DNA of 48,521 nucleotides, taken from Stutzerimonas nosocomialis. Lineage in GTDB: Bacteria > Pseudomonadota > Gammaproteobacteria > Pseudomonadales > Pseudomonadaceae. The stretch covers positions 1 through 48,521 of the forward strand of contig NZ_QLAE01000037.1 in NCBI RefSeq assembly GCF_005876855.1, given 5' to 3'. The stretch's first letter is position 1. Each line of letters opens with the position of its first letter. The translations under genes were made by a program, and so were the position numbers. Of this stretch, positions 1 through 48,521 are shown piece after piece. The notes under the pieces are model-generated. The model saw only the letters and a list, made by a program, of their open reading frames with translations, had not been told where the DNA came from and ran no database searches.

Positions 1-238
1 TGGCCAGCAGGCAGGCAAGCGCAGCATCCGAGGCGGCCGCGCCGCGATCCGCCGCGTGCTGTACATGGCGACATGGTCCGTGGTGCGCAGCCAGGTCGAT
101 TTCAGACAACGCTACCATTTGCTGCGACAACGCGGAAAGTGCGCCAAGGTTGCCCTGGTGGCTTGCATGCGTGTGCTCTTGATCAGGCTGAACGCGATGC
201 TGCGCGACAATACTCCGTGGAGGACTGAAACCAGTTAA
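1..238 (+). mobile_element. IS110-family transposase, C-terminal fragment (5' part outside window)
   Basis: The reading frame is open from base 2 and stops at 236-238. It reads GKRSIRGGRAAIRRVLYMA, then LLRQRGKCAKVALVA, then LNAMLRDNTPWR. These are the hallmark C-terminal segments of IS110/IS1111-type transposases (Transposase_20 region with the catalytic serine area, then the RGK-KVALVA and NAMLRD-PW tail). About 78 residues are visible, so the gene enters from the left edge and is not necessarily broken. IS110 enzymes are DEDD transposases that often lack terminal inverted repeats and can target REP sequences. The sequence just downstream (245-298) is REP-like, which fits. I cannot see the left end of the element or say whether it is intact. 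Confidence 0.85.
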
Positions 239-244
239 CAAGAC

Positions 245-298
245 AGTTGCTCCCACAGACGCCGCGCAGGCCCGTGGGAGCGGGCTCGATCGCGAACT
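245..298. repeat. REP-type repeat, left arm apparently cut next to the IS110 end
   Basis: The stretch has TTGCTCCCAC, a spacer, then GTGGGAGCGGGCTCGATCGCGAA. Complete copies elsewhere (for example 9226-9294) read ATTCGCGGTCAAGACCGCTCCCAC on the left side. Here only the GCTCCCAC end of that arm remains, and the IS110 sequence takes the place of the rest. The right arm is nearly complete. Confidence 0.6.
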
Positions 299-363
299 TC
301 TTGGTCCGATCGACACGGAACTTGAACAGCACAACAATGAGACCGGGCGAACCGGAGACCGAG

Positions 364-1929
364 ATGAACGAAACCGTGCAACTGATCCAACACCAAGATT
401 CGCCCCGTTACATCCGCCTCAATGCCGCCGACAACGTCGCGGTCGTGGTCAACGACGGTGGAGTGCCGACCGGTGCCCGGTTCGACGATGGCCTGGTCAC
501 CGTCGAGATGGTTCCGCAGAGCCACAAGGTCGCCCTCGTCGATATCCCCGAAGGGGAGCCGGTGCGCCGCTACGGTCAGATCATCGGTTACGCGCTCGAG
601 CCCCTGCGCCGCGGCAGCTGGGTCAAGGAAACCCAGTTGCGCATGCCGAGCGCGCCGCCACTCGACAGCCTGCCGCGCGCCAACGCCGTGCCGGACAGGC
701 TCGAGCCGCTGGAGGGCTACACCTTCGAGGGCTACCGCAACGCCGACGGCACCGTCGGCACGCGCAACATCCTGGGCATCACCACCACCGTGCAGTGCGT
801 CACCGGCGTGCTCGAGCACGCCGTCGCGCGCATTCGCCGCGAACTGCTGCCCAGATACCCGAACGTCGACGACGTGGTGGCGCTGACCCACAGCTACGGC
901 TGCGGCGTGGCGATCAACGCCCGCGACGCCTACATCCCGATCCGCACCGTGCGCAACTTGGCGCGCAACCCCAACCTGGGCGGCGAAGCGCTGGTGATCA
1001 GCCTCGGCTGCGAAAAGCTGCAGGCCGAGCAGGTGATGCACGAGGGCGACCCCTCGGTGGACCTGCGCGATCCCTGGCTGTATCGCTTGCAGGAGTCCAC
1101 TACCGGTTTCGGCGAGATGATCGAGCAGATCATAGCGTTGGCCGAAACCCGCCTGAAGAAGCTCGATCAGCGCCGCCGCGAGACGGTACCGGCCTCGGAA
1201 CTGATCCTCGGCATGCAGTGCGGCGGCAGCGACGCCTTCTCCGGCATCACCGCCAACCCGGCGCTGGGGTTTGCCTCCGACCTGCTGGTGCGTGCCGGGG
1301 CGACGGTGATGTTCTCGGAAAACACCGAGGTGCGCGATGCGGTGTACATGCTCACCGCGCGGGCCGAAACCACCAAGGTGGCCGATGCGCTGATCGCCGA
1401 GATGGACTGGTACGACCAGTACCTGGAGCGCGGCGCCGCCGACCGCAGCGCCAACACCACGCCCGGCAACAAGAAGGGCGGGTTGTCGAACATCGTCGAG
1501 AAGTCGCTGGGCTCGATCGTAAAATCCGGCAGCAGTGCCATCAACGGCGTGGTCGGGCCGGGCGAGCGGGTGGAAAGCCGTGGGCTGATCTTCTGCGCGA
1601 CGCCGGCCAGCGACTTCGTCTGCGGGACGCTGCAACTGGCCGCCGGGATGAACCTGCACGTGTTCACCACCGGTCGCGGCACGCCCTATGGGCTGGCCAT
1701 GGCGCCGGTGGTCAAGGTGTCGACCCGCACCGAGCTGGCCGAGCGCTGGCCGGACCTGATCGACGTCGACGCCGGGCGCATCGCCACCGGCCGCGCCAGC
1801 ATCGAGGACCTCGGCTGGGAGCTGTTCCACTACTACCTGGACGTCGCCAGCGGCCGCAAGAAGACCTGGGCCGAGCAGCACAAACTGCACAACGACATCG
1901 TCCTGTTCAACCCCGCGCCGATCACCTGA
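364..1929 (+). CDS. garD: UxaA/GarD-family sugar-acid dehydratase (galactarate/altronate dehydratase)
   Basis: The product is 521 residues, close to the usual GarD length of about 520. An N-terminal SAF-like domain (about residues 1-100, containing [13 protein letters not shown]) is followed by the large D-galactarate dehydratase/altronate hydrolase domain. That domain shows [14 protein letters not shown], the conserved cysteine/histidine stretch [17 protein letters not shown] and [18 protein letters not shown]. Members remove water from aldarate or aldonate substrates using a metal ion; GarD gives 5-dehydro-4-deoxy-glucarate. ATG 364 is chosen because GGAG lies six bases upstream; the frame is also open upstream (ATG 337). 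The next gene is an FAD dehydrogenase 99 bases downstream, suggesting one sugar- or hydroxy-acid catabolic unit. No dedicated transporter or regulator is in the window. Altronate dehydratase is the main alternative. Confidence 0.8.
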
Positions 1930-2028
1930 TGCGACGGCCCGCTGCGTCTGGCGGCGGGTGTTTCCTGCATCGTCCATCCCCTGCGCCGGAGCCGGATTCG
2001 GCTTCCGGTGCCCGCCTGGAGAACACCG

Positions 2029-3447
2029 ATGACGGCACTGACCGCTGAACTGATCGATCGTCTGGAGCAGGTGGTCGGCGCTGCCGGCCTCGTGCGCGAC
2101 CCGCAGGACATGGCCCGCTACCTCAGCGACTGGCGCAACGCCTACCGGGGAAGGGCGGCACTGGTGGTGCGGCCGGCCAGCACCGAGGAGGTCGCGGCGG
2201 TGGTTCGCCTGTGTCATCAGGCTGGCGTCGCGCTGGTGCCGCAGGGCGGCAATACCGGGCTCTGCGGCGGCTCGATTCCGGATGCCTCGGGCGAACAGAT
2301 CGTGCTGTCGCTCACCCGCATGACACGGGTCCGCCAGGTCGATCCGCAGAACGACACCATCACCGTCGAGGCGGGCGTGGTCCTCCAGCAGTTGCAGGAA
2401 GCCGCCGTCGCGGCCGGCCGGATGTTTCCGCTCTCGCTCGGCGCCGAAGGCAGCTGCACGGTGGGCGGAAACCTTGCGACCAACGCGGGCGGCACCGCCG
2501 TGTTGCGCTACGGCAACATGCGCGAGCTGACCCTGGGGCTGGAAGTGGTGCTGCCCGACGGGCAGGTCTGGAACGGCCTGCGAGGCCTGCGCAAGGACAA
2601 CACCGGCTACGACCTCAAGCAGCTGTTCATCGGCTCGGAGGGCACCCTCGGGGTCATCACCGCGGCGGTGCTCAAGCTGTTCCCCGCGGTGCGCAGCACC
2701 ACTACCGCCTGGGTCGCCCTGCCCAGCAGCGAAGCGTCCATCGAGCTGATCGGGATCATGCGCGGGCTGTGTGGCGACCGGCTCACCGGCTTCGAGCTGA
2801 TGTCCCGGCAAAGCGTCGAGTTCGTGCTCCGGCATGTCGCCGGTTGCAGCGATCCGTTCGGTGAGCGCCATCCGTGGTACGTGCTGATCGAACTCGGCGA
2901 CACGCAACCCGATGCGCCGCTCAACGTGCTACTGGAATCGGGGCTGGGCGAGGCGTTCGAACGCGGCATCGCGCTCGATGCGGTGATCGCCTCCAGCGGG
3001 GCGCAGGTCAAGGCGCTGTGGACGATGCGCGAGGGGATTTCCGAAGCGCAGAACCACGAGGGGCCGAGCCTCAAGCACGACATCAGCGTTCCGGTCAGTT
3101 GCATCCCGAGTTTCATCGACGAGACCGACCGGCAGCTGCTCGAGCGCTTTCCCGGCGTGCGCATCGTCTGCTACGGCCATGTCGGCGATGGCAACCTGCA
3201 CTACAACATCAGCAAGCCGGTGGGCAGCGAGGACGCGCCTTTCAAGGCACAGCACGAAGCGATCATGCAGGTGATCTACGACGCCACGGCCCGCTTCAAC
3301 GGCAGCATCAGCGCCGAACACGGCCTGGGCCAGGCCAAACGCGCCGCTGCGGCCCGCTACAAGGACCCGCTGGAACTGGCCTTGATGCGCTCGATCAAGC
3401 AGACGCTCGATCCGGCCGGGCTGTTCAATCCGGGCAAGGTGCTCTAG
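2029..3447 (+). CDS. FAD-binding D-2-hydroxyacid dehydrogenase (GlcD/D2HGDH-like)
   Basis: This 472-residue flavoprotein has the FAD_binding_4 (PCMH) domain in its first half, with VPQGGNTGLCGGSIPD for the FAD pyrophosphate and GAEGSCTVGGNLATNAGGT. The FAD-oxidase C domain follows. It holds the metal/substrate motif GHVGDGNLHYNI and the catalytic SAEHGLGQAKR. This matches D-2-hydroxyglutarate, D-lactate or glycolate dehydrogenases, which oxidise a D-2-hydroxy acid and pass electrons to a carrier. ATG 2029 is preferred because GGAGA lies six bases upstream; a GTG at 2008 is in frame. Its position behind the dehydratase hints at a linked role in acid catabolism, but the substrate cannot be read from sequence. 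Confidence 0.8.
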   Translation: MTALTAELIDRLEQVVGAAGLVRDPQDMARYLSDWRNAYRGRAALVVRPASTEEVAAVVRLCHQAGVALVPQGGNTGLCGGSIPDASGEQIVLSLTRMTRVRQVDPQNDTITVEAGVVLQQLQEAAVAAGRMFPLSLGAEGSCTVGGNLATNAGGTAVLRYGNMRELTLGLEVVLPDGQVWNGLRGLRKDNTGYDLKQLFIGSEGTLGVITAAVLKLFPAVRSTTTAWVALPSSEASIELIGIMRGLCGDRLTGFELMSRQSVEFVLRHVAGCSDPFGERHPWYVLIELGDTQPDAPLNVLLESGLGEAFERGIALDAVIASSGAQVKALWTMREGISEAQNHEGPSLKHDISVPVSCIPSFIDETDRQLLERFPGVRIVCYGHVGDGNLHYNISKPVGSEDAPFKAQHEAIMQVIYDATARFNGSISAEHGLGQAKRAAAARYKDPLELALMRSIKQTLDPAGLFNPGKVL

Positions 3448-3919
3448 CTCGACCGCGAAAGTGATCGTTTCCTGATTGCTGGCCTTCCATGCCGGATACG
3501 GGTTGGGGCATCGATCGCTAAAAAGCTCGCGGTCTTGACCGCGAAGGAGACGACGCCGTGCTCAGGGTGCTGCACGCAATCACCATCACCCGAACGGCTT
3601 TCCCCACACGCTCTTGCACCCAGCCTGAGCCGTTCTTGCCGCTCTCCAAAAACACGCTTGGATAGACATGTTTTGTCTTCTAAATAGAAACATTTATCAA
3701 TATCATGCGCGTTCTTATCGACGGTGATGCACCCACGGTAGTCCCCACTTTTCTGCCGCATCGCGGGCTCGTGCGTTGTGGCGAGATTGGCCACCAGCGA
3801 GTCCACGCCGACGGCGCGCTCGCATGTGCGTCTCCGAAGAGGGTCGCGGCGAGCTATAGCTTTTTTGATTCCGGTTTGACACGCAGCCGCCCGAGCGGCC
3901 CGAACGTAGGAAGCACCAC
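3448..3919. other. 472-base intergenic region with REP half-copies and an AT-rich promoter-like stretch
   Basis: Two REP-like halves are visible: GCTCGACCGCGAA at about 3447-3459 and CTCGCGGTCTTGACCGCGAA at 3526-3545. A locally AT-rich stretch at 3670-3705 (TCTTCTAAATAGAAACATTTATCAATATCAT) stands out and probably holds the promoter of the DUF3649-PepSY operon. It resembles a Fur box only loosely (about 10 of 19 positions in my best alignment), so iron control is a guess here. No convincing gene is seen. Confidence 0.4.
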
Positions 3920-4216
3920 GTGAACGTGACATTCAACAAAGCCCGCTGGGCCCTTGCATCGCGAATCCTCGCCGCGCTGGTGGGCGGCTATGCCGTGGCC
4001 TACGGCGTGACCGCCTTCCTCGCGGTCTACCTGCCGTTGGCGCGTCCTGACCGGGTGGTGTTTTCCAGCCTGGCCAGCTTCGCCGTCTGGACGGCCGTGG
4101 TCGTCTACGTGTTCGCCGCGCGCAGCGCCACGCGGGTGTGGCTGTCGCTGGTGGGGCTGACGACGGTGCTGTGCCTGGCCGCCTTCTTTTCCGGAGACTG
4201 GAGGACCCGTCCATGA
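3920..4216 (+). CDS. DUF3649 small membrane protein
   Basis: The 98-residue protein starts at GTG 3920 with AGGAAG six bases upstream. It has three hydrophobic segments (about residues 15-35, 48-66 and 72-90) and basic residues at the N-terminus, so it should be an inner-membrane protein. The pattern MNVTFNKARWALASRILAALVGGYA fits the DUF3649 family, which is encoded with PepSY and DUF3325 proteins next to TonB-dependent siderophore receptors. Its stop overlaps the start of the next gene (ATGA), so translation is probably coupled. No receptor gene is in the window. The biochemical role is unknown. Confidence 0.7.
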   Translation: MNVTFNKARWALASRILAALVGGYAVAYGVTAFLAVYLPLARPDRVVFSSLASFAVWTAVVVYVFAARSATRVWLSLVGLTTVLCLAAFFSGDWRTRP

Positions 4217-5739
4217 AACTGCGCCAAAGCATGGCCGGCCTGCATACCTGGGGTGGCCTCCTGCCGAGCTGGCTGCTCTACGTGATCATCTTCGCCGGTA
4301 CCGTCGCCTGCTTCGACAAGGAGCTCAGCCGCTGGATGCGACCGGCGCTGCACGAGGGGGCGGCGTCGAGCCTGAGCGCCGATGACGTGCGCGGCTGGTT
4401 GCAGCGCAACGTCAGCGAGGAGCTGCATGCGTTCTGGATGCACGGCCCGACCGCGCGGGAGCCCTACTGGCGGCTCGGCTGGGAAGTGGACGGCACCGAG
4501 ACCTTCCACAACGTCGCCTTCGATCCCCGCAGCGCGCAGCCCGAGCCCATGCCCGAGACGGTCGGCGGTGATTTCTTCTTCAAGCTGCACTACAACCTGC
4601 ACGCTGGCGAGATCGGCATGTACATCGTCGGCCTGGCCGGCATGTTCATGCTGGTCGCGCTGGTGTCCGGCGTGATCATCCACCGGCGGATCTTCAAGGA
4701 CTTCTTCACCCTGCGGCCCAAGGCCAACGGGCAGCGCGCCTGGCTCGACGCCCACAACCTGTTCGGCGTGGTGGGCTTTCCGTTCCACCTGGTGCTGGCC
4801 TATACCGGCGTGGCGATCTTCGTCGCCTTCTACATGCCGGCCGCCTCGCAGGTGAGCTATGCCGGCAACGTGATGCAGTATTTCGGCGAAGTGATGGGCA
4901 GCTACCACCGCGACGAGCTGCATCAGCCGGCGGCGGCGCCGGTGTCGCTCGATTCGCTGATCGCCGAGTCGCGTCAGGAATGGGGCGGCGCTCCAGTGGG
5001 TTGGGTCAGCGTGCATCACCCCGACGATGCCTCGGCGGTGGTGGACATCCGTCGCCTCGATCAGTCACGCATCGGTTCGCCGCAGGACACGCTCACCTAC
5101 GACGCCGCCACGGGCGAGCTGCTCAATCGCCAGGAGGCGTCCACGGGCTATCGCGCCTATGTCTGGCTGGCCGGCCTGCACATGGCGCAGTTCGGCGGCA
5201 GCCTGGTGCGCCTGCTGTACCTGCTGATGGGGCTGTGCGGCTGCGCCATGCTGGTCGGCGGTCTGCAGGTCTGGCTGGCCAAGCGCGAGGCGCGCGGCGA
5301 TGCGAGCCTGGCCTGGGTGCGCGCGCTCAACGCGGCGGTGTTCGCCGGTCTGCCGCTGGCCAGCCTGGCGCTGCTGTGGGGCAATCGCCTGATCCCGACG
5401 ACCCTGGCCGAGCGCGCCGTCGCCGAAGGCTGGGTGTTCGTCGGCGCCTGGCTGCTGATCGCCTTCTGGGCCGTACTGCGACGCCAGCACAGCCGCCGGT
5501 TGCTGCGCGACCAACTGGTGCTCGGCGCGGTGCTCGCGCTCGGCTTGCCGTTGCTCAATGGCCTGACCGAGGGCGGGCATCTGGCTGCCAGCCTGGCGCG
5601 CGCCGACTGGGCATTGGCCTCGGTGGACCTGTTCCTGATTGTCGCGGGCCTGATCTGCGCTGCCTGCGCCTGGCGTCTGAGCGCGGCACCGGATCGCGCC
5701 GCGGTGCGGGGTCGGACCGAGCAGGTGCAGGAGGCATGA
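4213..5739 (+). CDS. PepSY-associated transmembrane protein (siderophore-linked)
   Basis: This 508-residue membrane protein begins MKLRQSMAGLHTWGGLLPSW, the classic first helix of PepSY-TM proteins, with GGAGG eight bases before ATG 4213. Further helices lie around residues 135-160 (GLAGMFMLVALVSGVIIHRR), 185-210 and 340-370. A run of C-terminal helices takes in the region after WLAKREARGD. Conserved histidines sit in helix 1 (LHTW), LHYNLHAGEIG and DAHNLFG, as in relatives proposed to bind haem or reduce ferric siderophore in the inner membrane; that function is inferred from the family. The gene overlaps both neighbours by ATGA, forming a tight three-gene operon. Confidence 0.8.
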   Translation: MKLRQSMAGLHTWGGLLPSWLLYVIIFAGTVACFDKELSRWMRPALHEGAASSLSADDVRGWLQRNVSEELHAFWMHGPTAREPYWRLGWEVDGTETFHNVAFDPRSAQPEPMPETVGGDFFFKLHYNLHAGEIGMYIVGLAGMFMLVALVSGVIIHRRIFKDFFTLRPKANGQRAWLDAHNLFGVVGFPFHLVLAYTGVAIFVAFYMPAASQVSYAGNVMQYFGEVMGSYHRDELHQPAAAPVSLDSLIAESRQEWGGAPVGWVSVHHPDDASAVVDIRRLDQSRIGSPQDTLTYDAATGELLNRQEASTGYRAYVWLAGLHMAQFGGSLVRLLYLLMGLCGCAMLVGGLQVWLAKREARGDASLAWVRALNAAVFAGLPLASLALLWGNRLIPTTLAERAVAEGWVFVGAWLLIAFWAVLRRQHSRRLLRDQLVLGAVLALGLPLLNGLTEGGHLAASLARADWALASVDLFLIVAGLICAACAWRLSAAPDRAAVRGRTEQVQEA

Positions 5740-6065
5740 GCGTGTTACTACTGGCTTTCGCCGCGGCCTATCTGGCCATGACCCTGCTGTGCCTGACCAT
5801 GAGCCGTCATCGCGGGGCGCTGCTGCGTGCCGATACCCGCCTGCCGGGCAAGCCCGTCCTGCGCCTGCTGGCGGCCGGCTGCTTCGGTTTCGCCCTATGG
5901 TTGTGCGTCAACAGCCAGGGCGGGGAAATCGGCACGGTCGTCTGGCTGTGCCTGGTGATGCTCGCCGGCATGCTGCTGGTGCTGCTGCTGGCCTGGCGCT
6001 CGCGCTGGGTCTTGCCCGTCGTGCCGCTGCTGGCGGCCTGCGGCGCCTTGCAAGGGCTGCTCTAG
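5736..6065 (+). CDS. DUF3325 small membrane protein
   Basis: The 109-residue protein has three hydrophobic helices (about residues 1-18, 42-58 and 62-85) and a last hydrophobic stretch VLPVVPLLAACGALQGLL. It matches the DUF3325 type that closes DUF3649-PepSY-DUF3325 operons. Its start codon overlaps the stop of the PepSY gene (ATGA). It is probably an inner-membrane partner of that protein. No catalytic motif can be seen. Confidence 0.65.
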   Translation: MSVLLLAFAAAYLAMTLLCLTMSRHRGALLRADTRLPGKPVLRLLAAGCFGFALWLCVNSQGGEIGTVVWLCLVMLAGMLLVLLLAWRSRWVLPVVPLLAACGALQGLL

Positions 6066-6134
6066 CGTCCGGTCCTGGCTGGCGTGCTATACAGGGACCT
6101 GCCTCACGCCAGCCAATCACACCGGGGACTACCG

Positions 6135-7064
6135 ATGACCTGCATGCTCCAGATGGGACCTTTGACCGATCGCTTCAATCAGGGCCTGGCCGCTGCGCAT
6201 GAGGTTCTGCCGTACTGGCAGGGCGATGCCGAAGCGCTGCTCGCCGAGCATGGCGCGCGTATCGAGATCGTCATCACCTCGGCGCGTTTCGGTTGCCCGG
6301 CCTCGGTAATCGAGCGCTTGCCCAATCTCAAGGCGATCTGCAGCTTCGGTGTGGGTTACGACGCCATCGCGGTGGATGCCGCCAGGGCACGTGGCATCCC
6401 GGTGAGCAATACACCGGACGTGCTGAACGACTGCGTGGCCGATCTCGCGTTCGGCCTGATCATCGACAGCGCACGCCTGATCGCCCATGGCGATCGTTAT
6501 GTGCGTGAAGGGCGCTGGGGCGTCAGCGGCTTTCCGCTGGGCCGTCGGGTCAGCGGCAAGCGGCTGGGTATCGTCGGGCTGGGCCGGATAGGCGAGGCGG
6601 TCGCCCGTCGCTCGACGGGGTTCGACATGCCGGTGCGCTATCACAACCGCCGGCCCGTCGCGGGCAGCCCCTACGGGTACGAGGCGGACCTGGTCGAGCT
6701 TGCGCGCTGGGCCGATTTTCTCGTGCTGACCTGCCCGGGCGGGCCGCAGACGCAGAACCTCATCGACCGTCCGGTGCTCGATGCACTGGGCCCCAAGGGA
6801 ATCCTGATCAATGTCGCGCGGGGTTCGGTGGTCGACGAGCCGGCGCTGGTCGCGGCCCTGCAGGAAGGTCGGCTTGGCGGTGCGGGGCTGGATGTCTTCG
6901 CCAGCGAGCCCAGGGTGCCGGCCGCCCTGTGCGAGATGCCCAACGTGGTGGTGTTGCCGCACGTCGGTAGCGGCACCGAGGAGACGCGCCTGGCCATGGA
7001 GGAGCTGTTGCTGGCCAATCTGCAGGCGTTTCTCGATGACGGGGCGGTGCTCAACCCCGTCTGA
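6135..7064 (+). CDS. D-isomer-specific 2-hydroxyacid dehydrogenase (glyoxylate/hydroxypyruvate reductase type)
   Basis: The 309-residue cytosolic enzyme shows the full family signature. The NAD(P)-binding loop is LGIVGLGRIGEAVARR, followed by an HNRRPV stretch that suits NADPH. The catalytic Arg is in INVARGSVVDEPAL, the Glu in DVFASEPRVP and the His in VVLPHVGSGTEETR. Relatives reduce glyoxylate, hydroxypyruvate or other 2-keto acids. ATG 6135 has GGGGA six bases upstream and gives a normal family length. It stands alone between the PepSY operon and a long leader region. A glycine-sensing amino acid dehydrogenase lies 2.3 kb further on, so glyoxylate is a plausible shared metabolite, but that link is inference. 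Confidence 0.85.
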   Translation: MTCMLQMGPLTDRFNQGLAAAHEVLPYWQGDAEALLAEHGARIEIVITSARFGCPASVIERLPNLKAICSFGVGYDAIAVDAARARGIPVSNTPDVLNDCVADLAFGLIIDSARLIAHGDRYVREGRWGVSGFPLGRRVSGKRLGIVGLGRIGEAVARRSTGFDMPVRYHNRRPVAGSPYGYEADLVELARWADFLVLTCPGGPQTQNLIDRPVLDALGPKGILINVARGSVVDEPALVAALQEGRLGGAGLDVFASEPRVPAALCEMPNVVVLPHVGSGTEETRLAMEELLLANLQAFLDDGAVLNPV

Positions 7065-7410
7065 CCCCAAAGGCCCCGTCGGGGCTCACCCTCTTGGTTG
7101 CGGCGCCACTGGAAACACCTTGTCGCAACCGTTCCGGTTGGCTGCAGCCCAGGCGTGGCGCGGGCAGGCGACCGCCGGGTGCGACTCCCGGCCCGGCTGG
7201 CCGCCTCCAGGCGCGCGGTCCCGTAGCCAGGGACTAGGCTTACCACTGCGGACGCAAGGAAGAATCCTGTCCGACGCCGCATTCGCGGCAATTCGGGGCA
7301 ACCGTTGCGATCCTTTGGTGGTCTCAGCTATGGGTCGTGCCGGTTTCTTCGTCGGCCCGTGTATTCGGTTGCCATGGCGCAGCCAGTGAGCGTGCAGAAG
7401 GGGGTCCTGA
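7065..7410 (+). other. 346-base hairpin-rich leader upstream of the GAF-GGDEF-EAL gene
   Basis: The region contains several good inverted repeats: GGTTGCG at 7096-7102 with CGCAACC at 7124-7130; an overlapping AACCG...CGGTT at 7127-7139 that would compete with it; CCGGGTGCGACTCCCGG at about 7175-7191; and GCAACCGTTGC around 7298-7308. Just after the preceding stop, GGCCCCGTCGGGGC can form a short hairpin but has no T run. Competing stems before a c-di-GMP gene suggest a structured 5' UTR. A Pseudomonas RNA motif upstream of GGDEF genes (Pseudomon-GGDEF) has been described as I recall; I cannot test membership without a covariance search. Confidence 0.4.
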
Positions 7411-9189
7411 ATGGCCAAGTCCGCTGCGTTTCCCGCCAACGAGTCCAGGCGCCTGGCCAGGATTCAGGAGCTCCACCTGCTGGAGAGCAGGCCCGATGAG
7501 GTTTTTGACGAAATCGTGGGGCTGGCTACGCAGGTGTTCGACGTGCCCATCGCCCTGGTCTCGATCATCGGCCGACACCGCCAGTGGTTTCGTGCCCGGG
7601 TCGGCATCGATGTCCAGGAGACGCCGCGCGAGCATTCGCTCTGCGCCCATGCGATTCTCGAAGAGGACCTGTTCCTGGTATGCGATGCGGCACGTGACGA
7701 GCGCTTCCGGGACAACCCTTACGTCGTGGGCGATCCCGGGGTGCGGTTCTATGCGGCGGTACCGCTGACCACGGCCGATTCGCTCGGACTCGGCGCCCTG
7801 TGCATCATCGACACCAAGCCCAGGCCCCCGCTGAGCGAGGAGCAGGTCGACATGCTCCGGCGGCTCGGCAAGCTGGCGATGAGCCGCATCGAGCACATGC
7901 ACGATGCCAGCTACGTGGACACGCCGACCGGGCTGTTCAACCGCTTCCGCCTGGAAGAGGACGTCGAGCATCTGCTCGCGGACGGACACGATCTGCTGCT
8001 GGTGGCCGCCGATGTGATTTCTCCGCTGTTCTACAACGACATCGTCAAGGCGCTGGGCTTCACCTTTTCCAGGTCGCTGGTCCTGGCGATCAAGACACGC
8101 CTGCAGGAAGAGCTGCCCGGCGTCGAGCTCTACAAGATCAGCCCGTCCCGCTTCGCCTTCATCCTCGACCAGACACGGCTCGATCAGGCCGAGGCGCTGT
8201 TCGCTCGCGTGGCCAGGGCGTTCGACGAACCGGTGATCTGCGGCGAGATCCCGGTGCGTACCCAGCTCGGCATCGGCGCCTTGCACCTGAGCGCCGCCGA
8301 CGAAACGCGCGGGGACTGGCTGCGCCTGCTGGTCAGCTGCGCCGACGAGGCCCGCGAACGCGGCGTGCCCTGGTCCTATTACTCGCCGCAGCAGGATTTT
8401 GCCCAGCAGCGCGCGTTCAAGCTGCTCAGTGCGCTGGCCGAGGCGGTGCGCAAGGGCGATCAGTTCAGGCTGGTCTACCAGCCGAGGGTGGACCTGCACA
8501 GCGGCCGCTGCACCTCGGTGGAAACCTTCATTCGCTGGACGCACCCGGTGCTGGGCGAAATCGGTCCGGCCGAATTCATCCCGCTGGCGGAAAAGACCGC
8601 GCTGATACGGCCGATCAGCCTGTGGGTGCTGCGCAATGCCCTGGGGCAACTGGCGCTCTGGCAACGGCAGGGGCTGCGGTTCAAGCTGGCGATCAACGTG
8701 TCGGCCACGGATCTGGACGAAAGCCTGTTCACCGACGAGCTGGCGGCGGCGCTCGAACGCCTGGGCATAGACCCGAGCGGCTTCGAGCTGGAATTCACCG
8801 AGAGCGCCCTGATGCGCAACCCCGAGGCGGTGCGGGCGCAGCTCGAGCGTATCCGCGCGCTGGGCGTTGAGGTGGCGCTGGACGACTTCGGTGCCGGGTA
8901 CAGCAACTGGGCCTACGTGCGCGACCTGCCGGCCAATACGGTCAAGCTGGACCAGTCGTTCCTGCGCAACCTGTTGTCGGCCGACAAGGACAAGCGGGTG
9001 GTCAGGACCATGATCGGCCTGGCCAGGCAGCTGGGGTATTGCGTCGTCGCCGAGGGTATCGAAAGCGCCGAGGTGCAGGCGCTGATGAAGCAATGGGGGT
9101 GCAACGAAGGGCAGGGCTACCTGTTCGCCAGGCCCATGCCCGCAGCCGAATTGCTGAACTGGCTTGCGCAGCCTCGGCCGCTGCACTGA
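7411..9189 (+). CDS. GAF - degenerate GGDEF - EAL protein (likely c-di-GMP phosphodiesterase)
   Basis: The 592-residue soluble protein has no membrane segment. Residues about 15-165 form a GAF sensor domain (WFRARVGIDVQETPRE, CAHAI, FYAAVPL). Residues about 170-320 are a GGDEF fold (DTPTGLFNRFRLEEDV) in which the active-site loop reads SPSRF at 244-248 instead of GGDEF, so cyclase activity is not expected. Residues about 335-585 are an EAL domain with its metal and substrate residues kept: E371 (ETF in place of EAL), NVSATD, ELEFTES, DDFGAGYS, VKLDQSF, AEGIE and GYLFARP. I infer an active phosphodiesterase modulated by the GAF and GGDEF domains. AAGGGGG six bases before ATG 7411 sets the start. 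Confidence 0.88.
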   Translation: MAKSAAFPANESRRLARIQELHLLESRPDEVFDEIVGLATQVFDVPIALVSIIGRHRQWFRARVGIDVQETPREHSLCAHAILEEDLFLVCDAARDERFRDNPYVVGDPGVRFYAAVPLTTADSLGLGALCIIDTKPRPPLSEEQVDMLRRLGKLAMSRIEHMHDASYVDTPTGLFNRFRLEEDVEHLLADGHDLLLVAADVISPLFYNDIVKALGFTFSRSLVLAIKTRLQEELPGVELYKISPSRFAFILDQTRLDQAEALFARVARAFDEPVICGEIPVRTQLGIGALHLSAADETRGDWLRLLVSCADEARERGVPWSYYSPQQDFAQQRAFKLLSALAEAVRKGDQFRLVYQPRVDLHSGRCTSVETFIRWTHPVLGEIGPAEFIPLAEKTALIRPISLWVLRNALGQLALWQRQGLRFKLAINVSATDLDESLFTDELAAALERLGIDPSGFELEFTESALMRNPEAVRAQLERIRALGVEVALDDFGAGYSNWAYVRDLPANTVKLDQSFLRNLLSADKDKRVVRTMIGLARQLGYCVVAEGIESAEVQALMKQWGCNEGQGYLFARPMPAAELLNWLAQPRPLH

Positions 9190-9225
9190 GCTTGCCGCGG
9201 CCTGGGCAATTCAGGGTATTCGCTC

Positions 9226-9368
9226 ATTCGCGGTCAAGACCGCTCCCACGGGGGTGTGGGAGCGGTCGGGTGCGGCTGATCTCGACCGCGAGCTTTCAAG
9301 GGCCGGAGCACCCCGCAGAGGGTTGATCCAGTCCGGGGCCATTCGCGGTCGAGACCGCTCCCACGGGG
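9226..9368. repeat. REP cluster (inverted pair plus a third copy)
   Basis: ATTCGCGGTCAAGACCGC, then TCCCAC, faces GTGGGAGCGGTC...CTCGACCGCGAG within 9226-9294, forming a long imperfect hairpin. A third arm, ATTCGCGGTCGAGACCGC plus TCCCACGGGG, lies at 9341-9368. The cluster fills the gap between two convergent genes and may act in transcript ends. Confidence 0.75.
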
Positions 9369-9371
9369 CGG

Positions 9372-10625
9372 TCAGGCCGGGATCGGCTGGGTGATCGGGG
9401 CGGGGCGGCCCATGGATTCGAGCACCACGTCACCGATCATGTCCGCGGTGACCGCCGACAGGGTCCAGCCCAGGTGGCCGTGGCCGGTGTTGTAGAACAC
9501 GCACGGCGAGCTGCCGCGGCCGACCTTGGGCATCATGTTCGGCATCATCGGCCGCAGGCCGGCCCAGGGCACCACGCTGCGGGTGCTGACGCCCGGGAAG
9601 CATTCGTTGACCCATTCCACCAGCGGGCGGATGCGGTCGGCACGGATGTCGCGGTTGTAGCCGTTGAACTCGGCGGTCCCCGCTACCCGCAGCCGGTCGT
9701 CGCCCAGGCGGCTGGTGACCAGCTTGGTCTCGTCGTCCAGCAGGCTCACCACCGGCGCCGAGGCCTGGCTCTGCGCGTCGAGCAGGTTGACCGTGATCGA
9801 ATAGCCCTTGACCGGATAGATGTTCACCCGGTCGCCCAGCTGCGCGGCCAGCGCACGGCTGGCGGTGCCGGCGCAGATCACCACCGCGTCGAAGGTCTGC
9901 GTCTGGACCGCATCACCCTGGCCGATGCTCACGTGAGCCTGGCGACTGTCGGTGGTCACGCCCCGTACATCCTGACCGTACAGGCACTTGGCGCCCAGGC
10001 GAATGGCGGCCAGGGCCAGGCCATGGGTGAACTTGTGGATGTCGCCGGTCGAATCGCTCTGGGTGAAGTAGCCGCCGTAGTAGTTGCCGGCCAGCGTCGG
10101 CTCGATGGCGCGCATCTCTTCCGGGGTCACGGCGCGACGCTCCAGGCCGCCCTTGGCGAGCAGCTGCGACACGGTGCCGGCGTGGTCGAAGCCGGCCTTG
10201 TCGCGGTAGATGTGCAGGATGCCTTCCTTCTTCAGGTCGAAATCCAGCCCCTCGGCCTCGGCCCAGGCGTACAGATGCTCGCGCGCGGCGATGGCCAGGC
10301 GTGCGGTCTCGATGGTGTTCTTCTGGTAGCTGGGGATCGAGCCGATGAACTCGGCGAACCAAGACAGCTTGTGCCAGCTGGGTTTGGGGTTGACCAGCAG
10401 GGGGGCGTCGCTCTTGAGCATCCACTTGATGCCCTTGAGGATGGTCGACCAATGGGTCCAGACCTCGGCGTTGGAGGCCGACAGCTGCCCGCCGTTGGCG
10501 AAGGAGGTTTCCATGGCCGCGTAGCGGTGCTTTTCCAGCAGGGTGACGTCGAAGCCGCGCTTGGCCAGGGCATAGGCGGTCGTTACGCCGGTGATGCCGC
10601 CGCCGATGATTGCGATGGTTTTCAT
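9372..10625 (-). CDS. dadA: DadA-type FAD-dependent D-amino acid dehydrogenase / glycine-responsive oxidase
   Basis: The 417-residue flavoprotein starts MKTIAIIGGGITGVTTAYALA with the FAD dinucleotide motif. It has the conserved SFANGGQLSASNAEVW stretch after the first fold and ends with GHGHLGWTLS near the isoalloxazine site, as in the DAO/DadA family (length normal). DadA proteins oxidatively deaminate D-amino acids, passing electrons to the respiratory chain. No racemase gene (dadX) or Lrp-type regulator is adjacent. Instead the 5' leader carries a tandem glycine riboswitch, so the physiological substrate may be glycine or a glycine-linked amino acid, giving glyoxylate. That assignment is inferred from regulation, not from active-site residues. 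Confidence 0.82.
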   Translation of the reverse strand: MKTIAIIGGGITGVTTAYALAKRGFDVTLLEKHRYAAMETSFANGGQLSASNAEVWTHWSTILKGIKWMLKSDAPLLVNPKPSWHKLSWFAEFIGSIPSYQKNTIETARLAIAAREHLYAWAEAEGLDFDLKKEGILHIYRDKAGFDHAGTVSQLLAKGGLERRAVTPEEMRAIEPTLAGNYYGGYFTQSDSTGDIHKFTHGLALAAIRLGAKCLYGQDVRGVTTDSRQAHVSIGQGDAVQTQTFDAVVICAGTASRALAAQLGDRVNIYPVKGYSITVNLLDAQSQASAPVVSLLDDETKLVTSRLGDDRLRVAGTAEFNGYNRDIRADRIRPLVEWVNECFPGVSTRSVVPWAGLRPMMPNMMPKVGRGSSPCVFYNTGHGHLGWTLSAVTADMIGDVVLESMGRPAPITQPIPA

Positions 10626-10679
10626 GGTTCAGGTTCCCAAAAGACGTCGAGGGTTGAGCCCGTGCGCCCATGCGCAGCG

Positions 10680-10865
10680 AGCGCCCCCTCTGTCCTGAAC
10701 CTGAGAGTTTTCGCGGGGATGGCCCGCTTGCTCCTTCGGTGCGCCGGTCGACGAAAGCTCCGGCGGCTCTTCAGAGTGCGAATGTGATCACGGTCCTTTT
10801 GCCTGAGAGTTTCCGGGGCGGTTGCTCCTTCGGCGCTGCAGTGAAGCAGTCTCTCCCGTGTTCAC
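10680..10865 (-). ncRNA. Tandem glycine riboswitch
   Basis: Read on the minus strand, the first aptamer (about 10865-10787) has GGGAGAGAC, GCCGAAGGAGCAA and AAACTCTCAGGCAAAAGGACCG. The second (about 10786-10680) repeats the pattern: CTCTGAAGAG, CACCGAAGGAGCAA, then AAAACTCTCAGGTTCAGGACAGAGG. These are the conserved blocks of the glycine (gcvT) riboswitch, in the usual two-aptamer form with a short linker. It lies between the promoter at 10926-10954 and the DadA-type gene, 55 bases before its start. No clear terminator stem with T run follows, so I cannot tell how it switches expression. Confidence 0.92.
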
Positions 10866-10925
10866 CGGCACGTAGCGGGGCGTTGCGGTGTTTCCGCCGG
10901 CCCGAGCTGCGTGCTGAAGTTGCGC

Positions 10926-10954
10926 AGCATAAGCGCGCGCCGCGAACCGCTCAA
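10926..10954 (-). promoter_or_regulatory. Sigma-70-type promoter for the glycine riboswitch-dadA transcript
   Basis: On the minus strand TTGAGC (10954-10949) and TATGCT (10931-10926) are separated by 17 bases. The predicted start near 10919 leaves the riboswitch and gene downstream with a leader of about 295 bases. Confidence 0.6.
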
Positions 10955-11385
10955 CTGGTTTGTTTGGGGCTCGTCAGCCATTTCGCTCGTTCGTCGACAG
11001 AAGCGTCTGCCGATTGGAAAACCCAACGTGCTTCATAGTTTATCTTCGCTTGCGTTATTTATATCACCTGGTCATTCCATTTAACTTGAATGGATATTAA
11101 GAGTTGCAATCAAGTTCCCTATAGTTGTCAAGATAAAATCGTCAATCGAGACTTTGGTTATTGCCAACTTCTATCTCCGGTTCGCCTGTCTAGAATCCCT
11201 TCTCATCGCTGAAGAAGAAAGATTTCCAATGCAATCAGTCAGTTGGCGAACACATTGGCTCTGCTGTTGAATCCATCGATGTATGCGAACTTCGTGTTTA
11301 TCGCGAAGTTTTGTATCGCTCGAGGCTGGGCAGTTTAAACAATTCGAATCGGCCGCCCCCAGGAGGGGCGACGATTACAGGAGAT
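10955..11385. other. Upstream region of the DUF2790 gene, AT-rich island
   Basis: From about 11030 to 11260 the base composition falls well below the surrounding GC. An inverted repeat TCCATT-TAACTTG-AATGGA (11076-11094) could be an operator. No convincing promoter with good spacing was found, and no ORF. Confidence 0.4.
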
Positions 11386-11661
11386 ATGAACGTGAATACC
11401 CGCAACTTCGTTACTGCCGCCATGCTTTCACTGACCGCGCTGTGCGCGAGCATCGCCCACGCGGACGGCGCCAGCGAAACGGAAGCGACGCGCTATCGCT
11501 ACGGCATGCCGCTGGACATCGCCAAGGTGGTCTCGATCCAGGAACCCAGCACGCGTTTCTGCCAGGTCGTGACCAGCGAGATGACGTACATCGACTCGGC
11601 CGGACAGCGCAACGCCATCGCCTATCGCAAGCTGGCCGACGTCTGCGGCTCGCAGAACTGA
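11386..11661 (+). CDS. DUF2790 small exported protein
   Basis: The 91-residue precursor has a signal peptide (NTRNFVTAAMLSLTALCASIAHA, cleavage after AHA). A short mature part follows with YRYGMPLDIAKVVSI, CQVVTSEMTYIDSAG and a final Cys (DVCGSQN); the two cysteines probably form a disulphide. This is the pattern of DUF2790 proteins, small periplasmic proteins abundant in Pseudomonas, often metal- or stress-responsive, with no known activity. GGAG at 11380-11383 is only two bases before ATG 11386 but eight before an in-frame GTG at 11392; the latter may be the true start. Confidence 0.8.
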   Translation: MNVNTRNFVTAAMLSLTALCASIAHADGASETEATRYRYGMPLDIAKVVSIQEPSTRFCQVVTSEMTYIDSAGQRNAIAYRKLADVCGSQN

Positions 11662-11778
11662 GTATCCGCAACGCCGAAGGAGCGGAATCGCGGCGGTCCG
11701 GCCTTCTTCCGGACCCTGCTCTTCAATCGTTCACCCACGAAGCCCTATGCTGCCCCTTTCGCGGATGGGGGCAGCGGC

Positions 11779-12852
11779 ATGGGTGAATGCGTTCAGGTCG
11801 ATGTGGCCGTCGTGGGCGGCGGGCAGTCCGCCCTTGCCGTCGGCTATTTTCTGCGCCGAACCCAGCGCTCGTTCGTGCTGCTCGATGACCAGCCCCGCCC
11901 TGGCGGTGCCTGGCTGCACGGCTGGAATTCCCTGCGTTTGTTCTCGCCTTCCACCTCCAGTTCGCTTCCCGGCTGGATGATGCCCAGGGCCGCCGAGGGC
12001 TATCCCACGCGGGACGAGGTGATCGACTACCTCACGCGCTACGAGCAGCGCTACGGGCTGCCGGTGAAGCGGCCCTGCGAGGTGAATGCGGTCACCGTCC
12101 ACGGGGATGGGCTGAAGGTCGAAACCGGCGGTTCGTGCTGGCAGGCCCGTGCGCTGGTGAGCGCCACCGGTACCTGGCGCAGGCCTTATGTACCGGCCTA
12201 TCCGGGGGCCGGGCGGTTCGAAGGGTTGCAGATGCATTCGGCCGACTACCGCGAGCCGCAGGCATTGGCCGGCAAGCGGGTGCTGATCGTGGGGGCCGGC
12301 AACTCCGCAGCGCAGATCCTCGCGGAACTGTCGTCGTGGGCGGACTGCACCTGGGTGACGCAGGAAGTGCCCCGGTTTCTGCCGGACGACGTCGATGGGC
12401 ATGTGCTTTTCGAACGCGCCACCGCGCGCTGGAAGGCACAGCAGGCGGGCGAACCGGTCGACGAGTTGCCGGGAGGCTTCGGCGACATCGTGATGGTGCC
12501 GCCGGTACGCGAAGCCCGTGAACGGGGCGTCTTGCAGCAGGCGGTGCGGCCGTTCGTGCGCTTCACCCGCCGTGGCGTGGTCTGGCCCGATGGGCGGGAG
12601 TCGGCGGTGGATGCGGTGGCCTGGTGCACCGGCTTTCGTCCCGCGCTCGATCACCTGCGAAGCCTCGGGGTGATCGAGGACGACGGCCGGGTCGCGATCG
12701 AGGGAACCCGGTCGCTGCGTCAGCCACGTCTATGGCTGGTGGGGTATGGCGACTGGACCGGATCGGCGTCGGCCACCCTGATCGGCGTGATGCGTTCGGC
12801 GCGAAGCACCGCCGCCGAGATCGACGCCTATCTGGGAGGCCTGCCGGGCTAG
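11779..12852 (+). CDS. ArsO-like NAD(P)/FAD-dependent monooxygenase
   Basis: The 357-residue protein has an N-terminal FAD motif ([17 protein letters not shown]), the NADPH motif [14 protein letters not shown] around residue 175, and the flavin-monooxygenase-like signature [11 protein letters not shown] just before it. The C-terminal [18 protein letters not shown] closes the FAD site. It resembles the small FMO group that includes ArsO of arsenic loci, but no ars genes are nearby, so the substrate is unknown. The Shine-Dalgarno is weak (GGGGG well upstream of ATG 11779). Confidence 0.75.
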
Positions 12853-12895
12853 GGTCATGCCGCCAGGCGCGCAACGCACGCCCGACCCGTCTGGT

Positions 12896-13960
12896 TCAGG
12901 GAATCAACCGCTGGGCGCGCAGGCGGGTGAACAGCTCCAGAAAGCTCGCTCGGCTGTCGTGATAGCCGAGAAAGCCCAGTTCGCGGCTCTTGGTCATGTC
13001 GTTCAGACACTCGATCTCGCGGCCGAGATCGGCGTCGGTGTGCCACCAGGACGCCAGGCGATCCACGTCCGGCTCCCGCAGCCCGTGTTTCTGGGCGATG
13101 GCGCGCCATTGCTCGGGCGCGGCGTCCTTCAGGCAAGCCTCCAGCGGCATCGGCTGCTCGGGGAAGGGCGCCGCGTCCAACCCGAAGAACGCGGCGATCT
13201 CGCCCCACATCCAGCGCCAGCGGAACACGTCGCCGTTGACCGTGTTGAACGCCTGGTTGCGCGCCGCAGGCGATAGCGCCGCCCATTCCATCTGCCGGCC
13301 GAGCAGGCCCGCGTCGGTCACGTCGGTCAGGCTGTCCCACTGCACCCGCGAGCCGGGGAATACGAACGGTTGGCCGGTTTCCTTGCACAGGCTCGCGTAT
13401 ACCGCGAGGGTCACGCCCATGTTCATCGCGTTGCTGCCGCCGGCCTGGCCGATCATCGAGTGGGACCGATGCACGCTCCATCCGAAGCCGTGGCGCTCGG
13501 CGGCGGCGAACAGGATGTCTTCGAGGGTGTAGTAGAAGTTCTCGCCGCTCTGGCGTGGCTCGCTCTCGCGGAACGGGGTTTCCGCCTTGCCGCTGCCGTA
13601 GTTCTCGAACGAGCCCAGGTAGTGCTTGGTGCCGGTGACCAGCGCCATGTGCTGTACCGGCGCCTTGCCGAGTGCCTGGCAGAGGTTGTTCATCATGGCG
13701 CCGTTGGCTTCGACGTTTTCCTTCTCGGTGGCCCGGCGCGTCCAGGTGCAGAAGAACACATGGGTGATCGGCAGGCCGTCCAGCGCCTTGTTCGTGGCGT
13801 CTGGGTCGAGCAGGTCGGCGGCCACTGGAGTGACGCCGTCCTGCGCCTGCGGGCGGCGGGCCAGGCCATACACCGTCCAGCCACTGGCGAGCAGGACGTT
13901 GGCGAGGTTGTAGCCGGAAATGCCGGTGATACCGACGATGAGTGCTGTGCCTTTCTGCAT
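12896..13960 (-). CDS. PRISE-like SDR oxidoreductase
   Basis: The 354-residue protein belongs to the extended/atypical short-chain dehydrogenases. It starts with the nucleotide motif LIVGITGISGYNLANVL, then LARRP for NADPH, NVEANGAMMNNLC, TGTKHYLG (the family's KH-Y stretch) and NFYYTLEDILF, followed by WSVHRSHSMIG. These are the motifs of progesterone-5-beta-reductase/iridoid-synthase-like (PRISE) enzymes, which reduce activated C=C bonds of enones. Bacterial members are generally of unknown substrate. ATG 13960 has GGAG five bases upstream. It lies downstream of cobM on the same strand with a 136-base gap, so read-through from the cobalamin unit is possible but there is no coupling. Confidence 0.78.
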   Translation of the reverse strand: MQKGTALIVGITGISGYNLANVLLASGWTVYGLARRPQAQDGVTPVAADLLDPDATNKALDGLPITHVFFCTWTRRATEKENVEANGAMMNNLCQALGKAPVQHMALVTGTKHYLGSFENYGSGKAETPFRESEPRQSGENFYYTLEDILFAAAERHGFGWSVHRSHSMIGQAGGSNAMNMGVTLAVYASLCKETGQPFVFPGSRVQWDSLTDVTDAGLLGRQMEWAALSPAARNQAFNTVNGDVFRWRWMWGEIAAFFGLDAAPFPEQPMPLEACLKDAAPEQWRAIAQKHGLREPDVDRLASWWHTDADLGREIECLNDMTKSRELGFLGYHDSRASFLELFTRLRAQRLIP

Positions 13961-14096
13961 GGGGGCTCCTTGTCTCGATGCGGCGGCGTGCGCCGTTGGC
14001 AGCCCGTCGGGCCTTGGATAACCACAGACCGCGGACACGCCGCCGACGCTCCCGCGCGGTGACCGCCGGTGCAGGGTCGGCCGCGGGCCCGCGGTC

Positions 14097-14846
14097 TCAG
14101 GAGGGCCTGTACAGGTGGCGGTGCTCGGCGTGATAGAGGGCCGAGTCGGAAAACGCCTCGGCGCCCAATACCCGGCCGACCAGGATCAGCGCGGTTCGGG
14201 TGAAGCCCTTGGCGCGCACCTTCTCTTCGATATCGGCGAGCGTTCCGCAGGCCCAGTCCTGGTCCGGCCAGCTCGCCCGATGCACCACCGCGACCGGGCA
14301 GTCGGGCCCGTAGTGCGGCAGCAGTTCGGCGACGATCTGCGCCAGATGGCTCACGCCCAGGTGAATGGCCATGGTCGCGCGATGGCGCGCCAGATCATGC
14401 AGCTGCTCGCCCTCGGGCATCGGCGAGCGATGGGCGTAGCGGGTCAGGATCAGCGTCTGGGAGATGTCCGGCAGGGTCAGCTCGCTCTCCAGCAGGGCCG
14501 CGCAGGCGGCGGTCGCGGTCACCCCAGGAATGATCTGGAAAGGGATGTCGAGCGCCCGCAGCTGGCGGATCTGCTCGCCGATCGCGCCATAGAGCGAGGG
14601 GTCGCCGGAATGCACCCGGGCCACATCCCGGCCATTGCGGTGCGCGGCGTGGATCAGCTCGATGATTTCCCGCAGGTTCAGCTCCGCGGTGTTGACCACC
14701 TGTTCGGCGCGGTGGCCTTCGAGCACCTCGGCAGGCACCAGCGAGCCGGCGTAGAGGATGACCGGGCACTGGCGCAGCAGGCGCTGGCCCTTGACCGTGA
14801 TCAGCTCGGGGTCGCCGGGTCCGGCACCGATGAAATAGACCGTCAT
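14097..14846 (-). CDS. cobM: Precorrin-4 C11-methyltransferase
   Basis: The 249-residue SAM-dependent enzyme carries the uroporphyrin-III-methylase-family motifs: [18 protein letters not shown] at the N-terminus, VARVHSGDPSLYGAIGEQ, and IIPGVTATAACAALLESELTLP. CobM methylates C11 of precorrin-4 to give precorrin-5 in the oxygen-dependent B12 pathway. Its start overlaps the stop of cobE by ATGA, so the two are translationally coupled. The unit lies under the cobalamin riboswitch at 15469-15672. Confidence 0.93.
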   Translation of the reverse strand: MTVYFIGAGPGDPELITVKGQRLLRQCPVILYAGSLVPAEVLEGHRAEQVVNTAELNLREIIELIHAAHRNGRDVARVHSGDPSLYGAIGEQIRQLRALDIPFQIIPGVTATAACAALLESELTLPDISQTLILTRYAHRSPMPEGEQLHDLARHRATMAIHLGVSHLAQIVAELLPHYGPDCPVAVVHRASWPDQDWACGTLADIEEKVRAKGFTRTALILVGRVLGAEAFSDSALYHAEHRHLYRPS

Positions 14847-15265
14847 GCGGGCTCCGCAGGTAATGGAGGGGAAGAGGCGATCGCCAGGCTGGCCACCGGG
14901 CTGCTGCGCTTGGGGCCGAGCAGTGTCGCCTCGCTGCCGCTTAGCGCGTGCGCCTGTGCCAGCGCGCAGGCTTCGGCGATGCCGGCGCTGCCGGTAATTG
15001 CCAGGACCCTTGGCGAGGCGGCGCTTAGCCGATGCTGGTAGGGCTGCAGCTGCTCGGCCGAGAACAGCGCCAGGGGCAACCCCAGGTGATCGGCCAGCCG
15101 CAAGAGTCCGGGCTCGTCGCGCTTGTGGGTGCTGGTGGCCAGGCTGGCGATCTGTTCCAGGCGCAATCCGTGGGCTTGCAGGCCAGCCTGGAGCAGCGCC
15201 AGCAACGCGTCCATCGAACAGCCGCGCCGGCAGCCGAGACCGGCGACATGGAGCGGACTATTCAT
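14843..15265 (-). CDS. cobE: Cobalamin biosynthesis protein CobE (CbiG C-terminal homologue)
   Basis: The 140-residue protein matches the CobE/CbiG_C family: VAGLGCRRGCSMDALLALL near the N-terminus, IASLATSTHKRDEPGLLRLAD, then LPLALFSAEQL and SGIAEACALA-type glycine-rich segments. The family is needed in the pathway around precorrin-4/5 and CobE has been shown to bind intermediates; CbiG homologues open the lactone ring. The start at 15265 is in the ATGAATAG overlap with a 36-codon ORF that follows the riboswitch. It ends with an ATGA overlap into cobM. Confidence 0.88.
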   Translation of the reverse strand: MNSPLHVAGLGCRRGCSMDALLALLQAGLQAHGLRLEQIASLATSTHKRDEPGLLRLADHLGLPLALFSAEQLQPYQHRLSAASPRVLAITGSAGIAEACALAQAHALSGSEATLLGPKRSSPVASLAIASSPPLPAEPA

Positions 15266-15368
15266 GCTGCGGCCCCTTCGCGGAGCGGCGCGAGGCGATG
15301 CCTGGCAGGCCCTGGCGAGGCGTGCCGAGACGCGCGCGGGAAGGGGGCGAAGGGATGCCGCTGGACAT
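15258..15368 (-). CDS. Small ORF between the cobalamin riboswitch and cobE
   Basis: Thirty-six codons (beginning MSSGIPSPPSRARLG) start at 15368 with GAAGG seven bases upstream and end in TAG overlapping the cobE start (ATGAATAG). The position, ribosome-binding site and overlap suggest it is translated and coupled to cobE. The product is basic, has no membrane helix and matches no family I know. It occupies the place where cobalt-transporter subunit CbtB can occur after B12 riboswitches, but lacks the CbtB helix and the His-rich tail. It could be a leader peptide, a decayed gene or chance. Confidence 0.4.
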   Translation of the reverse strand: MSSGIPSPPSRARLGTPRQGLPGIASRRSAKGPQHE

Positions 15369-15468
15369 GATCGAGCCTTCTGGAAGGGGAATGGCAGAAG
15401 GACGCGGCGAGGGCGGCCAGGCGCAGCTGGCATCCGGCGCACGCCCGCCCACCGCGGGTTTGCCAAAG

Positions 15469-15672
15469 GGTTTCAGGCCGGTCTCCGGGCTTGCAAGGGC
15501 TGTCGTGGACAGCACCGGATCGGCCGTCCCATGCGAGGCATCCGCACAGTGCTCACGAGAACCGACCTTCGCTTACCGTCGCGGGGGCAGCGCCGGACTC
15601 GCCCTGTCGGAAGGGCCCACCGGCTTCCCGTTTCACCTTGCGCACGGCGGCGCGAGGCACCTGAAACGACTT
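15469..15672 (-). ncRNA. Cobalamin riboswitch upstream of cobE-cobM
   Basis: On the minus strand the P1 arms GTTTCAGG and CCTGAAAC pair perfectly. Between them lie GGTGCC, GGTGAAACGGGAAGCCGGTG, GCTGCCCCCGCGACGGTAAGCG and the B12 box GCCCGGAGACCGGCC. These are the conserved blocks of the adenosylcobalamin riboswitch. It starts almost exactly at the predicted transcription start and is followed by about 100 bases before the small ORF at 15368. Confidence 0.95.
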
Positions 15673-15676
15673 TTCT

Positions 15677-15706
15677 AGAACATCATGAAGGGCGCGCGAG
15701 CGTCAA
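15677..15706 (-). promoter_or_regulatory. Promoter of the cobE-cobM riboswitch transcript
   Basis: On the minus strand TTGACG (15706-15701) and TGTTCT (15682-15677) are 18 bases apart, placing the start at about 15670, the first bases of the riboswitch. It lies back to back with the cobW promoter. Confidence 0.5.
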
Positions 15707-15714
15707 TCGGGCAA

Positions 15715-15743
15715 TTGACCGCCCCGCGGGCACTGCGTAGCCT
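15715..15743 (+). promoter_or_regulatory. Promoter of the cobW-cobN riboswitch transcript
   Basis: TTGACC (15715-15720) and TAGCCT (15738-15743) are 17 bases apart. The start would fall near 15750, the beginning of the plus-strand cobalamin riboswitch. Only eight bases separate its -35 box from that of the divergent promoter. Confidence 0.5.
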
Positions 15744-15747
15744 TCGC

Positions 15748-15925
15748 TCGTTCGAGGTTCTCCGGCCTGGCGCCGGAGCTAAGAGGGAACACGGTCGAGC
15801 CGTGGCTGCCCCCGCAACTGTGAACGGTCCGTACCCCTTCGAAAGCCACTGCGAGAGCGGGAAGGCGAAGGGCGCGGCGGCGAAGCATCGCCGCCCGGCC
15901 GTGAGCCAGGAGACCTGCCTCGTCA
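15748..15925 (+). ncRNA. Cobalamin riboswitch upstream of cobW-cobN
   Basis: The plus strand shows GAGGTTCTCCGG, AAGAGGGAACACGGT, CCGTGGCTGCCCCCGCAACTG, GCCACTG and the B12 box GAGCCAGGAGACCTGCC. CGAGG and CCTCG can close P1. The aptamer ends about 105 bases before cobW; the platform has hairpins but no T run, so translational control is likelier than termination. Confidence 0.95.
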
Positions 15926-16031
15926 ACGCGTTCGACAACCGGGCGGGGTGATCCGGTGGTGCATGCCGAATTCCGTTCGGCTGTCCTGCCTGCCTGTTCG
16001 TCGATCCCTTCGATCTGAGCAGGACCTCGCC

Positions 16032-17081
16032 ATGAAAACCCACACCAAGCTCCCCGTCACCATCGTCACCGGCTTTCTCGGTTCCGGCAAAACCACCCTG
16101 CTGCGGCACATGCTCGACAACGCCGAGGGCCGCCGCATCGCGGTGATCGTCAACGAGTTCGGCGAGCTGGGCATCGACGGCGAGATCCTCCAGCAGTGCA
16201 GCATCGGCTGCAGCGAAGAGGAAGCCCGTGGCCGTGTCTACGAGCTGGCCAACGGCTGCGTCTGCTGCACCGTGCAGGAAGAGTTCTTCCCGGTGATGCG
16301 CGAGCTGGTGGCCCGTCGCGGCGAGCTGGACCACATCCTGATCGAGACCAGCGGCCTGGCGCTGCCCAAGCCGTTGGTGCAGGCCTTCAACTGGCCGGAA
16401 ATCCGCAACGCCTGCACGGTGGACGCGGTGATCACCGTGGTCGACAGCCCGGCCGTGGTCGCCGGAACCTTCGCCGCCCATCCTGAACAGGTCGACGCGC
16501 AGCGCAAACTCGACCCGAACCTCGACCACGAATCCCCTCTGCACGAACTGTTCGCCGACCAGCTGGCCAGCGCGGACCTGGTGATCCTGAACAAGACCGA
16601 CCTGCTCGAATACGACGCCCTGCAGGCGGTGCATGCGCAGGTGGCCGCGGAGCTGCCCGAGTCGGTCAAGGTCGTCGAGGCGCAGGGCGGTGACCTGCCG
16701 CTGGCGGTGTTGCTGGGCCTCAACAGCGAGACCGAGCTGCACATCGACAGCCGCAAGACGCACCATGATCTGGAGGGTGAGGATCACGACCACGACGAGT
16801 TCGATTCCTTTTCCATTGACCTCCCCGAGGTCGAGGAGCTGCGCCTGTTGCAGGCGCTCAAAGGCATCGTCGCCCGCCATGGCGTGTTGCGCATCAAGGG
16901 CTTCGCCAGCGTACCGGGCAAGCCGATGCGGCTGCAGATCCAGGGCGTCGGCAAACGCTTCGACAAGCACTACGACCGCGCCTGGGGCGCCGAGGAAGCC
17001 CGCCTTACACGTCTTGTCGTGATCGGCCAGGATCTGGATCAGGAGGCCATCGGCGCCGAGCTGACGGCGGCGCTGGCATGA
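16032..17081 (+). CDS. cobW: CobW-type GTP-binding metallochaperone
   Basis: The 349-residue G3E GTPase shows the P-loop GFLGSGKTTLL, the metal-binding NGCVCCTVQEE (CxCC), the Walker B/ESGL-like ETSGLALPKP, and NKTDL for guanine. A short acidic/histidine stretch (HHDLEGEDHDHDE, about residue 240-252) precedes the C-terminal CobW_C domain. CobW is thought to deliver cobalt to the chelatase CobN. It starts at ATG 16032 behind AGGA and is led by a cobalamin riboswitch, with cobN 115 bases downstream. Other G3E GTPases serve other metals, but the context favours CobW. Confidence 0.93.
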   Translation: MKTHTKLPVTIVTGFLGSGKTTLLRHMLDNAEGRRIAVIVNEFGELGIDGEILQQCSIGCSEEEARGRVYELANGCVCCTVQEEFFPVMRELVARRGELDHILIETSGLALPKPLVQAFNWPEIRNACTVDAVITVVDSPAVVAGTFAAHPEQVDAQRKLDPNLDHESPLHELFADQLASADLVILNKTDLLEYDALQAVHAQVAAELPESVKVVEAQGGDLPLAVLLGLNSETELHIDSRKTHHDLEGEDHDHDEFDSFSIDLPEVEELRLLQALKGIVARHGVLRIKGFASVPGKPMRLQIQGVGKRFDKHYDRAWGAEEARLTRLVVIGQDLDQEAIGAELTAALA

Positions 17082-17105
17082 ACCAAAAGCCGCAAGTGGG
17101 GCGCC

Positions 17106-17168
17106 GGAAGCTGGAATCACCCGCTCGACACTCGATGCCGATCCGGAGCCGAGCCCTGTCCAGCTTCA
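17106..17168. repeat. Inverted repeat between cobW and cobN
   Basis: GAAGCTGGA (about 17107-17115) is matched by TCCAGCTTC (about 17159-17167), a perfect 9-bp inverted repeat with a 43-base spacer. It could form a hairpin in the cobW-cobN transcript. No T run follows, so it is not a standard terminator. Confidence 0.4.
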
Positions 17169-17196
17169 GGTTTCCCGCGCCAAGCTGCTGCTCCTG

Positions 17197-20100
17197 ATGC
17201 ACCTCCTGCGCACCCAGCCCGGCGTCCAGCTGCCGGCCGACAGCATTGCCGACCTGCAGCAGACGCCCGCCGAGCTGGTGATCCTCTGTACCGGCGACTC
17301 GCACCTGTCGCTGCTGGCGGAGGCCGCGCAAGGCCTTCCGGGCGACTACCCCAGCCTGCGGCTGGCGAGCCCGGCACAGCTCGGCAACAACGCGTCGGTG
17401 GATTTCTACGTCGACCAGGTGCTGCAGCACGCCAGGGTCATCCTGATTTCGGTACACGGTGGCGTCAGTTACTGGCGCTACGGCATCGAGCGACTGGTCG
17501 AACTCGGCGCGCAGGGCGCACAGGTGATCATGGTGCCGGGGGACGACAGCCCCGATCCGGAGCTGACGGGCCTGAGCACCGTCGCGCCTGAAGAGGCCGA
17601 GCGCCTCTGGCAATTCCTGCGCCAGGGCGGAAGGGACAACGCACGGCACTTGTTCCACTGCATCGCCTCGCGCTGGCTTGGCCGGGACTATCCCTGGCAG
17701 GAGCCACAGGCCCTGCCGCGGGTGGGGCTCTATCACCCGGCACATGCCGAAGCGACGCTCGATCATTGGCGCGCCGGGTGGACGCCTGGCTGGCCGGTGG
17801 CGGCGCTGCTGTTCTACCGGACCCAGGTACAGGCGGCCAATACCGCCTTCATCGACAGCTTCTGCGGGCGGTTGCAGGCCCAGGGCCTCAACCCCTTGCC
17901 CATCGCGGTGGCCAGCCTCAAGGAGGCCGCCTGCCTGGCACAGGTCGAACGCTGGCTGGACGACAGCGACGCCGCCCTGATCATCAACACCACCGGGTTC
18001 GCCCAGTCCAACCCCGAGGCGCCGAACCTGCGGCCGTTCCGACGCGACGTGCCGGTGCTGCAGGCCATCTGCGCGCTGGACGGGCTGGAGCCCTGGCAGG
18101 CCAACCCGCAGGGGTTGGGCACGCGGGACCTGGCGATGCACGTGGTGCTGCCCGAACTCGATGGCCGGCTGATCACCCGGCCGATCAGCTTCAAGGATCT
18201 GGCCTGGCGCAGCGAGCGCAGCCAGAGCGATGTGGTCTGCTACCGCGCCCACCTGCCGGGCATGGATTTCGTCGCCGAACTGGGGCGTCGCTGGTGCGAG
18301 CTGGCGCGCCTGCCGAACGCGGACAAGCGCGTCGCGCTGGTACTCGCCAACTACCCGACCCGCGACGGGCGCATCGGCAATGGCGTGGGGCTGGACACGC
18401 CGGCCGCGGCGCTGAACATCCTCAGGGCGCTGCAGACGCAGGGATATCCGGTCGAAGGGCTGCCGGACAGCGGTACGGCCTTGATCCACCAGTTGCTCGG
18501 CGGCGTGACCAACGACCCCGACGGCCACGACCTGCGGCCCTGCATGCAAAGCCTGGCGCTGGACGAATACAGGGCCTTCTTCGCCCGCCTGCCCGCGGCC
18601 AACCAGCAAGCGGTGCGCGAACGCTGGGGCGAGCCCGAACAGGACCCGATGTACCGAGGCGGGCGGCTGATGGTCGCAGGGTTGCGCTTCGGCCTGACCT
18701 TCGTCGGCATCCAGCCGGCGCGTGGCTACGGCGTGGACGCGGCGGCCGTCTATCACGACCCCGACCTGCCGCCGCCACACGCTTACCTGGCGTTCTACTG
18801 CTGGCTGCGCCAGGCCTTCGCGGCCAACGCGGTGGTTCACGTCGGCAAGCACGGCAACCTGGAGTGGCTGCCCGGCAAGAGTGTCGGGCTGTCCGAGGCC
18901 TGCTGGCCGGACGCGATCCTCGGCCCGCTGCCGAACGTCTATCCCTTCATCGTCAACGATCCGGGGGAGGGCGCCCAGGCCAAGCGGCGCACCCAGGCGG
19001 TGATCATCGACCACCTGATGCCGCCGCTGACCCGCGCCGAGAGCTACGGACCGTTGCGCGACCTGGAACGCCTGGCCGACGAATACTACGAAGCGAGCCA
19101 GCTGGATGTGCGCCGCGCAGTGGAGCTGCGTGCCGAGATCCTCGCGCTGGTGCGCGCCACCGAACTCGACCGCGAGCTGGGCCTGCAGCTGAACGAAGAC
19201 CCGGACAGCTGGCTGCCACAGCTCGACGCCTACCTGTGCGACCTCAAGGAATCGCAGATTCGCGACGGCCTGCATGTGTTCGGCGAGTCGCCGCGGGGCC
19301 GGTTGCGTCGCGACACCTTGCTGTCCCTGTTGCGCATCCCCCGTGGCGACGGCGTTGGCGGCAACGCCAGCCTGCTGCGGGCGCTGGCCCGCGCGCTGGC
19401 GCTGGACTTCGATCCGCTCGATTGCGACATGGCGAGCCCCTGGCTGGGACCTCGTCCCGCGCTGTTGGAGAGGCAGGGCGACGAACCCTGGCGCAGCTGC
19501 GGCGATACCCGCGAGCGGCTCGAGCAACTGGCGCTGGAATTGATCGAACGGAGCCTGTCGGGCGATGCGACTCTGAGCCTTGGAGACGAGGTGGCGGCGA
19601 TCCTCGTGGAGCTGCGCGAGCGTATCGCACCCTTGCTCGATGGCAGTGGCCCGGCCGAAATCGGTGGCTTGCTGGCAGCGCTGCAGGGCCGCTTCGTCCC
19701 GGCCGGCCCGAGCGGCGCGCCCAGCCGCGGCCGGCTCGACGTGCTGCCGACCGGGCGCAACTTCTATTCGGTCGACGTGCGCAATCTGCCGACCCCGACC
19801 GCCTGGCGCATCGGCGTGCAGTCGGCGGACCGCCTGCTCGAACGCCACCTGCAGGACAACGGCGACCATCTGCGCCGTCTGGGGCTCTCCGTCTGGGGCA
19901 CCGCGACCATGCGCACCGGTGGAGACGACATCGCCCAGGCCATGGCGCTGATCGGCGCGCGACCCGTCTGGCAGGCCGGCAGCCAGCGCCTAGAACGCTT
20001 CGAGATTCTGTCACTGGAACAGCTCGGCCGGCCGCGGGTGGACGTGACCTTGCGTGTGTCGGGGTTCTTCCGCGATGCCTTCTCCAACCTCATCCGACTG

Positions 20101-20943
20101 TTCGACCAGGCGGTGCAGGCCGTGGCCGATCTGGACGAGCCGGACGACATGAATCCGCTGTCGGCCCGCGTCTGGGACGATGCCCTGCGCCTGCAGGATG
20201 ACGGCCTGAGCGAAACCGAGGCGCGGCGCCAGGCGGGCTGGCGGGTGTTCGGCTCCAAGCCCGGCGCCTATGGCGCGGGCATCCAGAACGCCGTCGAAGG
20301 TCGGCTCTGGCACGAGCGTGCGGACCTGGCCGAGGTGTACCTGAACTGGGGCGGCTATGCCTACGGCGGCGATGCCGAAGGCGCACCGGCACGCGAGCGC
20401 TTCGGCGACCGGCTGGAGCGGCTGGAGGCGGTGCTGCAGAACCAGGACAACCGCGAACACGACCTGCTCGATTCCAACGACTACTACCAGTTCCAGGGCG
20501 GCATGCTGGCGGCGGTGGAAACCCTGCGCGGCCTGCAGGTGGCGAGCTATCACGGCGACAACAGCCAGCCGGACAGCCCGCGCATCCGCAGCCTCAAACA
20601 GGAACTGGCGCGCGTGGTGCGCGCCCGGGCGGCCAACCCCAAGTGGATCGCCGGCATGAAGCGCCACGGCTACAAGGGTGCCTTCGAACTCGCCGCCACG
20701 GTCGACTACCTGTTCGGCTTCGACGCCACCAGCGGGCTGGTCGACGACCACCAGTACGCGCTCCTGACCGACGCCTATTTGCTCGACCGCGACACCCGCG
20801 ACTTCATCCAGCAACACAACCCCGGCGCCCTGCAGGACATGCTCGAACGCCTCCTCGAAGCCCAGCAGCGAGGCCTCTGGCAGAACCCCGGCGACTACCG
20901 CGAGGCGTTGGAGAATCTGCTGGTGGACAGTGGGGAAGCTTGA
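17197..20943 (+). CDS. cobN: Cobaltochelatase subunit CobN
   Basis: The 1248-residue protein is the large ATP-dependent cobaltochelatase subunit, homologous to Mg-chelatase ChlH/BchH. It is recognised by MHLLRTQPG, FYVDQVLQHARVILISVHGG, NYPTRDGRIGNGVGLDTPAA, the metal-site region NAVVHVGKHGNLEWLPGKSVGLSE, and the C-terminal GFFRDAFSNLIRLFDQAVQAVA and FGSKPGAYGAG. With its AAA+ and VWA partners it inserts Co2+ into hydrogenobyrinic acid a,c-diamide. ATG 17197 gives the usual pseudomonad start, but no clear Shine-Dalgarno is visible. The ChlI- and VWA-type partners are encoded at 22780-24470, separated from it by the DAHP synthase. Confidence 0.95.
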   Translation: MHLLRTQPGVQLPADSIADLQQTPAELVILCTGDSHLSLLAEAAQGLPGDYPSLRLASPAQLGNNASVDFYVDQVLQHARVILISVHGGVSYWRYGIERLVELGAQGAQVIMVPGDDSPDPELTGLSTVAPEEAERLWQFLRQGGRDNARHLFHCIASRWLGRDYPWQEPQALPRVGLYHPAHAEATLDHWRAGWTPGWPVAALLFYRTQVQAANTAFIDSFCGRLQAQGLNPLPIAVASLKEAACLAQVERWLDDSDAALIINTTGFAQSNPEAPNLRPFRRDVPVLQAICALDGLEPWQANPQGLGTRDLAMHVVLPELDGRLITRPISFKDLAWRSERSQSDVVCYRAHLPGMDFVAELGRRWCELARLPNADKRVALVLANYPTRDGRIGNGVGLDTPAAALNILRALQTQGYPVEGLPDSGTALIHQLLGGVTNDPDGHDLRPCMQSLALDEYRAFFARLPAANQQAVRERWGEPEQDPMYRGGRLMVAGLRFGLTFVGIQPARGYGVDAAAVYHDPDLPPPHAYLAFYCWLRQAFAANAVVHVGKHGNLEWLPGKSVGLSEACWPDAILGPLPNVYPFIVNDPGEGAQAKRRTQAVIIDHLMPPLTRAESYGPLRDLERLADEYYEASQLDVRRAVELRAEILALVRATELDRELGLQLNEDPDSWLPQLDAYLCDLKESQIRDGLHVFGESPRGRLRRDTLLSLLRIPRGDGVGGNASLLRALARALALDFDPLDCDMASPWLGPRPALLERQGDEPWRSCGDTRERLEQLALELIERSLSGDATLSLGDEVAAILVELRERIAPLLDGSGPAEIGGLLAALQGRFVPAGPSGAPSRGRLDVLPTGRNFYSVDVRNLPTPTAWRIGVQSADRLLERHLQDNGDHLRRLGLSVWGTATMRTGGDDIAQAMALIGARPVWQAGSQRLERFEILSLEQLGRPRVDVTLRVSGFFRDAFSNLIRLFDQAVQAVADLDEPDDMNPLSARVWDDALRLQDDGLSETEARRQAGWRVFGSKPGAYGAGIQNAVEGRLWHERADLAEVYLNWGGYAYGGDAEGAPARERFGDRLERLEAVLQNQDNREHDLLDSNDYYQFQGGMLAAVETLRGLQVASYHGDNSQPDSPRIRSLKQELARVVRARAANPKWIAGMKRHGYKGAFELAATVDYLFGFDATSGLVDDHQYALLTDAYLLDRDTRDFIQQHNPGALQDMLERLLEAQQRGLWQNPGDYREALENLLVDSGEA

Positions 20944-20990
20944 AGCTTGAAGCGGGGCCCGGTTTCAGCAGGAACATCTGCGTCGTGCCC

Positions 20991-21094
20991 TTCGCGGGCG
21001 AGTCCCGCTCCCACGGAATGTGGTTGGCCCGCATTCCGGGGCGAGCCAGGTCCTCTGTGGGAGCGGTCGGGGACGCCCAGTCTCGACCGCGAAG
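20991..21094. repeat. REP-type inverted pair
   Basis: TTCGCGGGCGAGTCCCGCTCCCAC (20991-21014) faces CTGTGGGAGCGGTC...TCTCGACCGCGAAG (about 21055-21094). It sits between the convergent cobN and DAHP synthase genes. Confidence 0.65.
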
Positions 21095-21123
21095 CGCCGC
21101 TCGCCGCGCCGCCTTCCCGATCG

Positions 21124-22215
21124 CTATACCAGATGCCGCATGCGCACGGCCGCCTCCACCAGCAGGCGTTCGGTGCCTGCCCAGCCAAGGCATGCATCGG
21201 TGATCGACACGCCGTAGCGCAGCTCGCCGCCCAGGCTCTGGGCGCCGTCGAACAGGTGGCTCTCGAGCATGACCGCGCGCAGCGAGCCGTCGCCGGCCAG
21301 GCGCTGGTCGAGCACGTTGCGCAGCACCTCGGGTTGACGCTGCGGATTCTTGCCGCTGTTGGCGTGGCTGCAGTCGACCATGATCTTCGGCTCGATCCCC
21401 TGGCGTTCCAGTTCGGCGCGGGCCCGGGCGATGCTGGCCGCGTCATGGTTCGGACCGGCGTGGCCGCCGCGCAATACCAGGTGGGTGTCCGGATTGCCGC
21501 CGGTCTGGACCAGCGCCGGGCGGCCCTGGCCGTCCACGCCGAAATGCTGGTGTGCATGGGCCGCCGAGCGCATGGCGTCGCAGGCGATGCCGAGGCTGCC
21601 ATCGGTGCCGTTCTTGAACCCCACCGGCAGATCCAGCCCGCTGACCAGTTCGCGATGCACCTGCGATTCGCTGGTCCGTGCGCCGATCGCAGCCCAGCCG
21701 AGCAGGTCGTCGAAGTAGCCGGCCAGCATCGGCTGCAGCAGTTCGGTGGCCAGCGGCAGGCCCCGCTCCAGCAGCTTCAGCATCAGCTGGCGCGACAGGC
21801 GCAGCCCCTCGGCCATGTCACCGCTGCCGTCGAGCGCCGGATCGTAGACCAGGCCTTTCCAGCCCACCGTGGTGCGCGGCTTCTCCACGTAGGCACGCAT
21901 CACCAGCAGCAAGCGGTCGCCCACGCGCTGGCTCAGTGCGGCCAGGCGCTCGGCATATTCCAGCACGGCCTTTTCGTCATGCAGCGAGCAGGGCCCGACC
22001 ACCACCAGCAGGCGCGGATCGTGGCCGTCGAGGATGGCGCGGATGGCGTGACGCTGTTGCTGGACCTGGCGGGCGAGGTGCGGTGTCAGCGGGAGCTGCT
22101 CGCGCAACTGGGCGGCGCTTGGCAGGGGCTGGGTCTGGCGGCGGGTCGGCGGGACGACCAGGTGCAGATCGGTGGCGGGCTTCTGGGCGGAACGGGTGGT
22201 TGCGGCTACGGACAT
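21124..22215 (-). CDS. Class I 3-deoxy-7-phosphoheptulonate (DAHP) synthase
   Basis: The 363-residue enzyme condenses phosphoenolpyruvate with erythrose 4-phosphate, the first step of aromatic amino acid synthesis. Class I AroF/G/H motifs are clear: LLVVVGPCSLHD, MRAYVEKPRTTVGWKGL, GARTSESQVHRE, VGFKNGTDGS and DCSHANSGKN. The family has Tyr-, Phe- and Trp-inhibited isozymes; which one this is cannot be told here, although the Tyr-rich leader at 22258-22362 points to tyrosine or general aromatic control. It lies between cobN and the chelatase partner genes, an order I recall also from P. aeruginosa. Its 5' region carries a two-part attenuator-like structure. Confidence 0.92.
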   Translation of the reverse strand: MSVAATTRSAQKPATDLHLVVPPTRRQTQPLPSAAQLREQLPLTPHLARQVQQQRHAIRAILDGHDPRLLVVVGPCSLHDEKAVLEYAERLAALSQRVGDRLLLVMRAYVEKPRTTVGWKGLVYDPALDGSGDMAEGLRLSRQLMLKLLERGLPLATELLQPMLAGYFDDLLGWAAIGARTSESQVHRELVSGLDLPVGFKNGTDGSLGIACDAMRSAAHAHQHFGVDGQGRPALVQTGGNPDTHLVLRGGHAGPNHDAASIARARAELERQGIEPKIMVDCSHANSGKNPQRQPEVLRNVLDQRLAGDGSLRAVMLESHLFDGAQSLGGELRYGVSITDACLGWAGTERLLVEAAVRMRHLV

Positions 22216-22257
22216 GATGGCTTCCTTGGGCCTGCGCGGTCATCCGCGCGCGGCTCG

Positions 22258-22362
22258 CTATCTGGGGCGATGGGATGTTCGATTGAGTGCATGGGCAGGG
22301 CTGCCCTGGGTAAATCGCCAGTCGTAGCGGTAATAGGCGTAGTAGCGGTTGTAGGCGGTCAT
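22258..22362 (-). CDS. Tyrosine-rich leader ORF (second leader of the DAHP synthase)
   Basis: Thirty-four codons start at ATG 22362 with GAGGA eight bases upstream and stop with TAG at 22258. The first 17 residues are MTAYNRYYAYYRYDWRF, with six Tyr, one Trp and one Phe. It lies after the terminator at 22398-22442 and ends 42 bases before the DAHP synthase start. The codon bias for one amino acid and the good ribosome-binding site suggest that ribosome progress here senses charged tRNA-Tyr. No second terminator follows it; a GC hairpin (CCGCGCGCGG) lies just before the gene, so control could be at translation. Confidence 0.65.
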   Translation of the reverse strand: MTAYNRYYAYYRYDWRFTQGSPAHALNRTSHRPR

Positions 22363-22397
22363 GCTCGGATCCTCGGTTGCGGTGGCTTTTCAGCCGT

Positions 22398-22442
22398 AAA
22401 AAAAAAAAGAAACCCCCGGTCGGGTTGCCGACCGGGGGTTTC
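22398..22442 (-). terminator. Attenuator terminator of the DAHP synthase leader
   Basis: On the minus strand a perfect 15-bp stem (GAAACCCCCGGTCGG with its complement) closes a four-base loop and is followed by 11 consecutive T. It lies between the first leader ORF and the second. With no other gene between promoter and DAHP synthase, it must be a regulated, internal terminator. Confidence 0.92.
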
Positions 22443-22491
22443 GAGAAACTGTCTGGTGGCGACCCTGTCTTGCTAGGGCGCCTGTGGGGTA

Positions 22492-22623
22492 TCAGGCGCG
22501 CCTTTGGCTAAACCAATACCCATAAAAGCAATAACCCACGGCCGCCACGAGTGCCTGGCCACGCGCGATCGCGGTGCGAGGGGCACCGAGGCGAGGACGG
22601 GACAGGGAAGGGGACGACGACAT
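22492..22623 (-). CDS. Aromatic-residue leader peptide (first leader of the DAHP synthase)
   Basis: Forty-three codons begin at ATG 22623 with GGAG six bases upstream. Near the C-terminus lies the run GYCFYGYWFSQ, with three Tyr, two Phe and one Trp within eight codons, as expected for a transcription-attenuation leader. The stop codon is 49 bases before the terminator stem. The end of the ORF can pair with downstream sequence (GGCGC.CCT with AGGCGCC), a plausible 1:2 hairpin. Stalling at the aromatic run would favour read-through into the DAHP synthase. Confidence 0.75.
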   Translation of the reverse strand: MSSSPSLSRPRLGAPRTAIARGQALVAAVGYCFYGYWFSQRRA

Positions 22624-22648
22624 GGAAAGCTCCGTTGAGAGGGTTTCG

Positions 22649-22677
22649 AAGGTAATCCATCGGCCGCGACGGTTCAA
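22649..22677 (-). promoter_or_regulatory. Promoter of the DAHP synthase leader transcript
   Basis: On the minus strand TTGAAC (22677-22672) and TACCTT (22654-22649) are 17 bases apart. Transcription would begin about 20 bases before the first leader ORF. Confidence 0.5.
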
Positions 22678-22779
22678 CCGCTGTTTTTGCGCGCCCCGGC
22701 GCCCGTTGCGGCGATTGACCTCGGTGGGCGGCGCCGCGCTGCCCTACAATGGCGCCTTTGCCCACCGCCGGATGCCGCC

Positions 22780-23787
22780 ATGACCGACACGCCTCATTTT
22801 CCCCTCGCCGCCGTCGTCGGTGCCGATGCGCTGAAGCGGGCGCTGTGCCTGGTGGCGGTGGATCCGGCAATCGGCGGGCTGCTGATCGAAGGCCCGCGCG
22901 GCATGGCCAAGTCCACTCTGGCGCGGGGCCTGGCGGGCCTGTTGCCCGGCGGGCCGTTCGTCACCCTGCCGCTGGGGGCGAGCGAGGAGCGCATCGTCGG
23001 CACGCTGGACCTGGACACCGCCCTCGGCGAGGGGCGTGCCGCCTTCTCGCCCGGTCTGCTGGCAAAGGCCGACGGGGGCGTGCTCTATGTGGATGAGGTC
23101 AACCTGCTGCCCGACCATCTGGTCGACCTGCTGCTCGATGCTGCGGCCAGCGGCGTCAATCACGTCGAGCGCGACGGCATTTCCCACCGCCATCCGGCGC
23201 GCTTCGTCCTGATCGGCACCATGAACGCCGAGGAGGGCGAGTTGCGCCCGCAACTGCTCGATCGCTTCGGCCTGAACCTCGCGCTGGACGGCCAGCCGGC
23301 GCCGGCCGAGCGTGCCGAGATCGTGCGGCGGCGGCTGGCGTTCGATGCCGACCCGCAGGGGTTCGTCGAAGCCTGGCGCGAGGTGCAGGACGCGCTGACC
23401 CAGCGCTGTCTCGCCGCGCGTGACAGGCTTGCTCACGTTCCCCTGAGCGATGCGGCGCTGGCTGAGATCACCCATCGCTGTTTCGCCGCCGGCGTCGATG
23501 GCCTGCGCGCCGACCTGGTCTGGCTGCGCGCCGCGCGTGCCCACGCGGCGTGGCGCGGTGGTCGCGAGATCGAACAGCAGGACATCGACGCCGTGGAGCC
23601 ATTGGTACTGCGCCATCGCCGCCGCGATCCGGCGCCCGCCATGCAGCCGCCGCCACCGCCCCAGGCCGGACAGGGCACCGATGCGCAGGACCCGAGCCAG
23701 GGCGAAGGCCAATGGGGCGAGCTGCCACCCCGGCCGCAGCGCATCGGCGAGCGCCGCGAGCCGCCACGCTGGCCAAAAAAGCCCTGA
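22780..23787 (+). CDS. ChlI/BchI-like AAA+ ATPase, cobaltochelatase partner
   Basis: The 335-residue protein is a Mg-chelatase-subunit-I-type AAA+ ATPase. It has Walker [15 protein letters not shown], Walker [19 protein letters not shown], and the sensor region [27 protein letters not shown], ending in a Pro/Gln-rich tail. In bacteria lacking CobS/CobT, such a protein and a VWA partner are thought to power CobN for cobalt insertion. No bacteriochlorophyll gene is near, so a Mg role is unlikely. ATG 22780 has only a weak ribosome-binding site. The next gene overlaps its 3' end in another frame. Confidence 0.85.
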
Positions 23788-24470
23788 GCATCCGCCCACG
23801 CACGCCAAGGAGTGCGGATGCGTTACCCAGGCCTGGCCCCCAATCGGGCGTTCGCAGCGGCGCGCGGCGTACCGGTGAGCGCGGTGCGGTCGACTGGCCG
23901 GCGACGCTGCTCGGCGGGCGCCCGCGCACGCTGGCCGACCTGCAACGACGGCCACGCGGCGCCCGGCCCGCCGAACTCTGGGTGATCATCGTCGATGCCT
24001 CGGGGTCGACCGCCCGAGGCGGGGCACTGACGCAGGCCAAGGGCCTCCTGGCAGAACTCGTCGATCAGGCCTACCGCCAGCGCGCGCGGCTCGCCGTGCT
24101 CGATGCCCAGGGCGCCGAGCCGCGCTGGCACGTGCAGGGACAGAAGGCGTCCGGCCAATTGCGGCGCTGGCTGGATGGGCTTGGAGCGGGTGGCGGAACG
24201 CCGCTGATTCGCGCATTGCAGCTGGCCCATGAATGGGTCCAGCGCCGACAACGCCTCAAACCGTCCGAGCATAAGCGCCAGCTGATCCTCACCGACGGTC
24301 GCCTGCGCGACTGGCCGGGGCTGTCCGCGAGCCCATGCCCGACGCTGCTGGTGGACATCGAGTTGGCGCCGATCCGCCTGGGGCGCGCCCGGCAACTGGC
24401 CGAGGCGCTGGGCGCCGAATACCGGCACCTCGAGGATCTCGCACCGGCCAGGCCTCAGGCGGGTTGGTGA
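23712..24470 (+). CDS. VWA-domain protein (ChlD-like chelatase partner)
   Basis: The product would be 252 residues from ATG 23712, overlapping the ATPase gene by 76 bases. A full MIDAS is present: DASGSTA (DxSxS), then the Thr in [10 protein letters not shown] and the Asp in ILTDGRLRD. This is the C-terminal half of ChlD/BchD-type subunits without the AAA part, as in the short VWA proteins next to ChlI in pseudomonads. The conserved region begins only near [16 protein letters not shown], and no ATG, GTG or TTG lies between the ATPase stop and that point in this frame, so the true start is uncertain and may lie within the ATPase gene. Probably translated by coupling. Confidence 0.75.
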
Positions 24471-24511
24471 GTCTCCAGCGGTTCGAACCTGTTCAACAGG
24501 ACGCCGTGGCC

Positions 24512-24997
24512 TCAGCCGCCGTTGGCAAAACGCTGCAAGGCTTCGCCATCCAGGCGGTAGCGGACCCATTCGGCCTGGGGTTCGGCGCCGATGCTCTGGT
24601 AGAAGCGGATGGCCGGCTCGTTCCAGTCCAGCACGCTCCACTCGAAGCGGCCATAACCCTTGGCCACCGCCAGTGCGGCGAGCTCGCGCAGCAGTGCCTT
24701 GCCGGCACCCGAGCCACGGTGTTCCGGTTTCACATAGAGGTCTTCCAGGTACAGGCCGGGCTTGCCGAGCCAGGTCGAGTAGCTGACGAAGTACACCGCG
24801 AAGCCCACGGCGGCTCCGTCTATCTCGCAGATCAGCGCGTTGGCGGCGGGCTCGTCGCCGAACAGCGAACGGTGGATGTCATCGGCACTGGCGAGCACTT
24901 CGTGTTCGGCTTTCTCGTAGCGGGCCAGATCGGTGATGAGCTCGAGGATCAGGCCGCAGTCGTCGGGGCTGGCGGGGCGAATGGCAGGGCTGGGCAC
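24512..24997 (-). CDS. GNAT-family N-acetyltransferase (diamine acetyltransferase-like)
   Basis: About 161 residues. The GNAT fold is visible: IRPASPDDCGLILELITDLARYEKAEHEV at the start, LYLEDLYVKPEHRGSGAGKALLRELA as the acetyl-CoA loop (R/Q-x-x-G-x-G/A), and FEWSVLDWNEPAIRFYQSIGA near the end. This pattern matches the spermidine/diamine and thialysine acetyltransferase-like group, but the substrate is not certain. GTG 24997 is taken as start because it precedes the conserved IRPA; a frame extends further upstream. It converges with the VWA gene and shows no link to cobalamin. Confidence 0.8.
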   Translation of the reverse strand: MPSPAIRPASPDDCGLILELITDLARYEKAEHEVLASADDIHRSLFGDEPAANALICEIDGAAVGFAVYFVSYSTWLGKPGLYLEDLYVKPEHRGSGAGKALLRELAALAVAKGYGRFEWSVLDWNEPAIRFYQSIGAEPQAEWVRYRLDGEALQRFANGG

Positions 24998-25149
24998 GCG
25001 GGAGAATTCCTTGATGACGGGTGGGCGAGGCGCGAGTCTAGCGCATGCCACCGCAGCCACCGGGCCGCGAACGAACCCAGCGACCGCGTGCTCTACTGCC
25101 GAGTCGGCAGCGCATCCAACCCGAACCGCTCTTCAACGAGGAGGCATCC

Positions 25150-25539
25150 GTGAATACCCAGGCACTCTCCGATTTCTACCGTGGCTATCTCGACTGCCTC
25201 AATCGACAGGACTGGCTCGCACTCGGCCAGTTCGTAGCCGAGGACGTCCATTACAACGGCCAGCGAGTCGGACTGTCGGGCTACCGGGACATGCTCGAAG
25301 GCGATTTTCGCGCCATCCCGGACTTGCGTTTCGTCATCGATCGGCTGGTCGTCGAGCCTCCGCAGGTCGCCGCCCGGCTGTGCTTCGATTGCACGCCGGT
25401 CGGCGAGCTGTTCGGTCTGCCGGTCAACGGCAAGCGGGTCCGTTTTGCCGAGAACGTGTTCTACGAGGTCCAGCAGGGCCGGATTCGCAACGTCTGGTCC
25501 GTCATCGACAAGGCCGCCATCGAGGCGCAGCTCGCGTGA
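25150..25539 (+). CDS. SnoaL-like ester cyclase family protein
   Basis: The 129-residue protein starts at GTG 25150 with GAGGAGG about seven bases upstream. The cystatin-like alpha+beta fold of the NTF2/SnoaL superfamily is suggested by DFYRGYLDCLNRQDWLALGQFVAEDVHYNG, SGYRDMLEGDFRAIPDLRFVIDRLV and the final IRNVWSVIDKAAIE. Members include ester cyclases and many small proteins of unknown role. It is monocistronic and convergent with cobJ. Confidence 0.7.
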   Translation: MNTQALSDFYRGYLDCLNRQDWLALGQFVAEDVHYNGQRVGLSGYRDMLEGDFRAIPDLRFVIDRLVVEPPQVAARLCFDCTPVGELFGLPVNGKRVRFAENVFYEVQQGRIRNVWSVIDKAAIEAQLA

Positions 25540-25567
25540 TGCGATGCGGGCATCGGCGCCCGCGGCC

Positions 25568-27223
25568 TCAATCCTGCGGATACCACCTGGGCGTGTAGAC
25601 CCATTGCCCGCCGTCGGCACGGGCGAAGCGGCGGGTCTGGCTGGAGCCGACGATCACCAGGGTGCGCATGTCCACCATGGACGGCGTGAGTTCGCCCAGG
25701 GTGAGGACCTGCAGGGATTCGGCGGGGCGGGCGACGTCGCGACCGAGCACGACCAGGGTCTCGGGGCCGCGGTGGCGGCGGACGATCTCCAGGGCGCGTC
25801 CCAGCTGCCAGGGCCGCGCCCGGGAGATGGGGTTGTAGAAGGCCATCGCCAGGTCCGCCGCGCCGGCGTGGTCGAGGCGTTTCTCGATCTGGGTCCAGGG
25901 CTTGAGGTTGTCCGAAAGCGAGATCATGCAGAAGTCGTGGCCCAGCGGCGCGCCGGCGCGGGCGGCGGCGGCCAGGGCCGCGGAGACGCCGGGCAGTATC
26001 TGTAGCTCGACGGCGTGCCAGCGCGGGTCGTCGTCGCCTTCGAGGGCTTCGAGCACGGCCGCGGCCATGGCGAATACCCCCGGATCGCCGGACGACACCA
26101 CCGCCACCCGGCGCCCTTGTGCCGCCAGTTCGAAGGCATGGCGGGCGCGCTGCAGCTCTTCGCGGTTGTCGCTGGCATGCCGCAGCTGGTCCGGGCGGAA
26201 CGGGCCGGCCATGTCGACATAGGTGGCATAGCCGAGCACGTCCTCGGCCTCGTCCAGGGCCTGGCGAACGGCGGGTGTCATCAGGTCGGCGGCGCCGGGG
26301 CCGAGGCCGACCACGCTCAGGCGACCGCGTCGGCGGCCGAGTCGATCCGGGTCCAGCGGCTGATCGGCCAGCAGCAACCTCAAACCTTCGCCCTCGGCGT
26401 GAGGTGGGGGGAGGCCGGCTTCTCCGTCGACGAAGCGCAGCGGCAGTCCGAGTTGGGCGGCGGCGTCGTGCAGTCCGGCGTCGGCCATCCAGCGGGCCTC
26501 GGCGAGCAGACACGCCAGCGATTGTGGCGCGAGGTCCGCATCCTCCAAAGCGCGGTGAAGCCGGGCCGGCAGATCGGCGCCAGGCCTGACGACAAGCGCC
26601 GCAACCTGTTGCGGGTGGATCAACAGCTCGTCGCGTCGCATCGTGCGGCGCTGCGGGCTGATGTGGATGACCCGGGTCGCATCGTTCTCCCGCGGCAGTG
26701 ACGCTGTCTCCAGCCAGGGCGCCGACCCCTCGATGCGTACCGTCTGGCCGCCGAGCAGGTCGGAGACGAAGCGCTTGCCCTGCTGCAGGTCGGCGAGCAC
26801 GTAGCCCTGTGGCGGCTCCAAGAGGCAAGTGCCGAAGCGCAGTTCACCGCTGGTGGTGATGGCCGGCGCCACGCCCAGGTGGGCGGCGAGTTCGCGGGCC
26901 AGGCGGTTGACGCCGGCCAGTCCGCCGAGCAGCGGAACCACGGTGCTGCCGTCTTCGGCGAGGGCCAGCACCGGTGGTTCGGCGCCTTTTTCCGTCAGCA
27001 GGGGCGCCAGGGCACGGATGACGATGCCGGCCGCGCAGAGCACGATCAACGGCTGCCCTGCGCGGTACAGGGCGCGCAGGGTCTCGCCGAAGTCCTGATA
27101 GTGGCGGTCGGCCGTTTCGACACGACCCTCAAGGCCGTGGATTCGCGCCTGCGGATAAAGCGCCTGTACGCGTCGCGCAGCGGGCAGGGCGGAGGTGCCG
27201 AGAATGACGATGGCAGGGTTCAT
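25568..27223 (-). CDS. cobJ: CbiG-CobJ fusion, precorrin-3B C17-methyltransferase
   Basis: The 551-residue protein joins two functions. Residues about 1-280 resemble CbiG (LIVLCAAGIVIRALAPLL, DGSTVVPLLGGLAGVNRLA, ITTSGELRF, then a CbiG/CobE-like part with LACLLAEARWM). Residues about 300-551 are the methyltransferase: LSVVGLGPGAADLMTPAV, VAVVSSGDPGVFAMAAAVLE, ILPGVSAALAAAARAGAPLGHDFCMISLSD and PWTQIEKRL. CobJ methylates C17 with ring contraction. The CbiG-CobJ fusion is known in pseudomonads. It is the last gene of the cobG-H-I-J series, but a 225-base gap with a REP separates it from cobI. Confidence 0.92.
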   Translation of the reverse strand: MNPAIVILGTSALPAARRVQALYPQARIHGLEGRVETADRHYQDFGETLRALYRAGQPLIVLCAAGIVIRALAPLLTEKGAEPPVLALAEDGSTVVPLLGGLAGVNRLARELAAHLGVAPAITTSGELRFGTCLLEPPQGYVLADLQQGKRFVSDLLGGQTVRIEGSAPWLETASLPRENDATRVIHISPQRRTMRRDELLIHPQQVAALVVRPGADLPARLHRALEDADLAPQSLACLLAEARWMADAGLHDAAAQLGLPLRFVDGEAGLPPPHAEGEGLRLLLADQPLDPDRLGRRRGRLSVVGLGPGAADLMTPAVRQALDEAEDVLGYATYVDMAGPFRPDQLRHASDNREELQRARHAFELAAQGRRVAVVSSGDPGVFAMAAAVLEALEGDDDPRWHAVELQILPGVSAALAAAARAGAPLGHDFCMISLSDNLKPWTQIEKRLDHAGAADLAMAFYNPISRARPWQLGRALEIVRRHRGPETLVVLGRDVARPAESLQVLTLGELTPSMVDMRTLVIVGSSQTRRFARADGGQWVYTPRWYPQD

Positions 27224-27308
27224 GGATGCTTCTCTTGCAGCCGGGTGGGGGCTGATGGTTTAGATCATCGGCTAGTGGTGGGAGGGCCGAGATGTTCTGG
27301 AGGCCTTT

Positions 27309-27422
27309 CCGCGGTCAAGACCAGGCGTCCCCGACCGCTCCCCACCGCATCGCCTTGCTGTCGTGGGAGTGGTCTTGACCGCGATTCGCCACGGACCGGG
27401 GCCCTGCCGCTTCGGCAGGGGC
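27309..27422. repeat. REP-type pair plus a hairpin between cobJ and cobI
   Basis: CGCGGTCAAGACC (27310-27322) faces GTGGGAGTGGTCTTGACCGCGA (27363-27384). Beside it CCCTGCCG-CTT-CGGCAGGG (about 27402-27420) makes an 8-bp hairpin. Both would lie in the cobI-cobJ transcript and could lower cobJ expression. Confidence 0.6.
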
Positions 27423-27448
27423 TTCCCGATGAAGGTGGTGCCGGTTCG

Positions 27449-28192
27449 TCATCCGCGCCATGGTTCGCCCGGCACCAGGATCATCGAAAAATAGGGGGAG
27501 GACATCGGCTCCACCTCGTCCAGCGGCACGATCTTCTGCTCGGCCATGGTGGCGCGCTCGACGTAGTGGGCGCGCCCATCGAGGCCCAGCTTGCGCAGCA
27601 CCCGGCGGACCTTGTCGAAGTTGCGCCCCAGTTTCATCACCACGGCGGCCTCGGCCTCGCGCAGCCGGTGTTCGAGTTCGGCTTCGTCGAGCACGCCGGA
27701 CAGCACGCTGAGCGACTGGTTGCGGTAGACCAGCGGGGTGCCCAGCACCGAGGCGCAGCCAAGCATCGAGCAGACGCCGGGCACCACCTCGACCTCGTAG
27801 CGGCCGGCCAGGCGGTCGTGCAGGTACATGTAGGAGCCGTAGAACAGCGGATCGCCCTCGCAGATCACCGCGACGTCGCGGCCGGCATCCAGCTTGGCGG
27901 CGATCTTCACTGCGCAGGTGTCATAGAAGTCGCTGATCACGTCCTCGTAGGACAGCGGCGGCGCCAGGGCTTCGGTGGTCACCGGATAGACCAGCGGCAT
28001 GCGCTGCTGAGCCTCGTCGAGGTGCGCCTCGATGATGGCGAAGGCGTTGCCGCCCTGGCCGCGGTTGGCCTTGGCCTTGGCCACGAAGTAGGCGACCACC
28101 GGGGCTGCGCGCAGCAGGCGCAGCGCCTTGAGGGTGATCAGTTCCGGATCGCCGGGGCCGACACCCAGGCCGAGCAGACGTCCGCGCATCAT
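27449..28192 (-). CDS. cobI: Precorrin-2 C20-methyltransferase
   Basis: The 247-residue SAM enzyme has [46 protein letters not shown], and [31 protein letters not shown], the signatures of CobI/CbiL. It adds the C20 methyl to precorrin-2, giving precorrin-3A. Its start overlaps the cobH stop by ATGA. Confidence 0.94.
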
Positions 28193-28815
28193 TCGATCTC
28201 CGTGGCCAGGGCGTTGACCGCGGCGGCCGCCATGGCGCTGCCGCCGCGCCGGCCCTGGACGATCACGAAGGGCACGCCGCGGCTGTCGGCGGCGAGCATG
28301 TCCTTGGATTCGGCCGCGCCGACGAACCCGACCGGCATGCCGATGATCAGCGCGGGTTTGGGCGCGCCGGTGTCGAGCATGTCCAGCAGATGAAACAGTG
28401 CGGTGGGCGCGTTGCCGATCACCACCACGCTGCCGGCCAGGTGCTCGCGCCAGCGCTCCAGCGCGGCGGCCGAGCGGGTGTTGCCCATGGTTTTGGCCAG
28501 CGCTGGGACCTGTTCGTCGTGCAGGGTGCAGATTACCGGGTTGTCCGCCGGCAAACGGGCGCGCGTGACGCCTTCGGCCACCATCCGCGCGTCGCAGAGA
28601 ATCGCCGCGCCTCGCTGCAGGGCCTCGCGGCCGGCGCGGCCGGCGCCCGACGAGAAGCGCAGGTCCTCGACCACATCGACCATGCCGCAGGCGTGGATCA
28701 CCCGGACCGCGAGTTTCTCGAGGTCGGCGGGAATGCCGGACAGGTCGGCCTCGGCGCGGATGATGGCGAAGGAGTTGCGGTAGATCTCCTGGCCGTCGCG
28801 GATGTAGTCGATCAT
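28189..28815 (-). CDS. cobH: Precorrin-8X methylmutase
   Basis: The 208-residue enzyme moves the C11 methyl to C12, producing hydrogenobyrinic acid. Recognisable segments are [35 protein letters not shown] (the conserved His), [31 protein letters not shown] and [18 protein letters not shown] 28815 overlaps the cobG stop and its own stop overlaps the cobI start, so cobG-cobH-cobI are tightly coupled. Confidence 0.95.
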
Positions 28816-30146
28816 TGATGGGTTCCTGGATCGGAGCGGTCGGCGAACCATTCGGCGACCTCGTCGATGGTGAGCGCGGGGGCCAGGACTTCGCCGAAGC
28901 CGGCCGCTCCCGGCTCGCGGTGGAACAGCTGGTAGCGGCCGTCGGGCAGTGCCAGCAGCGTATAGGTCGCGACCTGCGGGCTCGAGCAGGCGCGTGCGCA
29001 CCCGCTCAGGTGCACGTCGGGGCGGGCACGGCTCTGGCGCAGGTGGTCGGCGAGCTTCAAGGCGTCGGCCTTGGTGTCCGCCTGGCCCTTGGCGCAGCCC
29101 GCGGCACCGGTGCAGGCCACCAGGTGGGTCAGCGGTTCGTCATCTGCCAGGTGCAGGCCCAGGTTGGCCAGTTGCCGGGCCGCTTCGGTGGTCAGCGCGT
29201 CGGGAACGTTGGGCAGCAGCAGGCTCTGCCAGGGCGTCAGGCGCAGGGTGCCGTCGCCATGGGAAGCGGCGACATCGGCCACGGCGCGCAGCTGTTCGGC
29301 GGTCATCCGCCCCAGCGTGGGTGCCGCGCCGATCATGCGCAGCTGCGGCTGGCGTTGCCGGATGACCCCGAGTGGTACGCGCCCGACGGCCTCGCAGCGC
29401 GGCGCCTGGACGGTGGGAACGGTGAGCGAGGCGCCGAGACGTGCCTGCAGGCGCGCCATCAAGGCTGTCGCGGGCACCGTGGCGAGCAGGTGGCGCATGC
29501 GCGTCTGCGGTGGCCGGGCCAGTTCGATGAAGCTCTCCAGCACGGCATCCACCAGCGCCAGTACCGCATCGGCCGGGACCACTCCCAACGGCGTGTCGGT
29601 CGGGCAGCCGGCGAGACCGAAGGCGAATCCGATTTCCTGGCCCATCGGCACGGCCGACAACCAGAGGTCGTGCGGGTGATCGAGCACGGCCAGGCGTTCG
29701 CCGCCGTCGAGCTGCAGGGCGAATTTGGGCGACAACTGGCGAAAGGCCGGGCGGCTCTGCAGATGCTCGAGCAATTGCCCGGCCAGCGGCGCGATATCCA
29801 GCAGGGCGGTCTCGTCGAGGCCGAAGGCGGGGCTGACCAGCAGGTTGCGCACATCGTCGGCGGCCGCGTCCCGGGGGCCGAGGCCGGCGGCGAGCAGGCG
29901 GTCGATCAGGCGCTCCCTGTCCTCGGAGCGCACGCCACGGATCTGCAGGTTGCTGCGGTTGGTCAGCTCGAGCACGCCGCTGGCGCAGAGCGTCGCGGCA
30001 TCGGCGATGCTGTAGGCCTGGGCCACGCCGAGTTGGCCGCAGGCCAGCTTGACCCGGCAGATGCCGCCGTCGAGGGCCGGCACGATGCGGAGCAGCCCCG
30101 GGCACGCGGAGGCGGGCGGCATGGGGGATAGGGTTACATGTTTCAC
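28812..30146 (-). CDS. cobG: Precorrin-3B synthase (oxygen-dependent)
   Basis: The 444-residue protein belongs to the sulfite/nitrite reductase ferredoxin-like family. It shows [14 protein letters not shown] near the N-terminus and the iron-sulfur cysteines in [15 protein letters not shown] and [12 protein letters not shown]. CobG hydroxylates precorrin-3A at C20 with O2 and forms the gamma-lactone; its presence marks the aerobic pathway. GTG 30146 is chosen, with AGGTG six bases upstream, over ATG 30122, which has none. The cobalamin riboswitch at 30249-30427 heads this unit. Confidence 0.9.
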
Positions 30147-30248
30147 TCGGTCACCTGGAAACCCGAGACGCGGCGACCGAACCTGAAACCCCGGCGACAG
30201 GATTTCGGCATCGGTACACCCCGCCCGATGTTGGCACTCGCGACCAGT

Positions 30249-30427
30249 TTCGTCGGCAGGTCTCCTGGCTGGCAGGTCAGGGTTCGTCTGCGGCCTTCCC
30301 GGTGATCCAGTGGCCAAAAATGCGGCGAACTCGCTGCTTACAGTTGCGGGGGCAGCCACGGTTGGAATCGATTCTCCCGTGTTCCCTCTTCGGCTCATGG
30401 GGCATTGCCCGATGTAGCACCGACGAA
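30249..30427 (-). ncRNA. Cobalamin riboswitch upstream of cobG-H-I-J
   Basis: On the minus strand TTCGTCGG and CCGACGAA form a perfect 8-bp P1. Within lie GAAGAGGGAACACGGGAG, CCGTGGCTGCCCCCGCAACTG, TGGCCACTGG and the B12 box AGCCAGGAGACCTGCC. It begins at the predicted transcription start and ends about 100 bases before cobG. Confidence 0.95.
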
Positions 30428-30431
30428 CGCG

Positions 30432-30459
30432 ATATTATGCCCGTTTTGGGCCGGGACAA
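30432..30459 (-). promoter_or_regulatory. Promoter of the cobG riboswitch transcript
   Basis: On the minus strand TTGTCC (30459-30454) and TAATAT (30437-30432) are 16 bases apart; the start would be near 30425, at the riboswitch P1. The overlapping TATTAT on the plus strand could be the -10 of cobL, which lies divergently 65 bases away. Confidence 0.5.
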
Positions 30460-30502
30460 GCCAACCGCGACCGGGGACCGCCCGGGCGGACGAGGAGCAC
30501 GC

Positions 30503-31705
30503 ATGACGCCGTGGCTGACAGTGGTGGGAATAGGGGAAGACGGTTACGCCGGGCTCGGCAAGTCCGCGCGGCGAGCGCTGCTCGATGCCGAACTGATCGT
30601 TGGTGCGCCTCGCCAGCTGGCGCTGCTGCCCCCTTGCCTGCGTGCCGCTCGGCAACCCTGGCCCAGCCCGTTTTCCCTGGCGCCCGTGCTTGAACGGCAG
30701 GGCCGGCCGCTGTGCGTGCTCGCCAGTGGCGATCCGATGCTGTACGGCGTCGGTGCCAGCCTGACCCGTGCGGTGACGCCGGAGCAGATGCAGGTGTTCC
30801 CGGCGCCGTCGTCCGTCTCGCTCGCGGCGGCGCGCATGGGCTGGTCGCTGCAGGACGTCGAGCTGGTGTCCCTGGTGGCGCGGCCGCTGGCCCTGCTCAA
30901 CCGCCACCTCTATCCCGACGCGCGCCTGCTGGTGCTGAGCAATGACGGCAGCAGCCCCGCCGCGGTCGCCGAGCTGCTGCGCCAGCGTGGCTTCGGGCCC
31001 AGCCGGATCACCGTGCTGGAACACCTGGGCGGGGAGCGCGAGCGGCGGATCGACGGGCTGGCGCAGGCGTGGATGCCAACGCCGGTCGAGGCACTGAACC
31101 TGCTCGCCATCGAATGCCTGGCGGGCGACGACGCGGCGCGGCTGCCGCTGACGACCGGCCTTGCCGACAGCGCATTCAGCCATGACGGCCAACTGACCAA
31201 GCGCGATGTGCGGGCGATCACCCTGGCGCGGCTCGCGCCTCAGCCCGGCGAGCTGCTCTGGGACGTGGGCGCCGGTTGCGGCTCGATCGGCATCGAGTGG
31301 ATGCGTGCGCACCCGCGCTGCCGGGCCATTGCCATCGAAGCCGACGAGAGCCGCCAGCGGCTGATCGCGTGCAATCGCGATGCCCTGGGCGTGCCGGGGC
31401 TGCAGCTGGTCGCCGGCGCAGCGCCTGCCGCGCTGGCGGGGCTCGAACGCCCGGATGCCATCTTCATCGGCGGCGGCGTGACCCTGCCGGGCGTGCTCGA
31501 GCGCTGCTGGGAAGCGCTCGTGCCCGGCGGGCGGCTGGTGGCCAATGCCGTCACCCTGCAGGGCGAGGCGAGGCTGGTGGACTGGCGCGATCGCCACGGC
31601 GGCGAGCTGACCCGTATCGGCCTCGCCCAGGCACAACCGCTGGGCGGCTTCGACACCTGGCGCAGCGCGCTGCCGATCACGCTGCTCGACGTGCGCAAGG
31701 AATGA
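30503..31705 (+). CDS. cobL: Precorrin-6Y C5,15-methyltransferase (decarboxylating)
   Basis: The 400-residue protein is the two-domain CobL. The N-terminal CbiE-like methyltransferase has [22 protein letters not shown] and [18 protein letters not shown]. The C-terminal CbiT-like Rossmann methyltransferase has [37 protein letters not shown]. It methylates C5 and C15 and removes the acetate carboxyl. AGGAG six bases before ATG 30503 sets the start. It opens the cobL-cbiD-cobK series; no riboswitch is seen on this strand, so it may escape B12 control or share the divergent promoter region. Confidence 0.94.
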
Positions 31706-31741
31706 TGCCGGTGCTTATGACTTTGCAGCGGTTTTCCGGCC

Positions 31742-32839
31742 ATGCGTGAGGAAACGCCCGAGAAGCCGGCGCCGCTGCGCAGCGGCTACACCACCGGCAG
31801 CTGCGCCACCGCCACCAGCCTCGCGGCGGCGCGGCTGCTGCTGCAGGGCGTGGCGTCCGATGCGGTACGGATCGTGCTGCCGCGAGGGCAGGGCGTGCTG
31901 ATGCGTCTTACGTTCTGCCGGGCCTGGGAAGACGGCGCCGAAGCCGGCACGCTGAAGGATGCCGGCGACGACCCGGACGTCACCCACGGCGCGCTGGTGT
32001 TCGCCCGGGTGCGGCTGGTCCCGCAGCCCGGCGTGCGTTTTCTCGCAGGCCCCGGCGTCGGCACCGTGACCCGGCCCGGGCTGGTGCTTGCGGTCGGCGA
32101 GCCGGCGATCAACCCGGTACCGCGGCAGATGATCGGCGGCCACCTCGAACAGCTGGCGCTGGAGGCGGGCTATGGCGGCGGCTTCGAGGTGGCCATCGGC
32201 GTCGAAGGCGGCGCGGAGCTGGCGCTCAAGACGATGAACCCGCGGCTCGGGATTCTCGGCGGGCTGTCGATCCTCGGCACCACGGGCATCGTGCGGCCCT
32301 TCTCCTGCGCGGCCTACATCGCCTCGATCCATCAGGGGATCGATGTCGCGCGCGCCAACGGCTTCACCCACCTGGCGGCCTGCACCGGCAATGCCAGCGA
32401 AGACGCCATGCGCCGACGCTACGGCCTGGACGACACCGCGCTGATCGAGATGGGCGACTTCGCCGGCGCCGTGCTCAAGCACCTGCGCAAGGCGCCGGTG
32501 GCCCGGCTCAGCCTCTGCGGCGGCTTCGGCAAGATCAGCAAGCTGGCGGCCGGCCATCTCGATCTGCACAGCCGCCATTCCAGCATCGACCTGCCGCAAC
32601 TGGCCGGCTGGGCCGCGGGACTCGGTGGCGACGAGGCGCTGCAGCAGGCCATGCGCGAGGCCAATACCAGCCAGCAGGCGCTCGCGCTGGCGGCGGCGCA
32701 GGGCATCGACCTGGGGGACGAGGTCTGTCGCCATGCGCTGCGGTTCGCCCGTGGCATCGTTCCGCCGCAGGTGCGCCTGGAGGTCTTCGCGATCGACCGC
32801 CAGGGCAATCTGGTCGGTCAGGCGGGAGCGGACCCATGA
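31742..32839 (+). CDS. cbiD: Cobalt-precorrin-5B C1-methyltransferase CbiD
   Basis: The 365-residue protein has the CbiD signature [22 protein letters not shown] at the N-terminus, [36 protein letters not shown] and [26 protein letters not shown]. CbiD methylates C1 in the oxygen-independent pathway. Here it stands among aerobic-pathway genes with no cobF, so it presumably does the C1 step. It begins 36 bases after cobL with a weak ribosome-binding site and overlaps cobK by ATGA. Confidence 0.94.
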
Positions 32840-33552
32840 CCCGCATCCTGCTGCTCGGCGGGGTGGGCGATGCGCTGGCCATTGCCCGGCGCCTGGGGCC
32901 GCATCATGTCTACAGCCTGGCCGGGCTGGGCCGGGTGCCGGACGACCTGCGCTGCGAGGTGCGGGTCGGCGGTTTCGGCGGCGCCGAGGGGCTTGCCGAC
33001 TATCTGCGCCGCGAGGGCATCGGCTTGCTGCTCGACGTGACCCATCCCTACGCCGCGCAGATCAGCGCCAACGCGGCCCGGGCCGCCCGGCAGGCCGGCA
33101 TCCCGTGCTGGGCGCTGCATCGGCCGGGCTGGCAGGCGGCCGTCGGTGACGATTGGCGCGAAGTCGCCGACTGGCCTGCGCTGAGCCAGGCGCTGACAGG
33201 CTATCGGCGGCCTTTCTTCACCCTTGGCCGCGAGGCGCTCGGGCATCTGGATGGCATTCCGGACGGTCAGTTCTGGACGCTGCGCATGCTCGATCCCCAT
33301 CCGGGCAACGAGCGGGCGCGCGTGATCGCCGCGCGCGGCCCGTTCCGCCTGGAGCAGGAGCGGGCGCTGTTCGAGGCCGGCGGCTTCGACGTGCTGATCA
33401 GCAAGAACAGCGGCGGGACCGCCACCGAGCCCAAGTTGCAGGTCGCCCGCGAGCGCAGGCTCCCGGTACTCATCCTGGCGCGCCCGGCGCTGGCCCCGGT
33501 CGATCGTACCTTCGGCGATGTCGATGCGTTGTGGCAGGCGCTGGCGCCGTAG
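32836..33552 (+). CDS. cobK: Precorrin-6A reductase
   Basis: The 238-residue NADPH-dependent reductase shows [45 protein letters not shown] (CobK/CbiJ signature), FFTLGREAL and [22 protein letters not shown]. It reduces the macrocycle of precorrin-6A to 6B. Its ATG overlaps the cbiD stop. It ends the cobL-cbiD-cobK unit; the next gene has its own possible promoter. Confidence 0.94.
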
Positions 33553-33554
33553 CG

Positions 33555-33584
33555 CTGACAACTCGTCCAAACGCTCGGTAGACT
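33555..33584 (+). promoter_or_regulatory. Possible promoter of the ferredoxin-fold gene
   Basis: CTGACA (33555-33560) and TAGACT (33579-33584) are 18 bases apart, just after the cobK stop and about 28 bases before the next start codon. Confidence 0.35.
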
Positions 33585-33612
33585 GTCACGCCCTCCGGCT
33601 TCGGGCACGCAC

Positions 33613-34341
33613 ATGGTCGTCGACAACGCTTCGTTCTATTCCCGCGTCCTCTTCGTGGGCCCCGACCTGTCGCACGGCTCGTTGGCCGAGCTGTTCCAGC
33701 GTCAACTGGTGGCGCTGCGCGGCGAGGCGGCGCTGGCTGACATCGTCGACACCACCCAGGGTTTCGAGGCGCTTTGGCAGCGGGTCGCAGAGGCGCTGGC
33801 GGCCGATGACGGGGCGCTGCTGCTGGTGGACATGGAGCCGCAGAGTTCGAGCCCCTACCTGGACTGGCTGCGCGGCGAGCTGGCCCGGCTCGGCGCACCG
33901 CACCGTGTGTTCGTCGCGGCGCAGGGCGCGGAGCGTGACGAGGCGGGGCTGGCGGCGCTGATCGCCCTGCGCGAGCGGCATCTGGGCTGCGAGGCCGTCC
34001 CGGCACTGGCCGACAGCCACGACTGGTCGCGCATTCCGCCGCACCGCTATCGCGTACTGCTGTGCAACGGGCCGCGCTGCACGCGGCGTGGGGCGTTGGC
34101 ACTGTGGAAGACGCTGCGCCAGCAACTGGTCGCCGCCGGCCGCCTCGAGGGCGCCGGGGGTGTGCACATCACCCGCACGCACTGCCAGTTTCCCTGCGAC
34201 CTGGGGCCCACGCTGAGTGTCTATCCGCCGGGCGCCTGGTACCGGGTGCCGGACGAGGCCGCGGTGATCCGGCTGGTCGAGGAGCAGCTGATCGCCGGTC
34301 GCCCGGTGCCGGAGCTGCTGATGGAGCCGCCGGCCGGCTGA
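33613..34341 (+). CDS. Thioredoxin-like [2Fe-2S] ferredoxin domain protein of unknown role
   Basis: The 242-residue protein has two parts. Residues about 1-145 form an alpha/beta region (RVLFVGPDLSHGSLAELFQRQLVAL, DDGALLLVDMEPQSSS) that I cannot assign. Residues about 146-242 look like a thioredoxin-fold [2Fe-2S] domain, with LLCNGPRCTRRGALALWKTL (C-x4-C) and ITRTHCQFPCDLGPTLSVYPPGAWY (C-x3-C), the four cluster ligands. Similar domains occur alone or at the end of cobalt chelatase CbiX in some bacteria. The place after cobK suggests an electron-transfer or metal-related role in B12 synthesis, for example supply to CobG or cobalt reduction, but this is inference. Confidence 0.7.
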   Translation: MVVDNASFYSRVLFVGPDLSHGSLAELFQRQLVALRGEAALADIVDTTQGFEALWQRVAEALAADDGALLLVDMEPQSSSPYLDWLRGELARLGAPHRVFVAAQGAERDEAGLAALIALRERHLGCEAVPALADSHDWSRIPPHRYRVLLCNGPRCTRRGALALWKTLRQQLVAAGRLEGAGGVHITRTHCQFPCDLGPTLSVYPPGAWYRVPDEAAVIRLVEEQLIAGRPVPELLMEPPAG

Positions 34342-34345
34342 AGGC

Positions 34346-35131
34346 TCAGGCCGCGCCGAGCCAGTGCTGCCAGACCAGCCGCGCGGTGAGCGCCAGCACC
34401 ACGCAGATGAATACCGGGCGGATGAAGCGCGAACCGCCACGGATCGCCGTGTGGGCGCCCAGGTAGGCGCCGGCCATCAGCGAGACGCCCATGCACAGCC
34501 CCAGTACCCATTGCACCTGGCCGAAGGCGATGAACACCACCAGCGCGGCGGCGTTGCTGACGAAGTTCATGCTGCGGGCCACGCCGCTGGCGCGCACCAG
34601 GTCCAGCGGATACATCAGCAGGCTGCTGACCGTCCAGAAGGCGCCCGTGCCGGGGCCGGCCACGCCGTCGTAGAAGCCCAGGCCCAGGCCCTGGGGCCAC
34701 TGCCGGCGGCGCGGGATGGGGGCGTCGGCATTGAGCGGGGCGTCCGGGGTCTTGCCGAACAGCAGGTAGAGGCCGCAGCCGAACACCACCACCGGCAGCA
34801 TCTTGTTCAGCCATTCGGCCGGCAGCCAGTGCGCGACGATGGCCCCGATCAGCGCTCCGATCAGCGTGGCGACGAGGCCGTTGCGCCATTGCCTGGGGTC
34901 GAACAGCTTGCGGCGATAGAAGGTGTAGCTGGCGGTCGCGGCACCGAAGGTCGAGCTGAGCTTGTTGGTGCCCAGCACCAGATGGGGCGGCAGGCCGGCG
35001 GTGAGCAGGGCGGGTACGGTCAGCAGGCCGCCGCCTCCGGCGATGGCATCGATGAATCCGGCGAGAAAGGCGACGCAGGCAAGGGCAAGCAGAATGGCGG
35101 GATCGATCGCCAGGTCCAGCGGCAGTGGCAT
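34346..35131 (-). CDS. TSUP-family (TauE/SafE, DUF81) membrane transporter
   Basis: The 261-residue protein is almost wholly membrane-embedded, with seven to eight helices. The diagnostic N-terminal segment is ACVAFLAGFIDAIAGGGGLLTVPALL followed by GTNKLSSTFGAATASYTFYRR, and the second repeat contains GFYDGVAGPGTGAFW. TSUP proteins export or import small sulfur-containing or organic anions; the substrate here cannot be told. It converges with the ferredoxin-fold gene, four bases apart, so the link with B12 genes is not operonic. Confidence 0.88.
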   Translation of the reverse strand: MPLPLDLAIDPAILLALACVAFLAGFIDAIAGGGGLLTVPALLTAGLPPHLVLGTNKLSSTFGAATASYTFYRRKLFDPRQWRNGLVATLIGALIGAIVAHWLPAEWLNKMLPVVVFGCGLYLLFGKTPDAPLNADAPIPRRRQWPQGLGLGFYDGVAGPGTGAFWTVSSLLMYPLDLVRASGVARSMNFVSNAAALVVFIAFGQVQWVLGLCMGVSLMAGAYLGAHTAIRGGSRFIRPVFICVVLALTARLVWQHWLGAA

Positions 35132-35418
35132 GGGAAACTCGGGGCAGGGTAAGGAGAAATGCGCCGGCGATGATAAGCCGCCTGGAGAAGCGATCCATGG
35201 GCGGGCGATAAAATTTTTCCCGATAAATGAGACTCACTACTCGATTAAATGCTGTGATATGGCCGGCCAGTGCTCTCCCCATTGCGCTGCCGATCGGCAC
35301 CGATCGCCCGGCCTGAGGCGCATCCGGGGCCGTCATGACCGCTTCGGGTGGCGGGAGGACGAGACGGGCCGAGGTTGTTAGACTCCGCCGACACTGCAAC
35401 CGAACTACGGACAACCCT
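35132..35418. other. Divergent region between the TSUP and KaiC-like genes
   Basis: A short AT-rich stretch at 35205-35262 (ATAAAATTTTTCCCGATAAATGAGACTC and onward) probably holds promoters in one or both directions. I cannot place boxes with good spacing. The frame of the KaiC-like gene is open back to an ATG at 35335, so the 5' part may be coding. Confidence 0.35.
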
Positions 35419-36897
35419 GTGACAGAGATCGAGCGAGACGAGGAACTGGACCTGCAACACGTCCCAACGGGGGTGCCCGGTCTGGATCAGGTACTCAATG
35501 GCGGCCTGCTGACGCGCGCGGTGTACATCGTCCAGGGCGGTCCGGGCGAAGGGAAGACCATCCTCGCCAACCAGATCTGCTTCAACTGGGCCAAACGCGG
35601 CCAACGCTCGCTGTACGTGACCCTGCTCGCCGAAACCCATCACCGCCTGCTGCGCCATCTGCGCAAGATGGACTTCATGGACAGCAGCCAGGTGGGCGAC
35701 AACGTCTACTACGAAAGCGCCTTCGATACCCTGCGCAAGGACGGCCTGGAAGGCATCCTGCGATTCCTCGCCCGCAACAGCAAACGCCAGCGTGCCTCGC
35801 TGATCATCATCGACGGGCTGTTCGCCCTCGAAGAGAACGGCGAGTCGGAGCGGACCTTCCGCGAGTTCGTCAATGACGTGTCGGTGTTCGCCGATGTGGC
35901 CGGCTGCACCGTGCTGCTGCTGACCAACAGCCAGCGGCTGTCCGGCAGCCCCGAGTTCACCATGGTCGACGGCTGGATCGAGCTGCTCAGCGCCGAAGAG
36001 GAATCGCGCACCTACCGCTACCTGCGGGTGCGCAAGTTCCGCGGCAGCGGCTTCGTGCTCGGGCGCCACATGACCCGCATCGGCAGCGACGGTTTCCGGG
36101 TCTTTCCGCGGCTGGAGGCGGTGGCGGGCGATGCGCTGGCACCGGAGATGTCGGACCTGCGCCTGGCCACCGGCGTCCGGCGCCTGGATGAGATGATCGA
36201 AGGTGGTGTGCCCTATTCCTCCACGACCCTGTTGGTCGGCCCCACCGGCGTGGGCAAGACCAGCCTGGGCCTGAGCTTCGTCTGCCAGAGCACGGTCCAG
36301 GAGCCGGGGCTGATCTTCAGCTTCCACGAGGAAACGCGGCGGCTCACGCGCCGGGCCGCCGGGATGGGGCTGGACCTGGCGGCGCTGATCGACGCGGGCG
36401 CGGTGGAAGTCATCAATTACCCGTCGACCGAGCAGATCATCGACGAGCTGGCCGAGCGGCTGCTCGAGGCGGTGCGTCGCAAGGGCGTGCGCCGGCTGTT
36501 CTTCGACGGCATCGACGGGCTCGAACAGTCGGCGGTGCACACCACGCGCCTCGGTCGATTCCTCACGGCGCTGACCAGCGTGCTGCGTGCCGAAGGCGTG
36601 ACCACCTTCCTGACCGCCGAGCTGCACGACATGATCGACAGCAAACCCGGCTTTCGTTACTCGGCCATCTCTTCGATCGCCGAGAACATCATGCTGCTGC
36701 GCTACGCGGAGCTGGAATCGACGCTGTACCGCACCCTGTCGATCATCAAGATGCGGGAAAGCGGTTTCGAGCCGAGGGTATTCGAGTTCTCGGTGGGCGC
36801 CGACGGCGTCCGGATCGGCGAGCCGATGAGGCGAACCGAAGGCATTCTGATCGGGCGGCCGCATCGTCAGCCCAGGGAGAGGGCTGACGATGCGTGA
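35419..36897 (+). CDS. KaiC-like double RecA-ATPase
   Basis: The 492-residue protein has two KaiC/RecA ATPase modules. Module 1 (about residues 15-235) has VPTGVPGLDQVLNGGLL, Walker A GGPGEGKTIL (K46) and Walker B ASLIIIDGLFAL. Module 2 (about 245-470) has ATGVRRLDEMIEGGVPY, Walker A GPTGVGKTSL (K280), the catalytic pair in FSFHEETRRL, and RRLFFDGIDGL. In module 1 the equivalent of the glutamate pair reads LLAETHH, with one Glu. It is a KaiC homologue without KaiA or KaiB nearby, as in signalling variants of non-cyanobacteria. GTG 35419 gives a normal start; the ribosome-binding site is weak and ATG 35335 is possible. The last eight bases overlap a response regulator gene. Confidence 0.88.
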   Translation: MTEIERDEELDLQHVPTGVPGLDQVLNGGLLTRAVYIVQGGPGEGKTILANQICFNWAKRGQRSLYVTLLAETHHRLLRHLRKMDFMDSSQVGDNVYYESAFDTLRKDGLEGILRFLARNSKRQRASLIIIDGLFALEENGESERTFREFVNDVSVFADVAGCTVLLLTNSQRLSGSPEFTMVDGWIELLSAEEESRTYRYLRVRKFRGSGFVLGRHMTRIGSDGFRVFPRLEAVAGDALAPEMSDLRLATGVRRLDEMIEGGVPYSSTTLLVGPTGVGKTSLGLSFVCQSTVQEPGLIFSFHEETRRLTRRAAGMGLDLAALIDAGAVEVINYPSTEQIIDELAERLLEAVRRKGVRRLFFDGIDGLEQSAVHTTRLGRFLTALTSVLRAEGVTTFLTAELHDMIDSKPGFRYSAISSIAENIMLLRYAELESTLYRTLSIIKMRESGFEPRVFEFSVGADGVRIGEPMRRTEGILIGRPHRQPRERADDA

Positions 36898-37273
36898 CTC
36901 AGGGATCGCGAGTCCGCCGCTGATCCTGCTGGTCGAGGATGAGCCGGGACTTGCCAAGCTGATGACCTTCCTGCTCGAGGACGAAGGCTTCGAAGTCATC
37001 GTCGCCACGAACGGTCGTGAGGGCCTCAAGCTGCTGGCCCAGCAGCCCCCGGAGCTGATCATCACCGACTACATGATGCCGGAGATGAACGGCGCCGAGA
37101 TGATTCGCTCGATTCGTGCCGATGCCGCCTATGACGCGATTCCCATCCTGCTGATGAGCGCGGCGCTGCCGCCGGATCTGGTCAGGCAGAGCCTGGCCGA
37201 TCGCTTCCTGGCCAAGGGCGCGAACCTCGACGCGATTCTCGAAGCCGTCAACGAGCTGCTCGAGCCAAGCTAG
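36890..37273 (+). CDS. Single-domain response regulator (receiver only)
   Basis: The 127-residue protein is a CheY-like receiver with the acidic pair in LVEDEPG, phospho-acceptor D60 in ELIITDYMMPEMNG, the Ser of LLMSA and K109 in FLAKG. There is no output domain, so it should act through protein contact. It overlaps the KaiC-like gene by eight bases, implying co-expression. Its 3' end overlaps the beta-lactamase gene on the other strand by 26 bases. Confidence 0.88.
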   Translation: MRDSGIASPPLILLVEDEPGLAKLMTFLLEDEGFEVIVATNGREGLKLLAQQPPELIITDYMMPEMNGAEMIRSIRADAAYDAIPILLMSAALPPDLVRQSLADRFLAKGANLDAILEAVNELLEPS

Positions 37274-38441
37274 CCGCCTCGGGTCGTGGCGCCTGGAGCG
37301 CCGCCTCGATGATGCGGTGCGCCAGGCGTATCCGCGCCTCGATCGGGAAGTTCCTGTTGGCCAGGATCACCAGCCCGATCCGTTCCGAGGGCACCAGCGC
37401 CACATAGGCGCCGAAGCCGTTGGTCGAGCCGGTCTTGTTGAGCCAGACCTCTTCCCGAGGCGGCTGAGGCGGATCGAGACGTCTGACCGGGTGGCTCTGG
37501 TAGACCATGGTGCTGGCGTTGCCCTCGAGCAGCGATTGCAGCGCGACCGGGTAGGGGTAGTGTTCCCAGACCAGGTCCTGGGTCATCGGCCCCACGGTGA
37601 AATAGCCGGTGTGGGTGCTGGCGATCGCGCGTCGCAGGTCCTGTCCGACATCGGCGATGCCCAGGTTGGCTTCGACCAACCGTAGCAGGTCGCGGCTGGT
37701 GGACTTCACGCCATAGGCTTCGTCGCCCAGCAGGCCGGGGTTGAGCCTGACCGGCGCGTCGTCCCGGTTGTAGCCCTGGGCGTAGCGGGGCTGCGCGGCG
37801 GCCGGAACCGCGAGATAGGTGTCGGACAGGCCCAGTGCCGGCAGCAGGCGCTGCTCCAGCGCGCGGGCGTAGGGATCGCCCAGGCTCGCCGCGGCGGCCC
37901 TGCCGAGCAGGCCCATGCCGGGGTTGCCGTAGGTGCGCTGGCTGCCGGGCGCGTGGGCCGGCTGCCATGCCTTGAAGTACGCCGTGAGGGCTTCTTCGCT
38001 GTCGATTTCGTCGGGCAGCTGCAACGGCAGTCCGCCATTGGTATGGGTCGCCAGTTCCAGCAGGCTGATGTCGTCGAAGGCACTGCCGCGCAACCCGGGC
38101 AGGTGGGTGGTGACCTTGTCGTCGAGCGACAGGCGCCCCTGGGCCTGGGCCAGGGCGGCCAGCGTGGCGGTGAAGACCTTGCTCACCGAGCCGACTTCGA
38201 ACAGCGTGTCCGGCGTGACTGGCTGGCCCGTGTCCCGCGAGGCGACGCCGTACGGGTGATACTGCTGCCGGCCATCGATCGTGAGGGCGATCGCCAGGCC
38301 GTCGATACCGTGCTGCGCCATGGCGGCGCGGGCCTGCTGCTCGATCTCGAGGGTCAGGGGCGGCTCATCGGCCAGCGCAGCGCCGATCGGCGCTGCGCAG
38401 ACCAGCAGCGCGCGAAGGCAAAGTCGGGCAAGCGGGGGCAT
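37248..38441 (-). CDS. ampC: Class C (AmpC-type) beta-lactamase
   Basis: The 397-residue precursor has a signal peptide (LARLCLRALLVCAAPIGAALA, cleavage before DEPP). The catalytic elements are complete: SVSK at 85-88 in LFEVGSVSKVF, the YxN element as YGN at 171-173 in TYGNPGMGLLG, and KTG at 336-338 in NKTGSTNGFGAY. It should be a periplasmic serine beta-lactamase, although class C-like esterases or peptidases share these motifs. AGGA lies about nine bases before ATG 38441. No ampR regulator is adjacent, so induction of the classical type is not suggested here. Confidence 0.88.
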   Translation of the reverse strand: MPPLARLCLRALLVCAAPIGAALADEPPLTLEIEQQARAAMAQHGIDGLAIALTIDGRQQYHPYGVASRDTGQPVTPDTLFEVGSVSKVFTATLAALAQAQGRLSLDDKVTTHLPGLRGSAFDDISLLELATHTNGGLPLQLPDEIDSEEALTAYFKAWQPAHAPGSQRTYGNPGMGLLGRAAAASLGDPYARALEQRLLPALGLSDTYLAVPAAAQPRYAQGYNRDDAPVRLNPGLLGDEAYGVKSTSRDLLRLVEANLGIADVGQDLRRAIASTHTGYFTVGPMTQDLVWEHYPYPVALQSLLEGNASTMVYQSHPVRRLDPPQPPREEVWLNKTGSTNGFGAYVALVPSERIGLVILANRNFPIEARIRLAHRIIEAALQAPRPEAASLARAAR

Positions 38442-38519
38442 GCGGGTCGTTCCTCGTCTGTCATGAGCCGGCCATGATGCCGCGCCGGCGCGACGAATGC
38501 GCGGACGGCCGTCACCCGG

Positions 38520-39995
38520 CTAGACGTCGTTCTCGATGCACAGGCGATTGCGGCCCGATTGCTTGGCCCGGTACAGCGCGCGATCGGCCCGCCCGATCAG
38601 GCTGTCCAGCGAATCGTTGGCGTGCAACTGGGTCATGCCCAGACTCACGGTGAGGGTGATGTCCTGCTCGCCGAAGGCATAGTGACGCGATTCGGCGAAG
38701 GCGCGAATCCGTTCCCCCAGCCCCTGGCCGGTGGCGGCGTCGGTGTTCTTGAACAGCACGATGAACTCCTCGCCGCCCCAGCGACAGAGGATGTCGGACT
38801 GGCGCAGGTGGCCGCGCAGGTCGGCGGCGAAGCGGCGCAGCACCTCGTCCCCCGCCAGGTGGCCGTAGGTGTCGTTGAGCTGCTTGAAGTGGTCCAGGTC
38901 GATCAGCAGGGTGATCAGCGGGCTCTGGTCACGCCGCGCTTCCTGCAGCGCCTGCCCGGCGAGCAGCTCGAAGCCGCGCCGATTGGGCAGCTCGGTCAGC
39001 AGGTCGGTGGAGGCCAGGGAGGTGATGCGCGCCTGGTAACGCTGCAGCACCTTGCCCACCAGGAGCATCACCAGGGCGATCACCAGCAGGCAGACGACGA
39101 GGTTCGCCAGCAGGGCGTGGCGGATGTCGTCGAACATGTCGTCCTGCTGCTTGTCGACGAACAGGTACCACTCCAGCTCCGGCAGGTAACGCACGTTGAC
39201 GAAGTGCGATTTGCCGTCGCGCTCGTATTCGAAGGTCGTGCTTTCGCCGGGCGAGAGCTGATCCAGCAGTTCCGACAGCCCCGGCAGTTCGGCCAGCGAC
39301 TGCCCGGTGCGCGGCGCGTACGGCGAGGTGCTGTTGCCGGTCAGGGTGACGATGCCGTCGTGGTCGACGAAATAGATCGAGCGCGCATAGCGGCGCTGGT
39401 AGTCGTCGATGATCGTCACCCCGGCGTCGACGCTCAGGCCGACGCCGGTCACGCCGATGAAGCGACCCTGGTAGTCCAGCACCCGGTAGTTGATGAAGAA
39501 GGTCATGTTGTCCTGGTTGGCCAGGTCGGCGTCGGCGTTGATCTCGTAAGGGACGCTCGTTGCGCGCATGCGGAAATACCACGCGTCACGCGGTTCGGCT
39601 TCATCGACCTGTTTGAGCACGCCCTGGGCCTGGTAGTAGGTGCGGCTGTTCTCGGACACGAAAAAGGCGGTATAGGCGCCGTACTGCTCCTTGATTTCCG
39701 CCAGGTAGCGGGTCATCTGCTCGCTGTTGCGCTCACCGCCCAGGACCCAGTCGCGCACGAAGGTGTCGCGGGCCATCATCGAAGAGAGCAGGATCGGCCG
39801 TACCAGGTCCTTCTGGATCTCCGAATAGACCGTGTCGGAGGTCAGCGGCAGTTCGGTGTTGACGATGGTATTGCGGATGGTCGTGCGCGACGTGTGGTAG
39901 CTCAGCAGCGAGGTGATGACGAACCCGGTGCAAAGCAGCAGCAACAAAGTCAGGAACAAGGTGCGGGACAGGCGGCCCGGCGTCGATAGCGGCAT
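38520..39995 (-). CDS. Membrane diguanylate cyclase with Cache-type sensor
   Basis: The 491-residue protein has a first helix (about residues 10-32), a long periplasmic region with double-Cache-like features (YFRMRATSVPYEINADADLAN, FINYRVLDYQGRFIGVTGVGLSVD), a second helix (about 295-318) and a GGDEF domain. The active loop is GGEEF (407-411), and RQSD five residues before it forms the inhibitory I-site, so an active, feedback-controlled cyclase is expected. It makes c-di-GMP in response to a periplasmic ligand. No clear ribosome-binding site precedes ATG 39995. Confidence 0.9.
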   Translation of the reverse strand: MPLSTPGRLSRTLFLTLLLLLCTGFVITSLLSYHTSRTTIRNTIVNTELPLTSDTVYSEIQKDLVRPILLSSMMARDTFVRDWVLGGERNSEQMTRYLAEIKEQYGAYTAFFVSENSRTYYQAQGVLKQVDEAEPRDAWYFRMRATSVPYEINADADLANQDNMTFFINYRVLDYQGRFIGVTGVGLSVDAGVTIIDDYQRRYARSIYFVDHDGIVTLTGNSTSPYAPRTGQSLAELPGLSELLDQLSPGESTTFEYERDGKSHFVNVRYLPELEWYLFVDKQQDDMFDDIRHALLANLVVCLLVIALVMLLVGKVLQRYQARITSLASTDLLTELPNRRGFELLAGQALQEARRDQSPLITLLIDLDHFKQLNDTYGHLAGDEVLRRFAADLRGHLRQSDILCRWGGEEFIVLFKNTDAATGQGLGERIRAFAESRHYAFGEQDITLTVSLGMTQLHANDSLDSLIGRADRALYRAKQSGRNRLCIENDV

Positions 39996-40324
39996 AGGTC
40001 AGGAAGTCTGCTCGTGTCGTCTCCGCGTGCCAAAGGTGCTCGCGGGAGGTGGACCTGGGGGCGTGCGAACGAAGGGCCGAAGGCTCGTCGAATCGCTTCT
40101 TGCGCACGCCCGGATAAAGGCCTGGGGTATCGACAACGGCGAGCGGCTTTACGTCGGCAAAGGGCCATCGCGGGTTTTTGTTTCCGACGAACGGTCGGCT
40201 CGCACTTATCATCGCCGGTTTTGCCGGACCCTTTTTCGGCCGGAGCGCATGCCGCCTCGCGGACTGCTGTATTGTCCGCCAATCGTCATCGCCGATGCGA
40301 AGACCACCTGTCCCTGAGGAACCC
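39996..40324. other. Divergent 329-base region between two signalling genes
   Basis: The region separates the diguanylate cyclase from the CheB-CheR hybrid kinase. It must hold both promoters, but no pair of boxes with convincing spacing was found, and no ORF or repeat. Confidence 0.3.
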
Positions 40325-43300
40325 ATGAGCGACTCCGTAGAGCTCCCCAACCTGAACCCGGCCGCCGTGCGCAGCGATCTGAAGTTCCCGGTGGTCGGCA
40401 TAGGGGCTTCCGCCGGCGGGCTCAAGGTGCTGATGTCTCTGTTCGAGCACCTGCCCGCCGAGTGCGGCATGGCCTTCGTCGTCATCATGCACCTCTCGCC
40501 CAAGCACGAGAGCAGCGCCGACCGCATCCTGCAGACGGTCACCCGGATGCCGGTGATCCAGGTGACCAAGGCGGTGCCCATCGAGGCCAACCATGTCTAC
40601 GTGATCCCGCCGTCCAGCGACCTGCTGATGAACGACGGCTACCTGCGCCTGGTGGAGCCGACCCGCGAGCGCGGCGCGCACGTGGCGATCGACCTGTTCT
40701 TCCGTACGCTGGCCGACGTGCACCACTCCCATGCCATCGGCCTGGTGTTGTCCGGCACCGGCTCCGACGGTTCGGTCGGGCTGGCGCGTATCAAGGAGCA
40801 GGGCGGCATCACCATGGCCCAGTCGCCGGCCGATGCCGAGTACGATTCCATGCCGCGCAGCGCCATCGAGACCGGCAAGGTGGATATCGTGCTGCCGGTG
40901 GTGGACATGCCACAGCGGCTGATCGAGCTTTCCACCAACATCAAGCAGTTGAAAGTGCCGTCCCTGCTCGCGCCCGAGGCGGAAATCGCGGAGGAGCAGG
41001 TCGGCGAGCGTCCGCTGGCGAAAACCGTCGATCTCGCCCTGCGCGACATTCTCACCGTGCTGCGTACCCGGACCGGCCATGATTTCCGCCATTACAAGCA
41101 GGCCACCGTGCTGCGTCGGATCGAACGTCGCATGCAGGTCAACGCCGTCCGCGACATGCCGTCGTACGCCGCGTTCCTGCACAAGAACGTCGAGGAAACC
41201 CCGGCATTGCTCGACGACATGCTGATCGGGGTGACCAACTTCTTTCGCGACCGGGACGCCTTCGAAGCGCTGGAGCGCGACGTCATACCCGAGCTGTTCG
41301 ATCGCGTCGCGAACCGGGACCCCGATGAGCGCGAGCTGCGTATCTGGTCCGCCGCCTGCTCCACCGGGGAGGAGGCCTATTCGCTGGCGATGCTGCTCAG
41401 CGAGCAGGCGTACCTGAAGAACAGCGACGCCGCGCTGCACGTATTCGCCACCGATATCGACGAGCGCGCCCTGGAAACCGCCCGCTCGAGCCTCTATCCC
41501 GAGGCGATCATGACCGATGTGCCACCCGCGAGGATGCGCCAGTTCTTCGTCAAGGAGGGCAACCACTGCCGGCTGAAGAAGGAGTTGCGCGAGAAGGTGC
41601 TGTTCGCCCGGCATAACCTGTTGCGCGACCCGCCGTTCTCCCGGCTCGACCTGATCGCCTGCCGCAACCTGCTGATCTACCTCGACCGCGACATCCAGAG
41701 CGAAGTGTTGCGCATCTTCCATTTCGCCCTGAATCCGGGCGGCTACCTGTTCCTGGGCAGCTCCGAGACGGCCGATGCCTGTTCCCATCTCTTCGCCCCG
41801 GTGGACAAGAAGAACCGCATCTACCGTGCCCTCGACGTGGCCTCGAGCCTGCGACGTTCGCCGATCACCACCCTGCAGGGGATGCCCAGCAGCATGCCGT
41901 CGCCCCTGGTCAAGGAGCCGCGCAATCGGCGCAAGCGTTTCTCCTTCGCCGACGTGCACCAGCGCGTGCTGGAGCAGTACGCGCCGCCGAGCGTCGTGGT
42001 CAACCACGAATCGGAAATCGTGCACATGTCCGACCGCGCGGGGCGTTTCCTGCGCTACATCGGCGGTGAGCCGTCGCTCAATCTGCCGGCGCTGGTGCTG
42101 CCCGAGTTGCGGCTGGAGTTGCGCACCGCGCTTTACCAGGCCGTACACACCGGCAAGAGCGTCGAGGCCAGGCGCGTGCGGCTGGAACGGGACGACCGGA
42201 CCTACTACGTGAACATGGTGGTGCGACCCTTCCGCGATGACGAGGCCGGCAACGATTTCATGCTGGTGCTCTTCGACGAGGTCGAGGACGTCATGGGGGG
42301 CGGCGATGAGCGCGTCCACGGCGCGGCCAAGGACAGCGTCCTGACCCAGCTGGAGAACGAACTGCAGCGCACCAAGGAACAGTTGCAGATCACGGTGGAG
42401 CACTCGGAGACCTCCACCGAGGAGCTGCGGGCCTCCAACGAGGAATTGCAGGCGATCAACGAGGAGCTGCGTTCGGCCACCGAGGAGCTCGAGACGAGCA
42501 AGGAAGAGCTGCAGTCGATCAACGAAGAACTGATCACGGTGAATGCCGAGCTCAAGGCCAAGGTCGACGAAACCAGCAAGATCAACGACGACCTGCAGAA
42601 CCTGATCACCTCCACCGACATCGCCACCGTGTTCGTCGACCGGGAGATGCGCATCAAGTGGTTCACCCCGCGGGCCCGCGACATCTTCAACGTGATCGGC
42701 AACGACACCGGGCGCTCGCTGCTCGACATCACCCACCGGCTCGACTATCCGCAGCTCACCCGCGACGCGTCGGAGGCCTTCGAGGCGCTGCACCTGGTCG
42801 AGCGCGAGGTGGCCAGCCACGACGGCCGCTGGTACCTGGCGCGGCTGCTGCCTTACCGCACGATGGACGACCGTATCCAGGGCGCGGTGCTCGCCTTTCT
42901 CGACATCACCGCGCGGCGCAAGGCCGAAGAGCGCATGCGCGCCGGCGAAGCGCACATGAAGCTGCTGGCCCAGAGCACCCGGGGATACGCGATCATCACC
43001 CAGGATTGCGCCGGGGTGATCACCACCTGGAACACCGGTGCCGAGGCGATCTTCGGCTACACGGAACAGGAAGCGGTCGGCCAGTCCATCGACATCATCT
43101 TCACCCCGGAAGACATCGAGCAAGGACGACCCGAGCAGGAGCGCCAGGACGCGCTGTTCGACGGGCAGACCTCCGACGAGCGCTGGCACCGCCGCAAGGA
43201 CGGCTCGCGGGTGTTCTGCACCGGGCTGGTCAATCCGCTGATCGATACCAGTCCGGTCGGCTTCGCCAAGATCGCCCGCGACGTGACCGAACAGCGCCAG

Positions 43301-44458
43301 CGCTCGGCGCAGCAGCAGAGCGAGCTGGAGACGGTGCAGGCGTCGAGCCTGCAGAAGGATCAGTTCTTCGCCGTGCTTTCCCACGAGCTCAAGCACCCGC
43401 TCAACCTGGTGCAACTCAACAGCGACCTGATCGCGCGCTCGCCGCTGGTACGTGGCGCGCCCTCGCTGACCAAGGCGGTGCAGGCGATCCAGAGCGCGGT
43501 ACGCAGCCAGTCGCAGATCATCGACGACCTGATGGACGTCTCGCGCATCCGCACCGGCAAGCTGCGACTGAGCATGGATACCGTGCACCTGCAGGCGCTG
43601 CTGTCGCGCATCGAGACGGTGTTCCAGCCGTTGGCCGATGGCGAGGGGCTGGCCTTCGACGTCATCCGATTCGACCAGCCGCTGTACGTCAAGGGCGATC
43701 CCACCCGGCTCGAGCAGATCGTCTGGAACCTGCTGAACAACGCCTGGAAATTCACCCCCTCGGGCGGGCTGATCCGGCTCACGCTGGACCGCGAAGGGGA
43801 CATGGCACGACTGGACGTGGTCGACAGCGGGCAGGGCATGACCGAGGACTTCCTGCCCAAGGTGTTCGACATGTTCGGACAGGCCGAAATGCAGCACGCC
43901 CAGCGCGCCAGGCATGGCCTGGGGATCGGCCTGGCGCTGGTCAAGCAGCTGGTCGAAGCCCATGGCGGACAGATCGAGGCCTATTCCGAAGGCATCGGCC
44001 GCGGCGCTCGCTTCAGCCTCTGGCTGCCGATCCACTTGCAGACCGAAATCGAGCTCGACGCGGCCCAGGGTTCGCAGCGCCCGGGTGAGCTGAGCGGGCT
44101 GAGCATCCTCCTGGTGGACGACTCGAAAGACATTCTCGAGACCCTGCAGATGCTGCTCGAAAGCGAGGGCGCCGAGGTCACCACCGCGCCGGGTGGGGAA
44201 GAGGCCCTGGCCCTGGCCGAAGGGACCCGTTTCGACCTGATCCTCTCGGACATCGGCATGCCGCGCCTGGACGGCCACCAGCTGATGCGCGCGATTCGCC
44301 AGGGTGGAACCAACGCCGCGACCCCCAGCATCGCCCTGAGCGGCTACGGCACCCTGCAGGATGTCGAAAAGGCCAAGGCGGCGGGTTATGGCACCCACCT
44401 GCGCAAGCCGGTGGACCTGGACACCCTGATCCAGGTCATCCGCAGCATTGCCGTCTAG
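40325..44458 (+). CDS. CheB-CheR-PAS-histidine kinase-receiver hybrid protein
   Basis: This 1377-residue protein joins, in order: a CheB methylesterase domain with its triad (S29 in GIGASAGG, H56 in IMHLSP, D148 in SGTGSDGSVG); a CheR methyltransferase (about 220-490, FFRDRDAFEAL, SAACSTGEEAYSLAML, CRNLLIYLDRDIQSEVL); a long coiled coil (about 673-760, repeats of EELQ/EELR); two PAS domains (about 762-1000); a histidine kinase with phospho-His H1020 (SHELKHPLN), N-box WNLLNNAWKF, G-boxes VVDSGQGM and GLGIGLALVK; and a receiver with D1309 (ILSDIGMPRLDG) and the Lys of LRKPVD. No membrane helix is present. AGGA lies before ATG 40325. No chemoreceptor or CheA gene is near. Confidence 0.93.
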   Translation: MSDSVELPNLNPAAVRSDLKFPVVGIGASAGGLKVLMSLFEHLPAECGMAFVVIMHLSPKHESSADRILQTVTRMPVIQVTKAVPIEANHVYVIPPSSDLLMNDGYLRLVEPTRERGAHVAIDLFFRTLADVHHSHAIGLVLSGTGSDGSVGLARIKEQGGITMAQSPADAEYDSMPRSAIETGKVDIVLPVVDMPQRLIELSTNIKQLKVPSLLAPEAEIAEEQVGERPLAKTVDLALRDILTVLRTRTGHDFRHYKQATVLRRIERRMQVNAVRDMPSYAAFLHKNVEETPALLDDMLIGVTNFFRDRDAFEALERDVIPELFDRVANRDPDERELRIWSAACSTGEEAYSLAMLLSEQAYLKNSDAALHVFATDIDERALETARSSLYPEAIMTDVPPARMRQFFVKEGNHCRLKKELREKVLFARHNLLRDPPFSRLDLIACRNLLIYLDRDIQSEVLRIFHFALNPGGYLFLGSSETADACSHLFAPVDKKNRIYRALDVASSLRRSPITTLQGMPSSMPSPLVKEPRNRRKRFSFADVHQRVLEQYAPPSVVVNHESEIVHMSDRAGRFLRYIGGEPSLNLPALVLPELRLELRTALYQAVHTGKSVEARRVRLERDDRTYYVNMVVRPFRDDEAGNDFMLVLFDEVEDVMGGGDERVHGAAKDSVLTQLENELQRTKEQLQITVEHSETSTEELRASNEELQAINEELRSATEELETSKEELQSINEELITVNAELKAKVDETSKINDDLQNLITSTDIATVFVDREMRIKWFTPRARDIFNVIGNDTGRSLLDITHRLDYPQLTRDASEAFEALHLVEREVASHDGRWYLARLLPYRTMDDRIQGAVLAFLDITARRKAEERMRAGEAHMKLLAQSTRGYAIITQDCAGVITTWNTGAEAIFGYTEQEAVGQSIDIIFTPEDIEQGRPEQERQDALFDGQTSDERWHRRKDGSRVFCTGLVNPLIDTSPVGFAKIARDVTEQRQRSAQQQSELETVQASSLQKDQFFAVLSHELKHPLNLVQLNSDLIARSPLVRGAPSLTKAVQAIQSAVRSQSQIIDDLMDVSRIRTGKLRLSMDTVHLQALLSRIETVFQPLADGEGLAFDVIRFDQPLYVKGDPTRLEQIVWNLLNNAWKFTPSGGLIRLTLDREGDMARLDVVDSGQGMTEDFLPKVFDMFGQAEMQHAQRARHGLGIGLALVKQLVEAHGGQIEAYSEGIGRGARFSLWLPIHLQTEIELDAAQGSQRPGELSGLSILLVDDSKDILETLQMLLESEGAEVTTAPGGEEALALAEGTRFDLILSDIGMPRLDGHQLMRAIRQGGTNAATPSIALSGYGTLQDVEKAKAAGYGTHLRKPVDLDTLIQVIRSIAV

Positions 44459-44816
44459 CGGCCGCCCTGGCGTTGTGCGTCGGCCGCGGACGCGCAACCG
44501 GGCGGCCAGGCCGACGTCGCCGATGCCGCACGGTCGTCGCCCGGCGGCCCGAGCGGGTCGCGACCCCCGGGTCGATCGGCTAGAATCGCCAGCGCTCACG
44601 ATCGAGACGACCCACGCATGACCCCTCGCATGTTCATCACCTGGCAGCCCAGTCCGCCATAGCGCCACGCCCCCGCCTCGCCGCGCGAATACCGCTGCCT
44701 CCGCGCCGGCCGTCTGCTGCCGTGTATGGATTTCGTCCCCGCAGCCTGTTTCAGCTCAGCCTTCGCATCCGTCCGCCCGCGCCTGGGGTGGCGATGCCTT
44801 CGTTCTGGATACCCCG
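44459..44816. other. 358-base intergenic region before the SulP gene
   Basis: A -10-like TAGAAT lies at 44581-44586 without a good -35. Downstream, an ATG at 44618 opens a 14-codon ORF ([14 protein letters not shown], stop TAG at 44660-44662) that could be an upstream ORF; its ribosome-binding site (GAGACGA) is weak. The remaining 150 bases are GC-rich with nothing I can identify. Confidence 0.3.
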
Positions 44817-46304
44817 ATGCTTTCTTCGATTCGACAAACCTGGTTTTCCAATCTGCGCGGCGACGTGCTCTCCGGGCTGGTGGTCGCGCTCGCGCTGATT
44901 CCCGAGGCGATCGCCTTCTCCATCATCGCCGGGGTCGATCCCAGGGTCGGGCTCTATGCCTCGTTCTGCATCGCCGTGGTCATCGCCTTCGTCGGTGGCC
45001 GCCCGGGAATGATCTCCGCGGCCACCGGGGCGATGGCGCTGCTGATGGTCACGCTGGTGCGCGAGCACGGCCTGCAGTACCTGCTGGCGGCCACGCTGCT
45101 CTGCGGGGTCTTCCAGATCGGCGCAGGCTACCTGCGGCTGGGGTCGCTGATGCGCTTCGTCTCGCGCTCGGTGGTGACCGGGTTCGTCAACGCCCTGGCG
45201 ATCCTGATCTTCATGGCGCAGCTGCCGGAGCTGACGGGCGTCACCTGGCACGTCTATGCGATGACCGCGGCGGGCCTGGCGATCATCTACCTGTTTCCCT
45301 ACGTGCCGAAGCTCGGCAGGGTCATCCCCTCGCCGCTGGTGTGCATCCTGACGCTCACCGCGGTGGCGATGGTCCTGGGTCTGGACATCCGCACCGTCGG
45401 CGACATGGGCGAGTTGCCCGATACCCTGCCGGTGTTCCTCTGGCCGCAGGTGCCGCTGACCCTCGAAACGCTGCTGATCGTGCTGCCGTATTCGGCCGCG
45501 CTCGCGGTGGTCGGCCTGCTGGAGTCGATGATGACGGCGACCATCGTCGACGACCTGACCGACACCTCCAGCGACAAGAACCGCGAGTGCAAGGGGCAGG
45601 GCGTGGCCAATATCGCCTCCGGCCTGTTCGGCGGCATGGCCGGCTGCGCGATGATCGGCCAGTCGGTGATCAACGTGAAGTCGGGTGGGCGCACCCGGCT
45701 GTCGACCCTCATCGCGGGTGTGGTGCTGCTGCTGATGGTGGTGTTCCTGAGCGACTGGGTCAGCCAGATCCCGATGGCGGCCCTGGTGGCGGTGATGATC
45801 ATGGTGTCGATCGGCACCTTCAGCTGGGATTCGGTGCGCAACCTCAGGCAGTACCCCCTCTCCACCAACATCGTCATGGTGGCCACCGTCGTGGTGGTGG
45901 TCTTCACTCACAATCTGGCCTACGGTGTGTTGGTCGGGGTCCTGCTGGCGGCCATGTTCTTCGCCAACAAGATCGCCCACTATCTGGACGTGACCTCCGA
46001 GCAGGATGCCGCCAGCGATACGCGGACCTACCGTGTGGTCGGCCAGGTGTTCTTCGCGTCGGCCGACCGCTTCACGGCGGCGTTCGATTTCAGGGAGGCG
46101 CAGGATAAGGTGATCATCGACCTCAGTCGTGCCCATTTCTGGGACATCACCGCCGTTGGCGCGCTGGACAAGGTGGTGCTCAAGCTGCGGCGCGAAGGCG
46201 CTGCGGTCGAGGTCCTGGGATTGAACCGGGCGAGCGCCACTCTGGTCGATCGCTTCGGCGTGGCGGACAAGCCCGACGCGATCGACAAGCTGATGAGCCA
46301 CTGA
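44817..46304 (+). CDS. SulP-family anion transporter with STAS domain
   Basis: The 495-residue inner-membrane protein has about ten to twelve helices (residues 15-395) and a C-terminal STAS domain (about 400-495, containing [23 protein letters not shown]). SulP hallmarks are [73 protein letters not shown] and the run after it. The shorter bacterial SulP group includes bicarbonate and sulfate transporters; the ion is not certain. A universal stress gene begins 13 bases after its stop, so the two form an operon. Confidence 0.9.
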
Positions 46305-46317
46305 GGAGCTACCTGCG

Positions 46318-47169
46318 ATGTCCCACGTCCTGGCCTGTATCGATGGCTCACCTTCCGCGGCGGCGGTGTGCGATTGCGCGGCGTGGGCCAGCAGCACCCT
46401 CGGCGCCCCCCTGACCTTCCTGCATGTGCTCGACCAGCGGCGCTATCCCGTCTCGGGAGACCTGAGCGGCACCCTGGGTCTGGGCAGCCGCGAATACCTG
46501 CTCGAAGAGCTCGCGGCGCTCGATGAAAAGCGCGCCAAGCTGGCCCTCGAGCACGGGCGGGTATTGCTCGAGGCGGCCTGCGAGCGTGCCCGCCAGGCGG
46601 GCGTCCCGCAGGCCGACACGCGCCAGCGCCATGGCGATCTCGCCGATACGCTCAGCGAGCTGGAAGACGACTTCCGACTGCTGGTGATCGGCCGGCAGGG
46701 CGAGGGCAGCGGCCTGTTCGGGCAGCACATCGGCAGCAACCTGGAAAGCGTGGTGCGGACCCTGCACCGGCCGATCCTGGTCACCACCGAGCACTTCACG
46801 GCGCCGCGCAGCGTGATGCTGGCCTTCGATGGCAGCACCACCGCGCGCAAGGGTGTCGCCATGCTCGCGGCGAGCCCGCTGTTCGCCTCGCTGCCGGTCC
46901 ACCTGGTGATGGTCGAGGCCGATACCCCGGAAAATCGCGCCCAGCTCGAAGCGGCGGGCGAGGGGCTGCGCTGCGTCGGTTTCAGGGTCGAGCTCGCGAT
47001 CCGTTCGGGCGAAGTCGAGCCCACGCTGCACGCCTACCAGGAAGAAAAGGGCGTGGACCTGATGGTGATGGGCGCCTACGGGCACTCGCGCATCCGCCAG
47101 TTCTTCGTCGGCAGCATCACCACCGCGATGATCCGGGCCAGCCGTACGCCGCTGCTGCTGTTGCGCTGA
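46318..47169 (+). CDS. Tandem universal stress protein
   Basis: The 283-residue protein has two UspA domains, about 1-150 and 155-283. The second shows VMLAFDGSTTARKGVAMLA and ends MGAYGHSRIRQFFVGSITTAMIRASRTPLLLLR, with the GxxGHSR-x9-GS/T motif that binds ATP in this family. The first domain has VIGRQGEGSGLFGQHIGSNLESVVRT in the same place. GGAG ten bases before ATG 46318 sets the start. Being in one unit with the SulP transporter suggests it acts with that transporter, as seen in many proteobacteria. Confidence 0.9.
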   Translation: MSHVLACIDGSPSAAAVCDCAAWASSTLGAPLTFLHVLDQRRYPVSGDLSGTLGLGSREYLLEELAALDEKRAKLALEHGRVLLEAACERARQAGVPQADTRQRHGDLADTLSELEDDFRLLVIGRQGEGSGLFGQHIGSNLESVVRTLHRPILVTTEHFTAPRSVMLAFDGSTTARKGVAMLAASPLFASLPVHLVMVEADTPENRAQLEAAGEGLRCVGFRVELAIRSGEVEPTLHAYQEEKGVDLMVMGAYGHSRIRQFFVGSITTAMIRASRTPLLLLR

Positions 47170-47233
47170 GCAAAAAGCGCGACCCGTCGGTCGGCAGATG
47201 CGATGATCTGGCGCTCGACACGGGAGCCCTTCG

Positions 47234-48148
47234 ATGCCTGAACATTCGTCCCTGACCGAACTTCATCTGCAACATGGCGACTGGCAGCTGTCGCTGTGCC
47301 CGGCGCTCGGTGGCGCCATTACCGCCCTGCGTTTCGGCGGCCTCGACGTCCTGCGGCCCTGGGATGGTTCCGACAGCGTGCGGCGCAGCGGCTGCTTCGT
47401 CCTGGCGCCGTATTCCAACCGCATGGGTGGTGGCCAGTTCAGCGCCGACGGGCAGTGCCACGTGCTGAGGCGAAACTCGCCCGATCACGACCTGCCCATT
47501 CATGGCGTCGTCTGGAAGCGCCAGTGGCAGGTGCTCGAGCAGCGGCCCGATAGCCTGACGCTGGGTTACACCCACCACGCCGACACGGCCGGAGGCGCCC
47601 AGGACTGGCCCTTCGGTTTCCGCCTCGAGCATCGCCTGCACCTGGACGGCGATGCGCTGCGGTTGCAGCTGCGCCTGCACAACCTCGATGCGAGGCCGAT
47701 GCCGGCCGGGCTGGGGTGGCATCCCTACTTCCCACGGCACGACGCAGTGATGCTGCAGTTCGTGGCGGACCAGGTCTGGCATGGCGACGCGAACCAGCTG
47801 CCCGCACGGGCCGGCGCGGTGCCGCCAGACTGGGACTTCAGCGTGGCGCGGCCGCTCGAGGAACCGGGCCTGGACAACTGTTTCGCCGGCTGGAACCGCC
47901 AGGCGCGGATTCGCTGGCCGCGGCGGGGGCTGGAGCTGGCGCTCGAGGCCGATGCCGGGCTCGATCACCTGGTGGTGTTCACGCCGCCGGCCGTCAATGG
48001 CTTCTTCGCGGTGGAGCCGGTGTCGCACCTGAACAACGCGCTCAATCAACCGGACCCCGCCGCGCACGGCGTGCAATGGCTCGCGCCGGGCGAGTCGATG
48101 CAGCGTGACTGGACGCTGCGAATCGCCACCCGGTCTGCCACGGCATAA
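47234..48148 (+). CDS. Aldose 1-epimerase (galactose mutarotase) family
   Basis: The 304-residue cytosolic protein has the galactose-mutarotase fold signatures: APYSNRMGGGQFSADG, HGVVWKRQW and PAGLGWHPYFPRH, with two catalytic-type histidines, and the Glu of GFFAVEPVSHLNNALN near the end. Members interconvert alpha and beta anomers of hexoses; relatives act on other sugars or on hexose-6-phosphates. Its stop lies in the A run of the oprD terminator, so the transcripts meet head to head. Confidence 0.85.
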   Translation: MPEHSSLTELHLQHGDWQLSLCPALGGAITALRFGGLDVLRPWDGSDSVRRSGCFVLAPYSNRMGGGQFSADGQCHVLRRNSPDHDLPIHGVVWKRQWQVLEQRPDSLTLGYTHHADTAGGAQDWPFGFRLEHRLHLDGDALRLQLRLHNLDARPMPAGLGWHPYFPRHDAVMLQFVADQVWHGDANQLPARAGAVPPDWDFSVARPLEEPGLDNCFAGWNRQARIRWPRRGLELALEADAGLDHLVVFTPPAVNGFFAVEPVSHLNNALNQPDPAAHGVQWLAPGESMQRDWTLRIATRSATA

Positions 48149-48177
48149 AAAAAGCCCGTCACGAGGACGGGCCAAAA
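48147..48177 (-). terminator. Rho-independent terminator of the porin gene
   Basis: GCCCGTC (48154-48160) and GACGGGC (48166-48172) form a stem. On the minus strand the stem is followed by seven T, and preceded by five; it therefore fits termination of the porin transcript, though the flanking A run would also give a weak signal on the other strand. Confidence 0.8.
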
Positions 48178-48215
48178 AGGAAATGCCGTAACAGGAGCAA
48201 ACGGGTGGAGCGGCG

Positions 48216-48521
48216 TTACAGGATCGACAGCGGGTAGTTGAAGATCAGGCGGTTCTCGTCGAACTCGTTGCTGCTGAAGTCGCGACGCATGGTCGCGTTG
48301 CGCCAGCGCATGCTCAGGTTCTTGAGCGCTCCGCTCTGGATGGTGTAGGCCAGCTCGGTCTCGCGGCCCCACTCCTTGCCGTCGGTGACGGTGGCGGTCT
48401 GCACGTTGTCGCCGCTGATGTAGCGGTTCATCAGGGTCAGGCCGGGGATGCCGAGGGCGGCGAAGTTGTAGTCGTGGCGCACCTGCCAGGAGCGCTCCTT
48501 GGCGTTGTCGAAGCTGGAGCT
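48216..48521 (-). CDS. OprD-family outer-membrane porin, C-terminal fragment
   Basis: The frame is open from the right edge to TAA at 48218-48216 (about 101 residues). It reads SFDNAKERSWQVRHDYNFAALGIPGLTLMNRYISGD, then ETELAYTIQSGALKNLSMRWRNATMRRDF and NRLIFNYPLSIL, the conserved final strands of OprD/OccD-type porins, ending with the hydrophobic strand needed for outer-membrane assembly. OprD porins import amino acids or organic acids. The N-terminal part is outside the window, so the substrate type cannot be told. Confidence 0.9.
   Translation of the reverse strand, partial: SSSFDNAKERSWQVRHDYNFAALGIPGLTLMNRYISGDNVQTATVTDGKEWGRETELAYTIQSGALKNLSMRWRNATMRRDFSSNEFDENRLIFNYPLSIL

Follow-up and report, generated by a model that had tools for sequence, protein, structure and literature searches.

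Transcription attenuators of the trp/phe type combine a leader peptide that carries control codons with an intrinsic terminator, and in a translational attenuator a ribosome stalled in the leader frees the next Shine-Dalgarno (SD) sequence. In Pseudomonadaceae, the control of DAHP synthase (3-deoxy-7-phosphoheptulonate synthase) matters for the production of aromatic compounds.

The trp attenuator is described in PMC3641672, and single-leader attenuation ahead of DAHP synthase genes has been proposed (PMC8632094 and PMC2659441). An aroF attenuator sensing Tyr-tRNA is tabulated in PMC2659441 for Shewanella and E. coli (citing Camakaris 1980), and PMC8632094 reports uORFC-13-1, an upstream ORF (uORF) with an apparent terminator, upstream of aroF in Acholeplasma. 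Two ORFs within one leader are described for Salmonella mgtCBR, where mgtM and the Pro-rich mgtP are termed tandem attenuators (PMC3641672).

Here, we describe a leader region in the window (i.e., the whole analyzed stretch of DNA, 48,521 nt). As in trp/phe-type attenuators, a first leader ORF (leader 1) with Tyr/Phe/Trp codons overlaps an RNA whose 3' end is an intrinsic terminator; unlike in those systems, a second ORF with control codons (ORF2) lies past the terminator. The locus shares with the aroF attenuator a DAHP synthase gene and an attenuation ascribed to Tyr-tRNA, whereas the accessible part of PMC2659441 concerns other organisms and mentions no second leader ORF. With uORFC-13-1 it shares a uORF and an apparent terminator before a DAHP synthase gene, but Acholeplasma has one uORF, with a Phe codon(s), before the terminator (PMC8632094, as excerpted). 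The likeness to mgtCBR lies in two short ORFs placed in series in one leader, the second being rich in the codons of one amino acid, to which mgtP is reported to respond (PMC3641672). In contrast, the mgtC signals are ATP and proline and the mgtC leader stem-loops are said there to be unlike intrinsic terminators, whereas the control codons of both ORFs here specify products of one pathway, and an intrinsic terminator separates the two; this comparison is one of descriptions. Given the mgtM/mgtP precedent, the statement in the initial annotation that no system of this form had been described was too strong. What appears to be new is the use of two serial sensors for one pathway, with a terminator between them and the second sensor flanked by an RNA-level element. 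In the accessible portions of the open-access literature, neither ORF2 nor a role of P15 (see below) as this attenuator was found described. If the interpretation is true, charged-tRNA sensing controls a single biosynthetic gene at two points, the making and then the use of its mRNA, in a large bacterial family; the finding also suggests what Rfam P15 is likely to be and reveals a conserved RNA block of short length.

Organization of the leader region

All features lie on the minus strand. Leader 1 (22492..22623; MSSSPSLSRPRLGAPRTAIARGQALVAAVGYCFYGYWFSQRRA) has terminal Tyr/Phe/Trp codons and a TGA stop; its peptide ends in VGYCFYGYWFSQRRA, with GYCFYGYWF as the control-codon stretch. A full-length match to Rfam P15 (RF00627; 103.5 bits versus a gathering score of 70) at 22413..22534 overlaps the end of leader 1 and takes in the stem of an intrinsic terminator (22399..22442), which consists of a 15-bp stem (22442 to 22409) followed by ten T. 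Rfam files this family as an sRNA ("Pseudomonas sRNA P15"), whereas here the match precedes DAHP synthase and leaves ORF2 outside. Because the match falls on the last part of a Tyr/Phe/Trp leader and on a terminator before DAHP synthase, P15 is probably the attenuated leader transcript of this gene. A small GGC...GCC hairpin at about 22379 to 22396, between the terminator U run and the SD of ORF2, seems by eye to be recurrent (e.g., in loci L149, L155, and L160).

ORF2 (22258..22362) comprises 34 codons and a TAG stop (22258..22260) and encodes MTAYNRYYAYYRYDWRFTQGSPAHALNRTSHRPR. It is preceded by a good SD, GAGGA (22370..22374), each base of which is found in at least 95% of 79 alignment rows. 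The Tyr run (22324..22353) spans codons 4 to 13, with Tyr at codons 4, 7, 8, 10, 11, and 13. It is followed by a near-invariant block, TGG-CGA-TTT (22312..22320; Trp-Arg-Phe, or WRF), containing the rare codons CGA and TTT, and, close to the end of ORF2, by the rare codons CGA-ACA (22276..22281; Arg-Thr), which are mostly kept within Pseudomonadaceae. A GC-rich hairpin (22230..22254) fills the space between the ORF2 stop and the SD of the enzyme gene, AAGGA (22223..22227). The DAHP synthase gene (21124..22215; 363 aa; NF009395, TIGR00034, and PF00793) starts with an ATG at 22215. Coordinates and sequence thus agree with the initial annotation, which had noted a Tyr-rich ORF after the terminator with six Tyr in 13 codons, a good ribosome-binding site, and 42 nt to the enzyme; the near-invariant block, the TAG-hairpin-SD module, and P15 had gone unmentioned. 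Its attribution to Pseudomonas holds in the wide sense only, the closest named relative by enzyme being Stutzerimonas azotifigens (98% identical). The layout suggests that leader 1 and ORF2 lie on one transcript.

ORF2 was the only ATG ORF on either strand of the window with at least six Tyr in the first 13 codons, and 40 mononucleotide shuffles of the window yielded zero such ORFs. Among the 48 short ATG ORFs of the window with an SD-like site, the runner-up by this measure was leader 1, with three Tyr; the others had one or zero (top six of the sorted list). A profile of ORF2, in which the window ORF is itself a row, matched its own genome at ORF2 (E value of 1.2e-12), the next best place having an E value of 0.33. 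Pfam contained no family matching the ORF2 of the window or that of L002, and NCBIfam contained none matching four ORF2s or the 30 rows of alignment A1.

Conservation in Pseudomonadaceae and in other families

Of 157 relatives, the best 80 supplied DAHP synthase loci from public genomes. Every one of these 80 loci had, upstream of the enzyme gene and ending a short way from it, an ORF that contained Trp-Arg-Phe and closed with a TAG stop. For detailed comparison, we used 149 nonredundant Pseudomonadaceae ORF2 loci, i.e., the distinct sequences of 185 entries, with further loci added from searches with P15 and with an ORF2 profile and taken in as at most 30 loci per search plus 20 hand-chosen regions. 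L001, L112 to L115, L146, and L147 (the window's genome itself, matches due to chance, and its enzyme and paralogue) were left out before the filtering of 190 entries (189 loci and the window). The filter missed L051, L068, L127 to L129, L159, and L163; L051 and L068 were restored to the set, L159 and L127 (by inspection) and L128 and L129 (by profile match) have ORF2 and stand outside the 149, and ORF2 is absent from L163. Loci fetched later (L197 to L243) are likewise outside the 149.

Within this set, TGGCGATTT occurred in 146 loci, and GGGCGATTT, TGGCGATAC, and TGGCGCTTT took its place in one locus each. The ORF2 stop was TAG in 145 loci, TAA in 4, and TGA in 0. A leader-1 ORF with TGG-TT(T/C) near its stop was detected by script in 148 loci, and the remaining one (L178) has a leader 1 in which Tyr-Trp-Tyr replaces Tyr-Trp-Phe. 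The arrangement of two leader ORFs in series around a terminator, which the initial annotation had read from a single sequence, is conserved across the family.

P15 matches were found in 77 of 145 relatives (two of these outside the family and below the cutoff) and, within genus g15 (apparently Pseudomonas_E of GTDB), in 109 of the 119 genomes. A search with the ORF2 profile hit 245 of 398 family genomes at an E value of ≤0.1, many of the hits being weak and possibly due to chance. We also tested 19 genomes without a P15 match (all 10 of genus g15 and 9 from the survey of relatives); each had one enzyme hit at an E value of ≤1e-60, with 50 to 55% identity. Since this is the identity level of the DAHP synthase paralogue in the window's own genome (51%), the P15-linked enzyme gene seems to be missing from the 19 genomes. 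No same-strand aromatic leader ORF (ATG ORFs of <70 aa with at least 5 aromatic residues in 15) was found within 450 nt upstream of the matched stretch in these genomes or in the own paralogue. The same scan gave two hits on the opposite strand, behind the gene (L206 and L209).

Beyond Pseudomonadaceae, we inspected 13 loci from two families of the same order (f36 and f43), i.e., all those with an enzyme match at an E value of ≤1e-125 among 214 genomes. Leader 1 was present in all 13 and ORF2 in 9, with TGGCGATTT in 8 (L233 to L238 of f36; L231 and L232 of f43) and as CTGCGATTT in L230; ORF2 was not seen on inspection in L226 to L229. Because it is also present in f36 and f43, ORF2 is probably older than Pseudomonadaceae and has sometimes been lost. 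ORF2 without leader 1 was not seen in any locus examined. The ORF2 stop overlaps the enzyme ATG in L233 and lies 2, 2, 5, 17, and 17 nt ahead of it in the other f36 loci; the distance is 29 nt in L231 and L232. The ORF2 variant of L230 (f43) reads CTGCGATTTAGC (Leu-Arg-Phe-Ser) and ends in CGA-CGA-TAA. L228 (f43, without ORF2) has, by eye, a six-codon ATG ORF whose stop overlaps the enzyme start.

Coding constraint and Tyr codons of ORF2

We counted codon changes of a single base among 100 near-neighbor pairs, which share descent and are not independent. Read in the ORF2 frame, these were synonymous in 217 cases, nonsynonymous in 265, and stop involving in 0, compared with an expectation of 28.5% synonymous and 5% stop. 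The other two frames gave 133/337/17 and 122/313/21 (synonymous/nonsynonymous/stop) for the same pairs. The peptide itself is weakly kept, with a mean column identity of 49% (30 rows), a length of 29 to 51 aa, and the block at codons 12 to 18 (149 loci). We conclude that ORF2 is almost certainly a real, conserved, coding second leader ORF, and it very probably acts in cis on the DAHP synthase gene.

The number of Tyr before WRF was four in 98 loci, three in 23, five in 18, two in 8, and six in 2, so that the six Tyr of the window are at the top of the range; zero Tyr followed WRF in 148 of the 149 loci. The initial annotation had made its reading depend on the presence of the ORF and its Tyr codons in relatives, and it survives this comparison, with ORF2 in all 80 fetched loci and at least three Tyr in 141 of 149. 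Its expectation of synonymous conservation of the Tyr codons was not borne out site by site. Because Tyr-codon changes in the near pairs were synonymous in 20 cases and not in 51, the Tyr number is kept while the positions move, as expected of control codons. Tyr richness is not universal for ORF2, since L237, L238, and L230 have just one or two Tyr before the block.

A near-invariant nucleotide block beside the Tyr run

Counted over three genes of the window, 3.4% of Arg codons are CGA, 2.2% of Phe codons are TTT, and 1.6% of Thr codons are ACA. At WRF, CGA was used in 148 of the 149 loci and TTT in 148, and CGA-ACA was the commonest codon pair near the ORF2 stop. L148 has GGG in place of TGG, with the other nucleotides of the block unchanged. 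Because rare synonymous codons are kept, the constraint on the block acts on the RNA as well as on the peptide, which points to an RNA-level block beside the Tyr run that is as conserved as the Tyr. The last Tyr lies 0 to 5 codons from the block in 139 of 149 loci; given the size of the ribosome footprint, a Tyr-stalled ribosome would thus cover part or all of the block in many loci.

Among the pairings examined, we found no partner that explains the conservation of the block at the nucleotide level. TGGCGATTT can form 9 bp, including G-U pairs, with the P15 arm GGGTCGCC in most loci printed; this pairing was rejected because the block is unchanged where the arm differs (GGGCCGCC in L149 and in L164 and L165; GGGTAGCC in L150), and the same was seen by eye in f36 and f43. 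Pairing in trans was also rejected, as the 10-nt complement TAAATCGCCA has three occurrences in the own genome, one of which is simply the opposite strand of the block. Of the other two sites, one lies in an Hsp70-like frame (by eye) and the other is L242; no RNA gene or leader ORF was recognized at either by eye, the search being for the exact complement. A −1 frameshift driven by the block and a pseudoknot was discarded: a slippery heptamer is absent by eye, and the stop-to-start distance is not fixed modulo 3.

The spacer between the enzyme SD and ATG often reads CGCCAG or GCCAG and could thereby pair with the CTGGCG of the block (L014, L022, L091, and others), and the window does so weakly (22216 to 22227). 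Most spacers of the Stutzerimonas-, mendocina-, and nitroreducens-like kinds gave strong duplexes with the block, whereas those of loci with the long type of ORF2 mostly gave weak ones (exception, L168). Over 63 distinct spacers, the mean duplex energy was −7.2, versus −4.8 for shuffled ones, and 40% had a P value of ≤0.1. A conserved long-range fold was not supported: apart from the hairpin past the ORF2 stop (mean pair probability of up to 0.91), the strongest recurrent helix, that between block and spacer, reached 0.25 (79 rows). The fold of window positions 22180 to 22405 was ordinary (z score of −0.15).

Stop-hairpin-start module and ribosome position models

The distance from the ORF2 stop to the enzyme ATG is 36 to 49 nt in 148 of the 149 loci. 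A hairpin after the stop was predicted in 148, its first paired base being 0 to 3 nt from the stop in 147 of them and 8 nt away in one; the median z score of its minimum free energy (MFE) against mononucleotide shuffles was −1.86. The MAFFT alignment was too poor for column covariation, and stems were compared singly; 25 distinct stems, chosen for pairing at 9 or more of 10 ungapped positions (with bulged stems left out), vary at several positions between G-C, A-U, and swapped pairs. The hairpin is missing from L150, where stop and ATG are 15 nt apart, with the stop three bases from the SD, and L159, of the same genus, looks alike.

We modeled the enzyme start with a ribosome at various positions on ORF2. 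In the 149 loci, the mean unpaired probability of the SD was 0.465 without a ribosome, 0.445 with one near the end of the Tyr run (mean change of −0.02; 15 loci up and 25 down by >0.1), and 0.405 with one at the ORF2 stop (12 up and 46 down by >0.1). The mean energy required to open the SD-to-ATG region was 5.38 kcal/mol without a ribosome, 4.53 kcal/mol with one on the last Tyr, and 6.70 kcal/mol with one at the stop. With the ribosome on the last Tyr, opening was easier by 0.86 kcal/mol on average (by >1 in 48 loci, harder in 6; clade dependent). The idea that a ribosome at the stop frees the enzyme start was rejected, as the opposite was seen (opening harder in 77 loci, easier in 3). The stop-minus-last-Tyr difference was >1 in 103 loci and <−1 in 3, and the last Tyr position beat the start position by >1 in 40 loci and was worse in 13.

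For 46 representatives, the stop-minus-last-Tyr difference was 2.23 (>0.5 in 38, <−0.5 in 3), compared with 1.40 after shuffling of the spacer (Wilcoxon P value of 5e-4) and 1.50 after shuffling of the block; most of the modeled difference therefore persists with a shuffled spacer. The last-Tyr-minus-none difference was −0.64, versus −0.18 with the block shuffled (P = 0.037, one of several tests, uncorrected). In the window, the opening energy was 3.84 without a ribosome, 3.45 with one on the last Tyr, 5.18 at the stop, and 2.69 at the ORF2 start codon; because a ribosome at the start opens the site more than one on the last Tyr, the Tyr effect in the window is small and not specific. In the 30 loci with a long ORF2 (all of genus g15), the effect of a Tyr stall was absent or reversed (+0.22), and that of the stop persisted.

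The translational second step proposed in the initial annotation, with RNA structures hiding the enzyme start, thus receives modest in silico support from the opening energies, whereas the unpaired probability of the SD did not gain from a Tyr stall, leaving the evidence for such structures weak. Taken together, the models fit a gate that a Tyr-stalled ribosome would open further and a ribosome at the stop would partly close, which is the sign that feedback requires.

Proposed two-stage control and alternative explanations

In the first stage, leader 1 and the P15 terminator would act as a trp-type transcription attenuator: leader 1 has control codons for pathway products, and an intrinsic terminator precedes the structural gene. 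Such an attenuator would also possess a mutually exclusive antiterminator and be induced on starvation; the P15 consensus shows upstream helices. In the second stage, which would concern read-through transcripts only, ORF2 would tune translation of the enzyme. Under a shortage of Tyr (or Trp/Phe), a ribosome translating ORF2 would stall on the Tyr run and cover the adjoining block, the hairpin past the ORF2 stop would stay closed, and the enzyme start would be relatively open. When Tyr is plentiful, ribosomes would reach the TAG, melt the hairpin, and sit close to the enzyme SD; TGGCGA and the 3' arm of the hairpin would then be free to pair with the start region, and the enzyme start would be less available. 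We favor Tyr-gated translational control of this kind, to which we give roughly even chances and in which the translation of ORF2, the response to Tyr, its direction, and the translational step are predictions from sequence and models. The full reading is more tentative. It would be a deeply conserved two-stage controller of a single pathway, in which a three-aromatic terminator attenuator is followed by a translated Tyr-codon gate; the gate would hold a new cis-RNA element, UGGCGAUUUA, adjoining the Tyr run, which certain lineages would reinforce with a pseudoknot at ribosome entry distance, so that codon sensing and RNA element work together. Whether the ribosome stands on the Tyr run or at the stop close to the enzyme SD would set enzyme translation.

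The initial annotation had also named a Rho-dependent step, i.e., a second attenuator in which ribosome position on ORF2 decides Rho loading on C-rich ORF2 RNA and transcription stops before the enzyme gene. Rho has been raised as a possibility for the mgtM/mgtP leader (PMC3641672), and ORF2 RNA is C-rich and G-poor (mean C of 0.356 and G of 0.201; C/G of >1.5 in 140 of 149 loci). However, the first codons of the enzyme are equally C-rich (C of 0.438 and G of 0.221; C/G of >1.5 in 146 of 149), so the composition is not special, and a Rho signature in ORF2 was rejected on the ground that C over G is no higher there than at the enzyme's own start. A stall on the Tyr run would, moreover, expose downstream RNA and yield less enzyme on Tyr starvation unless structure intervenes, and we consider Rho-dependent control unlikely. 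Another alternative is positive translational coupling, in which ribosomes ending ORF2 would reinitiate at the enzyme start, the hairpin would join stop and SD, and the Tyr codons would set the pace. The hairpin position (0 to 3 nt past the stop in nearly all loci), the short spacing without a hairpin in L150, and the stop/start overlap or 2- to 17-nt spacing in the six f36 loci fit coupling, and for f36 the overlap is just as compatible with it, a reading whose sign would be wrong for a Tyr gate. But enzyme output would then drop when Tyr is short, which is hard to square with the keeping of Tyr codons before a Tyr synthesis gene, and the enzyme has a good SD of its own in the window; we regard coupling as rather improbable.

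Explanations that place the function in the peptide fare worse. The coding constraint in the ORF2 frame would suit a small protein or trans-acting peptide with its own function and an incidental location, and regulation of another operon reportedly requires the leader peptide peTrpL (PMC7298713). Against this explanation, which we hold to be very unlikely, stand the weak sequence conservation and variable length, the lack of a Pfam or NCBIfam family, the presence of ORF2 beside DAHP synthase in all 80 fetched loci, and the single place of ORF2 in its own genome. It is hardly likely, too, that ORF2 is a nascent-chain arrest peptide like TnaC, stalling at its own stop on free Tyr: the near-invariant WRF, the frequent Arg-Thr near the end, and the lack of TGA stops would agree with arrest, but the WRF-to-stop distance varies widely, so that key residues at a fixed distance from the stall codon, as in TnaC, were not found. 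The GGG of L148 amid an otherwise intact block and the kept rare synonymous codons, with their constraint on RNA as well as peptide, likewise speak against arrest. As for a functionless chance ORF, shortness alone would favor it, and conservation in three families (the 149 Pseudomonadaceae loci and 9 of the 13 f36/f43 loci) and, strongly, the frame-specific constraint reduce its probability to almost nothing.

A possible pseudoknot in long ORF2s

The long type of ORF2 comprises the 30 loci of genus g15, where short ones also occur, and L233 to L236. Past the block, the long ORF2s share a gap-free stretch with two crossing helices that start 8 nt after the TTT codon, suggestive of an H-type pseudoknot common to two families (L002:1722-1790, L235:1373-1441, and 27 further rows of alignment A3). 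In the 29 distinct rows, 93.8% of the cells pair, with double changes at three pairs; helix 2 is paired in all 29, and one pair of helix 1 fails in 24. The covariation score exceeded those of all 500 shuffles, but sliding by +3 gave 0.089 against 0.070, and the support for a pseudoknot in long ORF2s is therefore moderate. The short ORF2 of the window lacks the pseudoknot. The MFE just downstream of the block was no better than that of shuffles (mean z score of +0.35 for the long type and +0.89 for the short type), a plain MFE being blind to pseudoknots. In L231, L232, L237, and L238, whose ORF2s are without the pseudoknot, other strong-looking hairpins were seen by eye shortly past the block.
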